NCBI GenBank assembly: GCA_017993055.1 | Contig: JAGONM010000009.1 | Coordinates: 1 to 64,000, forward strand | Source of the DNA: Armatimonadota bacterium | Lineage (GTDB): Bacteria; Armatimonadota; UBA5829; DTJY01 | Direction: 5' to 3' | DNA length: 64,000 bases | Shown here: positions 1-64,000 of the stretch, in pieces | Layout: each line of letters starts with the position of its first letter | How positions within the stretch are numbered: the first letter of the stretch is position 1 | The notes under the pieces: generated by a model | Database searches by the model: none | What the model was told of the DNA's origin: nothing | The model's input: the letters and a program-made list of their open reading frames with translations, nothing else | Made by a program: the position numbers and the translations under genes

Positions 1-137
1 GCTCGAAGAAACCTGCCATGCTGACCTCCATGATACGGTTTTCCTATCATTTCGAAGGCTTCAGGCGTAGGTTCCTTCAATATTGTACCTACCACTACTT
101 CGGAGATGTCAAAATGCGTTCGCCCTGCCGGCGGTCT

Positions 138-166
138 TTGCCAAATCCGCCCGAGTCGACTATAAT
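138..166 (+). promoter_or_regulatory. sigma70-type promoter of the PPi-phosphofructokinase gene
   Basis: TTGCCA at 138-143 and TATAAT at 161-166 are separated by 17 bases. Transcription would begin near 173, giving a leader of about 55 bases before the ATG at 228, so starts upstream of that ATG are unlikely. A short inverted repeat (GTAGGT at 67-72 and ACCTAC at 87-92) lies further upstream and could be an operator. Nothing else is recognisable in bases 1-137. Confidence 0.7.
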
Positions 167-227
167 GATTGTCGGCTTCATGCGGAGCCGCAACACAATC
201 GAAGACGTGGGAGTGAAGATCAACATC

Positions 228-1889
228 ATGGCTGCGGAAACATCAGCATTGCAGAGAGCACGATCAGCATACCAGCCGAAGCTGCCGGGGGCACTGAAGG
301 GCGGCAATACTAGGGTGAAGTTTGGAGATCCGTCGCGCCCCGAGACAGATCAGGACGAGATCAGGAGTCTCTTCCCGAGCACCTACGGCCAGCCTATCGT
401 CAAGATCGAGGCAGGAAACGGCGTGCTGAAATCGGACCCGTTGACGGTGGGGGTGGTTCTGTCAGGCGGTCAGGCGCCCGGCGGACACAACGTCATCGCG
501 GGGCTCTACGATGCGCTCAAGGCGGCTAACTCTCAAAGCAAGCTGTACGGTTTCCTCAAGGGACCCGGCGGCGTCATCAAGGGCAAATATGCCGAGATCA
601 CGGACCAGATGGTCGCAGAGTACCGCAACACGGGCGGATTCGACATGATCATGAGCGGCCGCGACAAGATCGAGAAACCCGAACACCTGAAGACCTGCCG
701 GGAGAACTTCGAGAAGATGGGGCTCGACGGCCTGGTGATCGTCGGCGGCGACGACTCGAACACGAACGCGGCGATGCTGGCGGAGCATCTCAAGACCGAG
801 GGATGCCGGACGGTTATCGTCGGCGTTCCGAAGACGATTGACGGCGACATGAAGAACGAGATGATCGAGGCATCTTTCGGCTTCGACACCGCGTGCAAGG
901 TCTACTCCGAACTGATCGGGAACATCGCGCGCGATGCGACCTCGGCGGTGAAGTACTGGCATTTCATCCGCCTGATGGGACGCGCCGCGAGTCACGTTAC
1001 GCTCGAGTGCGCCTTGCAGACACACCCGAATATCACGCTCATCTCCGAGGAGGCGCAAGCGAAAGGGACGACGCTGGAAGAGATCGTGGACTACATCACC
1101 GATGTGATCGTCAAACGAGCCGAGAAGGGACGAAATTACGGCGTGCTGCTCGTCCCCGAGGGTCTGCCGGAGTTCATCTCCGACATCAAGGTCATGATAG
1201 ACGAGTTGAGCGCACTGCTCGGTAAGGAAGAGGAGTACATCTACGGACTGCCCGATCACTCAGAGCGCGCGCAGTATATCTCCGGCCAGTTGAGCGCTCC
1301 GAGCGCAAAGGTATACAACACCCTGCCCGTAGACATCCAGAGAGTGCTGCTCAAGAGGGACAGCCACGGGAACGTGCCGCTCTCTCAGGTAGAGACTGAG
1401 CGACTGCTTATTGACCTCGTCTCGGACAAGATCCGGCGGTTGAACGAAGGGCGCGACGAGAGAGACAGATACAAGTTCAGTCCGCTCGGCCACTTTTTCG
1501 GCTACGAGGGGCGCTGCGCCGCCCCGACGAACTTCGATGCGGACTACACATACTCGCTCGGATACACAGCGGCCCAGCTCGTTCGAGCCGGGTTGACCGG
1601 ATACACTGTGATGGTGCAGAACCTGACCAAGCAGTCGGACGAGTGGGTAGCCGGCGGAGTGCCGGTCACGATGATGCTCAACATGGAGACGCGGAAGGGC
1701 AGGAAGGTACCGGTGATCAGGAAGGCGCTCACGGACCTCGATGCACCACCCTTCAAGAAGTTCGCCGAGAATCGCGAGTCCTGGGCGCTGAACGACGAGT
1801 ACACGTTCCCCGGCCCGATCCAGTACTTCGGCCCATCCGAGGTCGCGGACAGGACTACCGAAACGCTCGCTCTCGAGAGAGGGCGCTGA
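228..1889 (+). CDS. pfp: PPi-dependent 6-phosphofructokinase
   Basis: This 553-residue cytosolic enzyme should phosphorylate fructose 6-phosphate reversibly with pyrophosphate instead of ATP, in glycolysis and gluconeogenesis. The length fits the long (plant-beta-like) PFP group rather than the roughly 320-residue ATP-PFK. The phosphate-binding loop GVVLSGGQAPGGHN is at residues 75-88. GGDDSN at 173-178 carries the Asp that marks PPi-dependent enzymes, where ATP-PFK has Gly. PKTIDGD (201-207) contains the catalytic Asp, and MGR (250-252) binds sugar phosphate. The frame is open further upstream, but the promoter at 138-166 and the start of family similarity favour ATG 228. A GTG at 213 is an alternative start. 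A hairpin follows the gene, and it is transcribed toward the convergent glycyl-radical operon. Confidence 0.93.
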   Translation: MAAETSALQRARSAYQPKLPGALKGGNTRVKFGDPSRPETDQDEIRSLFPSTYGQPIVKIEAGNGVLKSDPLTVGVVLSGGQAPGGHNVIAGLYDALKAANSQSKLYGFLKGPGGVIKGKYAEITDQMVAEYRNTGGFDMIMSGRDKIEKPEHLKTCRENFEKMGLDGLVIVGGDDSNTNAAMLAEHLKTEGCRTVIVGVPKTIDGDMKNEMIEASFGFDTACKVYSELIGNIARDATSAVKYWHFIRLMGRAASHVTLECALQTHPNITLISEEAQAKGTTLEEIVDYITDVIVKRAEKGRNYGVLLVPEGLPEFISDIKVMIDELSALLGKEEEYIYGLPDHSERAQYISGQLSAPSAKVYNTLPVDIQRVLLKRDSHGNVPLSQVETERLLIDLVSDKIRRLNEGRDERDRYKFSPLGHFFGYEGRCAAPTNFDADYTYSLGYTAAQLVRAGLTGYTVMVQNLTKQSDEWVAGGVPVTMMLNMETRKGRKVPVIRKALTDLDAPPFKKFAENRESWALNDEYTFPGPIQYFGPSEVADRTTETLALERGR

Positions 1890-1930
1890 GGCGCGAACAC
1901 CCCGCATCAAACGTCCGACACTGAGAGTGG

Positions 1931-1963
1931 AACCCCCGGCCGGAGCTTTCTTCGCCGGGGGTT
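1931..1963. terminator. hairpin between convergent genes
   Basis: A perfect 10-bp stem (AACCCCCGGC at 1931-1940 with GCCGGGGGTT at 1954-1963) encloses a 13-base loop between the ends of pfp and the activase gene. There is no long T tract on either side. It is probably a bidirectional transcription stop. Confidence 0.6.
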
Positions 1964-1968
1964 CTGCA

Positions 1969-2979
1969 TTACAGCGCCGTGATATCGTGCCGTTCGATCA
2001 GGTACTCCTTCGCGGCCTCCATCTGCTCGGAGGTCGGCTCGCGGAACGGGTTTGGGGCACGTTCAATTCCCAGGCGGAGGTACTTGGAGTCACCGAGAGG
2101 ATGGTACGAAAGCAGTTCGATCCACCGGCAGTTGCGTAGTGACCGGTAGATATCGGCCAGCCGGTCGAGGTGCCGCTCATCCAGGTTGACGCCGGCGATC
2201 AGGAGGCACCGAAGAATCGTAACGCCGCCCGCTTCATCGACCAGACGCAAATTCTTCAATATCGGTGCGAGCGGCACCCCGGTATTCGCCTGGTGGCGCG
2301 CCTCGTCGGTGTCCTTGACGTCCCATAGAAAGAGGTCCACCAGCGGGACCATCTCCAGGAAGTGCCGGGACGGCCCGAAGCCGCAGGTCTCGACGCAGGT
2401 GTGCAGCGCAGGCCGCCCTTCGATACACTCGCTATGCGAGCACTCAGGGCTGTCGGTGCTGTTCCCGGGGTCTGCACCGCCCAGTCTCGAGTAGCGAAGC
2501 ATATCGAGAGACGGTGGCACACCATACCTAGCTCCCTCAAGTATCGCACGAGTGAACTCAAACTGGCACAGCGGCTCTCCGCCGGACAGGGTCAGTCCGC
2601 CGCCGGACTCCTCGTAGAAGACGCGATCCTTCTCGACCTCGGCTATCACGTCGTCGGCGGTCATCTCCCGGCCCGCGACCTCGAGGGCCCTGGCGTAGCA
2701 TACCTCGGCACAGATCATGCAGGCCCGGCAGAGGGAACGATCGAAGGCGTGACCCTCCTCAGTCATCAAGTGCGCGCCCTCGGGACAGGCAGAGACGCAC
2801 TTCGCGCATCCGATGCAGAGCTGCGGCGTGTAGAACAGCTCACGGCGGCTGCTTTTCGATTCAGGGTTGTGACACCAGGCACAGTCGAGCCAGCAGCCCT
2901 TGAGGAAGACGACGGTCCGGATGCCCGGACCGTCGTGCGTGCAGAATCGCTGGATGTCGAAGATAGTTCCGGTAGTCAA
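1969..2979 (-). CDS. glycyl-radical enzyme activating protein (radical SAM)
   Basis: This 336-residue protein should install the glycyl radical on the enzyme encoded just upstream, using S-adenosylmethionine and a 4Fe-4S cluster. The radical-SAM motif is CWLDCAWC (Cys29, Cys33, Cys36). Two ferredoxin-type clusters follow (Cys55/58/61/65 and Cys84/87/90/94), as in PFL-activase relatives. GGEP at 133-136 is the SAM-binding motif. Residues of about 151-191 are an insertion with no counterpart in the family, between ILEGA and LHTCVETCG. It coincides with a palindromic DNA element that keeps the frame open. The first codon is TTG (2979-2977), with an AGG about 6 bases ahead, and there is no ATG in the N-terminal region. 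The gene lies 70 bases downstream of its substrate gene and has no export signal. Confidence 0.9.
   Translation of the reverse strand: MTTGTIFDIQRFCTHDGPGIRTVVFLKGCWLDCAWCHNPESKSSRRELFYTPQLCIGCAKCVSACPEGAHLMTEEGHAFDRSLCRACMICAEVCYARALEVAGREMTADDVIAEVEKDRVFYEESGGGLTLSGGEPLCQFEFTRAILEGARYGVPPSLDMLRYSRLGGADPGNSTDSPECSHSECIEGRPALHTCVETCGFGPSRHFLEMVPLVDLFLWDVKDTDEARHQANTGVPLAPILKNLRLVDEAGGVTILRCLLIAGVNLDERHLDRLADIYRSLRNCRWIELLSYHPLGDSKYLRLGIERAPNPFREPTSEQMEAAKEYLIERHDITAL
2411..2516. repeat. dispersed palindromic element (family R1) inside a CDS
   Basis: The element is about 105 bases with imperfect inverted arms, about 2413-2450 and 2477-2514. The left arm contains CCCTTCGATAC followed by CACTCAGGGC, the same core pair seen at 62273-62382. 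It lies inside the activase gene, is open in the coding frame and accounts for most of the extra residues there. No transposase is linked to it. Confidence 0.75.
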
Positions 2980-3049
2980 GTGCCTGGCAAATCCCGAGTA
3001 CGATTACGATTAGGAGTGCGAGTACGAGCGCCCACGCTCCCGCGCTCTG

Positions 3050-5281
3050 CTACACCACCTGCTGCGTGCGACCGATCACCATGTCCTGCCAGTTCTTGTC
3101 CAGGGTAGCGAATCGCGCCGACCATCCAGCGATGCGGACCGACAGGTTAGGGTACTTCTCGGGGTGCCGCTGGGCATCCAGCAGGAGTGCCGTATCCACG
3201 ATATCCACGTGCATGAAGCACCCGCCGAGTTTCACGAAGCTCTTCATCAGCCCCACGAGCGCCTTGACGCCCTGCTCGCCCTTGACCGATGCCGGCAGGA
3301 TCTTCAGCTCGAGAGTGCCGACGTTGGGCAGGTTGGTGTAGTCCATCTTGCAGTAAGACTTGAGCATCGCCGTCGGGCCTTTGCGATCAGTCCCGGGCGA
3401 CGGGGAGAAGTTCGTGGCGAGTATCTCGCCGAGGTGGTGGCCGTCGGCGGTCGCCTTGCGATACGCCCGCCACTCGATCTCGCGGCCGAAGGTGCTGATC
3501 CCCGCCGGGCGGAGGACGCCGTTGCGATCTTTGACCTCTGAGGCCATCCGGGTGTAGTCGTCGAAGACGCGCTTGACCATCGCATCGGCCTCGTCGTTGT
3601 CGTTTCCGTAGGTCTCGACGCGGTTGAGCACCAACTGCCGGAGGTTCTCCTGCCCCTGCCAATCGGAGCGCAGGATGTCGATCAACTCGTTCAAGGTGAG
3701 CCGCTTCTCCTCGTAGACGAGCTTCTTGATCGCGAGCAGGCTGTTCGCCGTGTTGGCGATCCCTCCGATGTGCGGCGCGAGGGCAGTGTAGACCGGCCCG
3801 CGGTCCCAGTAGCCGCGCCCCTTCTCGATGCAGCCCTCGACGAGCATCGACACGACCGGCGGTGCGGCCCCTCCGAGGCAGTATCCGTCCGCGCCAGCAT
3901 TGTGAGCGTCAACCGCCGCCCGGAGTTCCCTGCAGAACCCGGCGTATAGGCTCTCGAAATCGGTGTACTCGGGATGCTTGTCGCCATCGAGCATCAGCGC
4001 CTGCTGGAGCATCTTGAGCGAGTCCTGCGGCGAGTAGATGAAGTTCGACTTCCCGGGGATGATGGCCTCCCAGCAGCCGTCGTTGGCGAACCGTCGGGCC
4101 TCGTCGAGCGGGTAGCCGAACTTGACGAGCGCGGCGATGACTACCTCCTCGTTGTAGACGGCCACGATACCGCCGCCGTGGCGCTGAACCTCCGCGATGC
4201 GCTTGAGCAGCTTCTCCGGCGTGTGCTTGTTGAGCCGGACCGCGATCGGGTAGTCGCTGATATGAAGCTCCTCGACGACGTCGAGCACGAGGTAGGTCAC
4301 CTCGTTGGTGACCTCCTTCCCGTCAGCATCGATACCCGCCAGGATGATGTTCTGGTAGTGCTGAGCGTCGCCGCCCCAGTAGCCGCCCGCGCCGCCGATC
4401 CACTCCGTGCCCTTGATCCAGAAATGGGCGAGGTCTTCGCGCGCCTCGTCGAGCGTCGTCGTCCCCTGCTCCAGGTCGCGCTTCAGGCAGGGCCAGAGCA
4501 TCTCGTCGATGCGGCCGATTCCCGACCAGTTGCCGCAGAGACGCTGGAACGCATACGCGAACCAGAGCGACTGGACGGCCTCCGCGAACGTGGTCGGCGG
4601 GTTCTCGGGGACGTTCGCCAGATTGCGGAGAACGCGCTCGTAGCCGGACCTCTCAGCGCCGGTGGACTCGGCGATCAACTCGCGGAGGTGGCTGATGTTG
4701 CGCGCGTGCCATCGGTCAGCGGCGTCGAGGCAAGTCTTCATGGCGTTCAGCAGATCGACACCCTTGGCATCGAGGCCACCCCGTGCCAGTCGGACAGCGA
4801 TCTCCTTGCGGATGCCCTTGTATCCGACGCGAAGCACCTTGTCGAAGCCGAGGGTGGTGTGGCTGACGCTGCCTTTGTTGTAGATCGGGACCGCATGCCC
4901 GACCGCCTCGGAGAATGTCGCCGATCCGACGATCCGCTCGCCTGGGAGGATGCGCAGAGGCGCGCGCTCGGCGATGAACATGATCGCGTGGGCGCACTTC
5001 ATCTCCTCCGACGTGCCAGTGACGTCTATCAGGTCCTCGATCTTGACGCCTGAGGGGACCATCGAGCGCCCGAACTCACCGCTCAGCCCGCGCTCGGCGA
5101 GGGAGCGGGTGACGTCCGACAGCCGCTTCGGAGTCGGGAAAGGCGCCTCGATGCTCAGAGTCTTTGCTGTGCTCTCCGCCTCCGCCGACTCGCCCGTGCT
5201 CAGGTAGAACAGTCCGCCGCCAAGCGCGACCATCCCGGTCTTGATGAAGTCCCGCCGGTCGATGCCATTGTCCTTCGCCAT
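3050..5281 (-). CDS. glycyl radical enzyme with Tat leader
   Basis: This 743-residue protein belongs to the pyruvate formate-lyase/dehydratase superfamily. The active-site loop is NDGCWE with Cys403 and Glu405. A GCxE loop fits the dehydratase/lyase branch rather than true PFL, which has adjacent cysteines. The glycyl-radical motif is RIAGWSARF with Gly719 near the C terminus, as expected. The N terminus has a textbook twin-arginine signal: DRRDFIK at residues 8-14, a hydrophobic stretch of about 15-29, then AEA as a possible cleavage site. That is unexpected for an oxygen-sensitive enzyme that must be activated by a cytosolic partner. ATG 5281 has GGGAGG 7 bases upstream; upstream in-frame codons show no family similarity. 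A TATAAT lies at 5320-5315 without a good -35. The substrate cannot be named, and the W in GCWE differs from the usual V or I. Confidence 0.9.
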   Translation of the reverse strand: MAKDNGIDRRDFIKTGMVALGGGLFYLSTGESAEAESTAKTLSIEAPFPTPKRLSDVTRSLAERGLSGEFGRSMVPSGVKIEDLIDVTGTSEEMKCAHAIMFIAERAPLRILPGERIVGSATFSEAVGHAVPIYNKGSVSHTTLGFDKVLRVGYKGIRKEIAVRLARGGLDAKGVDLLNAMKTCLDAADRWHARNISHLRELIAESTGAERSGYERVLRNLANVPENPPTTFAEAVQSLWFAYAFQRLCGNWSGIGRIDEMLWPCLKRDLEQGTTTLDEAREDLAHFWIKGTEWIGGAGGYWGGDAQHYQNIILAGIDADGKEVTNEVTYLVLDVVEELHISDYPIAVRLNKHTPEKLLKRIAEVQRHGGGIVAVYNEEVVIAALVKFGYPLDEARRFANDGCWEAIIPGKSNFIYSPQDSLKMLQQALMLDGDKHPEYTDFESLYAGFCRELRAAVDAHNAGADGYCLGGAAPPVVSMLVEGCIEKGRGYWDRGPVYTALAPHIGGIANTANSLLAIKKLVYEEKRLTLNELIDILRSDWQGQENLRQLVLNRVETYGNDNDEADAMVKRVFDDYTRMASEVKDRNGVLRPAGISTFGREIEWRAYRKATADGHHLGEILATNFSPSPGTDRKGPTAMLKSYCKMDYTNLPNVGTLELKILPASVKGEQGVKALVGLMKSFVKLGGCFMHVDIVDTALLLDAQRHPEKYPNLSVRIAGWSARFATLDKNWQDMVIGRTQQVV

Positions 5282-5357
5282 GTCAGCCTCCCAAACGCAG
5301 ATCCCACTTACCCTATTATACACGAAGACGCGGCATCCCTTACCGGTTATTCGTGGA

Positions 5358-5528
5358 GCAATCCGGCAGTTCGGGCTGGCGCGGGTGGTCTGCAGCATCA
5401 ACCCAGCGGACGACATGCGAGCGAGGGAGTTGAAGGAAGCGGACTTCACCGACGAGGGCATCTACCGCGCCTGGTACTTCGAAGGCCGTAAGTGGCACGA
5501 CGAGCGCTGGTTCTCCCTCGTTAAGTGA
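5358..5528 (+). pseudogene. remnant of a GNAT acetyltransferase
   Basis: The frame from about 5358 to the TGA at 5526-5528 reads like the last 56 residues of a RimJ/RimL-type N-acetyltransferase. It has FGLARVVCSINP, then RARELKEADF, then a C-terminal stretch ending GRKWHDERWFSLVK, matching the family pattern of a basic beta strand, an N/P turn, an alpha helix and a final EG-W-D strand. The N-terminal two thirds and the start are missing. The remnant overlaps the promoter region of the divergent glycyl-radical operon. It is most likely a decayed gene end. Confidence 0.6.
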
Positions 5529-5604
5529 GATCTCTAACTAGTGGGGCACGAGTACGACTCCTGACGCAACCTACCGAAACCCCAATGGCTACCGATTCGG
5601 CAGA

Positions 5605-8493
5605 CTACTCCGCAAAGAACGACTTCAGGAACTCGGACTCCGGGCCGGGGTAGACCGCCTCGGCGAGGTGCTCTACGCCCTGCTGGTTGCCCCATGAGTA
5701 GACGATGTGCGTCTTGCCCTCGAACTCGCAGAAGTCTACGTCCGAGTTGTTGCTGTCCACCGCGCCGGCGATCCGCTCGCGCTCCTCCTGCGTAAGCTTG
5801 GGGTTGGCGATCAGCTTGTCCTCGATCGAGTAGTGCATGATCGGGTTGAGCGCACTACTCTCCCACTTGACGAGGTCCTTCGAGCGCACGATGCAGGGGT
5901 TGTACGCCGGTCCGGGGTACGCCTCGAGATAGATCATGTAGTACCGGCCCTGAACGTATCGGATCGCGGGGCAAGCGGTATAGCGCTCCTTCGAGTAGAC
6001 GCACTCCGAGGGGGCAAGCTTCCATTCGCGGCAGTCCTTCGACTCGGCGAACCGGATGGTGAACGGCACGCCGGTCTCCTCCGCGGGGCGGCCGATCTCG
6101 AACGCCATGATGTAGCCGTCCCGACCCTTGCAGACCGAGGTGTTGAAGATCCCCCACCCCGGCAGGTTCAGCGCGGTCTTGCTCTCCCACTGCTTGAGGT
6201 CCTTCGACCAGAAGACTTCGACTTTCTCACCGTCCCACTTGTTCACGCCGAACGCATAGGCCGTGTCGCCGTCCACGAACGCGCTCCCGAGGTGGTAGCC
6301 CTGCGCGAAGCCGGGGGTTTCTTCGCCGGTCTTCATGTCAACGAACCGGAAGTACGACGGCTTGCCCTCATTCGGCTTGTAGTACTGATCGCGCACGTAC
6401 TCGAAGCGGTAGAGCTTCCCCTTGAAGACGACCGGTGTCGCCTCGACCAGGTCGCACACGGTGATGCCCAGCTTCTTGATCTTCGGCGGCTGGGGAGGGA
6501 GTGCAACTCCATCCCCAACGTCTGTGGTGGCGCGGTACTCATCTTTCTGCAAACCGATCTCCTCCATTGGAATGCGCTTGAAGCCGAGCTTGAAGGCGGG
6601 TGAGTCGTCCCTCAGCCGGAAGTCCTCACCAGCGAAGTCGACAAACCCAGGATCGGCGTCCACCATGTTGTCCTTGAAGGTGAAAAGCTCGTTGCAGATC
6701 GGGTCGATCACCGGCAGCCACCGCCCGCCGAAGGACACGTTCTGCTGAACCCTGTTGTACTTCGGAGCGCCGGGCTCGTCGTCGTAGAGAGTGAGCAGTT
6801 CGGGGTAGCGGTCCTTCCAGGGCGACGTGCGGTAGGGCATCGCCTCGAGCTGCTGCTTCATGTAGCCATCCACCGTAGGCTTGGCCCAGTTCATGCCGCG
6901 CGCATCCACAAAGACCGAGGGATGGCAGTCGACGAACAGGTTGTTCTCCACGATGCAGTCCCGGCCGCCGCCGATGCAGACGCCCATCTTGGCCTTGTGG
7001 AAGACATTGCCGTAGATGCGCATTCCGCTCGCGCAGTCGTCGATGTAGACCGAGCGGACGTCGCCCGTGCCCATGTGATGGAAGTAGTTGTAGCGGATGA
7101 CGTTCCCCCGCCAGGAGAAGTCGCGCCCGGTGTAGAACCCGCCCGCGTCGCTGGTCTCCATGCAGACGTGGTGCGTCTCGTTGAACTCCATGACGTGGTC
7201 GTTGCCGTGGAAGAGGATGGCGCTGTGCGGCGCATCGTGCATCAGGTTGTGCGCCGCCCGGTTGCCGACGCCGTAAATCAGGATCGCGGGTCTATAGGTG
7301 CGGCTGAACCGGCTGAAATGGTGAATGTGGTTGTTTACGGCGAAGCACCGGCCCGGAGTGAGCGTGGTCCGGTCGCCCGCGTTGATGGCGATGCCGGTCT
7401 CGCCGATGTTGTAGAGATCGGAGGACTGCACACCTGATACCGTGCTCCCCTGGATGCTTATGCCCGTGCAGCCGATGTTCCGGACCGTGCACCCGGCGAT
7501 AACATTTTGCGAACCGCCGTGGATCAGGAAACCGTCGCCGCGCACGTGCTCGAACGTGATTCCCTGGAAGATGATCTGGGAGGCGCCTTCGATGCTGACG
7601 AGCGGAGTCTCCATGATAGAGACGAACACCTCGGCGTTTTTGATGGGCGCGGGCGGCCAGAAGTAGAGTATGCCGGCCTTCCGGTCTACATAGAACTCGC
7701 CGGGCTGATCCAGTTCCTCCAGGATGTTCTCCCAGTAGAAGCGCTTGCCCTGAGTGTAACCGTAGACCCCGTGAGGCGGCTCGGTGGCGACGACCCGGTT
7801 CGCCGAGTCGATGCTCTTGACCTTCTCGTGCGTCTCGGCCCAGTCCCAGGTCCAGTAGCCGTGGACCCAGATGTCGTCGGCCGACTTCCAGCGGGACGGA
7901 CGGTCTCCCTCGTAAGAGAACTTGCCGCCCTGGGGTCCGTCGGGGACGCCCGCGATCTTCGCCCACTCGCCGTTCGGGTACCGAGCGATCTGCATCGGCT
8001 GGTCGTTGAAGAACAGCTCGAGCGCGGCGGTGCCGCCTCCGCTGAAGCCTCGCCGCTTGAGGGAGCCGAAGTCGGTGATGCCCTGAGCCTTCAGGTCGGC
8101 CATGAGGACCGACTTGCGGGCAGCTTCGTCGAGACGAGCCAGGGTGTCGGGACCGGTGACGGGCCGGAAGCCCTTGACCTGCCGACCCCCGGTGATGCGT
8201 ACGGTCTCGCCCTCGCGGGCACGGTAGACGATCTCCGCACCCTCTGTACCGCCGTCTCCCGCGGTCAGCGTGAACGTCTCGGTGCGGTTGTAGACTCCGC
8301 CGCGAATCCAGACGGTCGTGGCGCCGGGGCCTCTCTTCGTGAGGCGTAGGACGTCGCGGGCGCGCTCAAGGGTGGCGAAGGGCTTCGCTTTGGTGCCGGG
8401 ATTCCTGTCGTTCCCATTGGGAGCAACATAGAACTCCGTCGCCTGAGCGGCCGCGGCAAGGAGAAGCAGTAGCAGAATAGCGAATGGTCTCAT
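5605..8493 (-). CDS. secreted right-handed beta-helix protein with C-terminal propeller
   Basis: The protein has 962 residues and a signal peptide (MRPFAILLLLLLAAAAQA). The mature N terminus (EFYVAPNGNDRNPGTKAKPFATLERA) is the typical opening of DUF1565/pectate-lyase-like beta-helix proteins. Residues of about 300-620 contain helix-coil repeats rich in N, G and V/I (for example NVIAGCTVRNIGCTGISIQGS). From about residue 690 the sequence changes to a five-bladed-propeller-like region with FWSKDLKQWES and FAESKDCREWKL, resembling GH43/GH32-type modules. It probably acts on polysaccharide outside the cytoplasm; the specificity is unknown. A good ribosome site (GGGGGTGA) lies about 7 bases before ATG 8493. 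The next gene downstream ends at 8561. Confidence 0.8.
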   Translation of the reverse strand: MRPFAILLLLLLAAAAQATEFYVAPNGNDRNPGTKAKPFATLERARDVLRLTKRGPGATTVWIRGGVYNRTETFTLTAGDGGTEGAEIVYRAREGETVRITGGRQVKGFRPVTGPDTLARLDEAARKSVLMADLKAQGITDFGSLKRRGFSGGGTAALELFFNDQPMQIARYPNGEWAKIAGVPDGPQGGKFSYEGDRPSRWKSADDIWVHGYWTWDWAETHEKVKSIDSANRVVATEPPHGVYGYTQGKRFYWENILEELDQPGEFYVDRKAGILYFWPPAPIKNAEVFVSIMETPLVSIEGASQIIFQGITFEHVRGDGFLIHGGSQNVIAGCTVRNIGCTGISIQGSTVSGVQSSDLYNIGETGIAINAGDRTTLTPGRCFAVNNHIHHFSRFSRTYRPAILIYGVGNRAAHNLMHDAPHSAILFHGNDHVMEFNETHHVCMETSDAGGFYTGRDFSWRGNVIRYNYFHHMGTGDVRSVYIDDCASGMRIYGNVFHKAKMGVCIGGGRDCIVENNLFVDCHPSVFVDARGMNWAKPTVDGYMKQQLEAMPYRTSPWKDRYPELLTLYDDEPGAPKYNRVQQNVSFGGRWLPVIDPICNELFTFKDNMVDADPGFVDFAGEDFRLRDDSPAFKLGFKRIPMEEIGLQKDEYRATTDVGDGVALPPQPPKIKKLGITVCDLVEATPVVFKGKLYRFEYVRDQYYKPNEGKPSYFRFVDMKTGEETPGFAQGYHLGSAFVDGDTAYAFGVNKWDGEKVEVFWSKDLKQWESKTALNLPGWGIFNTSVCKGRDGYIMAFEIGRPAEETGVPFTIRFAESKDCREWKLAPSECVYSKERYTACPAIRYVQGRYYMIYLEAYPGPAYNPCIVRSKDLVKWESSALNPIMHYSIEDKLIANPKLTQEERERIAGAVDSNNSDVDFCEFEGKTHIVYSWGNQQGVEHLAEAVYPGPESEFLKSFFAE

Positions 8494-8560
8494 GTCGGCT
8501 CACCCCCTGAAGTCATTACTCAAGGAGTTCGACGAGGGTAGAGACATGACCTGTCGGGCG

Positions 8561-9196
8561 TCAGCCGTTCTGCCTGCGCAGCCGCAGGATCAATCCATCG
8601 ACCCAGACATCCATCACGGAGTATACGAGCCAGAGGAAACCGGCAAACGCGGTGACGATGAACATCAGCCCATGGTTACGGAGCGCACCCATGACTGACA
8701 TCCACACATACTCCGGCCTGGTGATGATATCCCAGCTGTTCAGCCGCAGGATGAGCCCGAGGTAGACGCCAAGCGACATCAGCAGGAAGAACGGGATCGC
8801 CCAGACCCACGGAGTGAGACGAACCTGCCGCATCAGCCAGACGACGGGCCGAATCGCGAGGGCGAACGTCAGCACACCGATCCCACTGTAGAACATGTAG
8901 AAGAGGGTGTATGTCATGAGTTCGACCGCGGCCGTCCTACTGACATGCCACTCCGAATAGAGGTTCGAATAGCCGACCCTCGCGAGGAAATGGCGCCACT
9001 CGGTCAGCAGGTAGCAGGTGTTCGGCATGAACGCGAGCCACACGATACCGAGGAGAACCATCGCGACCTTGACGGGGATCGTTCGTCGGCGCGGGATCCT
9101 GTAGAGGGTATACATGGCATACCCTGCGACAACCGGAATCAGCGCCAGAAAGGTGTTCCAAGTAACCCAGCGAATGAGGTAAGGGCTCGCATACAT
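8561..9196 (-). CDS. DUF1361 integral membrane protein
   Basis: This 211-residue protein has about six predicted membrane segments. It has the family hallmarks WLAFMPNTCYLLTEW after the second or third helix and LRLNSWDIITRP before the last pair. The function of DUF1361 is unknown. ATG 9196 is chosen because upstream in-frame sequence is neither hydrophobic nor family-like. The ribosome site is weak, and the stop of the upstream gene is 62 bases away, so transcription may be shared with it. Confidence 0.75.
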   Translation of the reverse strand: MYASPYLIRWVTWNTFLALIPVVAGYAMYTLYRIPRRRTIPVKVAMVLLGIVWLAFMPNTCYLLTEWRHFLARVGYSNLYSEWHVSRTAAVELMTYTLFYMFYSGIGVLTFALAIRPVVWLMRQVRLTPWVWAIPFFLLMSLGVYLGLILRLNSWDIITRPEYVWMSVMGALRNHGLMFIVTAFAGFLWLVYSVMDVWVDGLILRLRRQNG

Positions 9197-9258
9197 ATCT
9201 GAGAATACGCAGAGCAGCCGCGCAAAGTTTCCCGGCGAAGGCCGCGCGCGATACCAGT

Positions 9259-11892
9259 CTAGTTCAGCACCCGAATCAGGTCGGACGAGGCAATGAGCGA
9301 CGCATCCGTCGAGGACGGCCGCTGGAGGATACCCCGGACGATCACATATCGGCCGCTCGTCAGGCCATGGGACGGGCAATATACCGTAACAGGCTTGCCG
9401 GAACCGTCGTCCACCGTGAACGAGTTGCTATCGAGCACGGCCGCTTTACCCCAGACCATGAACAGGAACTCCCACTGCCTCTCAACCGTGAGTTCGTCGA
9501 AGATCGCCCGGTTGGCCGTTGAGTACACGGGAGCGGTGGTGTACGCGCCGTTCGAATCGCTCGCGACGTTGCCCGCCGCGTCTTGGACTTCAACCAGAAC
9601 GGAATGCGAGCCGAGAACCGCATCCGCCGGTACAGAGCCGGACCAGATTCCGCCGTCTGCAGCAAGGGGAATGCCGTTTGCCGTCACCGTCTGGACCCAC
9701 AGATTGTCGGATGCACTCACCTGCACCAGGACCGGATCTCCGGCCGCGGCCAGCGACGGAGACACCGCAACCGAGGTCACGACGGGCGGAGTCACATCGG
9801 CGAAGAACACCGGGCTCAACGAGGTCCACTCGCCCCACGCGCCGCCGACGGCCTGCGACCTGCCCCACACCCTTCCGTCGGCCCGGAAGACAAAGACCTG
9901 GAGTCGGCCATCGTCATGGTGACCCACGATGGGCGCGCCGACGGCCGATCCGCCGAGCGACGTCCAAGCGCCCCATGCACCATCCGCGACCGCCTGGAAG
10001 CTTCGCATGACCTGTCCCGAGTCGTCCGTAAAGAACATCTCCTGAAGGCCAGACGGCGTGCGGGCAAGCACGGGATCGGACCCGGAAGATGCGCTGATCG
10101 CGGTCCATCCTAACCAGGATGTACCCACGTCGAGGCTCGCCTGACGATTGTACCGCAGAGTGCCGTCGGCGAATCGGCAGAAAACCTCGGTTCGGCCGTC
10201 GGAGGCTCTTCCCATCGCAGGCTGCCCGACGATTGGTCCACCCAGGGAAGCCCAGACAGGCCAAGACCCGTTGTTGGCCTGGTACTTCCAGTAGAGCGCG
10301 CCGTCCACACCGCGCACGTAAAGCTCCTGCCTGCCCTCCCACGTAAGCGCGACGACGGGATCTCCGGCTGCGATGCCACCGAGCGATTCCCACGCCTGCC
10401 AGCCGCCTCCCGAGGCCTCCCACTTGTGGTGGATGCTTCCATCGGACATCCTGCAGAAGATGTCCAGGCGCCCGTCGGGGCTCTTGCCGACCGCAGGTTC
10501 GCCTTGTATCGGCCCGCCGAGGCTCGCCCAGTCGGACCAACTCCCGCCCGCAACCACCTGCGCGCGGTAGTAGAGGTTGCCGTCAGTGAATCTGGCGAAG
10601 ACCGTGTTGCCCTTGAGGCGGTTGGTGGCGGCAACCGGGTCGGAGGCAACCGTGCCGCCCAGGTTCGTCCATCCGCTCCATCCGCCGTTCGGAGCCGTCT
10701 GCCGCATGAAACAGGTTTCGCCTGCGATGCTGCGGGCGAAGAGACCAATCCTGCCTCTGGTATCGGTGACGATCGGTGCGGCGGCCTGATAGGTGTAATA
10801 GGGATACCGGCCGTACACCAGATTCGGCATCACGGCGATCAACACTCCGCCCGCGTGATAGAGCCACACATGCGCGATCTGGTTCGCATTGTAGACGACA
10901 TGATCCCACCGCGAGTCCGCGCCGGCGGGGTCGTTGCAGATATAGTCACCCGAAGACGTCACTCCGACCATCAGCACCAGGTGCCCGTTGGTGGAAGGAA
11001 TCGGCGAGTTCGTGAGTTCGCCCGCGCTATATGCCATGCTCATGATCACGGCGTTGCCGGCGGCAAACTGATCCCTCAACGGCTGCTGCCCGTTGGCGCG
11101 GAAGGTGTATGCCTTGAACCCGTGCCTGGCCGCGCCCTGCGCGATCATCGGCCAGTTGCCGTAAAGATCATTGTAGTCGTCATAGCAGTCCGCCGCGACG
11201 GTCGCGGTGGGCAGGTTGCAGCCGTAATAATCCTCGGCCATGGTAAGAGAAGTGGGGCCGCAGATGACATCGCCGATGTCCGGTACCCAGTACTGCGAAC
11301 GCCAAGGGACGGGCAGAGAGGTGGTGGCTCCCGGGCCGGGCAACGGAGAGTATGATATCAGCGTGCCGGTGTCGGCGTAACAGAGAGACATCAGGCGTAG
11401 CGTCGGCGTCGCACCGAGCCTGTTCGTGTACAAGGTGACCCGGTATTCGATCCGAGGCCAGGCAGTGTAGAGCATGAGGGTATCTATGTCAATGTACCCG
11501 TACGAATCGCTCTTGTTGCGCTTGATGCCACCCGGGATGTAGCCCATACGGGCGACCTCGTACCAGATCGTCGAGGTACCGCCGTTCACCGCTCGGACCT
11601 CCGTCCTGGCCCCTGTGCCTTCGGGGAAATCCAGATTCCAGGAGGGCACGACGTTGTTCACCAGGAAAGGAGCGTTCGTTCCGGTGAAGCTCGCAATACC
11701 GCTGGTCGCGGTGGAAGTCAGACGTATGCCCGTGCCTGAGACGTACTGGGTATTCGCATCCAGGGCAACCGGCGCAAGGGCCGTCTGAAGGTCAAAGACG
11801 CTTGTCGAACTACGAGGCGAAGTCGTTTGTGCAAAGGCGGCGGAAGCGAGAGCCAACACGGCCACGAGAACTGCATGTGGCGCAAGACGCAT
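9259..11892 (-). CDS. secreted C39-like peptidase with tectonin-type repeats
   Basis: This is an 877-residue exported protein with signal peptide MRLAPHAVLVAVLALASAAFA. Residues of about 195-350 form a papain-like C39_2 fold. Cys211 is in CGPTSLTMA, His304 in NGHLVLMVG and Asp321 in NDPAG, giving a complete catalytic set. Residues of about 370-700 are repeated blades with the pattern W..W.SLGG...DPV...DGR.E.F.R, typical of PLL/tectonin-like propellers that bind glycans or surfaces. An Ig-like domain (about 705-790) follows. The last 90 residues form an OB-like module beginning FMVWGKAAVLDSNSFTVDDG, resembling the N-terminal region of the GH3 protein at 53405. A cell-wall or surface peptidase role is inferred. 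It has its own promoter. Confidence 0.75.
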   Translation of the reverse strand: MRLAPHAVLVAVLALASAAFAQTTSPRSSTSVFDLQTALAPVALDANTQYVSGTGIRLTSTATSGIASFTGTNAPFLVNNVVPSWNLDFPEGTGARTEVRAVNGGTSTIWYEVARMGYIPGGIKRNKSDSYGYIDIDTLMLYTAWPRIEYRVTLYTNRLGATPTLRLMSLCYADTGTLISYSPLPGPGATTSLPVPWRSQYWVPDIGDVICGPTSLTMAEDYYGCNLPTATVAADCYDDYNDLYGNWPMIAQGAARHGFKAYTFRANGQQPLRDQFAAGNAVIMSMAYSAGELTNSPIPSTNGHLVLMVGVTSSGDYICNDPAGADSRWDHVVYNANQIAHVWLYHAGGVLIAVMPNLVYGRYPYYTYQAAAPIVTDTRGRIGLFARSIAGETCFMRQTAPNGGWSGWTNLGGTVASDPVAATNRLKGNTVFARFTDGNLYYRAQVVAGGSWSDWASLGGPIQGEPAVGKSPDGRLDIFCRMSDGSIHHKWEASGGGWQAWESLGGIAAGDPVVALTWEGRQELYVRGVDGALYWKYQANNGSWPVWASLGGPIVGQPAMGRASDGRTEVFCRFADGTLRYNRQASLDVGTSWLGWTAISASSGSDPVLARTPSGLQEMFFTDDSGQVMRSFQAVADGAWGAWTSLGGSAVGAPIVGHHDDGRLQVFVFRADGRVWGRSQAVGGAWGEWTSLSPVFFADVTPPVVTSVAVSPSLAAAGDPVLVQVSASDNLWVQTVTANGIPLAADGGIWSGSVPADAVLGSHSVLVEVQDAAGNVASDSNGAYTTAPVYSTANRAIFDELTVERQWEFLFMVWGKAAVLDSNSFTVDDGSGKPVTVYCPSHGLTSGRYVIVRGILQRPSSTDASLIASSDLIRVLN

Positions 11893-11928
11893 GGTATAAC
11901 CTCTTACGGACGGTCCGCACTACATGCC

Positions 11929-11956
11929 ATTATACGCGATGCCGCCGAAATGTCAA
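11929..11956 (-). promoter_or_regulatory. sigma70-type promoter of the C39-like gene
   Basis: On the minus strand TTGACA (11956-11951) and TATAAT (11934-11929) are separated by 16 bases. The odd palindrome CGGACGGTCCG at 11907-11917 lies at the expected transcription start region and could be an operator. Confidence 0.75.
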
Positions 11957-11993
11957 TCCGTATGCCGTTTCGTGAGGCGCAGGAGCGGCGTCC

Positions 11994-13313
11994 TCAGCCT
12001 TTTATGCCTGTAAGAGTTATGCCTTGAATGAAATACCGCTGGGTGAAGAAGAAAACCAACAGGACAGGGAGCATCACGAGCGTCGAGGCGGCCATGAGCA
12101 GGCCGTACTCAGCGCCGTGCGCGCCCTGGAAGAGCTGAAGCGCGTACGCGAGCGGCATCTTCTCGGGCGAGTTGACGTAGATGAGCGGACCCATGAAGTT
12201 GTTCCACGAACCCATGAAGGTCATGATAGTGAGCGCCGCCAGTGCGGGCTTGATGAGCGGAAGCATGATCCGCCAGTAGATGCCGAAGTAGCTGCATCCG
12301 TCTATCTTCGCCGCATCCTCCAGATCGTTCGGGATGGTCATGAAGAACTGGCGCAGCAAAAAGACACTGAACGCTCCGCCGAAGAACGACGGCAGCCAGA
12401 GCGGTCTGAGCGTGTCAATCCATCCGAGCGCGCGGAAGATCAGGAATACCGGGATCATTGTTACCGCGCCGGGGAGCATCATCGTCGCCAGCAAGACCAC
12501 GAAGAGCTGGTCGCGCCCGGGCCATTTGAGGCGTGCGAACGAGTAGGCCACTAGCGAACTCGACATTATCGTGCCGAGGATGCTCAGAATCGTGATGTAG
12601 ATGGTGTTCCAGACGTAGATGAGGCCCTTGCGAGTCTCGACAGGCAGGTATTCCAGCGCATCAGAATAGTTGTCCCACTTGAGCGCAAATCGCCGGACCC
12701 TGGTCAGTTCCGACCTGGCGACGACGGCGGTCTCGCCGGCTCGCGGCTGAGGGGGCAGCACCTTGATTCGCTTGCCGCCGTCCTCGAGTTCGGCGATCTC
12801 GGCTACCGTCACGTTCCCCGACTCGGTCTTCCAGGTCGAGACACCACGAGGTTCACCGTCCACCATCACCTCCACCTGTCGAGTCGGCAGCCAGACCGGC
12901 GGGTACTTAAAGATCTCGTCCTCCTCCTTGAGCGACGTCGTCAGCAGCCACGCGAACGGTACCGTGAAGATGACGGATCCGGTGAGCAGTACGAGGTGCA
13001 GGGAGACCTTGCGTCCGTACTCCTTGCGTTGCTTGATCCGCCGCCAGTCCATCACGGTCCTCTCGATCACGATCTGCGCCAGAGCGAGTCCGATGACGGC
13101 CGCCGCGACTACGGCGAAGTATCTGACCGGGCGAGCCGACTGCACCTGCGCAGCGACTAAGGCAGCGGGCGCCAGCGAGACGATCGTGCCAAGGAGCATC
13201 GCGGGCGCGCGGCATCTGGCGGCTTCGATTACCTGCACGAGCAGGAGCCTCAGCACCGCGTAGAGCAGAACCGTGCCGAGCATCCAGAGCAACGGGTAGA
13301 GCGTCTGGTTCAT
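11994..13313 (-). CDS. sugar ABC permease, MalG type, with extra N-terminal helices
   Basis: This 439-residue inner-membrane permease belongs to the CUT1 carbohydrate ABC family. The EAA loop that docks the ATPase reads EDAAKIDGCSYFGIYWRIMLP. The protein is about 150 residues longer than a usual MalG. About 100 residues at the N terminus add three to four membrane helices. About 80 residues are inserted after LKEEDEIFKYPPVWLP in the first outer loop and are rich in beta-type sequence. The start ATG overlaps the stop of the upstream permease gene (ATGA, 13313-13310). No ATPase gene is present, so a shared MsmX/MalK-type ATPase elsewhere is expected. Confidence 0.88.
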   Translation of the reverse strand: MNQTLYPLLWMLGTVLLYAVLRLLLVQVIEAARCRAPAMLLGTIVSLAPAALVAAQVQSARPVRYFAVVAAAVIGLALAQIVIERTVMDWRRIKQRKEYGRKVSLHLVLLTGSVIFTVPFAWLLTTSLKEEDEIFKYPPVWLPTRQVEVMVDGEPRGVSTWKTESGNVTVAEIAELEDGGKRIKVLPPQPRAGETAVVARSELTRVRRFALKWDNYSDALEYLPVETRKGLIYVWNTIYITILSILGTIMSSSLVAYSFARLKWPGRDQLFVVLLATMMLPGAVTMIPVFLIFRALGWIDTLRPLWLPSFFGGAFSVFLLRQFFMTIPNDLEDAAKIDGCSYFGIYWRIMLPLIKPALAALTIMTFMGSWNNFMGPLIYVNSPEKMPLAYALQLFQGAHGAEYGLLMAASTLVMLPVLLVFFFTQRYFIQGITLTGIKG

Positions 13314-14712
13314 TTCCCCTTCTCAGCCTCGTAATGGACCCAGCGCGGCGCGAGCTTGAGCTGAACCACCGTCAGCACGAGTATGATCACGAACAAAAGC
13401 CATGCGAGCGCCGACGCGTATCCCATCTTGAAATATGTGAATGCGTTGTTGAAAAGATAGAAAACCGGAACGATCGTCGAGTCCACCGGACCACCGCCTG
13501 TCATGATATAGATCGTCTCGAAGGTCTGCAGCACGCCGATCGTTCCCATGATCAGGTTGAAAAACAGGTACGGCGTCAGCATCGGAATCGTGACGTTCCA
13601 GAATCGGCTCCACCAGTTTGCGCCGTCAATGTCGGCGGCCTCGTAGAGATGCTGAGGTATCCCCTGAAGGCCCGCGAGCCAGAGGATCATGCCTCCGCCG
13701 GCGCCCCAGAGTCCCATCATGATGAGCGCAGGCTTCGACGTTGACTCGTGGCTGAGCCAGAGCGGAGCGGAGAGGTTGAACCAGTTGCCAAGGGTCGCTC
13801 TCCACGCGGCGTTGATAAGGCCGAACTCGGGATTGAGCACCCAGACCCAGAGGATCGCGTTGGCGACGATCGGCACGATCGAGGGCAGGTAGTAGATCGT
13901 ACGGTACCAGGTCATCCCGCCCACCTTGGTGTTCAGCAGCATGGCGATGGCGAGTCCGGTCGCCATCCCGAGCGGCAGCCCGAAGACGGCCAGGAACCCC
14001 GCGTTATAGAGCGCCTTCGACAGGTAGTACCAATCGTCCTTCAGCAGCTCTCGGTAGTTCAGCAGGCCGACCCAGCGCGCCGCGTGAAGGACGTCGTAGT
14101 CGCAGAAGCTGAAGATGATCGAGGCGACGATCGGCCCGATGGTAAACACCAGGAAGCCGAGTATCCACGGCGCGGCGAAGAGATAACCCGCGATCGCCTC
14201 ACCTTGCCCCAGCTTACCGATGGGCCCGTACTCGCGGAGTTTCCTGCGGATGTATGCCGCGAGCAGAAGCATGCCACCCGCAACGATCAACCCCGGGTAC
14301 AGCCAGTTGAGCCGGGGGTACTTCTCACGGTTGAAGACCTTGTCGAGTTCTTTCTGAACAGTCCGCGCGCCATCCGCCATCGCAACCTGGGGAGTCTTCT
14401 TGTGATGCGTCGCCAGGTCGAAGGCCCGGACGTGCTCGTCCCAGAGCCGCTGTCCGACGAACGTGACCGGGCGGTACTTCGAGACCTGCATCAGGTCCAA
14501 GAAGAGGCGCAGGGGTTCGCGAAACTTGAGCGCACCCGGGGCGAACTCACGGAAGACCGTCTCGTTGACCCTCCTGTTCGCGGTCATACTCGGCACATAC
14601 GGACGACCCTTGCTCAGATTGTACTCCTGCTGGGCGGCGCACGATATGCGGTTGGCCTCCTCGGAGCACATCCACTTGATGAACTCCCATGACTCGTCCA
14701 CGTTCCTTGCCC
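13310..14712 (-). CDS. MalF-type permease half of a binding-protein/permease fusion
   Basis: This frame continues the protein begun at 15737 after a one-base slip in the seven-C run at 14710-14716 (G7 on the coding strand). It opens with the C-terminal lobe of a solute-binding protein (ARNVDESWEFIKWM, then FVGQRLWDEHVRAF). One extra membrane helix follows (YPGLIVAGGMLLLAAYI with RRK after it), and then a complete MalF-type permease with EAA loop YEAADIDGANWWSRF. The helix orientation, with binding domain outside and RRK inside, is right for a genuine fusion. No family-like start exists in this frame. A late ATG (in VAMADGARTV) could allow separate translation of the permease part. Confidence 0.8.
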
Positions 14713-15737
14713 CCCCTCGGGATCGCCAGAGAGAACCCTCCGCTCCAAGTGATGAACTTCGGCTCCCCGGCGAACCGTCCCCTGCCCTCCAGACGCTCGC
14801 GAGGGACCGGCGCGGGGGCGACCCCGAAGTCGAGGTCCGGACCAAAACGCGCGATGCCGTTGAGGAACCAGTTGCCGTCAATCTTCATCGCCACGAGGCC
14901 GGTCAGGAACGGGTCGAGTTCGTTCGACTTGAAGCCGGACGAGAACGAGTTGATCGAATCCACACCCTTCAGCTCGTCGTAGACCCTTACCATGAACTCA
15001 AGCGCCTCGACGGAGTACTTGTTGTCAAGGGTGCACGTCCGGCCGTCCGGGCTCATGAACTCGCCGCCATTCTGCCAACTGTAGAGGTAGAGCCAGCTGT
15101 TGCCGAAGTTGGGAATGAAGCCGATACGCTTGAACCCGCCGTCCTTGCGGTAAGCTGTGAGCTTTTTCGAGCAGGTGAGCAGTTCGTCCCAGGTCCGGGG
15201 CGGCTTGTCGGGATCGAGGCCGGCCTCGCGGAAGAGCGACTTATTGTAGTAGAGGGCGCGGTCGTCGGTGCTGAAAGGGATCGCATAGACCTTGCCCTCG
15301 TAGCAAGCCTCGGCCCAGCAGGCCTCGTAAAACTCCTCCTGTCTGATTGGAGGAGTGCGACCGGCCTGACCCATCCGGCCTGTCTGGCGCAAGTCCCGCG
15401 CGATCAGATCGTCTAGCGGCATGAAGGTGTCCCGCGAAGCCCAGTCGCCGATGGTGAAGCGGTCCTGGTGGACGATGTCCGGCGGGACGTTGCCCGCGAT
15501 GGCGGTCATGAGCTTCTGGGGGTTCATGCCGCCCGCGCCCATAGCGAGGATGCGGACGTCAACGTTCGGGCGGCGCCGCTCGTACTCAGCGACTGCGGCA
15601 TCCAAGCCCTTGGACTCCTCGCTCGACTGGAGTCCCCAGACGACGAGCTTGATCTTGCCCGCGTCCTTCGCCATGCATCCCGTGATGAGGAGGGTATTGA
15701 TGATCACGGCCAGCAGAATAATATGGCTCTTTCTCAT
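14547..15737 (-). CDS. solute-binding lipoprotein half of the fusion (frame broken)
   Basis: This is a family-1 extracellular sugar-binding protein. It has a lipoprotein signal (MRKSHIILLAVIINTLLITGC, acylated Cys at residue 21) and then KLVVWGLQSSEESKGLDAAV. Family features include the DRALYYNKSLFREAGLDPDKPPRTWDEL block. Similarity stops at FSLAIPRGG, at the G7 tract. After it this frame is nonsense to the stop at 14547, while the frame at 14712-13310 carries the rest of the binding protein. One G fewer would join both into a single protein of about 809 residues. ATG 15737 overlaps the upstream stop (ATGA, 15737-15734); an alternative ATG is at 15746. The break may be a sequencing error, a true mutation, phase variation or slippage. 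Confidence 0.82.
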   Translation of the reverse strand: MRKSHIILLAVIINTLLITGCMAKDAGKIKLVVWGLQSSEESKGLDAAVAEYERRRPNVDVRILAMGAGGMNPQKLMTAIAGNVPPDIVHQDRFTIGDWASRDTFMPLDDLIARDLRQTGRMGQAGRTPPIRQEEFYEACWAEACYEGKVYAIPFSTDDRALYYNKSLFREAGLDPDKPPRTWDELLTCSKKLTAYRKDGGFKRIGFIPNFGNSWLYLYSWQNGGEFMSPDGRTCTLDNKYSVEALEFMVRVYDELKGVDSINSFSSGFKSNELDPFLTGLVAMKIDGNWFLNGIARFGPDLDFGVAPAPVPRERLEGRGRFAGEPKFITWSGGFSLAIPRGGKERGRVMGVHQVDVLRGGQPHIVRRPAGVQSEQGSSVCAEYDREQEGQRDGLP

Positions 15738-17014
15738 GGCTTGCACTCAGGCAGGGACGGCATCGCTTCGAGCACGTGGCAGACGGTGTAGAGGTGCTGT
15801 GAGTACCAGTTAGACCTGGGCTTGGCGTTCGGCTTTTCGTTGACCTTCTGGAAGAACGTGGCGAACAGCCCGGCGGGCGACTGCATGTAGGTAAGCGCGT
15901 TGACGCCCGAGATTGCCTTACGCTTCGCCTCCTTGTCACCCGTGGCGGCATAGAGGTCGGCCAGCGCCAGGCAGTAACGGGCCGTGTGGCCGGGCATCAT
16001 GTGCTCGAACCCCTCCTGCTCCGACACAGCGGGCGCGGGTGCGGCGGGATGTCCCTCAGTGTGAACCAGCCGCCCCTCGAGCCGACCGAGGATGCGGCGT
16101 CCCATCTCGATGTACTCCGGGTGCCTTTTCGCGTGGCGGAAGAGATAGTCGGCTGTGAAGCACATCGGCTCGGCGGAGTACTTGTTCTGCGGCTTGTTCT
16201 TCACGTCTTCGTGGTACGTGCCCCAGAGGTCCTTCTCGACGTTCCGCTCGATCATCAGTTTCAGCGCCCGGTCATGGGCCTTCCGGTAGGCTGGCTTCTT
16301 CTCGTAACGCAGCATGTCCTCGAAGAACTGGACGAAGAAGACAGGCGCTCCTCCAAACTCCTGATAGACCTTGCCATCGCCCCACACGACTCTGAACGGC
16401 CAGCTTCCGTCGTCGTTCTGGCGCTTGACGAGCGTCTCGGCGATGGCCTTCGCGCCATCGAGGTACTTCTTCTCGGAGGTGACTTCATACAGCGCGAGGT
16501 AGGCGCTCCCGATGAAAGCCGCCTTGTCCGGCTCGGTGCTGTCAAGATCCCCTGAGCCTCCGGGTTTGCCGTCGACATACGCCGAGTAAGGGATATTCGG
16601 ATAGTGGGCATCCGATGGAGTGGAATGCGCAAGGTTCCAGTCTGCGAGGTCGCGTGCTCGGATGAGCCATTCCTTCTCGCCGCTGTACTTGTAGTAGGCG
16701 ATGAACGTGCGTATGAAGTAGGCATGCTGGCGCGCAGGGAATGCGAGCTGCCGATCCACGCGCGATCCATCCTCATTGACGTGGGCGCTAAGGAAATAGC
16801 CGGCCAGTTCGCGGTCGATCCTACCAGGCACATAAGCGCCATCGGCCTTCTTCAGGAACTTCATGGCGTCGGCGATGGCCTCGGTCACGGGCCGGAGCGG
16901 CATGACGAGGCCGTCTTTGACCACGACCTTCGGGGTCTCCTGTGCGGAGCATGTGATCAGCACGCATCCAATGAGTATGGCCACGAAGACACCCCAACCG
17001 ACCGACTCTCTCAC
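15734..17014 (-). CDS. six-hairpin glycosidase-like lipoprotein
   Basis: This 426-residue protein has a signal peptide ending LITCSAQ, which reads as a lipobox. The repeated helix pairs (AYFIRTFIAYYKYSGEKEWLIRARDLADWNL; AAFIGSAYLALYEVTSEKKYLDGAKAIAETLVKRQNDDGSWP) are typical of alpha/alpha six-hairpin or toroid enzymes such as pectate lyase PL10-like and GH88/GH127-like proteins. It is probably a periplasmic or outer-surface glycan-processing enzyme; the substrate is unknown. It lies between the two permease pairs, 15 bases after the first and overlapping the start of the binding-protein fusion, so it probably feeds the transported sugar. Confidence 0.72.
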   Translation of the reverse strand: MRESVGWGVFVAILIGCVLITCSAQETPKVVVKDGLVMPLRPVTEAIADAMKFLKKADGAYVPGRIDRELAGYFLSAHVNEDGSRVDRQLAFPARQHAYFIRTFIAYYKYSGEKEWLIRARDLADWNLAHSTPSDAHYPNIPYSAYVDGKPGGSGDLDSTEPDKAAFIGSAYLALYEVTSEKKYLDGAKAIAETLVKRQNDDGSWPFRVVWGDGKVYQEFGGAPVFFVQFFEDMLRYEKKPAYRKAHDRALKLMIERNVEKDLWGTYHEDVKNKPQNKYSAEPMCFTADYLFRHAKRHPEYIEMGRRILGRLEGRLVHTEGHPAAPAPAVSEQEGFEHMMPGHTARYCLALADLYAATGDKEAKRKAISGVNALTYMQSPAGLFATFFQKVNEKPNAKPRSNWYSQHLYTVCHVLEAMPSLPECKP

Positions 17015-17029
17015 GTTACTCGTCTCCTT

Positions 17030-18094
17030 CTATGCTTTGAGTCCGGATATCACGATCCCGCGGACGAAGAACCGCTGGTTGAAAATGAACACCAGCAGCA
17101 CCGGCAGCAGCACGATCAGGGACGCCGCCATCAGCATCGTCCAGTCGGTGTTGTACTGCCCCTGGAACGATGCCAGGCCGACCGGGAGCGTCTTCATCCC
17201 GGTGCTGTCCGTCACGATCAGCGGCCACATGAAGTCGTTCCACGAGCCCATGAAGATGATCGTGGCCAGAGTCGCCAGCGCTGGCTTGCTGAGCGGCAGG
17301 ATCACGTTCCGGTAGACCCCGAGCTTCGTGCAGCCGTCTATTCGCGCCGCGTCCTCCAGGTCCTTCGGGATCGTCAGGAAGAACTGCCGCAGCATGAACG
17401 TCCCATACGCCGAGAACATCCCCGGCAGGATCAGCGCCTTGTACGTGTCGCGCCAAGGGACGCCGGTCCATGCGTCCAGGTACTTCATCAGGACGAACAC
17501 CGGGATTATCGTCACGACGCCGGGCACCATCATCGTCGCCAGGTAGCCGAGAAACAGCCTGTCCCGCCCCGGGAACGTCAGCCTGGCGAACGCATACGCC
17601 GCGAGCGAACTCGTCAGCAGTTGGCCGAACATGATGCAGAACGCGACTACCAGGCTGTTCACGTACCAGACCAGGAAGCCGTCCGCGTTCCGTATCAGGC
17701 CGAAGAACGCCTCGTCCACCGGGAACGCCTTCCATGCGCGCGTGTAGTTCGACCAGACGAACTTGGTGCGCTCGACAGGCGTGAGGTCCCTCCGCCGGAC
17801 GGTCAGGATCTCGCCGCCCTCCGCTCGGACTATGGTGTATGATTTCTTCTCCAGCAGGCGCAAGACCTTCATTCGCCGACCGTCATGTTCGAGCCGCGCG
17901 GCCTTGAGGTAACGGTCGCCCTCGCGCACGACGACCTGCTCGCTCGGAATCCACTTCGGGGGGAAGCGGAAGACCTCGCCCTGCTCCTTCAGCGATGTCG
18001 AGATCATCCACACCAGAGGCGCAAGCATGGTCACCCCGCCCACCGCGAGCACGATGAACACCAGTACGCGGAGCATGCGCGCCTTGAGTTTCAT
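17030..18094 (-). CDS. sugar ABC permease, MalG type
   Basis: This is a 354-residue CUT1 permease. The EAA loop reads EDAARIDGCTKLGVYRNVILP. As in the second MalG of the operon, about 75 extra residues follow the first helix (SLKEQGEVFRFPPKWIPSEQ onward) and sit in the outer loop. ATG 18094 overlaps the stop of the MalF gene (ATGA at 18094-18091), giving translational coupling. The frame is open further upstream but lacks family similarity there. Confidence 0.88.
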   Translation of the reverse strand: MKLKARMLRVLVFIVLAVGGVTMLAPLVWMISTSLKEQGEVFRFPPKWIPSEQVVVREGDRYLKAARLEHDGRRMKVLRLLEKKSYTIVRAEGGEILTVRRRDLTPVERTKFVWSNYTRAWKAFPVDEAFFGLIRNADGFLVWYVNSLVVAFCIMFGQLLTSSLAAYAFARLTFPGRDRLFLGYLATMMVPGVVTIIPVFVLMKYLDAWTGVPWRDTYKALILPGMFSAYGTFMLRQFFLTIPKDLEDAARIDGCTKLGVYRNVILPLSKPALATLATIIFMGSWNDFMWPLIVTDSTGMKTLPVGLASFQGQYNTDWTMLMAASLIVLLPVLLVFIFNQRFFVRGIVISGLKA

Positions 18095-19068
18095 GAGTAG
18101 TGAACCAGCTTTGAGCCGACCCGCCAGTTGATGATCGTGAAGCCGAGCACCAGCATGAACAGCACCCATGCGATCGCGCAGGCGTATCCCATGCGGTAGA
18201 AACCGCCGAACGCGTTATTGTAGATGTAATACATGATCGTCGTGGTCGAGCCGGCAGGCCCGCCGCTCGTCATCAGAAACGCCTGCATGAATCCGCCCTG
18301 GAATCCGCCGATGATGCTCATCACCGCAATGAAGAAGGTCGTCGGGCTGAGCAGCTTCCACGTGATGTGCCGGAACTTCTGCCACGAGCCCGCGCCGTCG
18401 ATGTCCGCCGCCTCGTAGTACTCCTGCGGGATGCCCTGGAGGCCTGCGAGGTAGAGCAGGCAGTTCATCCCGCCGACGCCCGCCCATAGGCCCATGATGA
18501 TCAGCGACGGTTTTGCGAGCGCCGGGTTGTAGAGCCACATCGGCGCTTCTCTGAAGTGGACGAACTTCGACAGGAATGCGTTCAGCAGGCCGTATTCGGG
18601 ATTGTAGATCCACCTCCAGAGAAGCGCGACGGCGACGCCGGAGCAAATGCTCGGCAGGAAGTAGATCGTGCGAAAGACGGTGACGCCGCGGATCTTCTGG
18701 TTGAGCAGCATCGCGGTGAGCAGCGACCCGGCGATACCCAGAGGGATGCCGAGCATCAGGAATACTGTGTTCCAGAGGTACTTCCAGAAGTCGGGGTCGT
18801 TGGCGATCAGTCGTCCGGCCTCGCGGTGGAATCCGAGCAGCTCGCCGAAGTTGCTCAGCCCGACGAAGTTCTTCGCGTTAAGGGGCTGGAGGACATCCCA
18901 GTCTGTGAGGCTGAGCGCGAGCGACGCCAGGATCGGGAGGAAGGTAAACACCAAGAAGCCGATGAGGTTCGGCAGCAGGAACGCATACGCCCCGAGCGCA
19001 TCCTTGAACCGCCCTCCCCTTCTCGACACCGGATACTGGTCACTGGTCACTCGATCCCCGGTTTCCAT
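18091..19068 (-). CDS. sugar ABC permease, MalF type
   Basis: This 325-residue permease is the first gene of the sugar operon. The EAA loop is YEAADIDGAGSWQKF and the first helix is AYAFLLPNLIGFLVFTFLP. The N terminus (VTSDQYPVSRR) is encoded by a tandem GTGACCAGTGACCAG-type sequence that looks like a dispersed repeat, so the true start may be slightly downstream. ATG 19068 is the best family-compatible ATG. No binding protein gene accompanies this pair. Confidence 0.85.
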   Translation of the reverse strand: METGDRVTSDQYPVSRRGGRFKDALGAYAFLLPNLIGFLVFTFLPILASLALSLTDWDVLQPLNAKNFVGLSNFGELLGFHREAGRLIANDPDFWKYLWNTVFLMLGIPLGIAGSLLTAMLLNQKIRGVTVFRTIYFLPSICSGVAVALLWRWIYNPEYGLLNAFLSKFVHFREAPMWLYNPALAKPSLIIMGLWAGVGGMNCLLYLAGLQGIPQEYYEAADIDGAGSWQKFRHITWKLLSPTTFFIAVMSIIGGFQGGFMQAFLMTSGGPAGSTTTIMYYIYNNAFGGFYRMGYACAIAWVLFMLVLGFTIINWRVGSKLVHYS

Positions 19069-19085
19069 GCCATGTCCCAGCGCTG

Positions 19086-19115
19086 ATTGTACCGGAGCAC
19101 CAGATGCGGTGGCAA
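19086..19115 (-). promoter_or_regulatory. promoter of the sugar transport operon
   Basis: On the minus strand TTGCCA (19115-19110) and TACAAT (19091-19086) are 18 bases apart. Transcription would start about 11 bases before ATG 19068. It lies back to back with the promoter at 19134-19162. Confidence 0.55.
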
Positions 19116-19133
19116 GTGCTAGCGTGTCAGCAG

Positions 19134-19162
19134 TTGGCAGATAAGCGCGAGCGTGGTAGAAT
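19134..19162 (+). promoter_or_regulatory. promoter of the small-protein/nucleotidyltransferase-like pair
   Basis: TTGGCA (19134-19139) and TAGAAT (19157-19162) are separated by 17 bases. The ATG of the first gene is 31 bases downstream of the -10 box. Confidence 0.6.
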
Positions 19163-19193
19163 GCTGTCGGAAGAATCAACAACAGGTGCGACT

Positions 19194-19409
19194 ATGGACA
19201 TCAAACAACGACCGAACCACAGATTGTATATAGAGACGCTGCGGCGCATGACGCCGGAACAGAGGCTCATGAAGGCGTTTGAGCTCACAGAGTTCACACG
19301 GTCTTTATTCATGCACGGGCTCCGTAGCCGCTTCCCTGATCTCCCGGAAGATGAACTGACTGAGTTATTCATGGAGCGCCTGGACAAATGTCACAACCAG
19401 AACTACTGA
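19194..19409 (+). CDS. small conserved protein, partner of nucleotidyltransferase-like gene
   Basis: This 71-residue hydrophilic protein contains LRRMTPEQRLMKAFELTEFTR and ends in DKCHNQNY. The pattern is recognisable as a small conserved hypothetical that precedes nucleotidyltransferase-like genes. It overlaps the next gene by 22 bases, which implies coupling. AGGTG lies about 8 bases before ATG 19194. A role as partner, possibly antitoxin-like, is only inferred from the pairing. Confidence 0.65.
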   Translation: MDIKQRPNHRLYIETLRRMTPEQRLMKAFELTEFTRSLFMHGLRSRFPDLPEDELTELFMERLDKCHNQNY

Positions 19410-19950
19410 AGAGAGTAGTAGAGGCTCTGGATGAAGCCGCCATCGACTACATGGTAACAGGCTCGGTTGTGTCCAGCCTGCAGGGTGAGCCACGCTCCAC
19501 CCACGACATCAACGTGGTCATCTCGCTATGCTCTGAATCCAGTCCCAGACTGATTCAGCAATTCCCAGCGCCAGATTTCTACCTCGACGAGAACGCCGTC
19601 AGCGATGCAGTCGCACGCAAGAGCATGTTCAACCTGCTTGACGTCAATGGCGGGGACAAGGTGGACTTCTGGATGCTGACAGGCGAGCAATACGATCTTG
19701 CAAGGTGGGCTCGGGAGTGTGTGAGAACATACTCGGCGAAGACGTCATGGTTTCTGCCCCAGAGGACACGATTCTGGCGAAGCTGAACTGGGCCAGAATG
19801 TGCGGAGGCAGTGAGAAGCAGTTTACGGATGCACTCCGGGTCTACGAGGTTCAACTCGGAAAACTTGATCTGGATTATCTGCACGACTGGGCGAAGAAGC
19901 TGGGGGTGGAAGATCTGCTGGAGCGCCTGGAGTCACAGGCCACCGCATGA
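19388..19950 (+). pseudogene. nucleotidyltransferase-like protein, frameshifted
   Basis: The first frame (from ATG 19388) gives AAIDYMVTGSVVSSLQGEPRSTHDINVVI, a GS...D.N core like that of minimal nucleotidyltransferases. It continues to DLARWARE near 19710. The rest of the family sequence, VMVSAPEDTILAKLNWARMCGGSEKQ through the end at 19950, is in the next frame. A single missing base near 19708-19712 explains the switch. The intact protein would be about 187 residues. It is either a genuine frameshift or a base error. The following gene overlaps the stop (ATGA at 19947-19950). Confidence 0.7.
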
Positions 19951-20726
19951 GTAAGCCCGTTATCGGAATCACAGCAGGGCGGAAGATCGAGGAGTACGCG
20001 AAGTACCCGGAGGCGATCGAACTCGCGGGTGGGGTGCCGGAGTTCCTCAACATGGAGAAGAACTCCCCGGCGGAACTGGAGGAGATCGTCGCGCGGTTCG
20101 ATGGGATCCTGTTTACTGGCGGATGGGACATCCACCCCGACTACTACCCCTCGCGGGCCAATCCCGGCGATGAGAGCCTCTCGACCGACGATCTGCTCAC
20201 TGAGTATCACATGACCTGCACCCCGGAGCGCGACGCCTTCGAGATTCCGCTTGCGAGCTTGGCCTACGAGAAGAAACTCGCTATGCTCGGCATCTGCCGG
20301 GGATTCCAGGTGATGAACGTAGCACTCGGCGGAGGCCTGATCAAGGACGTACGCACCAGCCTTCGACATAGGGCTTATGTGGAGGCTGACGCCCCTAAGC
20401 ACGAGCCGGGAACGAGTGCTATGCACGGAGTATCCGTCGATCTGAACAGCCGATTCTATCACATCACGTGGACCTGGCCCTGCGTCGTGAACAGCAGGCA
20501 TCATCAGGGGATCACGCTCAAAGAGATGTCGCCAAAACTGAAGGCATCGGCTTTCGCGCCGGACGGGATCGTGGAAGCCGTCGAGGCGACCGAACACCCG
20601 TGGGCAATCGCGGTGCAGTGGCATCCCGAGAGGCAGGCGGATGAGTACGTCTACGAGCCGTGCAAGGCTCTGTTCAGGGCGTTCGTGGCGGCAGCGCGCC
20701 TCTACTCGTCGCCGAAGTCCTCATAG
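19947..20726 (+). CDS. class I glutamine amidotransferase-like hydrolase (peptidase C26)
   Basis: This 259-residue protein is related to gamma-glutamyl-GABA hydrolase PuuD. The nucleophile elbow is LGICRGFQVMNV and the catalytic His-Glu pair is in VQWHPE. MSKPVIGITAG is the usual N terminus. It probably hydrolyses a gamma-glutamyl amide in the cytosol; the substrate is not evident. The start overlaps the upstream stop (ATGA), and its 3' end overlaps the convergent small gene by 25 bases. Confidence 0.85.
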   Translation: MSKPVIGITAGRKIEEYAKYPEAIELAGGVPEFLNMEKNSPAELEEIVARFDGILFTGGWDIHPDYYPSRANPGDESLSTDDLLTEYHMTCTPERDAFEIPLASLAYEKKLAMLGICRGFQVMNVALGGGLIKDVRTSLRHRAYVEADAPKHEPGTSAMHGVSVDLNSRFYHITWTWPCVVNSRHHQGITLKEMSPKLKASAFAPDGIVEAVEATEHPWAIAVQWHPERQADEYVYEPCKALFRAFVAAARLYSSPKSS

Positions 20727-20959
20727 AGGCCGTCGTCGGGAGACATCTCGATGATCTCATCAGCCTCGAGCCAGATCGGCGTCACCCCGCGGTACAGGGT
20801 GTAGAACCGGCCGAGTTCCTTCGATACGTCCATCAACTTGTCGGATCGAACTGCGAACCGCTCCCTGTTGGTCCCCGTCTCCAGAGGATAGCGGTACTTG
20901 ATCTTGAAGCTCTTTCCGAGGGTCATCTGGTCTTCCAAGGCCGCCAGGTCAAACTGCAT
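20702..20959 (-). CDS. small hypothetical protein
   Basis: This is an 85-residue acidic protein (theme KIKYRYPLETGTNRERFAVRSDKL; tail DDGLYEDFGDE). GAGAGGAC precedes ATG 20959. No family is recognised. It could regulate or bind a partner, but nothing shows what. It overlaps the end of the convergent hydrolase gene. Confidence 0.5.
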   Translation of the reverse strand: MQFDLAALEDQMTLGKSFKIKYRYPLETGTNRERFAVRSDKLMDVSKELGRFYTLYRGVTPIWLEADEIIEMSPDDGLYEDFGDE

Positions 20960-21266
20960 GTCCTCTCAGCCTCCTCGGGCTGCATTCGCAGGCATCCCGG
21001 ATTTTCGACGTTTCGCTTCTGAGAAACCTGGGTATGAAACACTAGTGCCGATATAGCATAGTGCATCGGACGACGTAACAACGCATCCGGAGCCCTGCTC
21101 GTTTCGGTCCCAAGCCGAGACGTGATGCTATGCGGTTACCTCTCTCCATAGGCGCGGCAGCAGACGGAGCGGCACCGGCTGCTGCCGCAGCCATCTCACT
21201 CTCATCACGACCGCGCCTTGACAGAGGCTTTCTTCGCCGCAATTCTAGCAAAGCCGCGACGCGGTG
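20960..21266. other. 307-base gap with a hairpin
   Basis: No convincing gene is seen. A perfect 10-bp inverted repeat (GCGGCAGCAG at 21154-21163, CTGCTGCCGC at 21179-21188) could stop transcription from the DUF1854 operon, although no T tract follows it. Confidence 0.4.
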
Positions 21267-21776
21267 TCAAATGAGCCGGTCGAGCCATTCCCGGCTTCCG
21301 ACGTCGAGTCCCTCGATGCAGATTTCATACCTGTTGCCGTCCACGTCCGTGAGCACATATCGGCCGACCTCGACCTCGGTCATCGTGTCATGGATGCCCT
21401 TGGTAATCAGGCGCTTTGGTCCGCGGTCGGTGTCCACGCGCCATTCGATGCCGCCGAAGCGTTGGCGAATCGTCTCGATCTTCCTGACCTGGGGAACGTA
21501 GTAGCGCATCTCGAGATCATCCTCTATCAGGGTCCTGCAATCCTTCGGCAGTTCGTGCAGATTCGCTACGATGCCGATCTCGCCGTCGGACCCGTCTCTG
21601 ATGGAGATGAACCTCTCCGGGAGTGAGTAGGGAAAGCACCGTCTGCACTTGACCCGGAGAACCGACTTCTCGCCGTGGAGCGTGAGCCTGAGCGCGCCTC
21701 CGCCGGTACGCCACAGAGAGAAGTCGTCGGCCCCGAGATAACGCACGGCACCCGCATCTCCCTGCCAGTCGCTCAT
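21267..21776 (-). CDS. DUF1854 protein, partner of ABC exporter
   Basis: This 169-residue protein has the DUF1854 pattern (CFPYSLPERFISIRDGSDGEIGIV; WRVDTDRGPKRL; LTDVDGNRYEICIEG). Such proteins are found next to fused ABC exporters; some have been linked to cyanophycin metabolism, but that cannot be claimed here. The start overlaps the stop of the exporter gene (ATGA at 21776-21773), so the two are probably made together and act as one unit. Confidence 0.82.
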   Translation of the reverse strand: MSDWQGDAGAVRYLGADDFSLWRTGGGALRLTLHGEKSVLRVKCRRCFPYSLPERFISIRDGSDGEIGIVANLHELPKDCRTLIEDDLEMRYYVPQVRKIETIRQRFGGIEWRVDTDRGPKRLITKGIHDTMTEVEVGRYVLTDVDGNRYEICIEGLDVGSREWLDRLI

Positions 21777-24016
21777 CCGCCCACCCCTATCGTCTTCGAG
21801 AGCTCGCTCTGCATCTCGACGAGCTTCGCATAGGTGCCGCCCTTCTTGACGAGTTCCTCGTGAGTGCCGAGTTCAGCCTGTTTCCCCTTGTCGAGAACGA
21901 GCAGCCGGTCGGCGTTGCCGAGTGTAGAGAGACGGTGGGCGATGGCAAAGGTCGTGCGATTCTTCACAAGCCGTCCGAGCGCCTCCTGAATCTGCTTCTC
22001 CGTCGCGGAGTCAATCGAACTCGTCGCCTCGTCGAGGATGAGAATCCGCGGATCGTGCAGGATCGCGCGGGCGATGGCAATGCGCTGCCTCTCCCCCCCG
22101 GAGAGCGATTGGCCTCGCTCGCCGACCTGCGTCTCATAGCCGTCGGGGAAGTTGACGATGAAGTCGTGCGCGTTGGCCGCCTTCGCGGAGCGGATGACTT
22201 CCTCCAGGGTCGCGTCGGGCTTCGAGTAGGCAATGTTGTCATAGATGGTGCCGCTGAAGAGATAGGACTCCTGCGGCACCATCCCGATCTGCCTGCGCAG
22301 GTCTCCGAGGCTGATCCGCCGGATATCCACGCCGTCAATCTCGATATCACCTTCCTGCGCGACGTAGAACCGCGCGAGCAGGTTTATGATCGTGCTCTTG
22401 CCTGCGCCGGACGGGCCGACGAGGCCGATCATCTCGCCCGGACTCACCTCGAGGTCAATATCGTGAAGGACCGGGTTGTGCTTGTCGTAGCCGAACTTCA
22501 CGTGGTTGAACCGAACCCGACCCTTCATGTCCTCGATCCGCACCTGATGCTCAGGATCCGTCTCCTCGCGCGGCGAATCCATGATCTCAAATACGCGCTC
22601 CGAGGCGGCAAGGCAGCGGCCGATCCAGTCCCACATGCGAGTGACGATCTGGAGCGGCCCGTAGAGCATACCGATGTAGCCGATGAACATGATGAGCGTT
22701 CCGGTCGTCAACCCGAAATCCAACACGCCGATGCCCCCCGCGTACCACACGATGAACTGCCCGGAGCTGAGCACGAACCACATGATCGGAAGCATGGTCG
22801 CCCAAGTCTGCTCGGCATGCATCGAGGCCTGGTAGAGATCGCGACTGCGGCGCTCGAACCGACCGATCTCCTTGTCTTCCTGGGCGAACGCTTTCACGAC
22901 CCGCAGGCCCTGCAGGCTGTCCGACATCACGCTGTGGAGCTTCGACCACCGGTGCCAGACCCGCCGGAAGACCCACCGTAGCCGAGTGAAGATGAACATC
23001 GCCGCAACCGAGGCGATCGGAGCCGGTATGATCGTAAGCGCCGCAAGTCTCCAATTCTGCTGGAACATTATCGCCAGGACGAATACGAGCAGAAGCGTGT
23101 TCGACACGATGAACTGGATGTCGAATGCGAGGAACTCCTGCAGTGCGTTCGTATCCTGCGATACCCTGCTGATCACGGCACCCGTCTGACGCTTGTCGAA
23201 GAATCCAACCGTCAGCCGCTCGAGTGACGAGTAGAGCTCCATCCGTATGTCATGGATCATCCGCGATCCCAGGTACGCTGTCATGCGCGACTGGAAGATT
23301 CCCATCACCATTGAGATCAGCCGCGTGACGACCAGCGCCAGTACGATCAGGCCCAGCATGTGCAGCAGGTCCGCCCGAAGCTCTCCCGGCACCTTCCCCC
23401 GGTACGGCTCTGCTTTGCGAAGCACATCGTCCACCAACACCTTCGTAAGGTACGGTGGCGCCAGCATCATCAACTGGCTCGCGAGCATGAGAAGGCCCGC
23501 TGCGATCGTCAGCGTACGGTACGGCCGTACGTAGCCGAGCAACCGCCGGATCGCGCGCGCCTTGTTCACGCAGTTCGGGCATACGTCGGAACCTGTCTCC
23601 AGCGGGAACGCGCATTTCGGGCATCTGCGCGTGCGATCCTCGTCGGTTAACGGTGGGGCTTCCTTGCCCTGGGCCTGGGCCTCCACCCGCTTCGCCGCAT
23701 ATCCGAACTCCTTCGTCATGGCATTGGAATATCGAATGAGAGGAACGAACTCGCCCCCGACATTGGCGATCAGACAGCCGCTGCCAACCTGGGCTTCGGC
23801 GTTGACGCCGATGACATCGGCCAGCGGGAGATCGCGACTGACCGCAGGCCGCCCGTGATCCCGGCTGATTACGTAGACGCGGTCATCGGTGGTGATGAGC
23901 CACTGCCTGCCGATCTCCCCGTCGGGCGAGAGGTCGCTCTCGACGGACAGGCGGACCGTAGGGCTATCGCTCAGCCCCTCGACGTGCTGTTTGATTTCCT
24001 CAGGAAGAGGGTGCAT
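21773..24016 (-). CDS. ABC exporter, membrane domain fused to ATPase, with zinc ribbon
   Basis: This is a 747-residue half-transporter that should work as a homodimer. Residues 1-120 form a soluble beta-rich domain (DRVYVISRDHGRPAVSRDLP). A zinc ribbon (Cys132, Cys135, Cys146, Cys149) comes before six membrane helices (about 165-460). The ATPase has Walker A GPSGAGKS, signature LSGGERQR, Walker B ILILDEATSSID and the H-loop AHRLS. The soluble and ribbon extensions are unusual compared with MsbA-type exporters and go with the DUF1854 partner. The substrate is unknown. Confidence 0.88.
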   Translation of the reverse strand: MHPLPEEIKQHVEGLSDSPTVRLSVESDLSPDGEIGRQWLITTDDRVYVISRDHGRPAVSRDLPLADVIGVNAEAQVGSGCLIANVGGEFVPLIRYSNAMTKEFGYAAKRVEAQAQGKEAPPLTDEDRTRRCPKCAFPLETGSDVCPNCVNKARAIRRLLGYVRPYRTLTIAAGLLMLASQLMMLAPPYLTKVLVDDVLRKAEPYRGKVPGELRADLLHMLGLIVLALVVTRLISMVMGIFQSRMTAYLGSRMIHDIRMELYSSLERLTVGFFDKRQTGAVISRVSQDTNALQEFLAFDIQFIVSNTLLLVFVLAIMFQQNWRLAALTIIPAPIASVAAMFIFTRLRWVFRRVWHRWSKLHSVMSDSLQGLRVVKAFAQEDKEIGRFERRSRDLYQASMHAEQTWATMLPIMWFVLSSGQFIVWYAGGIGVLDFGLTTGTLIMFIGYIGMLYGPLQIVTRMWDWIGRCLAASERVFEIMDSPREETDPEHQVRIEDMKGRVRFNHVKFGYDKHNPVLHDIDLEVSPGEMIGLVGPSGAGKSTIINLLARFYVAQEGDIEIDGVDIRRISLGDLRRQIGMVPQESYLFSGTIYDNIAYSKPDATLEEVIRSAKAANAHDFIVNFPDGYETQVGERGQSLSGGERQRIAIARAILHDPRILILDEATSSIDSATEKQIQEALGRLVKNRTTFAIAHRLSTLGNADRLLVLDKGKQAELGTHEELVKKGGTYAKLVEMQSELSKTIGVGG

Positions 24017-24045
24017 CGCTCGACCATCCTAGAATGCGCAACCAG

Positions 24046-24954
24046 TTAGTCTATCCTCTTCAACCCGTCGGCGGTCACGTAGTGATTCTTCACACCAAGC
24101 TGATCCATCCATGCGCGGACCTCCAGAGTCCGCCACGGGCCGGTACCCTTGCCCTGCCCCCCGATGTTGTTGTCCCAGAGCCAACTTGGGGTCGGCCAGA
24201 GACAATACTGGGGTGATGCGGCCTGATAGACATCGAAGTTGACGCCGTTCTGCCCATGGTGCGCCATCTGAACATAGTCGCAGTCCAGGCGATCCCGGTA
24301 CTTGCCCTCGAGCAGCTTCCTGCCGCCCTCGGGCCCAAGATCGCCGAGGAACAGGACCGACTTCGAACTATCACTCACCCTCAACACGATGCTGGAGTTG
24401 TTGATCCCGTTGACACGTATCTCCGGGTTCGCGACGCCGAGAACCTCTACGACCGCTCCGTCCACATCCATCCTTCCCCCGGGCCGAAGCTGGATGAGCC
24501 GCCGCCCGACGCTGCGCAGAGCCTGCTGGAAATCGATCCACGAACTGAACTCGCCCTCACCTCCGTATTGCCTCACCCACTCGTCATCCAGTGTAGAGGC
24601 GTAGATGCGGCCAATACGCAGACCAGACGGCTTCCGCAGAATCTCGCCGAGCGCGCCGAAGTGATCGTCGTGCAGGTGTGTGACGAACCAGATGTCCACT
24701 CTGTTCCCACACTCAGCCAGGAATGCCCGGAGGTAGTCAGCGTCACCGGGCATGCCGCCGTCTATGACAATAACCCTGCCGCCGACCGTACGGACGACAT
24801 AGGACATCATCTGGCTGTGGGTCTGCTCGGGAAGCTGCCAGAGAGTGAACCCAGATCGGGAGGGCCTCTCGGCCAAGGCGCAGATCGCAGGCAGGCATAT
24901 GGAACAGAGCAGAATGCAGAGTATCAAGGCAGTTGGTTTCACGACGTTCGGCAT
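24046..24954 (-). CDS. exported metallo-beta-lactamase-fold hydrolase
   Basis: This 302-residue protein begins with a signal peptide (MPNVVKPTALILCILLCSICLPAICALA). The metal motif is THLHDDHFGAL, with GDLG and AHHGQNG further on, resembling the MBL part of ComEC. The extracytoplasmic role is unknown. ATG 24954 is chosen because the signal peptide starts there; the frame is open to 25011. Confidence 0.75.
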   Translation of the reverse strand: MPNVVKPTALILCILLCSICLPAICALAERPSRSGFTLWQLPEQTHSQMMSYVVRTVGGRVIVIDGGMPGDADYLRAFLAECGNRVDIWFVTHLHDDHFGALGEILRKPSGLRIGRIYASTLDDEWVRQYGGEGEFSSWIDFQQALRSVGRRLIQLRPGGRMDVDGAVVEVLGVANPEIRVNGINNSSIVLRVSDSSKSVLFLGDLGPEGGRKLLEGKYRDRLDCDYVQMAHHGQNGVNFDVYQAASPQYCLWPTPSWLWDNNIGGQGKGTGPWRTLEVRAWMDQLGVKNHYVTADGLKRID

Positions 24955-25041
24955 CTCTTTTCGTGCTTCCGCGCAGGTCTGGAGTATACGCCGCGCGCTC
25001 TGCGGTGTCAACTCCAGGAAACTCCGTCCGGGCGCAGACGA

Positions 25042-25875
25042 CTACGCCGGCAAGAGCACTTCCGCGTTCCGAAAGGCGATCTTCTCGTATGCATCCTGGG
25101 GCAGACCGACCGTGCGCAGGTGCTCGATGATCGGCGTCTCCTGGTCCTCCTTCAGCTTGTCCGTGCCGAAGAGCAGCTTGTCCTGGTAGGTCTCGAGGAG
25201 CCAGCGTCCGAACTGCGGGTCGCGCGTGACGGCATTATGCCCGCTGCCTGCTGAGAGATCGCCGTAGAGGTTCGGGCACTCGGCGATCAGCCTCTCGGCC
25301 GGTCCGACGCGCTTCACCGGTCCTTTGGGGTAGATGCTGAACTCCTCATCCCTGACATCCGCGGATATCTCCGACCAGAAGTGCTGTCCATGCCCAATAA
25401 AGATCGTCTGCGGGAAGCTGCGCACCATCGCCTCGAAGCGCGGGAGGCCCTTCTCGTCGATGCAGCGTAGTGCATCGAGGTGAAAGACGATCGGCAGCCC
25501 GAGTTCACCACACGCCGCGTAGATCCTCTGCAGGCGTGGATCGTCTACGTACAGGCCTGCGAGCACCTCGCCGAATCCCCTGCATCCACGGTCGCGGTAT
25601 TCTCTGAGCATGCCCAGGAAGTCGGTCGAGAGATCGGCGCTCCTCCTCCTCGGGTCGATGTTGCAGAACGGGATGAAGCGATCCGGATGCCGCCCGGCCT
25701 CTACAAGGATCTGGTCCGTGGTGACGTAGTAGTCGGTCTCCTCGGGGTTCTCGATCGGCAGAAGGCATGCCTTCTGGATGCCGTTTGCATCCATGAAACG
25801 AAGCGCATCGTCGGCTGTGAACGGCTTGTCCATGGAGGTGTAGAGCCGCCCTATGTGCAGATGGATGTCGATCAT
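25042..25875 (-). CDS. amidohydrolase-family metal-dependent hydrolase
   Basis: This 277-residue TIM-barrel protein of the amidohydrolase_2 type starts MIDIHLHIG, whose HxH binds metal. FHLDALR, FIGHGQHF and FGTDKL supply the later His and Asp ligands. The reaction could be a hydrolysis or decarboxylation. A GGAGGGGG ribosome site precedes ATG 25875. It is transcribed divergently from the UroD-like gene. Confidence 0.82.
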   Translation of the reverse strand: MIDIHLHIGRLYTSMDKPFTADDALRFMDANGIQKACLLPIENPEETDYYVTTDQILVEAGRHPDRFIPFCNIDPRRRSADLSTDFLGMLREYRDRGCRGFGEVLAGLYVDDPRLQRIYAACGELGLPIVFHLDALRCIDEKGLPRFEAMVRSFPQTIFIGHGQHFWSEISADVRDEEFSIYPKGPVKRVGPAERLIAECPNLYGDLSAGSGHNAVTRDPQFGRWLLETYQDKLLFGTDKLKEDQETPIIEHLRTVGLPQDAYEKIAFRNAEVLLPA

Positions 25876-25932
25876 GTTCCCCCTCCAATTCTGTCACCAG
25901 TCTAGCACATATCGCCGCCTCCATGGTATGCC

Positions 25933-25962
25933 TTGACAAGGCGCGGCAGCCGGGGCTATCCT
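25933..25962 (+). promoter_or_regulatory. promoter and leader hairpin of the UroD-like operon
   Basis: TTGACA (25933-25938) is followed after 18 bases by TATCCT (25957-25962). A stem (CCTGTC and GACAGG around 25960-25976) lies in the leader close to the GGGAGG ribosome site at 25974-25979. Confidence 0.5.
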
Positions 25963-25989
25963 GTCGGCAAGACAGGGAGGCGATAGGCC

Positions 25990-26994
25990 ATGACGCCAAG
26001 AGACCGAGTCTACCGCGCGATTCAGTTCCAGGATACCGACATCGTCCCGTATCACGTCACCTTCACGATCCCCGCGAGGGAGAAGATGGCCGAGTTCTAC
26101 GGCGACCCCCACTTCGAGAAGCAGATCGGCAACCACCTTGCGATGCTGCGTCTCGGCAGCCTGAGGGAGTGGGAGGAGATCAAGCCCGGCTACTTCCGCG
26201 ACGTCTGGGGAGTGGTGTGGAACCGGACCGTCGACAAGGACATCGGCAACGTCGAGGGCCTGGTGCTTCCGGAGGCCGATCTCCGAGGGTGGAACCCGCC
26301 CGCGTGCGAAGGCCAGGCGCTCGACGCCATCTACAGCAAGTTCGTGGCCGGTCATCCCGACCAGTTCCGCGTGGCGAGCCTCGGTTTCTCGTTGTTCGAG
26401 CGGGCTTGGACCCTCCGAGGGATGGAGCGTCTCATGATGGACATGATCGGGAACCCCTCGTTCGTCCGTGAGTTGCTCGACCGCATTGCGGAGTACAACC
26501 TCGAGCAGATACGCATCGCCACCTCCTACGACATCGACTGCGTCCGGTTCGGCGACGACTGGGGCAGCCAGGCGGGTGTGCTGATGGGCCCGTCGCTCTG
26601 GAGGGAGTTCATCAAGCCGAGGATCAAGCGCATGTACGACGCCGTTCACGAGGCGGGCAAGTACGTGATGATCCACTGCTGCGGCGACGTGAAAGCGATC
26701 CTGCCGGACCTTGTGGAGGTCGGCGTCAACATTTTCAACCCGTTCCAGCCCGAAGTCATGGACATATTCGAGACGAAGAGGCGCTACCACGGACAGCTCT
26801 CGTTCTTCGGCGGGATAAGCGTCCAGCGACTTCTTCCCCTCGGAACGCCCGATGAGGTGCGGACCGAGACCCGCAGGCTCCTCCGCGAACTTGGACCGGG
26901 CGGCGGGTACATCGCCTCCCCCTCGCACGACATCCCGTCCGATGTCCCCGCCGAGAACATGGCGGCGATGATCGAGGTACTGCGGAACCAGTGA
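25990..26994 (+). CDS. uroporphyrinogen decarboxylase/MtaA-family protein
   Basis: This 334-residue TIM-barrel protein belongs to the UroD superfamily, which includes corrinoid-dependent methyltransferases. DVWGVVWNRT, FGDDWGSQAGVLMGPSLW and MIHCCGDVKAILPDLVE match the subgroup often found with sugar-catabolic genes rather than HemE. The HCCGD motif, with two cysteines and a histidine, could bind zinc for methyl transfer. Haem synthesis is unlikely because no other haem genes are nearby and a second paralogue follows. It is the first gene of a four-gene run. Confidence 0.8.
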   Translation: MTPRDRVYRAIQFQDTDIVPYHVTFTIPAREKMAEFYGDPHFEKQIGNHLAMLRLGSLREWEEIKPGYFRDVWGVVWNRTVDKDIGNVEGLVLPEADLRGWNPPACEGQALDAIYSKFVAGHPDQFRVASLGFSLFERAWTLRGMERLMMDMIGNPSFVRELLDRIAEYNLEQIRIATSYDIDCVRFGDDWGSQAGVLMGPSLWREFIKPRIKRMYDAVHEAGKYVMIHCCGDVKAILPDLVEVGVNIFNPFQPEVMDIFETKRRYHGQLSFFGGISVQRLLPLGTPDEVRTETRRLLRELGPGGGYIASPSHDIPSDVPAENMAAMIEVLRNQ

Positions 26995-27056
26995 CCGGCA
27001 GGTCCCGTCCGTCCCATGGGACGGATGGGGTTTATGGGACACATAGGAGAAACACG

Positions 27057-28049
27057 ATGACCAATCGCGAACGATTCCGACGGGTGCTGAACTTCGAGCC
27101 GGTCGACCGGCTGCCGGTCATGGAGTGGGCACCGTGGTGGGACAAGACCATCGCCCGCTGGTATGAGGAGGGCCTCCCCAGGGACATCACCGACGGCTAC
27201 ATGATCCGCGAGTACTTCGGGATGGACCGCCATGCCCAGTTCTGGTTCTCGCCGATGAAGCCGGAATGCCCGCGCGCACCCGGACACGGCCTGCCGATCG
27301 TCAACAACGCCGACGAATACCGCGCCACCAAGCAGCACCTCTACCCTGACCCGCCGTTCGACCCTGAACGGATCAAGTCGTGGGCCGAGAGGCAGGAAGC
27401 GGACGACATCGTGATCTGGGTCTCGATCGACGGCTTCTTCTGGTGGCCGCGCGTGCTCCTGGGGATCGAGCCGCATCTCTACGCCTTCTACGACCAGCCG
27501 GAGTTGATGCATGAGATCAACGAGGATCTGCTGGCCTTCCACCTTCGGACCATGGAGCGGTTCTGCGAGATATGCGCGCCCGTGTTCATGACCTTCGCGG
27601 AAGATATGTCCTACAACCACGGCCCGATGCTCTCCCGAGCTCAGTTCGACGAGTTCCTCGCACCCTTCTATCGCCGGATCACGTACTCACTCCAGGAGCG
27701 CGGGATCACCGTCTTCCTCGATACCGACGGCGACGTGACCAAGCCGGTGAGCTGGTACGAGGAGGTCGGCATCCAGGGGTTCCTGCCGCTCGAGCGGATG
27801 GCAGGCGTCGATGTCAATCAGCTCAGATGCGATCATCCCCGGCTTCGGATGCTCGGGGCGTATGACAAGACTGTCATGCACCTGGGCGAGGAGCGCAACC
27901 GCCAGGAGTTCGAGCGCCTGATGCCTGCCATGAAGCAGGGAGGGTTGATCGTTTCGGTCGATCACCAAACGCCCCCGGAGGTCCCGCTGGATGAGTACAG
28001 GCTCTGGCTGGGATTGCTCAGGGAGTACTGCGAGAAGGCGGCAAAGTAG
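27057..28049 (+). CDS. second UroD/MtaA-family protein
   Basis: This 330-residue paralogue starts MTNRERFRRVLNFEPVDRLPVMEW, the usual opening of this subgroup. It contains FMTFAEDMSYNHGPMLS and VFLDTDGDVTKP in place of the Cys-rich motif of its neighbour, so its metal site is probably different. AGGAGA precedes ATG 27057. The upstream in-frame codons come from a repetitive stretch containing GTCCCATGGGAC. It sits 62 bases after the first paralogue and 1 base before the next gene. Confidence 0.8.
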   Translation: MTNRERFRRVLNFEPVDRLPVMEWAPWWDKTIARWYEEGLPRDITDGYMIREYFGMDRHAQFWFSPMKPECPRAPGHGLPIVNNADEYRATKQHLYPDPPFDPERIKSWAERQEADDIVIWVSIDGFFWWPRVLLGIEPHLYAFYDQPELMHEINEDLLAFHLRTMERFCEICAPVFMTFAEDMSYNHGPMLSRAQFDEFLAPFYRRITYSLQERGITVFLDTDGDVTKPVSWYEEVGIQGFLPLERMAGVDVNQLRCDHPRLRMLGAYDKTVMHLGEERNRQEFERLMPAMKQGGLIVSVDHQTPPEVPLDEYRLWLGLLREYCEKAAK

Positions 28050-28050
28050 A

Positions 28051-29499
28051 ATGGCACACTTCAGCCATCGCTCGTGCTATGTGAACTTCGCGGAGCATCT
28101 GCAGAATCACTGGAACCCGAACATGTACTATCCCGGCGCGCCGAACCGCTGGTCGATGGACGACTGGGCGCGCTTCCTCAAGATGCTCCATGCGTACGGC
28201 TTCAACTGCTTCGAGTACTGGCTCGTCCCGACGCTCTACGACCGTCGCGCACTCGACGGCGGCGGCATCTACGCCGAGTTCGCCTCCACCATGCGCCGGG
28301 TGAACGAGATCGCGCACGACCTCGGCATGAAGACCAAGATCATCAACCCGCCGAACACCATCGGCCCGGACTGGTTCTTCGCCTGTCCCAACGTGCCTGA
28401 GGAGAGGAAGCTGATCCTCGAAATCTGGCGGCACTGGATGACCGAGCTTGCCGGCACGGACATCATCGGCATCTTCCCCGGCGACCCGGGTGGCTGTAAC
28501 CGGTTCGGTTGCACGCACGAGACCTTCATCGACCTCTGCCTCGACCTGACGGAGATCGTCAGCGAAGTGAACCCTCGCGCCCGCATAGAGATCGGCACAT
28601 GGGGCACCCCGTTCTCCGGCTGGGGTACGGACCTGTGGAGCGTCCCGGACTGGGACGGCACCTGGGATATGCTGGTCGAGGCGAAGAATGCGACTCCCGA
28701 AACGCCGGCCGCCATCTGGAACGGGAAGCCTCCGCGCGCAGAGGCGGCCATGGAGTATCTGATCAAGCGCCTCCCCGAGTTCCCGAAGGACACGATGGTG
28801 GCGATCAACCTCGGATTCAGCCCCGACGGTGATGCGACCTACGGAGGCGACGCACGTCCGTATGCCCGCGAGGTGGCGAGGATCAGACCGATCACGACGT
28901 GGGACTACTCGGCGGCGGAAGGTGAGTTGATCAACTACCCGCACTGGCGGCTTCCGAGAATGGCATCGAGGCGTCGAGAGGAACGTGCATGTGGTTACTC
29001 CGGCGGGATGTCGTACACCATGACGCCGAAGCTCAACCTGATGAGCCTCTACGCCGCGGGTCGGTTCTTCGCCGACCCCGATGCCGATCCGGACGTCGTC
29101 TCCAGGGAGTTCTGCGCCAAGGTCTTCGGCAAGGAACATGCGGAGATGGGTGAGCTGTTCGAGGCGTTCGAGGTCGTGCAGGGCTGGGGGCATTATCCCA
29201 GGCGCAAGTGGTCGAAGGATGGGCTCGTCGAGAAGTACGACCTGATGATCGAGCACCTGGAGGCGGCGGATATGTCGAAGTGCGCGCTCCCGCTGTTCCC
29301 CGACCCGGAAACCTATCGAGAGGACCTGCTCTGGTTCGCCCGCAGGTTCCGCGAGATGGCCGGCCCCGAGCCGGACCGCGAACGCATTCGGCAGGAGTAC
29401 TGGGAGAAGTCGCTCTCGATCTACGACTCGATCCGCATGTCTGTAGACCAGCGAGCCCACGCCGCCGCCCAGGGCTTCTCCCAGATCCTGTCTGGCTGA
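28051..29499 (+). CDS. uncharacterised TIM-barrel-like protein
   Basis: This 482-residue cytosolic protein has no signal peptide. Blocks such as YGFNCFEYWLVPTLYD, IIGIFPGDPGGCNRFGCTHETFIDLCLDLTEIV and WDYSAAEGELINYPHWRLP suggest a barrel with acidic and tryptophan-rich loops, as in glycosidases (GH67/GH20-like layouts), but no family is recognised firmly. The start is 1 base after the stop of the UroD-like gene, so the two are surely co-translated. A role in processing an unusual sugar or uronate is an inference from context. Confidence 0.6.
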   Translation: MAHFSHRSCYVNFAEHLQNHWNPNMYYPGAPNRWSMDDWARFLKMLHAYGFNCFEYWLVPTLYDRRALDGGGIYAEFASTMRRVNEIAHDLGMKTKIINPPNTIGPDWFFACPNVPEERKLILEIWRHWMTELAGTDIIGIFPGDPGGCNRFGCTHETFIDLCLDLTEIVSEVNPRARIEIGTWGTPFSGWGTDLWSVPDWDGTWDMLVEAKNATPETPAAIWNGKPPRAEAAMEYLIKRLPEFPKDTMVAINLGFSPDGDATYGGDARPYAREVARIRPITTWDYSAAEGELINYPHWRLPRMASRRREERACGYSGGMSYTMTPKLNLMSLYAAGRFFADPDADPDVVSREFCAKVFGKEHAEMGELFEAFEVVQGWGHYPRRKWSKDGLVEKYDLMIEHLEAADMSKCALPLFPDPETYREDLLWFARRFREMAGPEPDRERIRQEYWEKSLSIYDSIRMSVDQRAHAAAQGFSQILSG

Positions 29500-29532
29500 T
29501 CTGCGGACGCACGCCGTCCTACGGAGGAACAC

Positions 29533-32500
29533 ATGAGGATTCTTACCCTGATACTCGGGCTGATGCTTGCGAATACAGCCGCCGGAGCCGCGGGGAGCGA
29601 CATGAAACAAGACCCGATCACCACCATAACGACATTGAAGACGCAAGTGCCCGACACGCTGATCGTGGAGAACGGCGTCGCGAGGGCGGAGATCGTCGTG
29701 CCGGATGTATCGGAATATCGGGAACTTGGGAAACAGGTCCAGGACGCGGTGAAGTCTGCGACGGGAGCCGAGCTTGCGGTCCGCACGGACTCGGAAGTCG
29801 CCAGCAAGTACGGCGTACTCGAGGCGACGCCTTCGAAAAGCATTGTCCTGCTCGGCAATATGGAGACGAGCAATCTCGCGTCGCTGCTCTACGCACGTAA
29901 GCTCATCTGCGAGGACGCACTCTACCCCGGCAAGGGCGGATATACTGTCCGCACGATCAACGACCCGTGGGGCAACGGGGCAAACGTCATCCTTCTCGGC
30001 GGGAGCGATCTCGACGGCGTGTCGCGTGCGGTCGAGGCGTTCGGCGCCTCGATGCCGAGGGGCTCAACAATGGGGTATTCCTGCGCGCTGAGAATCGTCT
30101 TGGGCGCCGAGTTGGCGGCGCGGTTCAAGGACCTGGTGACCGAGCCGACGGACGCGGAGATCGCAGAGCAGATCAAGGCCGCCGACAAGGCGTTCCGCGC
30201 AGGGGCTCATACAGGTGTCATGCCTTACATCACAAATGCGGGAGCATGGTATCTCCGCACGGGACGCGACGGGTATGCCAGGCTGTTTCGCGAGATGGTT
30301 TTTCTCGCTCACGACCTCTACAAGCAGAACCTCGGCACGTACGGCGGTCCCTGGGGCATGGACGCGGACTTCAGATTTGCTGACTTCATCGCAACGTGGG
30401 ACAGCGTGGAGGAATCGCCGGCACTCAGCGACGATGATCGTCTGAGGATTGTCAACATTATCCTCGAGTACATCCGGTACTGGGAGAGCTACTGGAGCAT
30501 CACTCCCGTTCTCACGCCCGGACTGCGGAACAACCATACAACGTTCACAAGCCTTGGCTTCATGTTCGCGGCAGACTACTTCGCAAAGTATTACGATCTC
30601 CCGCAGGCGTCACACTGGACCGCCCTGGCCGACGGGTGCTTCCAGTCGCAGGCCAGGTCGTTCAAGCCCCAGGAGGACTCGAACAGCTACCAGTGGATAA
30701 CGCTGAACCACATGATGACCTATGCCCTGGCACGCCCGGACCCATCCTATATCACCTCCGGCAATGCGCGGATCGGCGCGGACCTTGCGATCATGACGAT
30801 GGACAACCTGGGATACCAGGTCAGCTTCGGCGACGTCGGATCGTTCCATGGAGGAAACATAGAGATGTACCTTTGGCGTTCGCTCGCCGCTATGGAGCGC
30901 GACGGGCGGTACATGTGGGCCTATCTGAAGGGTAACGAGGTGAGGCCGAACGCGGGCATGAGCGCTTACCAGAACTCCGTCGAGCCGTCCGAGCCTCGAG
31001 ACCTGCTTGGAGTCAAGTGGCTTCCCACCGATCCGATGTTCTACGCGCATCACAACGGAAGCGGGACCGTCCCACAGAAACACACCTTCGAGAAGATCTC
31101 ATTCCGTACCTCTTTCGACGTGGAGAAGCCATACCTGCTCCTCGACGGGATCAGCGGCTGCGGGCACGGACACAGCGACGGCAACTCCGTGCTGAGGTTC
31201 AGCGACAAGGGGCGCATCTGGCTCGCCGACTGCGACTACATCAAGTCACAGCCGAAGTACCACAACATGATCACCGTCTACCGCGACGGGCAGTCGTTCC
31301 CATTGCCGACGTTCTCCGAGCGCGAGATCGTCGCCGACCTCGGTCGAGTCGCGTTCACACGCACCACGACGCCCGGGTGTTCCGGCGCGGACTGGAGCCG
31401 GAACATCCTCTGGGACAAGGGTGACACGTTCGTCTTCATGGACAAGATCGAGGCGAAGGTTGCCGACGAGTTCAGTGTGCGCTGCTTCTGGCAGGCGCTG
31501 GGCCAGCCGGAGATGGACGGCAGCAGCCTCACCGTGAAGCAGAACGGTCCCGCCATGACGATCCACAACCTGGACGGTTCGCGCCTTCGAACATGGGACG
31601 ACCCCGTCATCGGCAAGAACTGGTCTGCCTACAAACAGGCCGAACCGATCATCCGGGTCCTGCAGCAGATCAAGACCAAGCGAATGGACGCCGCCGAGAG
31701 CATCTGCTTCATGAACGTCGTCTCGACGCAGAAAGAGGGTGCACCGCCGGTAGAAGCGGAGCGGGTCAGCGACACTTCGATACTGCTTGGCAGCGGGAGA
31801 GACCGCTCTCTCGTCGGCATAGGGTCGGGGAGTAAGGAGATCGCGCCAGGCATCTCCACCGACGGCGCCATGTACTGGCTGAACGGTGGCTGCATTGCAG
31901 TCGGGCAAGCCACGATGCTCGCTCTCAGCAATCGGACTGTGTTCAGTACCGACAACCCGGTCTCGGTGGAACTAGAGCCGGGTGGACGCGTTACCGTCTC
32001 CACGGACGAGCCGGCAACGACCAGGATCGCTGCGGGAAAAGACGGACTTCGCCTCGGCGGCAAGCACATGAAGGGCAAGACCGACGGCGGTCTGACCAGC
32101 GTGTTCATCCCCGCAGGCAGGAGCGTGATCGAGGGCGCAGCTCTCCCAGCGGCGTTCGCCATCAAGTTCCCGAGGCCGAAGCCGGCGGAACGGCCGTCGG
32201 CCGCGACCGCGACGGACAACGTCAAGAAGCTCATGAGGAGCGGCGGATTCCGTGCGGCGGTCGGTACCGAGAAGCTCGTCTGTCTCGCGTCGGACACGGA
32301 CGGCGTCTGTGTCGGGAGTGACACAGGCAGGGTGTATGCCGTCTCCGCCGATGGGACAGCGGGTTGGACGTTCGACGCGGACAGCGAGATCAAGGCCCTC
32401 TGGATCAGCAAACTGGCGAAAGATGAACCGAAGAGGATCGCTGTGGGAACCGCCGGCTCGACAGTCTACCTGCTCGACGAGAACGGCAATCAGCTCTGGA

Positions 32501-33291
32501 AGCAGGAACTGCCGTACTACAAACGCGACGCGAAGGTCGTTTACTTCTCATCTGCGGATCTCTGGGGCGACGGCAACCGGGCCCTGATCGCAGGTTCGGA
32601 GAACTGGCACCATTACGCATTTGACTCGAAGGGGGCGCAGCTCTGGAAGTACGAGAGCGTCCATGCGTCGACCGCCGGCACACCAACGGACCTCGACGGG
32701 GACGGCAGGGAGGAGTACATCGCGGGGACGGAATACTACTGGTGGCACGGCGTGAGCCCGACGGGTGAGCGGCTCTGGCAGTACCGAACCCCGACCGGCC
32801 CGCGCGCGACCTGCGTGGTCGCCGGCAGGATCATGAAGGATGCGGCGCCGACGGTTCTCTTCGGAGGTGCGGACGGCAACATCCACGCCGTCGATGCGGA
32901 CGGCACTTCGAAATGGCGTTTCAACACCGGAGACGAGATAACGGGAATCGCTCTCTGCGACCTAGACGGCGACGGGCTACCGGAGATCGTCGCCGGGTCG
33001 CTCAGCTTCAGCGTCTGCGCGGTTTCCGGCGACGGCAGGCGCGTCTGGCGAAGGGATATCGAAGAGCCGGTGAGAGCACTCGTAGCGGCTGATATGGACG
33101 GTGACGGCAGAGATGAGATATGCGTTGGTGGGGAGGACGGCAGGATTGTCGTGCTGGACAGGGAGGGCCGCGTGACTGCCGAGTGGCGCGCGAGCAGCGG
33201 AGTGAAGGCCTTGTCCGTGATATCCGGGGCGCGCGACAAGCTCGCGTGCATCACGGCGGACGGGACTCTAACGGTGCTGGGAGATCATTGA
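29533..33291 (+). CDS. exported heparinase-like protein with FG-GAP/PQQ-type propeller
   Basis: This 1252-residue exported protein has signal peptide MRILTLILGLMLANTAAGA. Residues of about 200-480 are helical-toroid-like (RLRIVNIILEYIRYWESYW). Residues of about 540-760 resemble the heparinase II/III beta-sandwich (SGCGHGHSDGNSVLRFSDKGRIWLADCDY, with His and Asp). From about 860 the protein is a propeller with repeated calcium-type loops TDLDGDGREE, CDLDGDGLPE and ADMDGDGRDE. It is probably a polysaccharide lyase; the substrate is unknown. GGAGG lies just before ATG 29533. It closes the UroD-like gene run and overlaps the convergent STAS gene by 7 bases. Confidence 0.72.
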   Translation: MRILTLILGLMLANTAAGAAGSDMKQDPITTITTLKTQVPDTLIVENGVARAEIVVPDVSEYRELGKQVQDAVKSATGAELAVRTDSEVASKYGVLEATPSKSIVLLGNMETSNLASLLYARKLICEDALYPGKGGYTVRTINDPWGNGANVILLGGSDLDGVSRAVEAFGASMPRGSTMGYSCALRIVLGAELAARFKDLVTEPTDAEIAEQIKAADKAFRAGAHTGVMPYITNAGAWYLRTGRDGYARLFREMVFLAHDLYKQNLGTYGGPWGMDADFRFADFIATWDSVEESPALSDDDRLRIVNIILEYIRYWESYWSITPVLTPGLRNNHTTFTSLGFMFAADYFAKYYDLPQASHWTALADGCFQSQARSFKPQEDSNSYQWITLNHMMTYALARPDPSYITSGNARIGADLAIMTMDNLGYQVSFGDVGSFHGGNIEMYLWRSLAAMERDGRYMWAYLKGNEVRPNAGMSAYQNSVEPSEPRDLLGVKWLPTDPMFYAHHNGSGTVPQKHTFEKISFRTSFDVEKPYLLLDGISGCGHGHSDGNSVLRFSDKGRIWLADCDYIKSQPKYHNMITVYRDGQSFPLPTFSEREIVADLGRVAFTRTTTPGCSGADWSRNILWDKGDTFVFMDKIEAKVADEFSVRCFWQALGQPEMDGSSLTVKQNGPAMTIHNLDGSRLRTWDDPVIGKNWSAYKQAEPIIRVLQQIKTKRMDAAESICFMNVVSTQKEGAPPVEAERVSDTSILLGSGRDRSLVGIGSGSKEIAPGISTDGAMYWLNGGCIAVGQATMLALSNRTVFSTDNPVSVELEPGGRVTVSTDEPATTRIAAGKDGLRLGGKHMKGKTDGGLTSVFIPAGRSVIEGAALPAAFAIKFPRPKPAERPSAATATDNVKKLMRSGGFRAAVGTEKLVCLASDTDGVCVGSDTGRVYAVSADGTAGWTFDADSEIKALWISKLAKDEPKRIAVGTAGSTVYLLDENGNQLWKQELPYYKRDAKVVYFSSADLWGDGNRALIAGSENWHHYAFDSKGAQLWKYESVHASTAGTPTDLDGDGREEYIAGTEYYWWHGVSPTGERLWQYRTPTGPRATCVVAGRIMKDAAPTVLFGGADGNIHAVDADGTSKWRFNTGDEITGIALCDLDGDGLPEIVAGSLSFSVCAVSGDGRRVWRRDIEEPVRALVAADMDGDGRDEICVGGEDGRIVVLDREGRVTAEWRASSGVKALSVISGARDKLACITADGTLTVLGDH

Positions 33292-33647
33292 CCTGCGGGG
33301 CGATCGTTCACTGCAAGCGCCTGCCGCGCCGCATCGAGATCGTTGGTCACTACGAAACCGGGCAGCAGTTCGGGGTGAATCAGGCGGAAGATCGCTTGAA
33401 CATCCGGGTTCGAAAGGCAGAGCGCCAGTACGCCGTCCTGAGTCCGCAGGCGCTGATAGGCCGATATGACCGCCTGTATGCCGGCGCTGTCAATGTAAGT
33501 GACGTCGCACAGGTCCACGAGCACGCCTGTAGGCGATTGGGAGACCGCAACGTCGAGCGCCTCGATCATCCTGCCGACGTTGCTGAGGTCCACTTCGCCG
33601 CAGACCTTGACCGCCGCCGGGGTGCCCGGTACTGACTGAACATCCAT
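33285..33647 (-). CDS. STAS-domain anti-sigma factor antagonist
   Basis: This 120-residue protein of the RsbV/SpoIIAA type binds and titrates an anti-sigma kinase when unphosphorylated. The phosphorylatable serine is in VTYIDSAGIQAV. ATG 33647 has GAGG 8 bases upstream. It is the last gene of a phosphatase-kinase-STAS cassette, 71 bases after the kinase gene. Confidence 0.88.
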   Translation of the reverse strand: MDVQSVPGTPAAVKVCGEVDLSNVGRMIEALDVAVSQSPTGVLVDLCDVTYIDSAGIQAVISAYQRLRTQDGVLALCLSNPDVQAIFRLIHPELLPGFVVTNDLDAARQALAVNDRPAGQ

Positions 33648-33718
33648 GCTGATACCTCGTCGCCCTCTCTGCGCCAACGGTTATTCTGTTGATCGGACTC
33701 GGACGGAGAGTGCCGGGA

Positions 33719-35080
33719 TCACCACACGGCGCCGCAACTGTTGCTGGGTAGTCCGGGATGGTCGCCCGCCGGCACAAGCTCCATCTCAAGCCCCACCACC
33801 GTCCCGTCGGGGCCGGTATAGAGATAGACCCTGTCGGCGAAAGAGATCATCACCTTGTAGCCCATACCAAGAGTACCCGCCGTAGAGTACCCGGGGGCCA
33901 ACGCGACCTCAGGCAGGTTCAGTTCGCCGATGCCAGGCCCCTCGTCGGACACGAGGACTATCACCCGGCCCGCAACCCGGTGCAGAGTCGCCGTGCCTCC
34001 ACCCGCGTGCTTCAGCGCGTTAGTCAGCGCCTCGCCCAGGCATATCGAGAAACGCGACAGTCTCTCTTCATCCAGCCCGGCCGCCTCGCATGAGTCCGAT
34101 ACCTCGCGCCTTATCCGCCCGAGATCGGCCGCCGTCGTGATCGCCCAGCACTCCTCCGGGTAGCCGGCGAGAGTCTCGATGTCGCTCCGATCCATCGTGA
34201 GGAGCTTCCCGCCGGTCGCCGCGAGTAGCGTCCGCCGGTAGAAATCCACCCGCTGATTCTCGACCTCGTGCAGTGCGTCGGCGGCCGCCTTGCGCTCAGT
34301 CACGTCACGGAAGTAGACAGAGAGACCCTCGGCGGACGGGTATGCATGAATCTCGAACCATTTCGCGAACGGAGGATAGTATTCCTCGAATGAAGCCCTG
34401 ACGTGCCCTTCCATGGCAGCCATAAGATTTGCTCGTATCGGGGTGCCCGAGACCTCCGGGAACTCTTCCCAGAAGCTGCGCCCGATCAGATCATCGGGCT
34501 CTCGACCTAGCGCCAGTCCGGCCTCGGCATTTACGTAAGTCAACCGCCACTCGGTATCAACGGCAAAGAAGGCATCCGTGATGCTCTCGAATATGTTCCT
34601 GATCCGCTCGTCCGACTCCATGACCCTCAGCGCCAACCTGTGCGCCTTCCTGCGCGAACGGCGAACCATCAGCGCACCGGCAACACCTGCCCCGCTTCCC
34701 AGAAGGAGCGCCACCAGACTCGCCCAGCCTTCCTCGGTTGAAGCGATCGGCCACCATTCGACGCGCATTTCCGCGAAGAGCCCGCTGAAAAGTACAAATG
34801 AAGCTGCAAAGGCGAGCAAGGCCGGACCCAGACCGAACCAGTACGCGACGGCCGTGGTAGTCAGGAAGTAGAAGACCGGAAAATGCGCTAGGGGCAAGAA
34901 CCGGTTGATCAGGAGAAGCGCGGCAGTGAGACCAGCCGGTATCACAAGCGATGCTGCATATGCTATCCACGCCGGCCATTCCTGCCCCTGAAACGCACGC
35001 CTCAATGCATCGGCAGCCAAGGGCAGACTGCCCGATGCTTCTCGCGTCATCCCTCTCACACGTTCCCCTACACGCTTCAC
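33719..35080 (-). CDS. membrane PAS sensor with RsbW-type anti-sigma kinase domain
   Basis: This 453-residue protein starts with four membrane helices of the DUF4118/KdpD type (about 35-140). A PAS domain (about 155-270; FESITDAFFAVDTEWRLTYVNAEAG) follows. The C-terminal HATPase_c_2 kinase (about 325-445) has N-box GEALTNALKHAGG, G1 VSDEGPGIG and G2 GTLGMGYK. There is no phospho-accepting histidine box, so it should phosphorylate a STAS protein rather than act in a two-component relay. It may hold a sigma factor inactive at the membrane. It is encoded between its phosphatase and antagonist partners. Confidence 0.85.
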   Translation of the reverse strand: MKRVGERVRGMTREASGSLPLAADALRRAFQGQEWPAWIAYAASLVIPAGLTAALLLINRFLPLAHFPVFYFLTTTAVAYWFGLGPALLAFAASFVLFSGLFAEMRVEWWPIASTEEGWASLVALLLGSGAGVAGALMVRRSRRKAHRLALRVMESDERIRNIFESITDAFFAVDTEWRLTYVNAEAGLALGREPDDLIGRSFWEEFPEVSGTPIRANLMAAMEGHVRASFEEYYPPFAKWFEIHAYPSAEGLSVYFRDVTERKAAADALHEVENQRVDFYRRTLLAATGGKLLTMDRSDIETLAGYPEECWAITTAADLGRIRREVSDSCEAAGLDEERLSRFSICLGEALTNALKHAGGGTATLHRVAGRVIVLVSDEGPGIGELNLPEVALAPGYSTAGTLGMGYKVMISFADRVYLYTGPDGTVVGLEMELVPAGDHPGLPSNSCGAVW

Positions 35081-35097
35081 CGACTAAGTTCCTCCAC

Positions 35098-36537
35098 TCA
35101 CTTACTGGTCTTCTGCAACTCACCAGAGCACTGCTCGACGACGACAACCGCCGAATCGTCCTGCAGCCTCCCGTCGGCATGCTCCCGCGCCGAGTCCATT
35201 ATCGCGGCAGCGAGTTCCTGTATGCTTGATTCGAGTTTCCGGCTGACACACTCGAGCAGCCCCTCCACCCCGAACATTCGCGATCCCCGGCATCTTGCTT
35301 CCGTGATCCCATCCGTCACCAGAACGATCCTGTCGCCCGGGTTGAGGCGAAGGCTGTCCTCGGGGTACTCGATGCTCTCCGATATGCCCAGCGGAAGCCC
35401 GGGAAGCCTGATCGACCGCCAATCACCGTCGGCGGTGATCAACAGCGGCCGCTCGTGGCCCGCGTTCGAGTACGACACGGCACCGATGCGGCTGTCTATA
35501 ACCGCGAAGAAGGCGGTCAGCATCCCGGACTGCTCAAGCCTGTCCCTGCAGAGCGCCCTGTTCGCCAGCGTCATCACACGCCCGGGACGGGGATCGAGGT
35601 AGACGTAGCTCCGGATGGAGTATCGGGCCGCCGCGACCCGTATCGCGGCCTCGAGTCCCTTGCCCGCAACGTCGCCTATCAACACCGCGATTCGCCCATG
35701 GGCGAGCGAGTATATGTCGTAGAAATCGCCGCCGACGGACGCCTCCTCCAGGGCGGACTTGTACTGAACCGCAAACGCGTAGTCACCGATGCGCTCGGGT
35801 ACCTTTGGAGGTATCAGCGCCTGCTGCAGTATCTGCGCTATTCGGTGCTCGCGTTGATAGAGCTCATCGCGCCTACGCTCAATCTCGAACCGCTCGCTGA
35901 TGTCGCGGAATATCGTCGCCGCGCCAACCACGCGACCCCGCGAGTCGCTGACCGCCGACGCGCTGACGCTTATCGCTCTTTCGAGCCCGGACGGGCTGAT
36001 CAGCCTGTACCTCACGTCGCGCAGCGTTTCCCCGGCGAGCGCTCGAGAAGTCGCTTCCTCCCGCCTGGACATCGGCCGGCCCGACATCGTCTCGAAACGA
36101 CACTTCTCAACGCACTTCGAGAAGTCCTCGCCATCCGGGGCCTCGAAATATGCGCGAGCGGCGGAGTTCGCAAGCAGCACCTCACCCTCGGTGTCCACGA
36201 AGATCGCCGCGTCCGTGATGCTCGAAAAAAGCGCTTCCAGTTCCGCAGCGTGCCTGATCGCCTCCGCGCGCACTTTGTCGGAAGCACGTCTGCGCTTCCT
36301 GCCGGGAGCCTCCGCCATTACCGGCGCCCTAGCCAGTATCTGAAACGTCGAACCGTCCAGGGCGGACGGGTCCACTATGACCCTCTCGCATCCACCGGCA
36401 TGGTGCCTATCTATAGCTTCCGGCAAGGATGAGACGACCTCGACCCTGGCAATGTCATCAGGATCGAGACCCGCGCGGCCGATGCTTGCCGCGTCGCCTA
36501 CGATCAGAATCGTACCCTGCATGGAGTCAGTATCCAC
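35098..36537 (-). CDS. PAS/SpoIIE-type serine phosphatase (RsbU-like)
   Basis: This 479-residue protein has a short receiver-like N-terminal domain (IVGDAASIGRAG; IVDPSALDGS) without a clear phospho-acceptor. A PAS domain (about 95-215) follows. The PP2C phosphatase domain (about 240-470) has EEASVGGDFYDIY, LIGDVAGKGLEAA, LVTDGITEA and DDSAVVVV as metal-binding motifs. It should dephosphorylate the STAS partner and release the sigma factor. The start could be 36537 or the internal ATG at 36522; neither has a strong ribosome site. Confidence 0.85.
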   Translation of the reverse strand: MDTDSMQGTILIVGDAASIGRAGLDPDDIARVEVVSSLPEAIDRHHAGGCERVIVDPSALDGSTFQILARAPVMAEAPGRKRRRASDKVRAEAIRHAAELEALFSSITDAAIFVDTEGEVLLANSAARAYFEAPDGEDFSKCVEKCRFETMSGRPMSRREEATSRALAGETLRDVRYRLISPSGLERAISVSASAVSDSRGRVVGAATIFRDISERFEIERRRDELYQREHRIAQILQQALIPPKVPERIGDYAFAVQYKSALEEASVGGDFYDIYSLAHGRIAVLIGDVAGKGLEAAIRVAAARYSIRSYVYLDPRPGRVMTLANRALCRDRLEQSGMLTAFFAVIDSRIGAVSYSNAGHERPLLITADGDWRSIRLPGLPLGISESIEYPEDSLRLNPGDRIVLVTDGITEARCRGSRMFGVEGLLECVSRKLESSIQELAAAIMDSAREHADGRLQDDSAVVVVEQCSGELQKTSK

Positions 36538-36687
36538 GGGTGTCTTGCCACCATCTCCAGGCTACCTCGCAAGAGAGTGCTCTGCCGGGTGCTGGAAGTG
36601 CTTGGCGCGCGGGGATGGAAACGGTCGGTGCGAGGTCGGTCCGGTCTCGTTGCGTTTCGCCCGCGGCCAGGCTGTTTCTAAACCTGT

Positions 36688-36712
36688 ATACCCGCCGACG
36701 GGAGATTCTAAC
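36688..36712 (-). promoter_or_regulatory. possible sigma-B-type promoter of the partner-switching cassette
   Basis: On the minus strand GTTAGA (36712-36707), a 13-base spacer and GGGTAT (36693-36688) resemble the sigma-B pattern GTTTAA-N12-15-GGGTAT. It lies about 150 bases ahead of the phosphatase gene, in the 223-base gap after the oxidoreductase gene. Confidence 0.35.
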
Positions 36713-36760
36713 CAGAAGAAGATGAGTTCGGGAGCTGAAGCGGTGCGCCTCTTCGAGGGG

Positions 36761-37774
36761 TTACCTGGCCTGACGGAGAGCCTCGAGAGCGGCCGCGAGG
36801 GCCGCGACTCCATCGGCGCCTGAAGGCAGGCCGCGCAGTTCGCCCGCGCGAACGCTCTCAGCGAATAGGGTATACATGGTATCGAAGGCCTTGGACTTGC
36901 CCTCGACGGGAATACGCCGGCACTCGCCCTTCGTGTAGACGCTCAGTTCCTTGCGGTCCTCGCAGCCTTCGATCGAGCACTGCCAGTCCACCTGGCTGAG
37001 CATTCCCTCCGTTCCGATAAGATCGTAGCGGAGGTTTGCCTCGTGGCAGGGGGTGTTGTGCGTGTAGGCCCAACCGTTTTCGTTCAGGACCAGGACACCG
37101 TTCTCCATACGGCAGGTTGCGATGACGTGATCAGGGTTCGGCCAGTCCTCGACATACGTCCCTCTGGCGTGGATCTCGGCGTACTCGGACCTGGAGAGCC
37201 AGCGCGCGAGGTCAAAGTAGTGGATTCCGCAGTCAACGATCGGGCCCAGCCCCTCGGTGATCAGCATCTCGTACCGATCTTCACCGGCCCATCGGCCGCC
37301 CATCCAGTTGCCTACACAGCGAATCACCTTCAACTCGCCGATAGCTCCCGAATCGAGGAGACGCTTCATCTCGGGTATCGCCCCGGAATGGCGCAGCTCG
37401 AAGTTGATGGCGAAGAGTTTCCCTGCCTTCTCCATCGCTGCGACCATCTCACTTCCCAACTCGACGGTCGGCGCGATAGGCTTCTCGGCTAAGACGTGCT
37501 TACCGGCGGCGGCGGCATCCATCACGACAGGATGGTGAGCGGAGAGGGGCACAGCTATGCCGACGGCCTCGATGTCATCGCGGGCCAGGAGGTCGTGGTA
37601 ATCGGCATAGACGGCATCGAGACCGTAGGTCTGGCTAAGTTCCCGGAGGCAGGCCTCATCGAGGTCGGAGATCGCGACGAGTTCCACCACATCGGAGAGC
37701 GAGGCGAGCGCGGGAAGATGGCCGTAACACGCCACGGTGCCGCAGCCGATCATGCCGATACGCAGTCTATCCAT
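36761..37774 (-). CDS. Gfo/Idh/MocA-family oxidoreductase
   Basis: This 337-residue NAD(P)-dependent sugar or inositol dehydrogenase-like protein has the Rossmann loop IGMIGCGTVACYGHLPAL at the N terminus. EKPIAPTV contains the family lysine, and VDCGIHYFDLARW carries the catalytic-type Asp/His. ATG 37774 is preceded by GGGGGC; upstream in-frame residues do not match the family. It is separated from secG by a terminator. Confidence 0.88.
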   Translation of the reverse strand: MDRLRIGMIGCGTVACYGHLPALASLSDVVELVAISDLDEACLRELSQTYGLDAVYADYHDLLARDDIEAVGIAVPLSAHHPVVMDAAAAGKHVLAEKPIAPTVELGSEMVAAMEKAGKLFAINFELRHSGAIPEMKRLLDSGAIGELKVIRCVGNWMGGRWAGEDRYEMLITEGLGPIVDCGIHYFDLARWLSRSEYAEIHARGTYVEDWPNPDHVIATCRMENGVLVLNENGWAYTHNTPCHEANLRYDLIGTEGMLSQVDWQCSIEGCEDRKELSVYTKGECRRIPVEGKSKAFDTMYTLFAESVRAGELRGLPSGADGVAALAAALEALRQAR

Positions 37775-37815
37775 CTTTGCCCCCCATGCGATGCGCACGA
37801 CGCGCCCCAATCGCC

Positions 37816-37848
37816 AAAAAACCGGCCATCCGCGTGGAAATGACCGGC
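37816..37848 (-). terminator. intrinsic terminator after secG
   Basis: Read on the minus strand, CCGGTCAT and ATGGCCGG pair (one G-U) around a 10-base loop, and TTTTTT follows at 37821-37816. It ends the secG transcript before the oxidoreductase gene. Confidence 0.8.
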
Positions 37849-37876
37849 TCCTGAGCTTAAGAACCGCAGCCGGACG

Positions 37877-38125
37877 CTACAGGTTGAACTTGACGTGGAG
37901 ATAATAGACCAGCGCCGTGAGAACCATGAACGAGATGGCGGCGTATCTTGTGAACAATCCGAGCTTCTCGTCCACTCCGGGTTTTCCTCGGAAGCTGGAC
38001 GACATCTTGCCACCGATCGTGCCGGTAAGCCCCTCACTCTTGGTGGTCTGCAGCATGACCAGGGCAACGAGCGACCCCGCGCTCAGAAGCTGCAAAACTG
38101 TCAGTATGATCTTGAAGAAACCCAA
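37877..38125 (-). CDS. secG: SecG protein-export subunit
   Basis: This 82-residue inner-membrane protein has two hydrophobic helices (ILTVLQLLSAGSLVALVMLQ and YAAISFMVLTALVYYLHV). The loop SEGLTGTIGGKMSSSFRGKPGVDEKLG is the signature region of SecG in the SecYEG channel. Length and topology are typical. Confidence 0.93.
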   Translation of the reverse strand: MGFFKIILTVLQLLSAGSLVALVMLQTTKSEGLTGTIGGKMSSSFRGKPGVDEKLGLFTRYAAISFMVLTALVYYLHVKFNL

Positions 38126-38208
38126 TGCCGTTCACCTCTCAAAAAGGCGACCCCCTGCGCGGAGGTCTATCGCTGGAGTATACCACTTCGGCCGCACCTT
38201 GTCAAACC

Positions 38209-38400
38209 TCAGGCGTCGGACGATTCGTTCTCTTCTTTCTTCTCCGGCTCGTCCGCATCGTCTGCGACGATCTCCTTGGTAGATTTCTTGAACTCCTTGA
38301 TCCCCTGTCCGAGCGACTTGCCGAGTTCAGGGAGCTTCTTGGCCCCAAAGAGAACCACTACTATCAACACGATGGGCAACGCTTCCTGCCAGCCAATCAT
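38209..38400 (-). CDS. tatA: TatA-type twin-arginine translocase subunit
   Basis: This 63-residue protein has one N-terminal helix ([23 protein letters not shown]), the FGxKKLPE hinge and an amphipathic helix ([15 protein letters not shown]) before an acidic tail. It should form the Tat pore for folded proteins. TatC is not in the window. It is 33 bases after the next Tat gene. Confidence 0.9.
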
Positions 38401-38433
38401 AGCGGATACACCTTCCTTCTGCCTGACGCAGGC

Positions 38434-38658
38434 CTAGTCCCTGTCAACCGATGACACATCGTCCGAGACCGAGGCGACTTCATCTTTGATATCGGACTCC
38501 ATCTGCTCGATGGATGACGTGAACTCCCGCGCGGCCTTTTTCAGTTCCCTGACGGTACTCCCGATGGTCCGCCCGATTTCGGGAAGCCTCCTTGGGCCGA
38601 ACACCAGAAGGGCGAGCAGCATTATGACGATTATCTCCTGGGTCCCGATCGGTCCCAT
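38434..38658 (-). CDS. TatA/TatB-type translocase subunit
   Basis: This 74-residue protein has the same plan as TatA, but the hinge is FGPRRLPEIGR; proline after glycine is more usual in TatB. The tail is longer and acidic (SSIEQMESDIKDEVASVSDDVSS). With its neighbour it suggests a Tat system with two different small subunits. At least one candidate Tat substrate, the glycyl radical enzyme, is in the window. Confidence 0.85.
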   Translation of the reverse strand: MGPIGTQEIIVIMLLALLVFGPRRLPEIGRTIGSTVRELKKAAREFTSSIEQMESDIKDEVASVSDDVSSVDRD

Positions 38659-38742
38659 AGCGACTCACCATCCACAGCGCGCGAGCATTGTCACCAGTAT
38701 AGCAGGAAAGCTCGAAAAATGCACGGGGAACGTCGCTGCCGC

Positions 38743-39672
38743 TCAGAGCCGGGTTATCTCGACCTTCTCGGCGAGAGACAGGACGTGCTCGCGGGAGCAG
38801 TATCCCGCCCCGAACGTGGTCGCGTTCGCGGCGCCGGCTGCGGTTCCGAGGCGAACCGCTTCCTCAACCGAACCGCCCTGAGACAGAACGAACACGAAGG
38901 CCGCCGCGAGAGCATCTCCGCTGCCAACAGCGCTCAGGAATTCGATCTCAGGCGGACGCGCCCAGAGCGTCTCGCCGCCTGAGCAGGCCAGACACCCGTC
39001 GCGCCCGAGGGTCACGATCACTATCTCGACTTCGCCGCCGCTCAACCCCCGAGCGACCTCCGCGGTCTCCTCGACGGTGGCGAGTTGGCGGCCGATGATG
39101 GCGGACAGCTCGTTGACGTTCGGCTTGGCGACGTACGGGTGGGCGGCGAAACCCTTCTTGAGAGGCTCTCCGCTCGAGTCGAGGACGGCGCGGACCCCGT
39201 ATTGCGCGGCGACGGCGATCATTTCCGCGTAGATGCCGTCCGGGACGCCAGGCGGGGTGCTGCCGGACATCACCACGTACTCCTTGCCCTGGACGAGCGC
39301 CTCGTACTTCGCCATGAACTGCTCGAGTTCCTCGGCGGACACCTCAGGGCCGACTTCGTTCAGTTCGGTCTGCGTCCTATGCACGGGGTCGAGGATCGCC
39401 ACGCAGACCCGCGACTCGCCCCTGATGCGCACAAGGTCGTGCTCGATGCGCTCGTCCAGGAGGCCTTCGATGATCTGCTCACCGTTGTGACCGCCGACGA
39501 AGCCAGTGACGAACGCCTCTCCGCCCAGTTCATTGTATACGCGCGCGACGTTTATGCCCTTTCCGCCGGCAGTGATCCGCCAGGCGGACGGGCGGTGCAC
39601 GCGGTCAATCCCGAAGTTCTCGACAGTGTACGTCTTATCTACGGCCGAGTTCAGGGTGACGGTAAGGATCAT
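38743..39672 (-). CDS. PfkB-family kinase, 1-phosphofructokinase-like
   Basis: This 309-residue kinase starts MILTVTLNSAVDKTYTVENF, as in FruK and tagatose-6-phosphate kinases. ITAGGKGINVARVYNELG binds substrate, and VGSGDALAAAFVF carries the catalytic Asp and anion hole. It should phosphorylate fructose 1-phosphate or tagatose 6-phosphate. Codons upstream of ATG 39672 come from a dispersed repeat and should not be counted as protein. Confidence 0.85.
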   Translation of the reverse strand: MILTVTLNSAVDKTYTVENFGIDRVHRPSAWRITAGGKGINVARVYNELGGEAFVTGFVGGHNGEQIIEGLLDERIEHDLVRIRGESRVCVAILDPVHRTQTELNEVGPEVSAEELEQFMAKYEALVQGKEYVVMSGSTPPGVPDGIYAEMIAVAAQYGVRAVLDSSGEPLKKGFAAHPYVAKPNVNELSAIIGRQLATVEETAEVARGLSGGEVEIVIVTLGRDGCLACSGGETLWARPPEIEFLSAVGSGDALAAAFVFVLSQGGSVEEAVRLGTAAGAANATTFGAGYCSREHVLSLAEKVEITRL

Positions 39673-39700
39673 TGGCATCGCTCCGCACAAGGTCGTTCGC

Positions 39701-39727
39701 AGATTCCTCGCTCTGCTCAGAATGACA
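39701..39727. repeat. dispersed repeat (family R3), copy 1
   Basis: The stretch around GATTCCTCGCTCTGCTCAGA followed by ATGACA matches the copy at 53242-53270 in layout. It sits just before the tRNA-Leu promoter and extends the open frame of the kinase gene falsely. Confidence 0.55.
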
Positions 39728-39730
39728 CGA

Positions 39731-39759
39731 TTGACAGGCGACAATCCGTCTGATATACT
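39731..39759 (+). promoter_or_regulatory. chromosomal promoter of the left tRNA-Leu
   Basis: TTGACA (39731-39736), a 17-base spacer and TATACT (39754-39759) lie just ahead of the tRNA at 39774. No terminator follows the left tRNA, so transcripts may read on into the integrase gene. Confidence 0.85.
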
Positions 39760-39770
39760 AGGGCATCAAG

Positions 39771-39862
39771 CGCGCCGAAGTGGCGGAATGGCAGACGCGC
39801 ATGGTTCAGGACCATGTACCCGCAAGGGTGTAGGGGTTCAACTCCCCTCTTCGGCACCAACC
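39771..39862 (+). repeat. attL: 92-bp direct repeat containing tRNA-Leu
   Basis: It is identical over 92 bases to 52016-52107. Identity starts 3 bases before the tRNA and ends 3 bases after its CCA. Flanking bases differ on both sides. Confidence 0.9.
39774..39859 (+). tRNA. tRNA-Leu (CAG), left copy
   Basis: This 86-base tRNA has acceptor stem GCCGAAG/CTTCGGC, discriminator A and encoded CCA. The anticodon loop TTCAGGA sits between CATGG and CCATG, giving CAG, which reads CUG. The long variable arm (around GTACCCGCAAGGGTGT) marks a class II leucine tRNA. The T-loop region is GGGGTTCAACTCCCC. Confidence 0.95.
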
Positions 39863-39945
39863 TCCTCATCTTACGCACAAAACCTCCGCCTTGTCAAACA
39901 AATCCGGGTCCTCGCTGAACCGATGCCGTTGTCCGAAAACGCTGT

Positions 39946-39988
39946 AAGCGTACTTGGTTCCGCGAATTTACGCAAGCGTACTTGGTTC
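39946..39988 (+). repeat. arm-type integrase sites beside attL
   Basis: AAGCGTACTTGGTTC occurs at 39946-39960 and 39974-39988, spaced by 28 bases, between the tRNA and the integrase gene. The same sequence recurs near attR (51899-51986). The arrangement fits binding sites for the N-terminal domain of the integrase. Confidence 0.7.
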
Positions 39989-40025
39989 ATTTCCGGCCTG
40001 AATACTCGCAATCGAGGTGCCAGAA

Positions 40026-40976
40026 ATGAACGGTCAGGTTGTCCGAATCCATGCCAGTCTAGCCGACGACATGAACGCCGCAGTTAACGGGTTCATGAAC
40101 TACTGCCGGGCGAAGAACCTTTCGCCGAACACCATCTCCTATTACCGCTACAGGCTGCAGGCTTTCGAGCGGTTCTGCGCGGATTCTCCCGTCGCGCCCG
40201 AGAACGTCACTCCCGAGAGAATCAGGGAGTTCCTTACCGCTGAGGCCGAGGAGAAAAGCGCGACGACAGCCAATCATGCCTACCTCACGCTTCAGGCATT
40301 CTTCAACTTCCTGGTGAGCGACGGTTTCATCGCCGAGAACCCTATGCAGAGGGTGGACCGCGTGAAACGCCGCAGGACGGTCATAGAGACCTTCACTCAG
40401 GAACAGGTCGAGCGCATTCTCAGCAGTTGCGGGAAGGACTTCGTCGGCGTCAGGGACCGGGCCATGATTCTCGTCATGGTAGATTGCGGACTGCGGGTCA
40501 GCGAACTGTGCGGCTTGACGATGGACGACATCTCATGGACCGAGCAGACGCTTCTGGTGGTCGGCAAGGGTGACATCGAGCGGGTCGTGCCGTTCGGTCA
40601 GGCAGCGAGGCAGGCGTTGACTCAATTCATGGCACGGCGCGGGGCACTGGACACCAAGACGGTCTTCGTCTCGACTCTCGGGCAGCCGTTGAACCGTCAC
40701 CGTGCGCGGGACATCATCAAGGCGCGATGCAAGGAAGCGGGCGTCACCGGGGTCAGATGCTCTCCGCACACCTTCAGGCACACCTGCGCGGTATGGTATC
40801 TGCGGAACGGCGGGGACGTGTTCTCCCTGCAGAAGCTACTGGGTCACAGCGACCTGACCATGACGCGGCGATACTGCGAACTGTCTCAGACCGATGTGGC
40901 AGATAAGCACCGGCTCTACTCGCCTGCGGACAAGCTGACGAACAAGAACACGTCGGGAAGGAAGCGGTTGAAGTGA
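40026..40976 (+). CDS. int: tyrosine recombinase (integrase)
   Basis: This 316-residue site-specific recombinase should insert and excise the element at tRNA-Leu. The N-terminal SAM-like domain (FMNYCRAKNLSPNTISYYRYRL) is followed by the catalytic domain with Arg in CGLRVSELCGL, Lys in VVGKGD, HTFRHTCA, LLGHSDLTMTRRY and the Tyr nucleophile in that last block. It resembles XerC/D in length. GAGGTG is 6 bases before ATG 40026; a GTG at 40017 is also in frame. It lies 167 bases from attL and may be reached by transcription from the tRNA promoter. Confidence 0.93.
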   Translation: MNGQVVRIHASLADDMNAAVNGFMNYCRAKNLSPNTISYYRYRLQAFERFCADSPVAPENVTPERIREFLTAEAEEKSATTANHAYLTLQAFFNFLVSDGFIAENPMQRVDRVKRRRTVIETFTQEQVERILSSCGKDFVGVRDRAMILVMVDCGLRVSELCGLTMDDISWTEQTLLVVGKGDIERVVPFGQAARQALTQFMARRGALDTKTVFVSTLGQPLNRHRARDIIKARCKEAGVTGVRCSPHTFRHTCAVWYLRNGGDVFSLQKLLGHSDLTMTRRYCELSQTDVADKHRLYSPADKLTNKNTSGRKRLK

Positions 40977-41012
40977 AGGGATGCCCACAGACCACTCCAG
41001 AATGACCGGGAA

Positions 41013-41055
41013 GCCGCCTCTGCCGTAGGACATATCGTCCACATGCAGAGGCGGC
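41013..41055. other. long hairpin between convergent integrase and R-M genes
   Basis: An 11-bp stem (GCCGCCTCTGC with GCAGAGGCGGC) encloses a second small stem (GGAC/GTCC). There is no T tract. It probably separates the convergent transcripts. Confidence 0.55.
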
Positions 41056-41261
41056 TAGTCCTGCGACTTCGGCCTTAGCAGGTTTCGCTTCTGGAGCGAC
41101 TTGACCAGCTTCCACGCACGCACTTTCGCTTCCTTGCTTAGGACCGGATACCGCCGCTCCGGTGACTCGTTCGACGACTGCTCTCCATCGTCTGTTTCCC
41201 CCGCTGAGAATGACTCCTTCGTGTCGTCAGATTGCTCATCGAACCCCTTGCTCGGACTCAC
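41055..41261 (-). CDS. small protein coupled to the restriction gene
   Basis: This 68-residue protein starts at GTG 41261, which overlaps the TGA of the restriction gene (GTGA at 41261-41258). It has an acidic serine-rich first half (DDTKESFSAGETDDGEQSS) and a basic helix at the end (SKEAKVRAWKLVKSLQKRNLLRPKS). No family is recognised. Coupling suggests that it assists or controls the restriction enzyme. Confidence 0.55.
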   Translation of the reverse strand: MSPSKGFDEQSDDTKESFSAGETDDGEQSSNESPERRYPVLSKEAKVRAWKLVKSLQKRNLLRPKSQD

Positions 41262-44056
41262 AAGTTCACCGCCTTCTGAATCAGGTCCGGCACGTCGGAG
41301 GGGTAGTGGGACACATCCCATGCCCACCTTCCGAACCGGCCGTCCTGGTTGACCGCCTGCACCCATTCCGCAAGGTACTGCCGCTTCACCCTGTCCTTCT
41401 GGCTGTCCTGCCCCTTCACCTCAAGGACGAGGTGGACTCCGGTGACGAGCCTGATGATGAAGTCCGGGCGGTACTTGTGGACCACTCCCTCGAAGGTGTA
41501 GTAGACCTCGAAGCCGAGGTGGTCATTCTTCACCCATGCGTCAACCTGCGGGCTGTGGTCAAGGTGGAAGGCTTCGCTCGCTTCCCATGTGCTGTCATAG
41601 ACACAGCGGTTAATATGCGACCGCAGGGTGAACTCGTTCGGCTTGCCGGTATACCAGGTCCGCATATCGTCGGTGGAGCGGATTGGGTAGTCCTGGTCGA
41701 AGACGGGGACTATGCTCTCCGTGTTCTGGGAGCGAATGTCATGGAATACATGCTCCACCACCTTGCCCATGTTCAGCGTGAGCAGTATCCGCCTCTTCAA
41801 AGGGTCATGGTAGAACAACTCAGGGGTAATCCGCACCTTATCAGAAGCAAGGAACCTCTCCACGAGCCGTATGACCTGCGCGAGGAGATACTCCCTGCTG
41901 CCGGTCCATGTGGGGTTCACCTGGTCGTATACCCTTGCCGCAGTCTCAAAGGCGATTCTCTGGATTCTGAACTTCCTGCCGAGTTCGGCAAGCTCGATTT
42001 CCGTCATGTCGCCGATATGCGGCTTACCCTCAAGGACGGCGGCCAGTTCCGCGTGCGTAATGGTGGTAAAGGCGTCAATCGCCAATGGCGCTACGGCATC
42101 CATATCGAGGGTCAGAACCGGCTTAAAGGTGTGGTCAATGCGGATGATGTTCGGGAAGCTGATTTCGTACTGCCGCTTCTTGGTGTCCGGTTCGATGGGA
42201 GTCTTTGGCGGTGGAGGCGGTGGAGGCGGACCTCCGATTTCCTCATGCGGCAGGAAGGTGAACGGAATCCCGAAGATATTGACGTGCTCGGCCTCGAACC
42301 TGCCGGTCTCAGGGTTGACCTCATACGACGTGCGGCGCAGACCTCTCCCCACCACCTGCTCGCAGAGAAGCTGGCTTGAGAAGGCACGGAGACCCATTAT
42401 CTGAGTGACCGTCTTCGCGTCCCAACCTTCCGAAAGCATACCGACCGATATGACGTTCTGAATCTGCTCGCCCGGCCTGCCGACTTTTCCTACCGTGTCA
42501 ACGCACTGCCTCAGACTCTCCGCAAGCTCCTTCTTCGTCAGCTTTTTCCCGTTCTCCGGTTCTTCGTCGGAATCGCTATCGTCCGGGGTGACCGTGACCG
42601 GCTCCTCCTGGGATTCGGCCATAGCAAGTACCTTGGAGTCTATGTGCAGGGTCTTGTCAGGAGCGCAAAGCTCCTCGATGAGAACCGCGTTGTGGTCAAA
42701 GGCGTACTTAATCCGTGCTGCCGTCTCTGTCCGGTTGGCTACGGTTATCATTACAGGCGGAGTCTGGAACCCGCGTTCCCTCCACGTCTCAGCCGTCTCC
42801 AACCAGTCCTTGCCGAGAAGGTAGTAGGCATTGGTCACCAGGCTTGGAAGCGTCTCGTGCTCCTGCGCCGGTTTGTTCAGGTTATCCTGCACCTCGGAGT
42901 CTTTGTAGATATGGTAGAGCTTGGACTTGTACTGCGGGTCAAGCTCTCCGTCACTGCGAACAACCATTCTGGGAGTCTTCACCAATCCCGACTCGATAGC
43001 ATCCCAAAGCCCGAAGTCGCTGACAACCCAGTCGAAGAGAGCCTGGTCATCGCTCTTCTTGCCGGAGGGAGCGAAGGGAGTCGCTGAGAAGTCAAAGCAG
43101 GCGAGGATACCCCGTGCCTTGTGTATCCGGTCCAGACCGCCGACCCACTTGGTAGCTTCCTCGATTTCGTCCTTCTTGACGCCTTTGACCTTAGACTCTG
43201 CCGGGATTCTCCATGCGTGGTGAGCCTCGTCGTTTATCACCAGCAGGTTTCGGCAGTTGGCAAGCTCCCCGAGGACATCCCGCGCATACGCTTCCAGGGA
43301 CTTGACTCCCCGCTTGTCAACGCTCCGCCTCTTCGATGCCTGCGCTTCGGTCTCCCAGTCGAGCTTGTGCCAGTTACGGATGAGCACCTTGCCCTGCCTG
43401 AGCTTGTCTACCAGTCCCTGCGGTACAATCTCGAACTCCCCATAGAAGTTGTTCCTGCCGCTCGGCTGCAGTACCTCAAGACGGCGTCTCACTGTCAGTC
43501 CGGGGGCGACAACAAGCACATGCCTGGAGAACCGCGTATCCTGGGGATACGTGACCTTGTTCAAGACCTGCCATGCTATCAGCATCGCCATGACGACGGT
43601 CTTCCCCGTGCCAGTGGCGAGCTTGGAGCAGAGACGCCGGAACTCCCCACCGTCGGAAGGAATCTCGATTCCGACCTTCTCCGACTCCGGGGCTTCGATG
43701 AGCCATATCAGCGTTTCCATGGCGTCCAACTGGCAGAAGAAGAACGTGCAGTCACTGTCCCGGGCCTGGAGGTCGTGCCAGTGTTCGAGCAGACGGCGGG
43801 TTATGCCGGTGACGCCGGAGTATCCCGCCTCTCGCCATGCCTTCACACGTGGGCGAATCTGCTCCACCAGCGGCAGAGGCACGAAGATTCCTGGGTCATC
43901 GAACCGGCGTGAACCCGGAGTGGCGACCACGTATCCAGCCGGACGCCTGCCCTCCGCAAGCGAGAAGAGCCGTGTGGAGGGGTCATGCCTGTAGTGCTGG
44001 CTGGGTACGTCATACGGCGAGTTGATGATAAGCTGTGCTATCGTCCGGCTGCCCAT
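41258..44056 (-). CDS. res: type III restriction enzyme, helicase-nuclease subunit
   Basis: This 932-residue protein is the Res-like subunit. It has Walker A LATGTGKTVVMAMLI, a DEAH-type box VINDEAHHAW, the later helicase motif EQVVGRGLRRTS, and a C-terminal PD-ExK-like nuclease (VHLVLEVKGQDS preceded by DFIIRL). It needs the Mod partner to find its site and uses ATP to translocate. ATG 44056 overlaps the methyltransferase stop (TGATG); a GTG at 44059 is the alternative. The proline run around IGGPPPPPPPPKTP is a flexible linker. Confidence 0.88.
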   Translation of the reverse strand: MGSRTIAQLIINSPYDVPSQHYRHDPSTRLFSLAEGRRPAGYVVATPGSRRFDDPGIFVPLPLVEQIRPRVKAWREAGYSGVTGITRRLLEHWHDLQARDSDCTFFFCQLDAMETLIWLIEAPESEKVGIEIPSDGGEFRRLCSKLATGTGKTVVMAMLIAWQVLNKVTYPQDTRFSRHVLVVAPGLTVRRRLEVLQPSGRNNFYGEFEIVPQGLVDKLRQGKVLIRNWHKLDWETEAQASKRRSVDKRGVKSLEAYARDVLGELANCRNLLVINDEAHHAWRIPAESKVKGVKKDEIEEATKWVGGLDRIHKARGILACFDFSATPFAPSGKKSDDQALFDWVVSDFGLWDAIESGLVKTPRMVVRSDGELDPQYKSKLYHIYKDSEVQDNLNKPAQEHETLPSLVTNAYYLLGKDWLETAETWRERGFQTPPVMITVANRTETAARIKYAFDHNAVLIEELCAPDKTLHIDSKVLAMAESQEEPVTVTPDDSDSDEEPENGKKLTKKELAESLRQCVDTVGKVGRPGEQIQNVISVGMLSEGWDAKTVTQIMGLRAFSSQLLCEQVVGRGLRRTSYEVNPETGRFEAEHVNIFGIPFTFLPHEEIGGPPPPPPPPKTPIEPDTKKRQYEISFPNIIRIDHTFKPVLTLDMDAVAPLAIDAFTTITHAELAAVLEGKPHIGDMTEIELAELGRKFRIQRIAFETAARVYDQVNPTWTGSREYLLAQVIRLVERFLASDKVRITPELFYHDPLKRRILLTLNMGKVVEHVFHDIRSQNTESIVPVFDQDYPIRSTDDMRTWYTGKPNEFTLRSHINRCVYDSTWEASEAFHLDHSPQVDAWVKNDHLGFEVYYTFEGVVHKYRPDFIIRLVTGVHLVLEVKGQDSQKDRVKRQYLAEWVQAVNQDGRFGRWAWDVSHYPSDVPDLIQKAVNL

Positions 44057-46938
44057 CACTCCACCTCGATGATGCGTAGGCTCTCGATACCCCGGTCATC
44101 CACTATCTTCACGGCGACCTTCCTGTAATCGCCGGGGTCGAAGGGGAGTGATAACGTTCCCCTGTATGCCTCGATAAGCTCCGGGTCTATCTCCGCCTTG
44201 AGTGTCTTTGCGAGCTTCGACCATCCGTCCTTCTCGCCTGCCATCGGGAAGAAGACCTGTCGGGCGAAGAGACTCCTGCCGTCATAGTCCGTATCGAGAA
44301 GCCAGACCGCGATTCTCTCCGTGCCGCCGGACTCCACCTGCCCGGTCCTGGTATTGTAGTAGTCGAAACCGGCGACCTCCACCTGATACTTGCCCTCATG
44401 CTCTCCGTCTTTGATTTGCTCAAGTCTGACATCCGGCTGACCGATGAGCCAGAAGCTCTCATTGCTGGCGCGTTTCTTCTTCAAGTCTTCCGTCAGGAGG
44501 TCGGTGCTCATCTGCGCCTTGAGGAGGGTCACGCCGGTCCACTTGGTTTCGTCTATGTCCTTGGCGGCTTCCGGGTCGAACTGGAAGGCGGCGAAGACCA
44601 CTATCTTCGGCTTCGGCCATGTGTTCTGGAATTCATCGAGCGCGAGGGACACCTGCCTCTGCTCTAGCGGGGCATGTTCGGGTCCGAAGGAGATAACGAC
44701 CTTCTGAGGTGTCTCTTCCTTCGTCTCCGCCTCCGCGTGAAGCCATCGAGCGCCGGGAATCGGCTCGACGCGGGAGAACTGAATCGTCTGCCCGCCCTTG
44801 CCCCTGATGCCTGTCTTGAGAAGCTCGTCACGCCATTCCGCCTGCCGGAGCGTCTCCCCGGAGCGGGCGACCGACTGGTCCGCCTCCACGCCTTCCGGTG
44901 CGGGGGAACCCACCTCGGAGAGAGCCTTCACCGCCGGTGCAGGGACCGCTTCAAGGGTGAACGGACCTGTGACCCGGAGCTTTGACTTCTCGATTATGGG
45001 CTGGTCGTAGAGGGTCTCAGGCTCGGCATTCTTCTGAATGCTCTGGTCCATCTTCGTCTGCATCTCCCGCTTGAGCTTTCGGAATCTCTCGAACGGTTCT
45101 CTTGTCCCTTCCGGCCAGTCCTCAGGAATCTGGAAGGGGACTTCCCACTCCTCCAACGACAACCCAGCGACCGCATTAAGCTCTTTCAATGCCGTTTCTA
45201 TCGCCGGATGCTGACGCTCATGGATGCGGTCAATCTCCTCGTTGTTGGCGATAGACTTCAGGGTTATGTGCGGCACGGTCTTGTACTTGAACCCGCTCCC
45301 CACTCCTTCCTCCGGGCGGGCAAGCTCGTAGTAGTCGAAAGGCTGCACCATTAGCCTCTGCTTTGCGAGGGCGATGGACACGCGGGAGCTATCGCAGGTT
45401 ATCCACCGCCGTCCCCACTGCTCCGCAACGTATGCGGTCGTTCCCGAGCCACATGTGGGGTCGAACACGAGGTCACCGGGGTCGGTAGCTAGCAGCATGC
45501 ACCGCTGGATGACTTTGGAGTTAGTCTGAACTACGTACATCTTGTCACGCATGAAACCACTGGCAGTATCTCGCCAGTCTGCGGTTATGGGCACGCAAGG
45601 GAAATCGTCCAAGAATCTCACATAGAGCAACAGGCTCTCAGATGCATGGCATCGGCCTGCTTTCTGGAGACGTGGTATTCCTTCTGCGGTCGTTGACCAT
45701 CCCCGATTGCCTGTAGGGAAGAATGTCCGTCCGTCGTGCTCGACAGCAAAGTGCATAGCGGTACCTGGTCCCGATGGTCTCCCCTGGCGTTGAGAAGTCA
45801 TATCTCCGAGCATAAACGGGCGAGCTCTACGGTCGAACCCAGGGTCGTCCAGGTCTTCCTCTCGGAGAGTAGCTGTCGTTCCGTCGGGTAGTAGCGCAAA
45901 CCTGTACCCGGTTCCGCCGTCGCGCAATACCTGTTTCATCTGAAACCCCCGGCGAAACTTCAACTGCTCACGGTTCCTGCCGTACCAGAGGAGATAGTCG
46001 GTCGGATTCGCAAGGAAACCCGAGGTCTGACCTGTTGTGGTTGCGAAGGCAATCAGAGCGACAAAGCAACCAGCCCCAAACACCTCATCCATTATGCATC
46101 TGACGCGGTGTATGTTCCCATCCGATATTTGCACGAAGACGCTCCCGCTCTCGGAAAGGAGTTCCCTTGTAAGCCAGAGCCTGTCTCGCAGGTATGTCAT
46201 GTAGGAGTGAATCCCAAGCTCCCAGGTATCGCGGAAGGCTTTCAGCATCTCCGGCTCCTGGGTCAAATCCTCATCTTTGCCGTCCTTTACTTCCCGCTTG
46301 TTGATGAACGGCTGGAAGTTGCTGCCGTAGGTGATACCGTAGGGCGGGTCTATGTAGACCATCTGCACCTGACCGCCAAGCCCCTCCTTCTCCAGCAGGG
46401 AGTTCATCACGAGCAGGCTGTCACCGGCTATGAGGCGGTTTGACCACTGGTGGGAATGTTTGTAGAACTCAATGGCCTTCCGTATCGGCAGGTTCTCGGT
46501 GGGAGTCTCGAACAGTGACGGCTGAGCATTCGGCTCGGGCTTCTTGCGAACGGCTTCGATGATGGTCCGGGGGTCAATGCGCTCGTGGACGTGCAGGGAG
46601 ACGGTATCCACCTCGAAGGTGGTCCGCTCGGCCTTCCCTGCCCAATTGAGGTAGGGTTCCTGCCGCTTCTTCAGGTCCAGTAGCGCCTTCCGTGCGGTCT
46701 TCAGAGCCTCCACTGCTTCTTCCGGGTCGGTGGTATCGGCGGCCAACCCGTCGTCAATGATTCGCTCGACTTCGCTCCGCTGGGAGTCGAACTGGAGGGC
46801 GGGGTCAATGTGTGGGTCATAGGCATATACCTTCTTCCCGCCGTCCGGGTCGTTCTTGTCATCCACCAGACCGACCGGGGGATTGTTGACGCGTTCCTTG
46901 TCCTTGTGGTCGTACTGCTCGATGGACCTCTTTGGCAT
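44056..46938 (-). CDS. mod: type III-like adenine DNA methyltransferase
   Basis: This 960-residue site-specific methyltransferase should protect the element and recognise the target for Res. The catalytic motif DPPY is at residues 197-200 and comes before the SAM-binding motif FDPTCGSGT (about residue 480), the order of the beta class used by type III Mod proteins. A target-recognition region of about 250 residues lies between them. The C-terminal 350 residues form an extra domain. GGAGG lies 11 bases before ATG 46938. An inverted repeat at 47022-47046 may control it. Confidence 0.9.
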   Translation of the reverse strand: MPKRSIEQYDHKDKERVNNPPVGLVDDKNDPDGGKKVYAYDPHIDPALQFDSQRSEVERIIDDGLAADTTDPEEAVEALKTARKALLDLKKRQEPYLNWAGKAERTTFEVDTVSLHVHERIDPRTIIEAVRKKPEPNAQPSLFETPTENLPIRKAIEFYKHSHQWSNRLIAGDSLLVMNSLLEKEGLGGQVQMVYIDPPYGITYGSNFQPFINKREVKDGKDEDLTQEPEMLKAFRDTWELGIHSYMTYLRDRLWLTRELLSESGSVFVQISDGNIHRVRCIMDEVFGAGCFVALIAFATTTGQTSGFLANPTDYLLWYGRNREQLKFRRGFQMKQVLRDGGTGYRFALLPDGTTATLREEDLDDPGFDRRARPFMLGDMTSQRQGRPSGPGTAMHFAVEHDGRTFFPTGNRGWSTTAEGIPRLQKAGRCHASESLLLYVRFLDDFPCVPITADWRDTASGFMRDKMYVVQTNSKVIQRCMLLATDPGDLVFDPTCGSGTTAYVAEQWGRRWITCDSSRVSIALAKQRLMVQPFDYYELARPEEGVGSGFKYKTVPHITLKSIANNEEIDRIHERQHPAIETALKELNAVAGLSLEEWEVPFQIPEDWPEGTREPFERFRKLKREMQTKMDQSIQKNAEPETLYDQPIIEKSKLRVTGPFTLEAVPAPAVKALSEVGSPAPEGVEADQSVARSGETLRQAEWRDELLKTGIRGKGGQTIQFSRVEPIPGARWLHAEAETKEETPQKVVISFGPEHAPLEQRQVSLALDEFQNTWPKPKIVVFAAFQFDPEAAKDIDETKWTGVTLLKAQMSTDLLTEDLKKKRASNESFWLIGQPDVRLEQIKDGEHEGKYQVEVAGFDYYNTRTGQVESGGTERIAVWLLDTDYDGRSLFARQVFFPMAGEKDGWSKLAKTLKAEIDPELIEAYRGTLSLPFDPGDYRKVAVKIVDDRGIESLRIIEVE

Positions 46939-47021
46939 GGCTGATTCACCCTCCATATCGGTTGGCATTGCCGGGCGTTCCTTGGGACCGCACAGCACTT
47001 GGCTGCTCAACCATTATTCGT

Positions 47022-47046
47022 GATACAGGACGGCCATTCCTGTATC
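47022..47046. promoter_or_regulatory. inverted-repeat operator before mod
   Basis: GATACAGGA (47022-47030) and TCCTGTATC (47038-47046) are perfect 9-bp inverted repeats 7 bases apart, about 85-110 bases ahead of the mod start. Next to it, three near copies of GGATGGAA with a period of about 10 bases lie at 47047-47074. Confidence 0.5.
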
Positions 47047-47218
47047 GAGATGGAACGGGATGGAATCGGATGGAGGCTGAGGCTCTGACCAGGCTTTCGT
47101 TCGACGGACTCGGAGCGCACGTCGAGGGGATGTGCGGGGATAACCCGGGGATGTATAGTGTCCGTCAGACGCAGGAAAATGGGCGTGAAATAACCCGGCA
47201 AAACCCCCCGCAAGAATA

Positions 47219-47248
47219 TTGACACAGCACCACTGCTGAGCTTATAAT
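47219..47248 (+). promoter_or_regulatory. consensus promoter of the ncRNA candidate
   Basis: TTGACA (47219-47224), 18 bases, TATAAT (47243-47248): both hexamers match the sigma70 consensus exactly. No coding frame follows until 47670. Confidence 0.85.
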
Positions 47249-47254
47249 GTCGGT

Positions 47255-47468
47255 AGTTCGGAGGCAGTAGGTAGAGCAGTAGACTCCCGGCGTCCGAGCG
47301 GCCAAAACAGAACAGTCTAGCGCGTGCGCTTCGCGGGTGCTTACAGCATCGTCTGCCGGAGTGCCGGACACTTTGAGTCGGCATTACCTAAGGGCACGCG
47401 GTCAAGGACAAATAGGATGCCTGTGCGTCAGTCTGACGCGCGTCCATTCTTGACGGCGTGCCCTTTTT
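47255..47468 (+). ncRNA. candidate structured small RNA of the mobile element
   Basis: About 214 bases run from the expected start of the consensus promoter to an intrinsic terminator. No ORF with a ribosome site is present. Local helices are visible: a bulged stem TGCC/GGCA with GAC/GTC around 47360-47382, a GCGTCA/TGACGC hairpin at 47425-47439, and the long terminator stem that encloses it. No known RNA family is recognised. It could be an antisense, regulatory or defence-related RNA; the role is unknown. Confidence 0.6.
47392..47468 (+). terminator. extended intrinsic terminator of the ncRNA
   Basis: GGGCACGC (47392-47399) and GTCAAG (47401-47406) pair with CTTGAC (47449-47454) and GCGTGCCC (47456-47463), a 14-bp stem with one G-G mismatch. 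TTTTT follows. The loop holds the inner hairpin at 47425-47439. Confidence 0.85.
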
Positions 47469-47499
47469 GTATGTATGGAGGCTGATTGTTGGTGGTTGT

Positions 47500-47576
47500 C
47501 ATAAGTAGAGTCTCTGCCAAACTTTGGCGTGCTCAAAATGGCAACATGCATGCTCAACCAAAGTCCATAAGTAGAG
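47500..47576. promoter_or_regulatory. nested repeats ahead of the HTH gene
   Basis: CATAAGTAGAG occurs at 47500-47510 and 47566-47576, 66 bases apart. Between them ACTTTGG (47521-47527) and CCAAAGT (47558-47564) form an inverted repeat. They are probably operator sites for the HTH protein or for replication control. Nothing else is recognised up to 47657. Confidence 0.5.
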
Positions 47577-47669
47577 CTTGGCGGCATAGGACAGGCAGGG
47601 CTGGTGTCGTCAAGGCCTCTACAAGATGGGGGCGAGAGTCGCTCTCAAATACACACTGGAGGTGACGTA

Positions 47670-47873
47670 ATGCAGAGTGGTAGTAGCGAGACGGTGGGCG
47701 TCCGCGAGGCTGGCGCAAGGCTAGGCGTTGGGCGATGCACGGTCTACAAGCTCGCGGCGACGGGTTGGCTCGGTCCGGTTCGGGTTCTTCGAGTCGGGCG
47801 GCAATTGCGCGTTCCCCTGCGGGAACTCGACCGGGCTCTCGGGATTCGCGATAAGGAGGAGGAGGTGGTGTGA
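47670..47873 (+). CDS. small HTH protein, excisionase-like
   Basis: This 67-residue protein is a single MerR/excisionase-type winged helix: VGVREAGARLGVGRCTVYKLAATG followed by the wing VRVLRVGRQLRVPLREL. It could direct excision with the integrase or regulate the early operon. GGAGGTGA lies 5 bases before the ATG. It is the first gene of a rightward operon through the primase-helicase. Confidence 0.82.
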   Translation: MQSGSSETVGVREAGARLGVGRCTVYKLAATGWLGPVRVLRVGRQLRVPLRELDRALGIRDKEEEVV

Positions 47874-47874
47874 G

Positions 47875-48321
47875 ATGTGCGCGAGAGGAATAGTGTCCCA
47901 CGGTACTCACTTGGCGGCGGGGACCGTGGGACGGAGGCAGACTCCAATGGGTGTGAAGTCTACGTCCGCATTATACCCGACCGGGGTCAATCTGACAAGT
48001 CACGACGGTCGGAGGTCGTTCTCCGCCGGGAAGCTGGTCGGGGGCGTCTTTATCAAGAAGTGCAAGCCCAATCACCTGATGCGTACCCCGCCGGGGATTG
48101 CGATTCAGGAGGATATCGTCGAGCAGTTGCGCGGGCTGGGATGCAGGCAGATTGAGGTTCTAGTCGAGGATGGGAGAGTCTTCGCGGTTGCCTTCGAGGA
48201 CTTCCTCCGCCATGCGTTCCGGCTCGACCGGGGCTTCGGAGCGCAGGAGTGCCTTCCTCTGAAGTATTGGCACGACCCCAACGCTCCGAGGCAGGGGGAG
48301 CTTTTCGAGGAGGCGGGATGA
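47875..48321 (+). CDS. hypothetical protein of the replication operon
   Basis: This 148-residue protein has no recognised family. KLVGGVFIKKCKPNHLMRTPPGIAIQEDIVEQLRGLGCRQIEVLVEDGRVFAVAFEDF suggests a compact alpha/beta fold. It starts 1 base after the HTH gene stop behind a GGAGGAGGAGGTGG ribosome site. It ends overlapping the primase start (ATGA at 48318-48321), so the three genes are coupled. Confidence 0.65.
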   Translation: MCARGIVSHGTHLAAGTVGRRQTPMGVKSTSALYPTGVNLTSHDGRRSFSAGKLVGGVFIKKCKPNHLMRTPPGIAIQEDIVEQLRGLGCRQIEVLVEDGRVFAVAFEDFLRHAFRLDRGFGAQECLPLKYWHDPNAPRQGELFEEAG

Positions 48322-50450
48322 CGACGACCAGGACGGTATCGGCAGACGAGCAGGAGGTCCGCAGGACGGTGGACCTCCTCCTCGAACCCGGGGAGGTCGT
48401 CGAGCTTCGGGCGTTGGATGTGAGGCGAGGAGGGAACGGGTTCCGGTTCACCGCCTCGGGGTACTTCGACGACCGGGAGAAGCTGGTCGAGGAAGCGGTG
48501 AAGCTGTCCCAGAGGGCGAAGGGCGTCTACCTCGTTCCCAATGTCAAGCCGGAACTGTTGGCGCGGGCGAGCAACCGCGTGCGGGAGTGCGGCAAGGGTG
48601 ACTCCTGCACGTCCGACGACGATACTCTCCCCCGGCGGAAGTGGTTCTTTGTTGACTGCGACCCGGTTCGACCGTCCGGCATATCCTCGACCGACCGGGA
48701 GCGCGATGCGGCGGGAGAGAAGGCGCAAGAGGTATGGTCTACGCTACTCGACCTCGGATTCCCCGACCCGGCGATATACGCTTCGAGCGGGAACGGAAGG
48801 CATCTTCTGTATCGCGTTGACCTTCCCGCCGATGATGGCGGACTGCTGAGGCAGTGTCTGGAAGCGTTGGACTTCCGATTCGGTGACGACCGGGTGACGG
48901 TAGACACATCGGTACACAACAGGGCGCGGCCCCTGCGGTTTTACGGCACTGTGAACCGCAAGGGAGACGACGTGCCCGACCGACCGCACAGGGTCTCCCG
49001 GATAGAGTGGACCCCGCCGGACGGCGCGGAGGTCGTTCGGGTCTCCGCCCTGGAGGAGCTTGCGCGTTGGCTCCCGCAGGAAGAACCTTCGCCGACGAAG
49101 CGCACGGCATCCGGGAAGGCGTTCGACCTCGACGGATGGATACAGGAGCACGGCGTCCCCGTCGGTCCTCCGTCGGACTGGAAGGGCGGGAGGAAGTGGG
49201 TCTTCCCGGTATGCCCGTGGGACTCGGCACACAGCAACCGAAGCGCGTTCATCCTTCAGTTCCCGTCGGGGGGGATTTCGGCGGGGTGTCTCCACAACGG
49301 CTGTCGGGGCATGGAGTGGAGGGACCTGCGGCTCATCTATGAACCGGACGCATACGAGCATGAGCACGGGGACTCTATTCCCTGCACCGGTGCAGGGAAT
49401 ATGGGCGAGGCGGCGTCTGAGGTGGTCTCCTCGATGTCCTCGACGTTGACTCACAAAGACCTCGTGACGGGCGAACTTCCGCCCGTTCCCTGGTTGGTCG
49501 AGGGTCTGATACCGAAGGGCGGTCTCTGCCTGTTGGCGGGTGATTCCGGCGTCGGGAAGTCCTGGCTAGGATTTCATCTCGGGCAGACAGTCGCAAGCGA
49601 GCTTCCCTTCCTCGGGAAGTTTCCGGTCGAGAAGGGAGCGGTCCTCTACCTCGACGCCGAATCGGGCGAGAACCTCATCCGGCGGAGGTTCAAGAAACTG
49701 TGGAAGGGTCTGGAGGAAGCGAATCCGGACCTCGACCCGGACATACCTTTCAGCGTTCTGTTGTCGGCGGTGGACCTCGACGCTGACGGCCTCCAGGCGT
49801 TGACCGAGCGGATACGCCGGGAGTGCATCCGCCTGGTCGTGCTCGACCCGATGATACACTTCGGCTCCGCCGACGAGAACGACTCCAGAGCTATGGCATC
49901 CTTCCTCGAAGGCATCCGGCAGGTATCGCGGGATACGGGAGCGGCGTTCCTGCTGGTGCATCACGTCCGCAAGGAGAGCCGACTTGCGAGCAACGCGCCG
50001 GGTCAGATGATTCGAGGCTCATCCGCCATAAGAGCGGTGATGGATTCCGTCCTCTACGTCCGCAGGTTGAACGACGGGAAGCTCCAGGTCGAGCACGACA
50101 AGAGCAGACAGGCGGAGGCGGTCCCCCGCTTCCTGGTCGAAGTGACCGACCCCGACGAGGAGACGACCTCCATCAGCTATGCGGGTGAATCGGGCACGGC
50201 GGAGAGCCGTCGGGAGCTTGCCGAGGAAGCGATACTGCGGACCATTGCGGACACGGGTGGAACGGCGAAACGTCAACTGATAGTCGAGCAGTGCAAGGCG
50301 GAAGGGGTCTCGGAGAAGACCGTCAATAATACGCTTTCGGCACTGGTCGAAGCGTCACGGCTGACCAAGGTTCAACGAGGTAAACCCGTGTTCTACTCGC
50401 TCCCGGAAACAAGCAATAAGAAGGCTCCGATGCTGGAGGAAGAATGGTGA
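48318..50450 (+). CDS. primase-helicase replication protein
   Basis: This 710-residue fusion should start replication of the excised element. The N-terminal part looks like an archaeo-eukaryotic-type primase (KWFFVDCDPVRPSG; YASSGNGRHLLYRVDLP; TVDTSVHNRARPLRFYGTVNRKGDD). A zinc-finger-like stretch (CPWDSAHSNRS to CLHNGC) follows. A RecA-type hexameric helicase core has Walker A LLAGDSGVGKSW, Walker B RLVVLDPMIHFG and sensor LLVHHVRKES. The last 70 residues form a winged helix. An iteron cluster begins 10 bases after the stop, so the gene and origin form one module. Confidence 0.85.
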   Translation: MTTTRTVSADEQEVRRTVDLLLEPGEVVELRALDVRRGGNGFRFTASGYFDDREKLVEEAVKLSQRAKGVYLVPNVKPELLARASNRVRECGKGDSCTSDDDTLPRRKWFFVDCDPVRPSGISSTDRERDAAGEKAQEVWSTLLDLGFPDPAIYASSGNGRHLLYRVDLPADDGGLLRQCLEALDFRFGDDRVTVDTSVHNRARPLRFYGTVNRKGDDVPDRPHRVSRIEWTPPDGAEVVRVSALEELARWLPQEEPSPTKRTASGKAFDLDGWIQEHGVPVGPPSDWKGGRKWVFPVCPWDSAHSNRSAFILQFPSGGISAGCLHNGCRGMEWRDLRLIYEPDAYEHEHGDSIPCTGAGNMGEAASEVVSSMSSTLTHKDLVTGELPPVPWLVEGLIPKGGLCLLAGDSGVGKSWLGFHLGQTVASELPFLGKFPVEKGAVLYLDAESGENLIRRRFKKLWKGLEEANPDLDPDIPFSVLLSAVDLDADGLQALTERIRRECIRLVVLDPMIHFGSADENDSRAMASFLEGIRQVSRDTGAAFLLVHHVRKESRLASNAPGQMIRGSSAIRAVMDSVLYVRRLNDGKLQVEHDKSRQAEAVPRFLVEVTDPDEETTSISYAGESGTAESRRELAEEAILRTIADTGGTAKRQLIVEQCKAEGVSEKTVNNTLSALVEASRLTKVQRGKPVFYSLPETSNKKAPMLEEEW

Positions 50451-50459
50451 AAAACCGGA

Positions 50460-50605
50460 ACGTCGGCAATACGTCGGCAATACGTCGGCAATGGCGGGAT
50501 GCAGGAATAACGTCGGCAATAACGTCGGCATTCTATATGTATTGCCGACTTGCCGAGGTTCGTTTTCTGGCCTGTCGTCGGCAACGTCGGCAAAGACGTC
50601 GGCAA
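50460..50605. repeat. iteron cluster, probable origin of replication
   Basis: About ten copies of CGTCGGCAA are present. Three tandem ACGTCGGCAAT units with an 11-base period are at 50460-50492. Direct copies start near 50511, 50523, 50576, 50585 and 50597. Inverted copies are at 50541-50549 and, partly, 50550-50556. The middle contains the AT-rich TTCTATATGT. The layout and its place directly after the replication gene fit an iteron origin. Confidence 0.78.
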
Positions 50606-50720
50606 ACATGGCCTTACCGCTCCCCCGCTTTGAGCGGCGGGGGGACGCGGACGGTCGGAGTCATGCGGCGGTACCGACAGGCGAGTAACGCCGGAAAGAT
50701 ACGATACCGGGAGGTGCAAT

Positions 50721-50924
50721 ATGTACGATGAGACCTGCTTCGCAATCAGATGGAACAACTGCGCGACTAATGACCCGTGCGCTATATGCGGCGAAAGGAC
50801 GGACCCGGTGGTAGGTCCCGAACTGTTCCTGCGGGACGGTTGGGCTCTGGTATGCTGGCAGTGCGGACGCAAGCATTCCCCGCGACTGACTGCGCTTCTG
50901 GAGTCGGGAGACAAGCGAGAATGA
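50721..50924 (+). CDS. small zinc-ribbon protein
   Basis: This 67-residue protein has two Cys pairs, CAICGERTD and CWQCGRKH, that could bind one zinc. GGGAGGTG precedes ATG 50721. It overlaps the next gene (ATGA at 50921-50924). No function is recognised; DNA or RNA binding is possible. Confidence 0.6.
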   Translation: MYDETCFAIRWNNCATNDPCAICGERTDPVVGPELFLRDGWALVCWQCGRKHSPRLTALLESGDKRE

Positions 50925-51172
50925 CGCCGAAGGACTTGATGCAGACGATACGTTTCGAGTGGGAGTGCCTGTCGCGGGATGATATGCTCTTTATGAACCG
51001 GGTATCGGCCCGATGGATTGAGGACGGCGGGAAGTGGTTCACGTTTACCGCCGAGGAAGGGGAGAGGATGCGTCGGCTCTATACCGAGGAGGAGAAGGAA
51101 CGCATAGTCGGGATACTCGCCAAGGTTGCCCGATTTCGTGACCCACGACCGGAGCAGCTCGGCATTCAATGA
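50921..51172 (+). CDS. small hypothetical protein
   Basis: This is an 83-residue protein (MTPKDLMQTIRFEWECLSRDD; GKWFTFTAEEGERMRRLYTEEEKERI) with a charged helical C-terminal half. It is coupled to the zinc-ribbon gene by an ATGA overlap. No family is recognised. Confidence 0.55.
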   Translation: MTPKDLMQTIRFEWECLSRDDMLFMNRVSARWIEDGGKWFTFTAEEGERMRRLYTEEEKERIVGILAKVARFRDPRPEQLGIQ

Positions 51173-51229
51173 GCACAAACACAGCAACTTGACTGATGAT
51201 TTCGGCAAAAAGGGGCGGGAGTGCGCATC

Positions 51230-51829
51230 ATGGGCGGCCTGGGGTCTGGAGACTGGTACAGGTCTGGCACGAAGGATACGGTGGGGAGCTACCGGGCGAT
51301 TGACGTGAACTTTCTGCATCGGCAGGGATTGCTCCGGGCAGGACGGCTATTCCACCTCTCATGGAGTCGGGGCGGTGAACCGTGTGGAAGCATCGGCGGA
51401 TGGGCGGAGCCGGGGCTGGTAATGCTCGACTATCGTATGAGGTCGGACGATGGGGACGGGGAGGAACTGCGGTATGCCGTCCGATTGACCTTTACGCCCT
51501 GCAACTTCGGCGGGCATCGGCCCTGGTTCAAGTGCCCGAGGTGCAATCGGCGCGTCGGGAAGCTGTTCGGAGGGAGGATGTTCGTGTGTCGGCATTGTCG
51601 CGGTCTGGCATACGACTCACAGAACGAATCGCCGTGGGACCGGGCGTTGAGCAAGTGCCAGAACATACGGCGGAAGCTGGGAGGCACGGTCAGCATGGCA
51701 GACTCGTTCCCGGATAAGCCGAAGTTCATGCATTGGCGGACGTACTGGCGACTGTGGGAGGAATACATGCGCCTGGAGCATGAGGACGTGGTGCTCATGG
51801 CCCGGAGATTTCGATTGCCGGGATACTAG
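51230..51829 (+). CDS. zinc-ribbon protein of a mobile-element family
   Basis: This 199-residue protein starts MGGLGSGDWYRSG, a start shared by conserved hypotheticals often carried on plasmids and islands. LSWSRGGEPCGSIG is a conserved middle block, and the zinc ribbon is CPRCNRRV...CRHCRGLAYDSQNE. The function is unknown. It is the last gene before attR. A GGGAG ribosome site lies about 8 bases before ATG 51230. Confidence 0.65.
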   Translation: MGGLGSGDWYRSGTKDTVGSYRAIDVNFLHRQGLLRAGRLFHLSWSRGGEPCGSIGGWAEPGLVMLDYRMRSDDGDGEELRYAVRLTFTPCNFGGHRPWFKCPRCNRRVGKLFGGRMFVCRHCRGLAYDSQNESPWDRALSKCQNIRRKLGGTVSMADSFPDKPKFMHWRTYWRLWEEYMRLEHEDVVLMARRFRLPGY

Positions 51830-51851
51830 CGGATGGTTTGCAGATTGGGTA

Positions 51852-51880
51852 TTGACACGAAATTCAACATGGTGTAACAT
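51852..51880 (+). promoter_or_regulatory. element-borne promoter toward the right tRNA-Leu
   Basis: TTGACA (51852-51857), 17 bases, TAACAT (51875-51880). It lies inside the element, about 140 bases ahead of the right tRNA, with no other gene between. Confidence 0.65.
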
Positions 51881-51898
51881 AATGGCACAGGCTGGCAT

Positions 51899-51986
51899 GA
51901 ACCAAGTACGGTTATCAAGGCAGTGCAAGCGTACTTGGTTCAGCGGAATCGGACCTTTGACAAGCGTACTTGGTTTTGAACCAAGT
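51899..51986. repeat. arm-type integrase sites beside attR
   Basis: AAGCGTACTTGGTTC is at 51927-51941 and, shortened by one base, at 51962-51975. Inverted partial copies are at 51899-51909 and 51978-51986, the latter forming a palindrome with the neighbouring direct copy. The sequence matches the pair beside attL. Confidence 0.7.
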
Positions 51987-52015
51987 GAGGAAATCGTGCG
52001 GAAGGCGGGGTACCA

Positions 52016-52107
52016 CGCGCCGAAGTGGCGGAATGGCAGACGCGCATGGTTCAGGACCATGTACCCGCAAGGGTGTAGGGGTTCAACTCCCCTCTTCGGC
52101 ACCAACC
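52016..52107 (+). repeat. attR: 92-bp direct repeat containing tRNA-Leu
   Basis: It is identical to 39771-39862. The right flank contains the terminator that presumably belonged to the original tRNA locus. Confidence 0.9.
52019..52104 (+). tRNA. tRNA-Leu (CAG), right copy
   Basis: It is identical in all 86 bases to the left copy, with the same anticodon CAG and encoded CCA. It is served by a promoter inside the element and a chromosomal terminator 14 bases downstream, so it is probably expressed. Confidence 0.95.
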
Positions 52108-52117
52108 CAGCTTCTCA

Positions 52118-52145
52118 GGCCCGGGCAGCCCGTCCGGGCCTTTTT
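52118..52145 (+). terminator. intrinsic terminator of the tRNA-Leu locus
   Basis: GGCCCGG (52118-52124) pairs with CCGGGCC (52134-52140) and is followed by TTTTT (52141-52145). Confidence 0.85.
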
Positions 52146-52255
52146 GCCGCCTCATTGTACGACCAACGCAACCGGTAGTCAAACGGGATGCTTCGGCAGC
52201 GGGCAGCCCACTGCCGAAGCAGACCGGCAAGACGCGGTTGCAGATACCCGTGCCG

Positions 52256-53064
52256 CTATGCGGGACTAACGGGTTCGGGAGCCGGAGGCGGCGCAGGCGC
52301 AGAGACCGGAGGCTGGCCCTTCAGTCCGACGTAGATATGCGCGAATGCCAGCCAGACGAGCAACCCCGTGACTATGATGCCTATGCCGCAGGCGATGGCT
52401 CCAGCAGCGCCGACCAGACTGAGCACTATTGCGACGAGCAAGAGCTGCGGTCGAATCCCTTCGGTCATATCGCTGCTCTTCTTAAACGACTCCACGATCC
52501 CCTCGCCATCAGCCGCCGCGTAGTAGGCGAACATGAAACGCAGGGCGACGATGACGTACAGGACCAACGATACGAGGCCGAAGACAATCAGTACTGCCAT
52601 GGCTCCGGCAGGAATGCCTGCCATGCCGACGGGATCGTCGGCATGGCAGGCATTCCCGGAACGCTCGGCATGGAGGCCGCATAGTCCGCGGCCCGGGAAC
52701 TGAACGCCCCCATCCCAGCCGCGATAGCCGCGCCGATGCCGAGAGGGATCATAGTCACCAGTGCGATGGCAACAAAGAGCCAGTACACACCCATCCAGAG
52801 ACCGTACTTCTGGAAGCCCGAGAACAGATCACCGAACTCGGGACCCTCGTCCCTGACGGCCTTCAACATGAGCACCATCATGCCCCCCATGAGGGGAGGA
52901 ACGACTAGAATCGCGACCAGTGCCCCGACCACGGGGATGCTCCCGCCACCACCTGCGATAATGATGTAGACGAGGAAGGCGCCAATCAGCACGCCCGCAT
53001 ACTTGGAGAACGTCGCCCAACCAGCAGAGAGCGACTCGCCGATACCCAGCAATCTGCCTTGCAT
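52256..53064 (-). pseudogene. multi-helix membrane protein, frameshifted
   Basis: The first frame (ATG 53064, AGGAGG upstream) gives MQGRLLGIGESLSAGWATFSKYAGVLIGAFLVYIII with about three helices, then an M/P-rich linker. The second frame resumes with GMAGIPAGAMAVLIVFGLVSLVLYVIVALRFMFAYY and further helices, ending at 52256 in a proline tail. Together they read as one protein of about 270 residues. The break falls in the loop of the perfect hairpin at 52611-52656. It could be a true frameshift, a base-calling error in the hairpin, or two separate proteins. Confidence 0.6.
52611..52656. repeat. perfect 20-bp inverted repeat in a coding region
   Basis: GGAATGCCTGCCATGCCGAC (52611-52630) and its exact complement (52637-52656) enclose the 6-base loop GGGATC. 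In the gene it encodes the M/P-rich linker. It is probably another palindromic element or a slippage product. Confidence 0.85.
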
Positions 53065-53241
53065 CACACGACCTCCTGTCTGATTTCCGGGAAAACCCGG
53101 TTCGGCCGAGACAATCTCGCAGTGAAGCCCGGAGTGCCGGCCCTAGCTAGCTCATCCATTATGCTCGCCTTGCCAAATATCCTCCTTCTCTCAAGCCGCA
53201 GGCGCAACGCAACCTTCCGACGCAATCGCGGACGCCGGCGC

Positions 53242-53270
53242 GAGATCCTTCGCTGTGCTCAAAATGACAT
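53242..53270. repeat. dispersed repeat (family R3), copy 2
   Basis: GAGATCCTTCGCTGTGCTCA followed by AAATGACAT parallels the copy at 39701-39727. It lies in the 340-base gap before the GH3 gene, which otherwise holds only the promoter at 53310-53338. Confidence 0.55.
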
Positions 53271-53309
53271 CTCGGGACTCAAGGCAGGAGCTGAGGGGCA
53301 AAGTTTGTC

Positions 53310-53338
53310 TTGACAAATCCGATAAGGCAGTATACAAT
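53310..53338 (+). promoter_or_regulatory. sigma70-type promoter of the GH3 gene
   Basis: TTGACA (53310-53315), 17 bases, TACAAT (53333-53338). The leader to ATG 53405 is about 60 bases. Confidence 0.8.
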
Positions 53339-53404
53339 ACAATCAGTCGGCTGGTGGATCCCCCCAGCGGCCGGACAATGCCCAACCAGTACCCAAGGTG
53401 CAAC

Positions 53405-55708
53405 ATGAAATACTCCCTCGGACCATCCACTCTGCGCAGACTCATCACCATGGTCGCCCTGCTATCATCCGGATCGGCACACGCGTTGGGCCTCGGCGCG
53501 GCGAAGAGCGCGATACCCGACGGAAGCGCCGTATCGCTTCAGGGCCTCTCAGTAACGGCATCGTTCTCCGGACACGTCTACGTAGAGCAGACCGACCGCG
53601 GGGCGGGTATACGTGTAGACACCGACGGGACTTTCGCGGAGGGCACCCTCGTCAGCGTCCTTGGCACTATCGAGACGGACATCGCCACCGGGGAGCGCTA
53701 CATCGCGGCATCACCCGGACACCCGCTGGCGGAGGGCGGCATGAGCATCGTCAAACCGGTGGGCCTGATCAACGCTGCTTTTACCGGAGGCGATTCCGGC
53801 CTGCAGGAGGGGATCGAAGGAGACGGGCACCTGAACACGATCGGACTGCTGGTCACCGTCTGGGGCAAGATCACCGACTATGATCCCGAAGGTGGCTGCG
53901 ATTGGTTCAGGATCGGCGCGCCAGGTGAACCGGAGATCAAGGTCGTGGCCCCCGACGGAGCCACTTTCGACAGGGACTGGGCTTACGTCTTGGCTACCGG
54001 CATCTGTACGGCAGAGAAGGTGAACGGCTCGATGATCCGCGTGCTGAAGGTGAGGAGCAAGGCAGACGTCGTATCGCGGCGCACCCGGTCCGAGATCAGA
54101 CTGCAGACGATGACGCTAGCCGAGAAGATCGGGCAGCTCTTCCAGATACGGATCGACGGCGACACGCTCGATCAGTCCGAGCGCGACATCATTCTGCAGA
54201 AGCACGTCGGCGGGATCGTCTACTTCCAGTACAACGGCAACATAGACGATCCGGTGCGAACGGCGCAGATGAGCAACGACATACAGGCGTGCGCGATCGG
54301 AGCCGGGGGGGCTGGAGTCCCGATATTGATCTCCATGGACCAGGAAGGCGGCCGAGTGACCAGAATCACGGGCGGAACAGACTTCCCCGGGAACATGGGC
54401 CTCGGCGCGGCGAGAAGCCCGAGCACAGCCTATGCGACAGGAAGCGTGATCGGTTCCGAGATCAGGGCGATCGGCGGGCAGATGGACCTGGCTCCGGTGC
54501 TCGACGTGAACAACAATCCGCTGAATCCCGTAATAGGGGTGCGCTCGTTCGGCGAGCGGGCGGCCCTCGCATCCGAGTTGGGGATCGCATACACTCACGG
54601 CCTCCAGGGCGCCGGGGTGATCGCGACCGGCAAGCATTTCCCCGGCCACGGAGATACGGCGGTTGACTCGCACACCGGCCTGCCGATAGTGACATACGAC
54701 TTTGCCACGCTCGACAACGTGCACGGCAAACCATTCAGAGACGCGATCGCGGCCGGCCTCGATGCGATCATGAGCGCGCACATCGTGGTGACGTGTCTCG
54801 ATCCCGACCGACCCGCAACGCTGTCACCCGCCGTGATGACCGGATACCTTCGGGGCAACCTCGGGTTCGACGGGGTGATAATGACGGACTCGATGGGAAT
54901 GGCGGGGATCACCGCGGGCTACACCGTGGAGCAGGCGACGGTGATGGCAATCCAGGCCGGCGTGGACCTGCTCTCCCTGCCACCGGATCTCAACCGAGCG
55001 ACTGCCGCAGTCCAAGCCGCGGTGCAGAGCGGGGACATCACTCAAGCCCGGATTGACCAGTCGGTCGCCAGAATCCTTGCCCTGAAGTACCGCGCCGGGC
55101 TCTTCGACAACCCATACGTGGACCCTCAGGCCGCCGACGACATCGTGGGGTGCGCGGCGCACTGGGCGGCTGAGTTGAGCGCGGCGCGGGCGGCCGTGAC
55201 GCTGGTCAAGAACCAGTCCGGCTTCCTTCCGCTGAACCTCACATCGGGACAGAAGATACTACTGGTTACCGTACAGGCATCCGAGACCACGACGGATGCG
55301 GCGACGAGGTTTGCATCATATATCACGCAGAAGCACTCCAACGTGCAGTCGCTGGCGCTGGCGGTCAACCCGACGTCGTCCCAGAGAGCGACGGTCAAGA
55401 CCGCGGCGGCCTCGGCATACGTAGTAGTGATCGGAACGTCGAGAGCGCAGCTCTCGACGAACGCGGGCCAGGCGACCCTGGTCAACGAACTGCTCGCGAT
55501 GGGCAAGCCTGTTGTTGTCGTGGGACTTCGGGAGCCTTACGAGCTTGCGAGTTTCCCCGGGGTCAACGCCTACCTGGCGGCGTACAACTACCGCAACTGC
55601 GGGTTCCAGGCGGCGGCGGACGCGCTCTTTGGAGATATCAATCCGTCGGGCCTTCTGCCCGTTACGGTACCCGGACTCTACTCATACGGCTACGGACTGA
55701 GCTACTGA
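53405..55708 (+). CDS. exported GH3 beta-N-acetylhexosaminidase-like protein
   Basis: This 767-residue protein has a signal peptide (LITMVALLSSGSAHA). Residues of about 40-220 form OB-like modules (LLVTVWGKITDYDPEGGCDWFRIG), similar in pattern to the tail of the protein at 9259. The GH3 barrel (about 225-560) has ILISMDQEGGRVTR, the NagZ-type loop GKHFPGHGDTAVDSHTGLP and the nucleophile region FDGVIMTDSMGMAGI. A C-terminal alpha/beta sandwich (about 600-767) follows. It should release N-acetylhexosamines from peptidoglycan or chitin-like glycans outside the cytosol. Classical NagZ is cytosolic and about 340 residues, so this is an exported, extended relative. Confidence 0.85.
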   Translation: MKYSLGPSTLRRLITMVALLSSGSAHALGLGAAKSAIPDGSAVSLQGLSVTASFSGHVYVEQTDRGAGIRVDTDGTFAEGTLVSVLGTIETDIATGERYIAASPGHPLAEGGMSIVKPVGLINAAFTGGDSGLQEGIEGDGHLNTIGLLVTVWGKITDYDPEGGCDWFRIGAPGEPEIKVVAPDGATFDRDWAYVLATGICTAEKVNGSMIRVLKVRSKADVVSRRTRSEIRLQTMTLAEKIGQLFQIRIDGDTLDQSERDIILQKHVGGIVYFQYNGNIDDPVRTAQMSNDIQACAIGAGGAGVPILISMDQEGGRVTRITGGTDFPGNMGLGAARSPSTAYATGSVIGSEIRAIGGQMDLAPVLDVNNNPLNPVIGVRSFGERAALASELGIAYTHGLQGAGVIATGKHFPGHGDTAVDSHTGLPIVTYDFATLDNVHGKPFRDAIAAGLDAIMSAHIVVTCLDPDRPATLSPAVMTGYLRGNLGFDGVIMTDSMGMAGITAGYTVEQATVMAIQAGVDLLSLPPDLNRATAAVQAAVQSGDITQARIDQSVARILALKYRAGLFDNPYVDPQAADDIVGCAAHWAAELSAARAAVTLVKNQSGFLPLNLTSGQKILLVTVQASETTTDAATRFASYITQKHSNVQSLALAVNPTSSQRATVKTAAASAYVVVIGTSRAQLSTNAGQATLVNELLAMGKPVVVVGLREPYELASFPGVNAYLAAYNYRNCGFQAAADALFGDINPSGLLPVTVPGLYSYGYGLSY

Positions 55709-55725
55709 CGCAGGAGTAACCGCAC

Positions 55726-56391
55726 ATGGAAGTGCAACCCCGAGACCGTGTCAGAGAGATCATTGCTGAGCTGCGAACAGCTTTTCCCGACGCGAAGGTA
55801 TCTCTGGAGTTCGGCACGCCTCACCAGCTTCTCGTCGCCACGATCCTCTCGGCGCAGTGTACCGACATCAAGGTCAACCAAGTAACGCCCGCGCTGTTCG
55901 CGAAGTACCGATCACCCCAGGACTTCGCCGATGCTGACCCCAGCGAACTCGAGCGCGACGTCCACGCGACCGGCTTCTTCAGGCAGAAGACCAAGTCCAT
56001 CATCGAATCGGCTCAGGACATCGTGCATCTCCACGGCGGAGAGGTGCCGGATTCAATGGAGGAACTGACTCAACTCAGGGGCGTCGGGCGCAAGACGGCG
56101 AACGTCGTCCTCAGCGCAGCGTTCGGGAAGCCGGGCATCATCGTGGACACGCACGTGCTGCGAATCTCCGGCTTGCTCGGCCTCGCGGACCCGAAACTCG
56201 TGGCGAAGAAGGATGCGGACAAGGTCGAGCGGGAGCTGATGGCGGTCGTTCCGGAGGAGGACTGGTCGAACTTCAGCAACCTGATCGTCGCGCTGGGGCG
56301 TTCGATCTGCCCCGCGCGAAAACCCCGGCACGACGAGTGCCCGATACTCCACCTCTGTCCGACCGGTCAGAAGGGAGTGACTGTCGGATAA
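55726..56391 (+). CDS. nth: endonuclease III
   Basis: This 221-residue DNA glycosylase/AP lyase removes oxidised pyrimidines in base excision repair. The helix-hairpin-helix LRGVGRKTANVVLS contains the catalytic Lys, and IIVDTHVLR the catalytic Asp. The iron-sulfur loop is CPARKPRHDECPILHLC: the canonical C-x6-C-x2-C-x5-C has His in place of the second Cys. It starts 17 bases after the GH3 gene. Confidence 0.93.
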   Translation: MEVQPRDRVREIIAELRTAFPDAKVSLEFGTPHQLLVATILSAQCTDIKVNQVTPALFAKYRSPQDFADADPSELERDVHATGFFRQKTKSIIESAQDIVHLHGGEVPDSMEELTQLRGVGRKTANVVLSAAFGKPGIIVDTHVLRISGLLGLADPKLVAKKDADKVERELMAVVPEEDWSNFSNLIVALGRSICPARKPRHDECPILHLCPTGQKGVTVG

Positions 56392-56398
56392 GTGAAAA

Positions 56399-56423
56399 GG
56401 GGCAGGAGTGCCACTCCTGCCCC
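56399..56423. repeat. palindromic repeat (family R2), copy 1
   Basis: GGGGCAGGAGT and ACTCCTGCCCC form a perfect 11-bp stem with a 3-base loop, followed by AACAA. The same core is in imuB at 63633-63671. Here it may also end transcription of nth, although there is no T run. Confidence 0.75.
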
Positions 56424-56475
56424 AACAAATCTCTGCGGGCGGTCAGATGGCGCGGTCTGCTCTCCCGCCCCTAGG

Positions 56476-56679
56476 CTACTTCTCCTGCCAGCACTCGATG
56501 GTAGTCGCGATGCACTTCTCGATGGCCTCGTCGCCCTCGACATCATGGCTCCGCTCGCACTCATATCGAATGAACACTCTCTCCGGGAACGCGGACCTGC
56601 CTCGCGACTCGAGCTTGTGACGCTCGCGGAGGTGCCTGCACGCGCCCGGCACCGGCTTGATCTCTGTCTGCCCTGGCAT
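56476..56679 (-). CDS. small hypothetical protein
   Basis: This 67-residue charged protein has four cysteines (ACRHLRERHKLESRG; IRYECERSHD; EKCIATTIECWQEK). AAGGAG lies 9 bases before ATG 56679. It sits 15 bases after the outer-membrane gene and may share its transcript. No family is recognised. Confidence 0.5.
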   Translation of the reverse strand: MPGQTEIKPVPGACRHLRERHKLESRGRSAFPERVFIRYECERSHDVEGDEAIEKCIATTIECWQEK

Positions 56680-56694
56680 ATTCGCTCTCCTTCG

Positions 56695-58872
56695 CTAGAA
56701 CCTCAGACCCAAGTTCGCCTGAGCCTCGTACTCGGTCTTGCCCTCCATGTACATCCGGTTCTCTTCGTAGGTGGTCATGCGGCCGCCCAGGTACAGGTTG
56801 AAATCGGAGCCGACGCGGCGGCTGTACCCAAGCGAGTAGACATTTGTGCATAGAGCAGTCTGCTCTCTATACTGGTCGAGCTTGTAGTTTGTCGTCAGCA
56901 TCGAATGGGACGACAACTTGTAGTCCACGCCTACCTCGGTGACTTCGCTGCTCTTGCCCGCCAGGTAGTTGTCCCTCATCGTGAAGCCGCCCTTGAGCTT
57001 CAGCCTGCCGAAGTCCGTCAGCAACCCCAGCTTGCGGTTGTTCTCTCGGAGGACTACGCCCTTTTTGTCCTCAGGATTGTCCTCGTATTCACCGGTGAAC
57101 TTGAAGAAGCCTCCCGGATCGAGCACCATGGCCATCCGATAGCTGTTGACGTCCTCACCTCCGCGATTCTCCCGCTGCTTGAACCCACCCGATAGCTCCA
57201 CGAAGTCCGCCGGCTTGGTCGCGGCGCTAACGTCGGTAACCCTGGCGATCACTGCGCCGTCGGACTCAAGTTCGCTGTATCCGCCCGATATCGTGGTGCG
57301 CTCGAAGGGCTTGAGCGCGAGCCTGGCTTCACGTGTCAGGTTTCGATACTCATCGTTATCCTTCAGGCCGATCGCGGCGGAGACGCTGATCATCTTGCTC
57401 GGATCGGCTTTCAACTGGAACATACCGACCTGCTCGTCGCCTCTGATCTCAGAATCGCGGCCCGACCAGTCCATCTGGACGTTCAGATACGAGAGCGGCG
57501 AGGCCAGCACCTTCATCGCATGGCCGAACTCGGAGCCGTCCAGCTCGGAGTCCTGATGAGCGACGTTCATTTCGATGCTCAGCTTGTCTGAGGGCTTGGC
57601 GGTCAGTCTCAGCGACTCGGTCGCATCACTGCCTGATGCATCAGTATCGCGCCTGGCCACAGCCGCCTTGACACTCAAGGTCTTGGACGGAGCGGCGTCA
57701 ATATCGAACTTGACGAGCGTGTCCTCACCCGTATCGCTTGAGTCACGCTGAGTCAGATTGCTCTTGACACCGATCTTGTCGCTGACCCTGGCATCCACCG
57801 CAAGCTGGTTGGTCGTAAGCCTCGAGTCCGAGCCGCCCGCTTCGGTAACGACGTTCTGGTGCGTTGCCACCGCCCTGACACCCGACGAGAGCTGATGCTC
57901 CAACTCGACCTGATCGGTCGTCGTCCTCTGTGAATCCGCGTCCGGGCGGTCCTTCTCGACCTCGGTGCGGGAGACGTTCAGTTTCGGCGCGTTACCATCG
58001 GCGTAGGCAATCGAGTAGGCGTTGGTGGTCGTAACCTCGCCTTCTCTGGCACCCGCGAGTTCTTCAATGCGTCTAGTAGACGCGCTCAGAGCGAGAGCGT
58101 CACTCGGCTTGAACGCCGCCCCGAAGTCCAACACCTCCGCGCCGGGCTTCAATTTGTACTCCTTCGCGCCCGCGAAGTACTCGCCGATGCGGCTGTACGA
58201 CGTCGTGAGCTTGACACCGCCGACGTCCGTGTTGCCGCCAAACTGCATGGCCGCGCGATCCAGGAAGCCGGCGTCTTTGCCGCCCCCGCCGCTCTCGGCG
58301 CTGAACATGAGGAGCGAGGAGAGCTTGCCCTCGTGAATCTTCGTGTCGCCGGTAAGACCGATCACTGTGAGATCGGAAGTCTGCTTAGGATCGGCGCCGG
58401 CCTGCTTGTAGAGGGCGCTGAACTGAAGCTTGCGGTCAGGCCGCTTTACCAGATCGAAGCTGAGCGGCAGGCTCAGCCCCTGGACGTTCTTGCTCGCCGT
58501 CTTGGGGTTGAATCTGTACTCGACCTTGATCACGCTGCCCGTGGGTATCGGCGAGTTGAACGCCAGGACGCCGGAGGAATAGTCAATCTGATAGTCTATG
58601 GTTCGCTCGACGCGGTGATTGTTTATAGTAACGGACTCGCTGTTGCGATCAATCGGCTTCCACGACAGAGTGTAGGGCCCCTTGGTATTCTTGCCGAAGA
58701 GGACATCCTGGGTGCCGTCGAACATCTGCATGGGAGCGGCCAGGGAAGACGTGCCGACGAGTTCGGTGTTGGCAACGCGCCCCGGAATCTCCTGGGCGCA
58801 GGCACCGACTGCAAACAGGGCCAATATGAGGATGTGAACCAACACCAGCGCCCGGGCTGGATCCTTGCTCAT
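56695..58872 (-). CDS. predicted outer-membrane beta-barrel protein
   Basis: This 725-residue exported protein has signal peptide region ALVLVHILILALFAVGACA, then a soluble domain of about 120 residues (VTINNHRVERTIDYQIDYSSG, VIKVEYRFNP). About 550 residues of alternating polar/apolar strands joined by D/G/S-rich turns follow. It ends LGLRF; a C-terminal Phe is the usual BAM recognition feature. It indicates an outer membrane. The role is unknown. ATG 58872 fits the signal peptide; upstream in-frame codons do not. Confidence 0.75.
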   Translation of the reverse strand: MSKDPARALVLVHILILALFAVGACAQEIPGRVANTELVGTSSLAAPMQMFDGTQDVLFGKNTKGPYTLSWKPIDRNSESVTINNHRVERTIDYQIDYSSGVLAFNSPIPTGSVIKVEYRFNPKTASKNVQGLSLPLSFDLVKRPDRKLQFSALYKQAGADPKQTSDLTVIGLTGDTKIHEGKLSSLLMFSAESGGGGKDAGFLDRAAMQFGGNTDVGGVKLTTSYSRIGEYFAGAKEYKLKPGAEVLDFGAAFKPSDALALSASTRRIEELAGAREGEVTTTNAYSIAYADGNAPKLNVSRTEVEKDRPDADSQRTTTDQVELEHQLSSGVRAVATHQNVVTEAGGSDSRLTTNQLAVDARVSDKIGVKSNLTQRDSSDTGEDTLVKFDIDAAPSKTLSVKAAVARRDTDASGSDATESLRLTAKPSDKLSIEMNVAHQDSELDGSEFGHAMKVLASPLSYLNVQMDWSGRDSEIRGDEQVGMFQLKADPSKMISVSAAIGLKDNDEYRNLTREARLALKPFERTTISGGYSELESDGAVIARVTDVSAATKPADFVELSGGFKQRENRGGEDVNSYRMAMVLDPGGFFKFTGEYEDNPEDKKGVVLRENNRKLGLLTDFGRLKLKGGFTMRDNYLAGKSSEVTEVGVDYKLSSHSMLTTNYKLDQYREQTALCTNVYSLGYSRRVGSDFNLYLGGRMTTYEENRMYMEGKTEYEAQANLGLRF

Positions 58873-59024
58873 GACGCCTGAACTCCTCGTGATCAGTCTT
58901 CCTGCCATAGTGTTTGACGTGCAAGCAGGCCGTGAAGTTTCACAAAACGGACTGATCCGGTTTGCCGGAAAACCCTTTGGTAGTTTACCACAATCGGCGC
59001 TCAATCTCAAGCATTGAGCATTGG

Positions 59025-62000
59025 TCAGACGCCCTGACTCTTGACCCACGACCTCTGCCCGGCGGAACGCTTCCGTTCAGGATACCGCTGCCGGTCGCCT
59101 GAGATGCCCTCATTCCTATGTTCGGGAGTGAGCGGCCATATCTTCCTCGCTATGATTGACAGGCCGCGCTCACCCATCCGCTCGACCTTGCCTTCGATGA
59201 TCAGTCCGGGACTGTTGAAGATCACCGGGCCGTACTGCTCGTAGACCTTCGGGAAAATGACCGTGTCCATCAGGCCGAACTCGTCCTCTAGCGTGACGAA
59301 CACCACGATGACCCCTGATTTAGTCGGCGGGCGCATGCACGTGACGACGACTCCCGCGATTCTGACGATTGAGCCGCCGGGTTTTCCCTTCGCTTCCGTG
59401 CTCTTGACTATCCCCGCCTGCGCCAGCGTCTCCCGGTAGAAGACCATCGGATGACATAGAGGCGATAGTCCGAGTATCTCATAATCCATCCGCACTCGGA
59501 CGTGCATCGGCGGCTCGGGCACGTCGGGCAGATCGGCGAGTTGGTCATCGGCTTCAACCTCCATTAGCCGGAATGTTTCAACGGACGGGCTCCCCTGGCG
59601 TGTGACACCCAACGTTTTCTCTCCGAGCAACCAGAGCAGTTTCCCGCGCGGATGGCCGAAGCACTCGAACGCGCCGCAGTTGACCAGGTTCTCGATGGTC
59701 GGGCGATCGACACGCGCGCGCCGGCAGAAATCGCTGAACGAGTCGAACTCCCGCTCAGCCCTCGCATCCACGATCGATTTGATCTCCGCATCGCTGATCC
59801 CCTTCACCTGCATCAACCCGATGCGGATGTTCCCTTCCTCGACACTGAACTTCTTCCGGCTTCGGTTGACATCGACGCCGAGAATGCCGATACCGATCCG
59901 GCGTGCCTCCTCGACGATCACATTCGCCGGGTAGAAGCCCATCGGCTCATTGCAGAGAATTCCGGCGAGGAACTCGGGCGCGTAGTGTGCCTTCAGGTAG
60001 GCGGTCTGGTAGGCGATCTTGGCGAACGAGGCGGCGTGCGCCTTGCAGAACCCATACGCGGCGAACGCCCTGAGCTGCGAGAAGACCTTCTCGGCGATCT
60101 CCTCATCGACGCCATTTTTGAGCGCGCCACTGACAAACGTCTCGCGGATCTTCTCCATCTCCTCCTGCGAGCGGTCGGTGGTCATCGCGCGCCGGAGCGA
60201 ATCCGCCTGGCCGGGGGTGAATCCGGCGAGCGCGCTCGATACCCGCAGGACCTGCTCCTGGTAGAGGATGACGCCGTAGGTCTCCCTGAGCGCCGGCTCG
60301 AGACTCGGATGGAGATACGTGATCGGCTCCTCGCCGTGCCGCCGCTTGATGAACGGATTGATCATATCCGCCTGCATCGGTCCGGGCCGGAAGAGCGAGA
60401 TTTGCGCGGTGATGTCGTTGAACCCCGTCGGCTGAAGTCGTCCGAGCAGCCCACGCATACCGGGCGACTCGACCTGGAAGAGGCCGACCGTATTCGTGGA
60501 CCGCAGCATCTCGTAGACTTTCGGATCATCGTATGGCAGGTTGTCCACATCGAGGTCGATGCCGTGATTCTCCCTGATCAACACGAGCGCATCCTCTATC
60601 GCCGAGAGGTTCCGCAGGCCGAGTACATCCATCTTCACCAAGCCGAGCGTCTCGATATCGTCCTTGTCGAACTGCGAGACGATCACGCCCTTCGTCGCCC
60701 ACTCCAGCGGCACAAGGTCGGTGAGCAGCCCGCGGCTGATGACAACGCCGCCGAGGTGGACGCTTAGGTGGCGCGGGAAGCCGTCCACCTTCTCGCAGAT
60801 GTCCACCAGCGTCTCCATCTTCTCGATCGAGACGCCGCCGTCTCGAAGCTCGGGCAGCTTGTCCATCGCCTCACGGATGCGCCGAGCCTTCGTGTGAGGC
60901 AGCCCGGATGCCAGTGTGTCGATCTGATCCTGCGGGAAGTCCATCGCCTTGCCGACATCGCGGATCGCCGACTTCGCGCAGAGCGTGCTGACGGTGCAGA
61001 CCATCGCCACCTTGTCCTCGCCAAACCGCTTGTAGATGTACTCGATGATCTCGTCGCGCCGGGCGGCGTCGAAGTCGATGTCAATGTCCGGCATACCTTT
61101 GCGCTCGGGGTTGAGAAACCGCTCGAACAGCAGGTCGTGCTCGAGCGGATCTACGATCGTGATGCCCAGGCAGTAGGCGACCATCGAGTCCGCGGCGGAC
61201 CCTCGTCCTGAGCAGCGGATACCCATCTCCCTGGCCTTGCGGACGATGTCCCAAGTGACCAGGAAGTACTCGGCGAATCCGAGTTCGTGGATGATGGTCA
61301 GTTCGTGCTGGAGGCGCTTCGTGGCCTCGGGTGTGATCGGTTTGTACAATCGTGCTAGGCCTTCAAAACATAACTTGCACAGGTAGCTGTATGCCGTCTC
61401 GCCGCTCGGAACCGGGAAGTCGGGGAATCGATACGTGCCGAGTCCGAGGTCGAGGTTGCACTGCGCTGCGATGCTGCCGGCGGTGGTTAAGGCACGCGGA
61501 TAGGCGGTGAAGAGGTTCGCCATCGCCTTGGGCGACTTGAGGTAGTACTCGCAGTTCCGCTTGCGGACCGGATGGCGGTCTGCCAGCTTGGTGATACTCT
61601 GCACACAGGCAAGGATATCCTGCACTCTGAAGTCGTCCTTGCGAGCGTAGTGTACGTCGTTCGTCGCCACTGCGCCGAGATTCAGCTTCCGGGCGAGCGA
61701 GCATAGCTCCTGATTGAGGAGAGCCGTTCCGGGCAGGATGTGGTTCTGCATCTCGATGACAAAGCTCTTCCCGAAGATTTCGGCATATCGGGAAGCGGCC
61801 TCCTCCGCGGCCTCGGGACATCCCTCGCGCAGTAGGGAGGTCACCTCACCCCTGCGGCATCCCGAGAGGCAGAAGAGGTCGCCCCTGTGGCGATCGAGCA
61901 CTTCGAAGCTCACGGCGGCCTGGCCCTTTTCATGAGAAAGGTGCGCGCGGGTGACGATCTTGCAGAGGTTCGAATAGCCGGAGAGGTTCTTGGCCAGCAG

Positions 62001-62228
62001 CACGATGTGATGGCCGCTCTCCATCGCCATCTCAGCGCCGACGATCGGCTTGATCCCGGCCTTCCGGGCATAGTCGTAGAACCGGACAGCGCCATAGAGG
62101 CCGTTGTGGTCCGTGACGGCGAGCGAGTCGCAGCCGACCTCTTTCGCGCGGTCGACGAGCGCCTCGACCGCGCTCCCTCCGTCGAGGAAAGAGAAGTTCG
62201 AATGTACGTGAAGGTGAGCGAATGCCAT
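59025..62228 (-). CDS. dnaE2: error-prone DNA polymerase III alpha subunit (DnaE2/ImuC)
   Basis: This 1067-residue C-family polymerase has an N-terminal PHP domain (HLHVHSNFSFLDG; TDHNGLYG). The catalytic palm has CSGRGSAADSMVAYCLGIT and MPDIDIDFDAARRDEIIEYIY with the catalytic Asp residues. A finger/HhH region and OB domain (IVRIAGVVVTCMRPPTKSG) follow. Its length and its place in an operon with an ImuB-like protein and DUF6504 point to the damage-tolerance polymerase rather than the replicative DnaE. No Shine-Dalgarno sequence is seen at ATG 62228, which directly follows a repeat-like TCATCTGCGGTTTCAA. Confidence 0.9.
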   Translation of the reverse strand: MAFAHLHVHSNFSFLDGGSAVEALVDRAKEVGCDSLAVTDHNGLYGAVRFYDYARKAGIKPIVGAEMAMESGHHIVLLAKNLSGYSNLCKIVTRAHLSHEKGQAAVSFEVLDRHRGDLFCLSGCRRGEVTSLLREGCPEAAEEAASRYAEIFGKSFVIEMQNHILPGTALLNQELCSLARKLNLGAVATNDVHYARKDDFRVQDILACVQSITKLADRHPVRKRNCEYYLKSPKAMANLFTAYPRALTTAGSIAAQCNLDLGLGTYRFPDFPVPSGETAYSYLCKLCFEGLARLYKPITPEATKRLQHELTIIHELGFAEYFLVTWDIVRKAREMGIRCSGRGSAADSMVAYCLGITIVDPLEHDLLFERFLNPERKGMPDIDIDFDAARRDEIIEYIYKRFGEDKVAMVCTVSTLCAKSAIRDVGKAMDFPQDQIDTLASGLPHTKARRIREAMDKLPELRDGGVSIEKMETLVDICEKVDGFPRHLSVHLGGVVISRGLLTDLVPLEWATKGVIVSQFDKDDIETLGLVKMDVLGLRNLSAIEDALVLIRENHGIDLDVDNLPYDDPKVYEMLRSTNTVGLFQVESPGMRGLLGRLQPTGFNDITAQISLFRPGPMQADMINPFIKRRHGEEPITYLHPSLEPALRETYGVILYQEQVLRVSSALAGFTPGQADSLRRAMTTDRSQEEMEKIRETFVSGALKNGVDEEIAEKVFSQLRAFAAYGFCKAHAASFAKIAYQTAYLKAHYAPEFLAGILCNEPMGFYPANVIVEEARRIGIGILGVDVNRSRKKFSVEEGNIRIGLMQVKGISDAEIKSIVDARAEREFDSFSDFCRRARVDRPTIENLVNCGAFECFGHPRGKLLWLLGEKTLGVTRQGSPSVETFRLMEVEADDQLADLPDVPEPPMHVRVRMDYEILGLSPLCHPMVFYRETLAQAGIVKSTEAKGKPGGSIVRIAGVVVTCMRPPTKSGVIVVFVTLEDEFGLMDTVIFPKVYEQYGPVIFNSPGLIIEGKVERMGERGLSIIARKIWPLTPEHRNEGISGDRQRYPERKRSAGQRSWVKSQGV

Positions 62229-62272
62229 TTGAAACCGCAGATGAACGCGGATATCGGTACTGGATAATACAA

Positions 62273-62382
62273 CCGTCTAGCCCTGAGTGATGCGGAGCAT
62301 CGTATCGAAGGGCGGTCTAGCAGCACAACCGTTGGCCAGACCTGACCGTTCTTCGATACGCTTCGCACTCAGGACTGGACGG
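62273..62382. repeat. dispersed palindromic element (family R1), intergenic copy
   Basis: About 110 bases have inverted ends of about 40 bases, starting CCGTCTAGCCCTGAGTG and ending CACTCAGGACTGGACGG, with TCGATAC cores. It shares CTTCGATAC...CACTCAGG with the copy in the activase gene. It separates DUF6504 from dnaE2 in an otherwise overlapping operon. Confidence 0.8.
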
Positions 62383-62389
62383 TTACTCC

Positions 62390-62629
62390 TCAATCCTCCA
62401 CCCGGTCGAGCAGCCAAGATTGGTGGACGTGATCGTATACAAGCTCGAAGATCCCACCGGTATCCGTCTGCACACGGAAGAAGGTCCGCTCCCCTTCCCC
62501 ATCCCACCATGCGCCGAGAAGCCGCCAGCATTCCCGGATGGCGGAGACCCGGTAGAACCTCCCACGCCATCGAAATGCGGACGGCGCGTGCTTACTGCTG
62601 TCCAAGGCTATCTCAACTGAACGGTTCAT
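62390..62629 (-). CDS. DUF6504 protein of the mutasome operon
   Basis: This 79-residue protein contains APSAFRWRGRFYRVSAIRECW, the DUF6504 pattern, and ELVYDHVHQSWLLDRV at the end. Such genes lie beside imuB and dnaE2. ATG 62629 overlaps the imuB stop (ATGA at 62629-62626). The biochemical role is unknown; it probably supports the polymerase complex. Confidence 0.8.
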   Translation of the reverse strand: MNRSVEIALDSSKHAPSAFRWRGRFYRVSAIRECWRLLGAWWDGEGERTFFRVQTDTGGIFELVYDHVHQSWLLDRVED

Positions 62630-63822
62630 GCCGCACCGCATGCGATGGCTCGGTCGCCGAAGCGAGAACGGATCGTCTCCAGCACGGCATCGAGCCGCAT
62701 CCGTCGCTCGGTATCGCCCATGAAACTGAGTTGTATGCCCCCGCCGGATTCCAAGTCACTCAGGGTGAGTCTCAGACCGTGGCAGGCTGACAGGCAAGAC
62801 GCATCCGACGTGTTTGACAGAACCTCCATCAGAATCCGTCGTGCACCTATGTAGATGCCGTGCGCTGAGGAGACCGGCGACTTGAACGCGTAGAACCGGT
62901 TCACGGGCGTCGATCCTTCGTGCTCCAATGAGAGTTTGAGCGACCCCGCACGTCGGCCGCGCTTCCTCATCTGCATTGCCAGCCGCTCGCACATCCTGAG
63001 CATATACGCCTCTACGACCGCAGGCTCGGACGGCTCACCATCGCCGTATGAGAACGTATGTTCGATAATAATAGCCGACGGCGGATAGAGCGCCGCCACC
63101 GGAGAATGATCAATCCCCTGCGACTGTGTGCGCAGCCTGCTCCCGAGCGCGCCGAACTGCCGAATCAGCAGCCGCTCGGGGATCGCCGCCAGATCGCCGA
63201 CGGTACGCACACCGAGCCCCTCCAGCCGCCTAACTATCTTCGGACCCACCCCGCTCAGGACGCCAACTGGTAGCTGCGACATAAACTCGGCCTCCGTGCC
63301 GGGCCGAACCGCCGTGTATCCGCCGGGATTGCACGCCGAGGACGCCGCGCACGCCGACAGCTTGTTCCGCGCGAGCCCGACCGACACCGGCACACCGATC
63401 TGGTCGAGCACTGTACGCTGGACCTCGCGGGCGATCGTTTTAGGCGACCCGAAAAGTTTTGTACAGCCCGTAACATCCATGTACGCCCTGTCCAGCGAGT
63501 GCGGCTCGAGCAGCGGCGAATACTTCGCGAGGATATCCATCACCGCCCCGGATGCCTCGCGGTAGTGATCCCAATCCGCCGGGATTACAACCGCAGTCGG
63601 GTTGTATCTCAGGGCATGGCGGGCGGTCAACTCATTGTTGGGGCAGGAACTCGACTCCTGCCCCAACAATGGAAGGTCACACTCCACGGATGCCGAGACG
63701 ACGAACTCCCCGCGGCCGGATTTGCGAGTCACCAGCAGCGGCTTCCCAGCGAACTCCGGCCTCCGGATTTGCTCCAGTGCCGCGAAAAACGAGTTGAGTC
63801 GAAAATGGATTATAGAACGCAT
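62626..63822 (-). CDS. imuB: ImuB-like Y-family polymerase, catalytically altered
   Basis: This is a 398-residue Y-family protein. The N terminus MRSIIHFRLNSFFAALEQ aligns with HVDMDAFFASVE of Pol IV, so the first catalytic Asp is Arg. SLDRAYMDVTG aligns with SIDEAYLDVT, so the Glu beside the second Asp is Arg. Polymerase activity should be lost, as in ImuB, which recruits DnaE2 and the clamp. HhH (GVGPKIVRRLEGLGVRTVGDLAAIP) and little-finger regions are intact. Residues of about 54-66 (LPLLGQESSSCPNN) are encoded by a palindromic repeat. The consensus promoter and LexA-type boxes lie directly upstream; no imuA is seen. Confidence 0.85.
   Translation of the reverse strand: MRSIIHFRLNSFFAALEQIRRPEFAGKPLLVTRKSGRGEFVVSASVECDLPLLGQESSSCPNNELTARHALRYNPTAVVIPADWDHYREASGAVMDILAKYSPLLEPHSLDRAYMDVTGCTKLFGSPKTIAREVQRTVLDQIGVPVSVGLARNKLSACAASSACNPGGYTAVRPGTEAEFMSQLPVGVLSGVGPKIVRRLEGLGVRTVGDLAAIPERLLIRQFGALGSRLRTQSQGIDHSPVAALYPPSAIIIEHTFSYGDGEPSEPAVVEAYMLRMCERLAMQMRKRGRRAGSLKLSLEHEGSTPVNRFYAFKSPVSSAHGIYIGARRILMEVLSNTSDASCLSACHGLRLTLSDLESGGGIQLSFMGDTERRMRLDAVLETIRSRFGDRAIACGAA
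63633..63671. repeat. palindromic repeat (family R2) inside imuB
   Basis: CATTGTTGGGGCAGGA and its exact complement form a 16-bp stem around a 7-base loop. The stretch is read in frame as about 13 codons of the ImuB-like protein. The core GGGGCAGGA...TCCTGCCCC is shared with 56399-56423. Confidence 0.85.
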
Positions 63823-63872
63823 GTTCGATTACCGCCATGCCAGATTATAGGCATCGAACATCCGTTTGTCAA
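63815..63872 (-). promoter_or_regulatory. SOS promoter of the mutasome operon with LexA-type boxes
   Basis: On the minus strand TTGACA (63872-63867), 17 bases, TATAAT (63849-63844) match the sigma70 consensus exactly. A near-LexA box GAAC-N4-GTTT (within 63855-63868) sits in the spacer. A perfect GAAC-N4-GTTC (63815-63826) overlaps the start codon. Repression by LexA and induction by DNA damage are the natural reading. Confidence 0.85.
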
Positions 63873-63927
63873 GATGTTTTTTGCGCCCCATGCCTCAATA
63901 CGACTCACTCTGCACAAACGCACCTCT

Positions 63928-63970
63928 GTAAACGTTTACTATTGACGGCCAAGGCCGGGCTTGATATACT
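63928..63970 (+). promoter_or_regulatory. outward promoter with LacI-family-type operator
   Basis: GTAAACGTTTAC (63928-63939) is a perfect palindrome with the central CG typical of LacI/GalR-family operators. It directly precedes TTGACG (63942-63947), 17 bases, TATACT (63965-63970). The controlled gene lies beyond the window. Confidence 0.7.
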
Positions 63971-64000
63971 GTTTTGCGGTACTGTAGACACCCTCTCTTG

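Follow-up and report, generated by a model that had tools for sequence, protein, structure and literature searches.

The question raised by the locus

Characterised glycyl radical enzymes (GREs) are, to our knowledge, regarded as enzymes of the cytosol, since they depend on an activase and on SAM and since oxygen destroys them. In a contig of an Armatimonadota bacterium (JAGONM010000009.1, positions 1 to 64,000, referred to as the window), one gene, P0001, encodes a GRE that begins with an apparent twin-arginine (Tat) export signal, and the question is whether such an enzyme could be armed inside the cell and then work outside it.

Results

The locus encodes a complete GRE of dehydratase type

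P0001 is read from the minus strand, from an ATG at position 5281 to a stop codon ending at 3050 (cf. Table 1). Its product scored 327.2 bits with the PFL-like profile and 81.8 bits with Gly_radical, both far above the cut-offs, and the intact GCWE loop and glycyl motif named in the initial annotation proved exact, as did the open reading frame and its coordinates. The invariant positions in an alignment of 41 GRE sequences include H141, W252, C403, W404, E405, and G719. Both domains of the superfamily, the active-site cysteine loop, the radical glycine, and a cognate radical-SAM activase were thus found. The catalytic motifs are likewise retained in the other leader-bearing GREs, which rules out a degenerate enzyme. 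None of the curated NCBIfam equivalog cut-offs for GREs (PFL, HypD, CutC, HpsG, arylacetate decarboxylases) was exceeded, the nearest scores being 338 for TIGR01774 (cut-off 678) and 313 for HypD (cut-off 1100).

The AlphaFold2 model of P0001 (mean pLDDT 88.8) matched best with PDB entry 1r8w (TM 0.82), while sequence comparison pointed to 5i2a and 1r8w; B12-independent glycerol and propanediol dehydratases led the list of structures, followed by CutC, HypD, and anhydrohexitol-phosphate enzymes. With the B12-independent glycerol/1,2-propanediol dehydratases (1r8w, 5i2g), P0001 shares the fold and the motifs, H141 being aligned with a catalytic-type histidine and E405 with the glutamate of GCxE. 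It differs from them in its overall sequence (about 26% identity), in having GCWE instead of GCVE, in its leader, and in the replacement of their His-Ser pair by N251-W252. The same fold (TM about 0.8, 23-24% identity) is found in the sugar-type GREs of the YbiW/PflD group (8id7 and 8id0, structures with 1,5-anhydrohexitol 6-phosphates), which act on cyclic polyols. The enzymes of that group are cytosolic, use phosphorylated substrates, and are not known to have a leader.

Table 1 Features of the GRE locus and of the Tat genes in the window
Feature	Position	Strand	Evidence or remark
GRE-activating radical SAM enzyme P0002, 336 aa, no leader	1969..2979	minus	TIGR02494 301 bits, cut-off 174
In-frame insertion of about 37 aa in the activase, copy of a genome-wide palindromic repeat	2410..2520	minus	81 genome matches
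GRE coding sequence P0001, 743 aa, PFL-like + Gly_radical	3050..5281	minus	ORF, profile search, structure model
Glycyl radical motif VRIAGWSARF, G719	3110..3139	minus	profile + alignment
Active-site loop GCWE, residues 402-405	4067..4078	minus	motif + alignment
Predicted Tat signal peptide MAKDNGIDRRDFIKTGMVALGGGLFYLSTGESAEA, residues 1-35	5177..5281	minus	homologue leaders, codon constraint, leader rule, pLDDT
AEA cleavage-type motif, residues 33-35	5177..5185	minus	sequence
Uncharged hydrophobic region, residues 15-30	5192..5239	minus	16 uncharged residues, hydropathy 1.42
Twin-arginine motif DRRDFIK, residues 8-14	5240..5260	minus	sequence
Shine-Dalgarno-like GGGAGG, spacer 5 nt to ATG	5287..5292	minus	sequence
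Right-handed beta-helix protein with Sec-type signal, GRE neighbour	5605..8493	minus	cluster-mate in L004 weakly matches GH141-insertion-domain
TatA/B-type gene, unlinked to GRE	38209..38400	minus	
TatA/B-type gene, unlinked to GRE	38434..38622	minus	

The N terminus reads as a Tat signal peptide

The twin-arginine motif, the hydrophobic stretch, and the AEA that had been noticed at the N terminus are all present within residues 1-35, so that P0001 has the motif, the uncharged h-region, and the cleavage-type site of a Tat substrate. The Pfam TAT_signal model scored the leader below its threshold (12.3 bits, E 0.18, cut-off 22.7; 17.1 bits in a whole-genome search). The hydrophobic region resembles that of other leaders encoded in the same genome, and in the AlphaFold2 model residues 1-44 have pLDDT values below 50 and lie outside the folded core. 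The two other GREs of this genome have no leader at their N-termini.

Leaders were also scored with a custom-written, TATFIND-like rule. P0001 passed. When its own leader residues were shuffled, the rule was satisfied 36 times in 100,000; 5 genes among 578 neighbours passed, and none of the 50 homologues lacking a leader did. Among the 30 leader-bearing members described below, 17 passed when both arginines were required and all 30 when a single arginine was permitted.

The leader is a conserved addition to the GRE domain

A contig scan yielded 80 loci with GRE relatives, and after removal of L014, which has in-frame stops, and addition of the window, 80 loci were examined. The removed gene (L014/L088, genome G073) contains one in-frame TGA and one TAG and is either broken or the product of an assembly error. 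The leader was present in 30 of the 80 loci, whereas the other 50 start directly before a conserved RLSxxTR segment. Since the same domain also occurs without a leader, and many of the leaderless genes have ribosome-binding sites of their own, the leader amounts to an added segment some 40-60 residues long. Its bearers come from Armatimonadota, Planctomycetota, Hydrogenedentota, and Bacteroidota, and a peculiarity of one strain is ruled out by these homologue loci. When 59 mature domains were placed on a tree (quick LG+G4, several forks open), two changes sufficed for the leader label, compared with 19.5 for shuffled labels; we interpret the two as a single gain and a single loss. The putative loss is L095 (Armatimonadota), in which the linker WSGVWRPEVPRRL is kept and the leader is gone. 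The concern that orthologues might lack the leader was thus not borne out, given its occurrence in many loci and its single origin. The GRE gene itself is patchily distributed, being present in 19 of 291 Armatimonadota genomes and in 5 of 200 genomes of the Alistipes family.

In pairs of close relatives, dS/dN of the leader was 0.70/0.20 (window/L004), 1.20/0.19 (L013/L019), 1.09/0.18 (L015/L016), and 0.48/0.06 (L025/L026), values indicating that the leader codons are under purifying selection. The leader evolves faster than the mature GRE part, yet it is constrained; signal peptides evolve faster than the mature part of a protein. Because the same active site is found in about 50 homologues that lack a leader, the chemistry does not require export. 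A lower cysteine content of the leader-bearing ("exported") members (10.5 versus 12.6 per 700 aa) is a weak trend confounded by phylogeny.

The second arginine is lost in most Bacteroidota members

Conservation of the RR motif among orthologues held for one part of the clade and failed for another: outside Bacteroidota, all 16 GREs with a leader retain both arginines, whereas within that phylum only 1 of 14 does (L031, TRRDFFK). The other 13 have a single arginine, in forms such as SRADFLK, SRKEFLK, and SRSEFLK, where RR has become R[AKSEG] and SRx[DE]FLK is kept. Relatives from Rikenellaceae follow the same pattern (ISR[SAG]EFLK), and the leader of L158 is seemingly out of frame. In four Bacteroidota genomes, the further Tat-type leaders that could be read carry RR, although the Pfam model by which they were found favours RR. 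With the second arginine gone, the Tat reading is weakened for this branch; the leader is still constrained there and therefore has some role, perhaps as a Tat signal of low strength, as an anchor, or as a signal for Sec. Outside Bacteroidota, a leader of the P0001 type is very probably a genuine Tat-type leader.

Adjacent activases have no leader

The cytosolic-type activase P0002 lies adjacent to the GRE gene, just downstream of it, and an activase is adjacent in 16 of the 30 leader-bearing loci. None of the activases read next to GRE relatives has a leader: they start at or near the motif ...DIQ[RH]FC..DGPGIRT, and although several of the reading frames have in-frame upstream extensions, none of these reads as a leader, which rules out that the activase is exported too. 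Where no activase is adjacent to a leader-bearing gene, a TIGR02494 match above the cut-off was found in 14 of 14 genomes checked, so a missing activase is also ruled out. Activation of the GRE must therefore precede export.

The insertion in the window's activase (cf. Table 1) is absent from the activases of L004, L005, and L008 and might impair the enzyme; some matches of its palindromic repeat across the genome stand in arrays (contigs C15 and C70). In L042 (positions 10152-13025), a GRE activase is fused in one reading frame of 958 aa to a C-terminal DUF2961.

The genome contains Tat components and other Tat substrates

TatA/B-type genes are present in the window, as the initial annotation had stated, but they are 33 kb away from the GRE gene. 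TatC is encoded on another contig (C21:64937-65569). It was found in 23 of 27 leader-bearing genomes, four leader-bearing MAGs being without it, and in 7 of 9 other genomes, so that a tight association between TatC and the leader is unsupported.

About 43 Tat-leader matches were obtained in the genome, and the ten Tat-leader proteins that were scanned comprise five sulfatases, two Gfo/Idh/MocA proteins, one GH123 protein, one aldo/keto reductase, and one unassigned protein. One of the sulfatases starts with MAKDSGITRRDFMK, an n-region almost that of the GRE. The genome also encodes a radical-SAM sulfatase-maturing enzyme (TIGR03942, 403 bits, cut-off 349). As genes for Tat-leader sulfatases and for this maturase co-occur, maturation inside the cell by a radical-SAM enzyme, followed by export of the folded product, is probably already practised here for sulfatases. 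COX1, the one oxidase component searched for, was not found in the genome, which is consistent with anaerobic life.

Gene neighbours and inserted domains

The neighbours of the GRE relatives are scattered (GH106, beta-helix, nucleoside hydrolase, enolase family, aminotransferase) and allowed no assignment of a substrate, while the glycan-active ones among them, such as GH106 near the GRE gene in L028, give a hint of a sugar substrate. From the two tryptophans and the glycan-related neighbours (the beta-helix protein, GH106, and the DUF2961 fusion), our guess is that P0001 may carry out an elimination of the dehydratase type, with a cyclic polyol or sugar as its substrate. The GRE region of the window is adjoined by a gene for a large protein with Peptidase_C39_2 and DUF346 repeats (9259-11892), and two tRNA-Leu genes with the same CAG anticodon lie at 39774-39859 and 52019-52104.

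A Laminin_G_3 domain is inserted in the GREs of four Hydrogenedentota members (L037, L038, L045, and L053) and, by similarity, also in L035 and L039, at a loop corresponding to the region near residue 168 of P0001. Domains of this type are typical of extracytoplasmic proteins, and we know of no description of one inside the catalytic chain of a GRE. Since the leaderless L044, L047, and L050 (Lentisphaerota/Firestonebacteria) carry another, beta-sandwich-like insert of about 170 aa near the N-terminus (no Pfam match), the inserts are only supportive of export and not decisive.

Discussion

We consider it reasonably probable that P0001 is a dehydratase-type GRE that acquired its Tat signal peptide in a single ancestral event, and that it is folded and radical-activated inside the cell and then exported by Tat. 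The protein would fold as a cytosolic dimer, the activase would use SAM to install the radical on G719 in the cytoplasm, and TatABC would carry the enzyme, already folded, through the inner membrane, the leader being cut after AEA. In the anoxic periplasm, the enzyme would act on a small, probably sugar-like substrate, and it would be used until the radical is lost, because the periplasm has no activase or SAM for re-arming. Activation inside followed by export fits both the leaderless adjacent activase and the Tat-leader sulfatases with their radical-SAM maturase. Counting against this reading are the sub-threshold TAT_signal score, the missing second arginine in most Bacteroidota members, the many leaderless homologues, the loose relation between TatC and the leader, the insert found in leaderless GREs, and the repeat copy within the window's activase. 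Judged from the sequence, export of the protein is likely, whereas its export in the radical form is a nearly balanced matter in which doubt weighs slightly more.

The other readings differ in where they place the enzyme and its radical. That the leader is an artefact, the true protein being cytosolic and starting downstream, is hardly credible. It would agree with the cytosolic location of other GREs; nevertheless, a misannotated start is ruled out by the GGGAGG site before the ATG, by the leaders in 30 loci, and by the codon constraint, and a downstream start would remove part of the conserved RLSDVTR region. The ribosome-binding site and a leader dN well below dS also answer the concern that the segment is not translated, and a chance RR is ruled out by the rarity of passing shuffles. 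An uncleaved membrane anchor, holding the enzyme at the inner side of the membrane, close to its activase, would explain why the activase partnership is retained and could describe the SRx[DE]FLK and hydrophobic stretch of Bacteroidota; against it stand the consistent RR outside that phylum, the cleavage-type motifs of small residues that follow the hydrophobic region, and the position of the leader outside the folded core, and we regard it as quite improbable.

It is also improbable, to our mind, that the enzyme is exported by Tat and its radical quenched on the way, with activity confined to the cytosol before export or absent outside. Glycyl radicals are labile to O2 and are not re-armed outside the cell, and homologues without a leader work in the cytosol; selection that maintains the leader as well as the catalytic motifs would, however, be wasteful, and the genome without COX1 fits anoxic life. 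A split between lineages concerns the rest of the clade and is compatible with our preferred explanation for the window: the leader would serve Tat export in Armatimonadota, Planctomycetota, and Hydrogenedentota and be degenerate or Sec-routed in Bacteroidota. In favour of such a split, RR is changed in 13 of the 14 Bacteroidota GREs and again in those read from Rikenellaceae, whereas both arginines persist in other leaders there; the constraint persisting in this branch (cf. L025/L026) and the fact that Sec export would unfold a pre-activated GRE speak against it, and on balance we find it possible but unlikely.

The route proposed for P0001, cytosolic activation followed by Tat export, has relatives. 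The Tat-leader sulfatases and the radical-SAM maturase of the same genome resemble it in their logic, down to a near-identical n-region (L143), but their formylglycine is a stable, O2-tolerant product, which the glycyl radical is not. Periplasmic [FeFe]-hydrogenases are O2-sensitive, assembled inside with the help of radical-SAM enzymes, and exported by Tat, with a metal cofactor and not a protein radical. No description of a Tat-dependent or exported GRE was found in the open papers searched, a set that stops short of the main GRE reviews.

The leader offers a practical marker of this clade among unannotated "pyruvate formate-lyase-like" genes, and the clade is directly testable, given a compact set of leader, activase, and enzyme and a complete Alistipes genome among its members (L012). 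Tentatively, and with somewhat more reserve than conviction, we propose that in anaerobes of several phyla a GRE armed by a cytosolic activase may be exported by Tat in its radical form and perform unrepaired chemistry of limited lifetime on glycan-derived substrates in the periplasm. If this is true, a radical placed on a protein inside the cell would pass with it through a membrane translocase and be put to use on the far side, and radical chemistry would join the extracytoplasmic processing of substrates by anaerobes.

What the first reader, a model, noticed from the sequence alone, without database searches (positions are those of the whole stretch)
47219..47468. Strong candidate ncRNA in the mobile element
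A sigma70 promoter matching consensus at both hexamers is followed by about 214 non-coding bases and a long intrinsic terminator with a nested hairpin. Internal helices are visible. It sits between the R-M and replication modules, where a regulatory, copy-control or defence RNA would fit.
Basis: partly seen in the sequence, partly recalled or inferred. Interest (0 to 1): 0.75.

Follow-up and report, generated by a model that had tools for sequence, protein, structure and literature searches.

The report
Orphan terminated RNA in mobile element
A mobile DNA element in a Planctomycetota bacterium carries a textbook promoter followed about 140 bases later by a strong transcription terminator hairpin, so a short RNA is probably made there, but no relative of it was found and its role, perhaps a gate in front of the element's own replication genes, is unproven.

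Summary
The promoter (47219-47248, 12 of 12 consensus, 18-nt spacer) and the long nested terminator hairpin with five T (47390-47468) are real and far from chance. The host has 35 such perfect promoters against 0 for the reversed control. The stretch is non-coding on both strands by codon usage. The "internal helices" are not supported: all the folding surplus lies in the terminator (z -6.5); the 5' domain folds as its shuffles do (z -0.08). The element is a 12.2-kb tRNA-Leu island (92-bp direct repeats, integrase, type III R-M, HTH - small protein - AAA/primase operon). Six related elements share the core, but the gap before their HTH gene is only 22-167 nt (731 nt here), so they have no room for this RNA. 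No second copy was found in 291 phylum genomes, and there was no hit in Rfam, phage or plasmid records. It is therefore not a conserved copy-control RNA of this element family. Best reading, about 0.45: the terminated leader of the HTH/replication operon, acting as a transcriptional gate. The antiterminator test was not significant. A free-standing sRNA is a close rival. By-product: a 9-10-bp hairpin with changing stem sequence sits between HTH and the small protein in 6 of 7 elements.

The parts
39771..39862 (+). left direct repeat of the element (92 bp) holding tRNA-Leu(CAG)
40017..40976 (+). tyrosine integrase
   Evidence: PF00589 2.6e-44; 65% identical to L034 integrase
41258..44059 (-). 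type III restriction subunit (res)
   Evidence: ResIII 9.6e-08; PADLOC REase_III
44056..46938 (-). type III methyltransferase (mod)
   Evidence: N6_N4_Mtase 2.8e-25; PADLOC MTase_III 2.5e-177
47022..47046 (.). 25-bp dyad GATACAGGA-N7-TCCTGTATC, operator-like, upstream of mod
   Evidence: 9-bp perfect arms
47219..47248 (+). sigma70-type promoter, 12/12, 18-nt spacer
47255..47389 (+). 5' domain of the predicted RNA; no structure beyond chance
   Evidence: z -0.08
47319..47341 (+). small hairpin, base-pair probability about 0.9; its 47321-47331 could also pair with the terminator 5' arm (possible antiterminator, not significant)
47390..47468 (+). long intrinsic terminator: nested hairpin and T5
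   Evidence: z -6.5
47471..47669 (+). stretch between terminator and HTH; no promoter of 9/12 or better on the plus strand; two copies of CATAAGTAGAG (47500, 47566)
47670..47873 (+). HTH_17 / AlpA-like small regulator, first gene of the replication operon
   Evidence: PF12728 2.9e-06; excisionase phrog_66
47893..47932 (+). hairpin between HTH and o2, conserved in position in 6 of 7 elements
47947..48321 (+). small conserved protein 'o2' (no family)
48249..50450 (+). AAA_25 ATPase with weak Prim-Pol N-terminal match (replication)
52016..52107 (+). right direct repeat with tRNA-Leu(CAG)

Best explanation
A strong promoter (47219) starts a transcript at about 47255 that runs toward the HTH-o2-AAA operon and is stopped by a strong intrinsic terminator at 47468, giving an RNA of about 214 nt. 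I think it most likely that this is the 5' leader of that operon: most transcripts end at the terminator while the element is quiet, and read-through (by an antiterminating event, a ribosome, or a factor made on induction) gives the mRNA for the HTH regulator, o2 and the replication ATPase. The short product may act as an sRNA as well, as in the Salmonella prophage RNA IsrK. Shown by sequence: promoter, terminator, strand, non-coding nature, absence of another good promoter before HTH. Inferred: that it is transcribed, that read-through occurs, and that this gates replication.
For: Same strand as, and directly upstream of, the operon. No other plus-strand site of 9/12 or better between terminator and HTH start; the best is 8/12 with an extended -10 at 47496. 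In two relatives the operon has promoter-like sites just before HTH: L084 TTCACA-17-TATAAT, read; L034 9/12 at 3942-3970. So the operon needs a promoter, and here the only strong one is this one. The terminator is far beyond chance. The 5' arm of the terminator can transiently pair with 47321-47331 before the 3' arm is made.
Against: The antiterminator pairing is no better than chance (143 of 1000 shuffles reach -18.0 kcal/mol). The 5' domain shows no structure beyond chance. Six relatives have short leaders and no such gate. The host's perfect promoters with a coding ORF close by have it within 190 nt (20 of 30), whereas several of those without one drive stable RNA genes, which favours an RNA gene over a 415-nt leader. 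A weaker unrecognised promoter in front of HTH cannot be excluded.
Confidence: 0.45

Rival explanations
1. A free-standing small RNA, cargo of this element, made strongly and acting in trans on host or phage transcripts or on the R-M genes; the HTH operon has its own weak promoter downstream of the terminator.
For: Of 30 host loci with perfect promoters that were examined (of 35 sites), 20 have a coding-like ORF within 190 nt; of the other 10, five precede known RNAs (16S rRNA, three tRNA loci, DUF3800-VIII RNA), four are unassigned and one is this site. It lies in the variable cargo part of the element.
Against: No Rfam match even at E 10 apart from a chance one; no relative found; no complementarity to start regions of 12 window genes beyond what 36 comparisons give by chance (two at z -1.8 and -1.6); the 5' domain is unstructured beyond chance.
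Confidence: 0.32
2. A relic or insulator: promoter and terminator left from a lost cargo gene or acquired as a spacer; the terminator merely shields the replication operon from read-through, and the RNA has no function.
For: Orphan sequence, no selected structure in the 5' domain, located at the junction where cargo is exchanged. Insulating terminators are known in Tn916 (PMC11658703, abstract and outline read).
Against: A perfect promoter and a well-formed terminator would be expected to decay if useless; here both are intact.
Confidence: 0.18
3. No RNA: the promoter is silent or repressed and the hairpin is a DNA structure or protein site.
For: No transcript data. CTTGRCGGCG-like sequence occurs in the hairpin arms and in the loop of the HTH/o2 hairpin, and could be a protein site.
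Against: The 5-T tail and GC-rich stem fit an intrinsic terminator; 35 to 0 enrichment of the promoter pattern in the host. The motif's pattern was chosen after seeing it.
Confidence: 0.05

Closest known systems
IsrK sRNA of Salmonella prophage Gifsy-1 (PMC4825925; passages read)
   Same: Mobile-element RNA from its own promoter, ended by a Rho-independent terminator, with genes on the same strand downstream that can be reached by read-through
   Different: No isrK or other Rfam match; different genes; no read-through or trans activity shown here
P4 satellite CI RNA / seqA-seqC immunity, prevents replication-gene expression by premature termination (described in PMC4825925)
   Same: Terminated leader in front of the replication genes of an integrated element
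   Different: No complementary partner segments: longest 5' domain/downstream complement is 6 nt, 199 of 200 shuffles do as well; the terminator here is intrinsic, whereas P4 needs CI RNA pairing
pIP501 repR attenuator (PMC4981023; passages read)
   Same: Termination in the leader of a replication gene
   Different: pIP501 needs a countertranscript (RNAIII, 136 nt); no minus-strand promoter of 9/12 or better lies within 47255-47669
Tn916 terminator T1/canT (PMC11658703; abstract and outline read)
   Same: Terminator in an integrated element that keeps replication genes off
   Different: T1 blocks host read-through; here the terminator follows the element's own strong promoter

Membership tests
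Any Rfam 15 family (incl. isrK, C4 antisense RNA; those two names recalled) | match to the covariance model | tested here: not met
   none at gathering; at E<=10 only PVT1_6, 12.7 bits of 45
Transcriptional attenuator of the replication operon | promoter and terminator on the operon's strand upstream of its first gene, no closer strong promoter | tested here: met
Transcriptional attenuator of the replication operon | antiterminator competing for the terminator's 5' arm | tested here: inconclusive
   pairing present, 143 of 1000 shuffles as good
Transcriptional attenuator of the replication operon | regulated read-through | not testable with these tools
   needs RNA data
Cis-antisense copy-control RNA | made from the strand opposite to the rep mRNA leader | tested here: not met
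   same strand as HTH-o2-AAA
P4-like CI RNA | complementary seqA/CI/seqC segments in the leader | tested here: not met
Type III toxin-antitoxin RNA (features recalled) | tandem repeats between promoter and terminator, endoribonuclease gene next | tested here: not met
   no tandem family in the stretch; next gene is HTH_17
Conserved ncRNA of this element family | present in related elements with covariation | tested here: not met
   absent from the HTH gap of 6 of 6 relatives; single-sequence model matches 1 of 291 genomes, the own one
Hfq-type trans-acting sRNA | transcript and mRNA target | not testable with these tools
   only start regions of 12 window genes compared; no signal

The most novel reading that the evidence does not exclude
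A new, element-specific RNA switch that replaced the divergent regulator gene found in related elements: instead of the zinc-finger-like protein encoded next to HTH in relatives, this element would hold its replication/excision operon behind an RNA gate whose terminated product is also an sRNA.
Probability: 0.08. Interest if true: 0.5.

Novelty: new member of a known kind. Interest (0 to 1): 0.25.

Why it matters
If the gate is real it gives a compact, testable control point for a family of tRNA-integrated elements in Planctomycetota, where I saw no described RNA control of such elements in the seven paper searches that I ran. As it stands it is one orphan sRNA candidate with strong ends and an unexplained middle.

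Tried and rejected
Rfam on the window, on the stretch at E 10, and on promoter-matched loci. DNA homologues: blastn in phages and plasmids, 61 genomes, 28 class genomes, 20 related regions by nhmmer/blastn, exact 22-mers in IMG/VR: none apart from the own copy. A reverse-strand self-match is the terminator palindrome, not a second copy. Single-sequence covariance model in 291 genomes: own copy only; such a model hardly exceeds blastn, so distant structural relatives could be missed.

tRNA-derived or tRNA-like RNA: the promoter spacer resembles a tRNA-Asn promoter in L084. With up to 3 mismatches the pattern hits 12 of 291 genomes; ARAGORN finds tRNAs in 3 of those 12 loci; no tRNA match in the RNA. 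Rejected as generic sigma70 likeness; the pattern was made after seeing the match.

Small ORFs: 26-, 22- and 59-codon ORFs with SD-like sites (47373, 47417, 47486) chain from the terminator to HTH, but their codon scores (-0.49, -0.35, -0.32) equal wrong frames (about -0.39). Single coding windows of 26 and 59 codons also scored as low as -0.49 and -0.34, so very short ORFs are not excluded. A 125-aa minus-strand ORF over the 5' domain scores -0.13, between the two classes, and was judged non-coding.

P4-type complementarity, antiterminator, pairing to 12 gene starts (36 comparisons, only those with z below -1.6 printed: 2): no signal. MITE: single copy in the host. The viral scans for AAA, o2 and integrase relatives found none; o2 in plasmids none. 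The genome-contig scan gave one distant AAA relative, L027, compared only by tblastn. Rows dropped: of 26 o2 matches in 18 genomes 20 regions were fetched, L034 was held already; only the 5 of those with an integrase/HTH/o2 core plus L034 were used for the gap and hairpin comparison.

Full report
What is there. The window lies in a 3.72-Mb genome of the phylum Planctomycetota: a relative found by the AAA protein is Bythopirellula (its phylum is recalled), and the genome search ranks the other genomes by kinship within one phylum. The finding sits in an integrated element bounded by 92-bp direct repeats, 39771-39862 and 52016-52107, each holding an intact tRNA-Leu(CAG) gene. Inside: a tyrosine integrase, type III res and mod on the minus strand, the finding, then an HTH_17/AlpA-like gene, a small protein that I call o2, and an AAA_25 ATPase with a weak primase match.

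Promoter. TTGACA-18-TATAAT at 47219-47248 matches 12 of 12. In the whole genome the pattern with 16-18 spacers occurs 35 times against 0 for the reversed control, so it is a real promoter class of this host. Loci were examined for 30 of the 35. Twenty of the 30 have a coding-like ORF starting within 190 nt. Of the other ten, five precede Rfam-recognised RNAs: 16S rRNA in L133, tRNA in L135, L144 and L148, and DUF3800-VIII RNA in L156 (L135 also has a weakly coding-like ORF at 190 nt, over or behind the tRNA). Four are unassigned (L134, L139, L146, L154) and one is this site, where HTH starts 421 nt after the -10, behind the terminator.

Terminator. Arms 47390-47406 and 47449-47465 are 94% complementary over 17 nt; inner helices 47415-47420/47440-47445 and 47425-47430/47434-47439 have pair probabilities of 0.92-0.94; TTTTTG follows. 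Energy -46.1 against a mean of -24.8 in 300 shuffles, none as good.

The middle. The 5' domain 47255-47389 has -46.2 against a mean of -45.9; 138 of 300 shuffles are as good. So the z of -3.09 for the whole RNA comes from the terminator alone. Only the small hairpin 47319-47341 is well defined in the ensemble (about 0.9). Codon usage gives no sign of a gene on either strand between mod and HTH, with the limits told under Tried and rejected.

Relatives. o2 (profile of two sequences) occurs in 18 of 291 phylum genomes with 26 matches. Six regions share the layout integrase or integrase piece / divergent gene / HTH / o2: L034, L066, L067, L068, L076, L084 (for L067 I saw no integrase ORF in the part listed). 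The integrase of L034 is 65% identical. The divergent gene is homologous among four of the six (L034, L067, L068, L084); in the window res and mod stand in its place. The gap between divergent gene and HTH is 22, 99, 158, 99, 167 and 115 nt (L066, L067, L068, L076, L084, L034; longest-ORF starts) against 731 nt in the window. There is no room for the RNA there. Sequence and model searches found no second copy. The RNA is thus particular to this element as far as searched, in the part of it that varies.

How it may work. The RNA points at the HTH-o2-AAA operon, and no plus-strand promoter of 9/12 or better lies between the terminator and HTH; the best is 8/12. Two relatives have promoter-like sites right before HTH (L034; L084 read). 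I therefore favour a terminated leader, a gate before the replication genes. A candidate antiterminator exists (47321-47331 with 47390-47400), and truncated transcripts fold through it before the terminator closes, but 143 of 1000 shuffles pair as well, so it carries no weight. The P4-type arrangement fails: no complementary partner segments. A countertranscript promoter on the minus strand within the leader is not seen; the nearest strong minus-strand site is 47998-47970, 11/12, inside o2.

Literature seen. IsrK (PMC4825925, passages) shows that a prophage sRNA can be the terminated form of a longer mRNA; its discussion describes P4, where premature termination silences replication genes. pIP501 (PMC4981023, passages) and Tn916 (PMC11658703, abstract and outline) show attenuation and insulation of replication genes. 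Other search results were seen as listings only.

By-product. In the gap between HTH and o2 a perfect stem of 9-10 bp is present in 6 of 7 elements: window 0 of 500 shuffles as long, L034 0, L084 2, L068 3, L076 5, L066 6. The seventh, L067, has 6 bp, reached by 398 of 500. The stem letters differ from element to element (for example GTCCCACGGT, GACCAGAGG and GTCCGGTGG on the 5' side), as expected of a structure kept by compensation; no formal covariation test was run. The position is better conserved than anything in the finding itself.

Verdict. A sound sRNA or leader candidate at the level of signals, ordinary in kind, with no evidence of a conserved function. Interest 0.25.

Noticed in passing
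47893-47932; L034 ~4223-4262; L084 ~8705-8744; also L066, L068, L076: Hairpin with 9-10 bp perfect stem and varying stem sequence between HTH and o2 in 6 of 7 related elements; loop motif CTTGRCGGCG shared by the window and L034 (one letter more there), reversed in L084. Cis-regulatory RNA, replication origin hairpin or protein site.
   Followed up: partly
39946-39959, 39974-39987, 51900-51913, 51927-51940, 51962-51975: Five copies of AAGCGTACTTGGTT (0-1 mismatch; 0.12 expected) near both ends of the element, like integrase arm-type sites.
   Followed up: partly
47022-47046: 25-bp dyad GATACAGGA-N7-TCCTGTATC about 85 bp upstream of mod; possible operator of the R-M genes; further half-site at 49139.
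   Followed up: no
47998-47970, minus strand: Minus-strand promoter-like site, 11/12 (TTGTCA-17-TATAAT), inside o2, pointing back over HTH and the leader toward mod; possible antisense transcript.
   Followed up: no
L156 1537-1601 (host contig C47, about 4681-4745): DUF3800-VIII RNA (RF03075, 67.9 bits) behind a perfect sigma70 promoter elsewhere in the host genome.
   Followed up: no
window 47947-48321 and 26 places in 18 of 291 phylum genomes: o2: a small protein with no Pfam family, in several cases next to HTH and replication genes of tRNA-integrated elements.
   Followed up: partly
L034 2922-3896, L084 7491-8336, L067, L068: Divergent zinc-finger-like protein family next to HTH in related elements; in the window its place is taken by the type III R-M genes.
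   Followed up: partly
L134, L139, L146, L154: Four further perfect promoters of the host without a coding-like ORF within 200 nt and without an Rfam match; possible unrecognised RNA genes.
   Followed up: no
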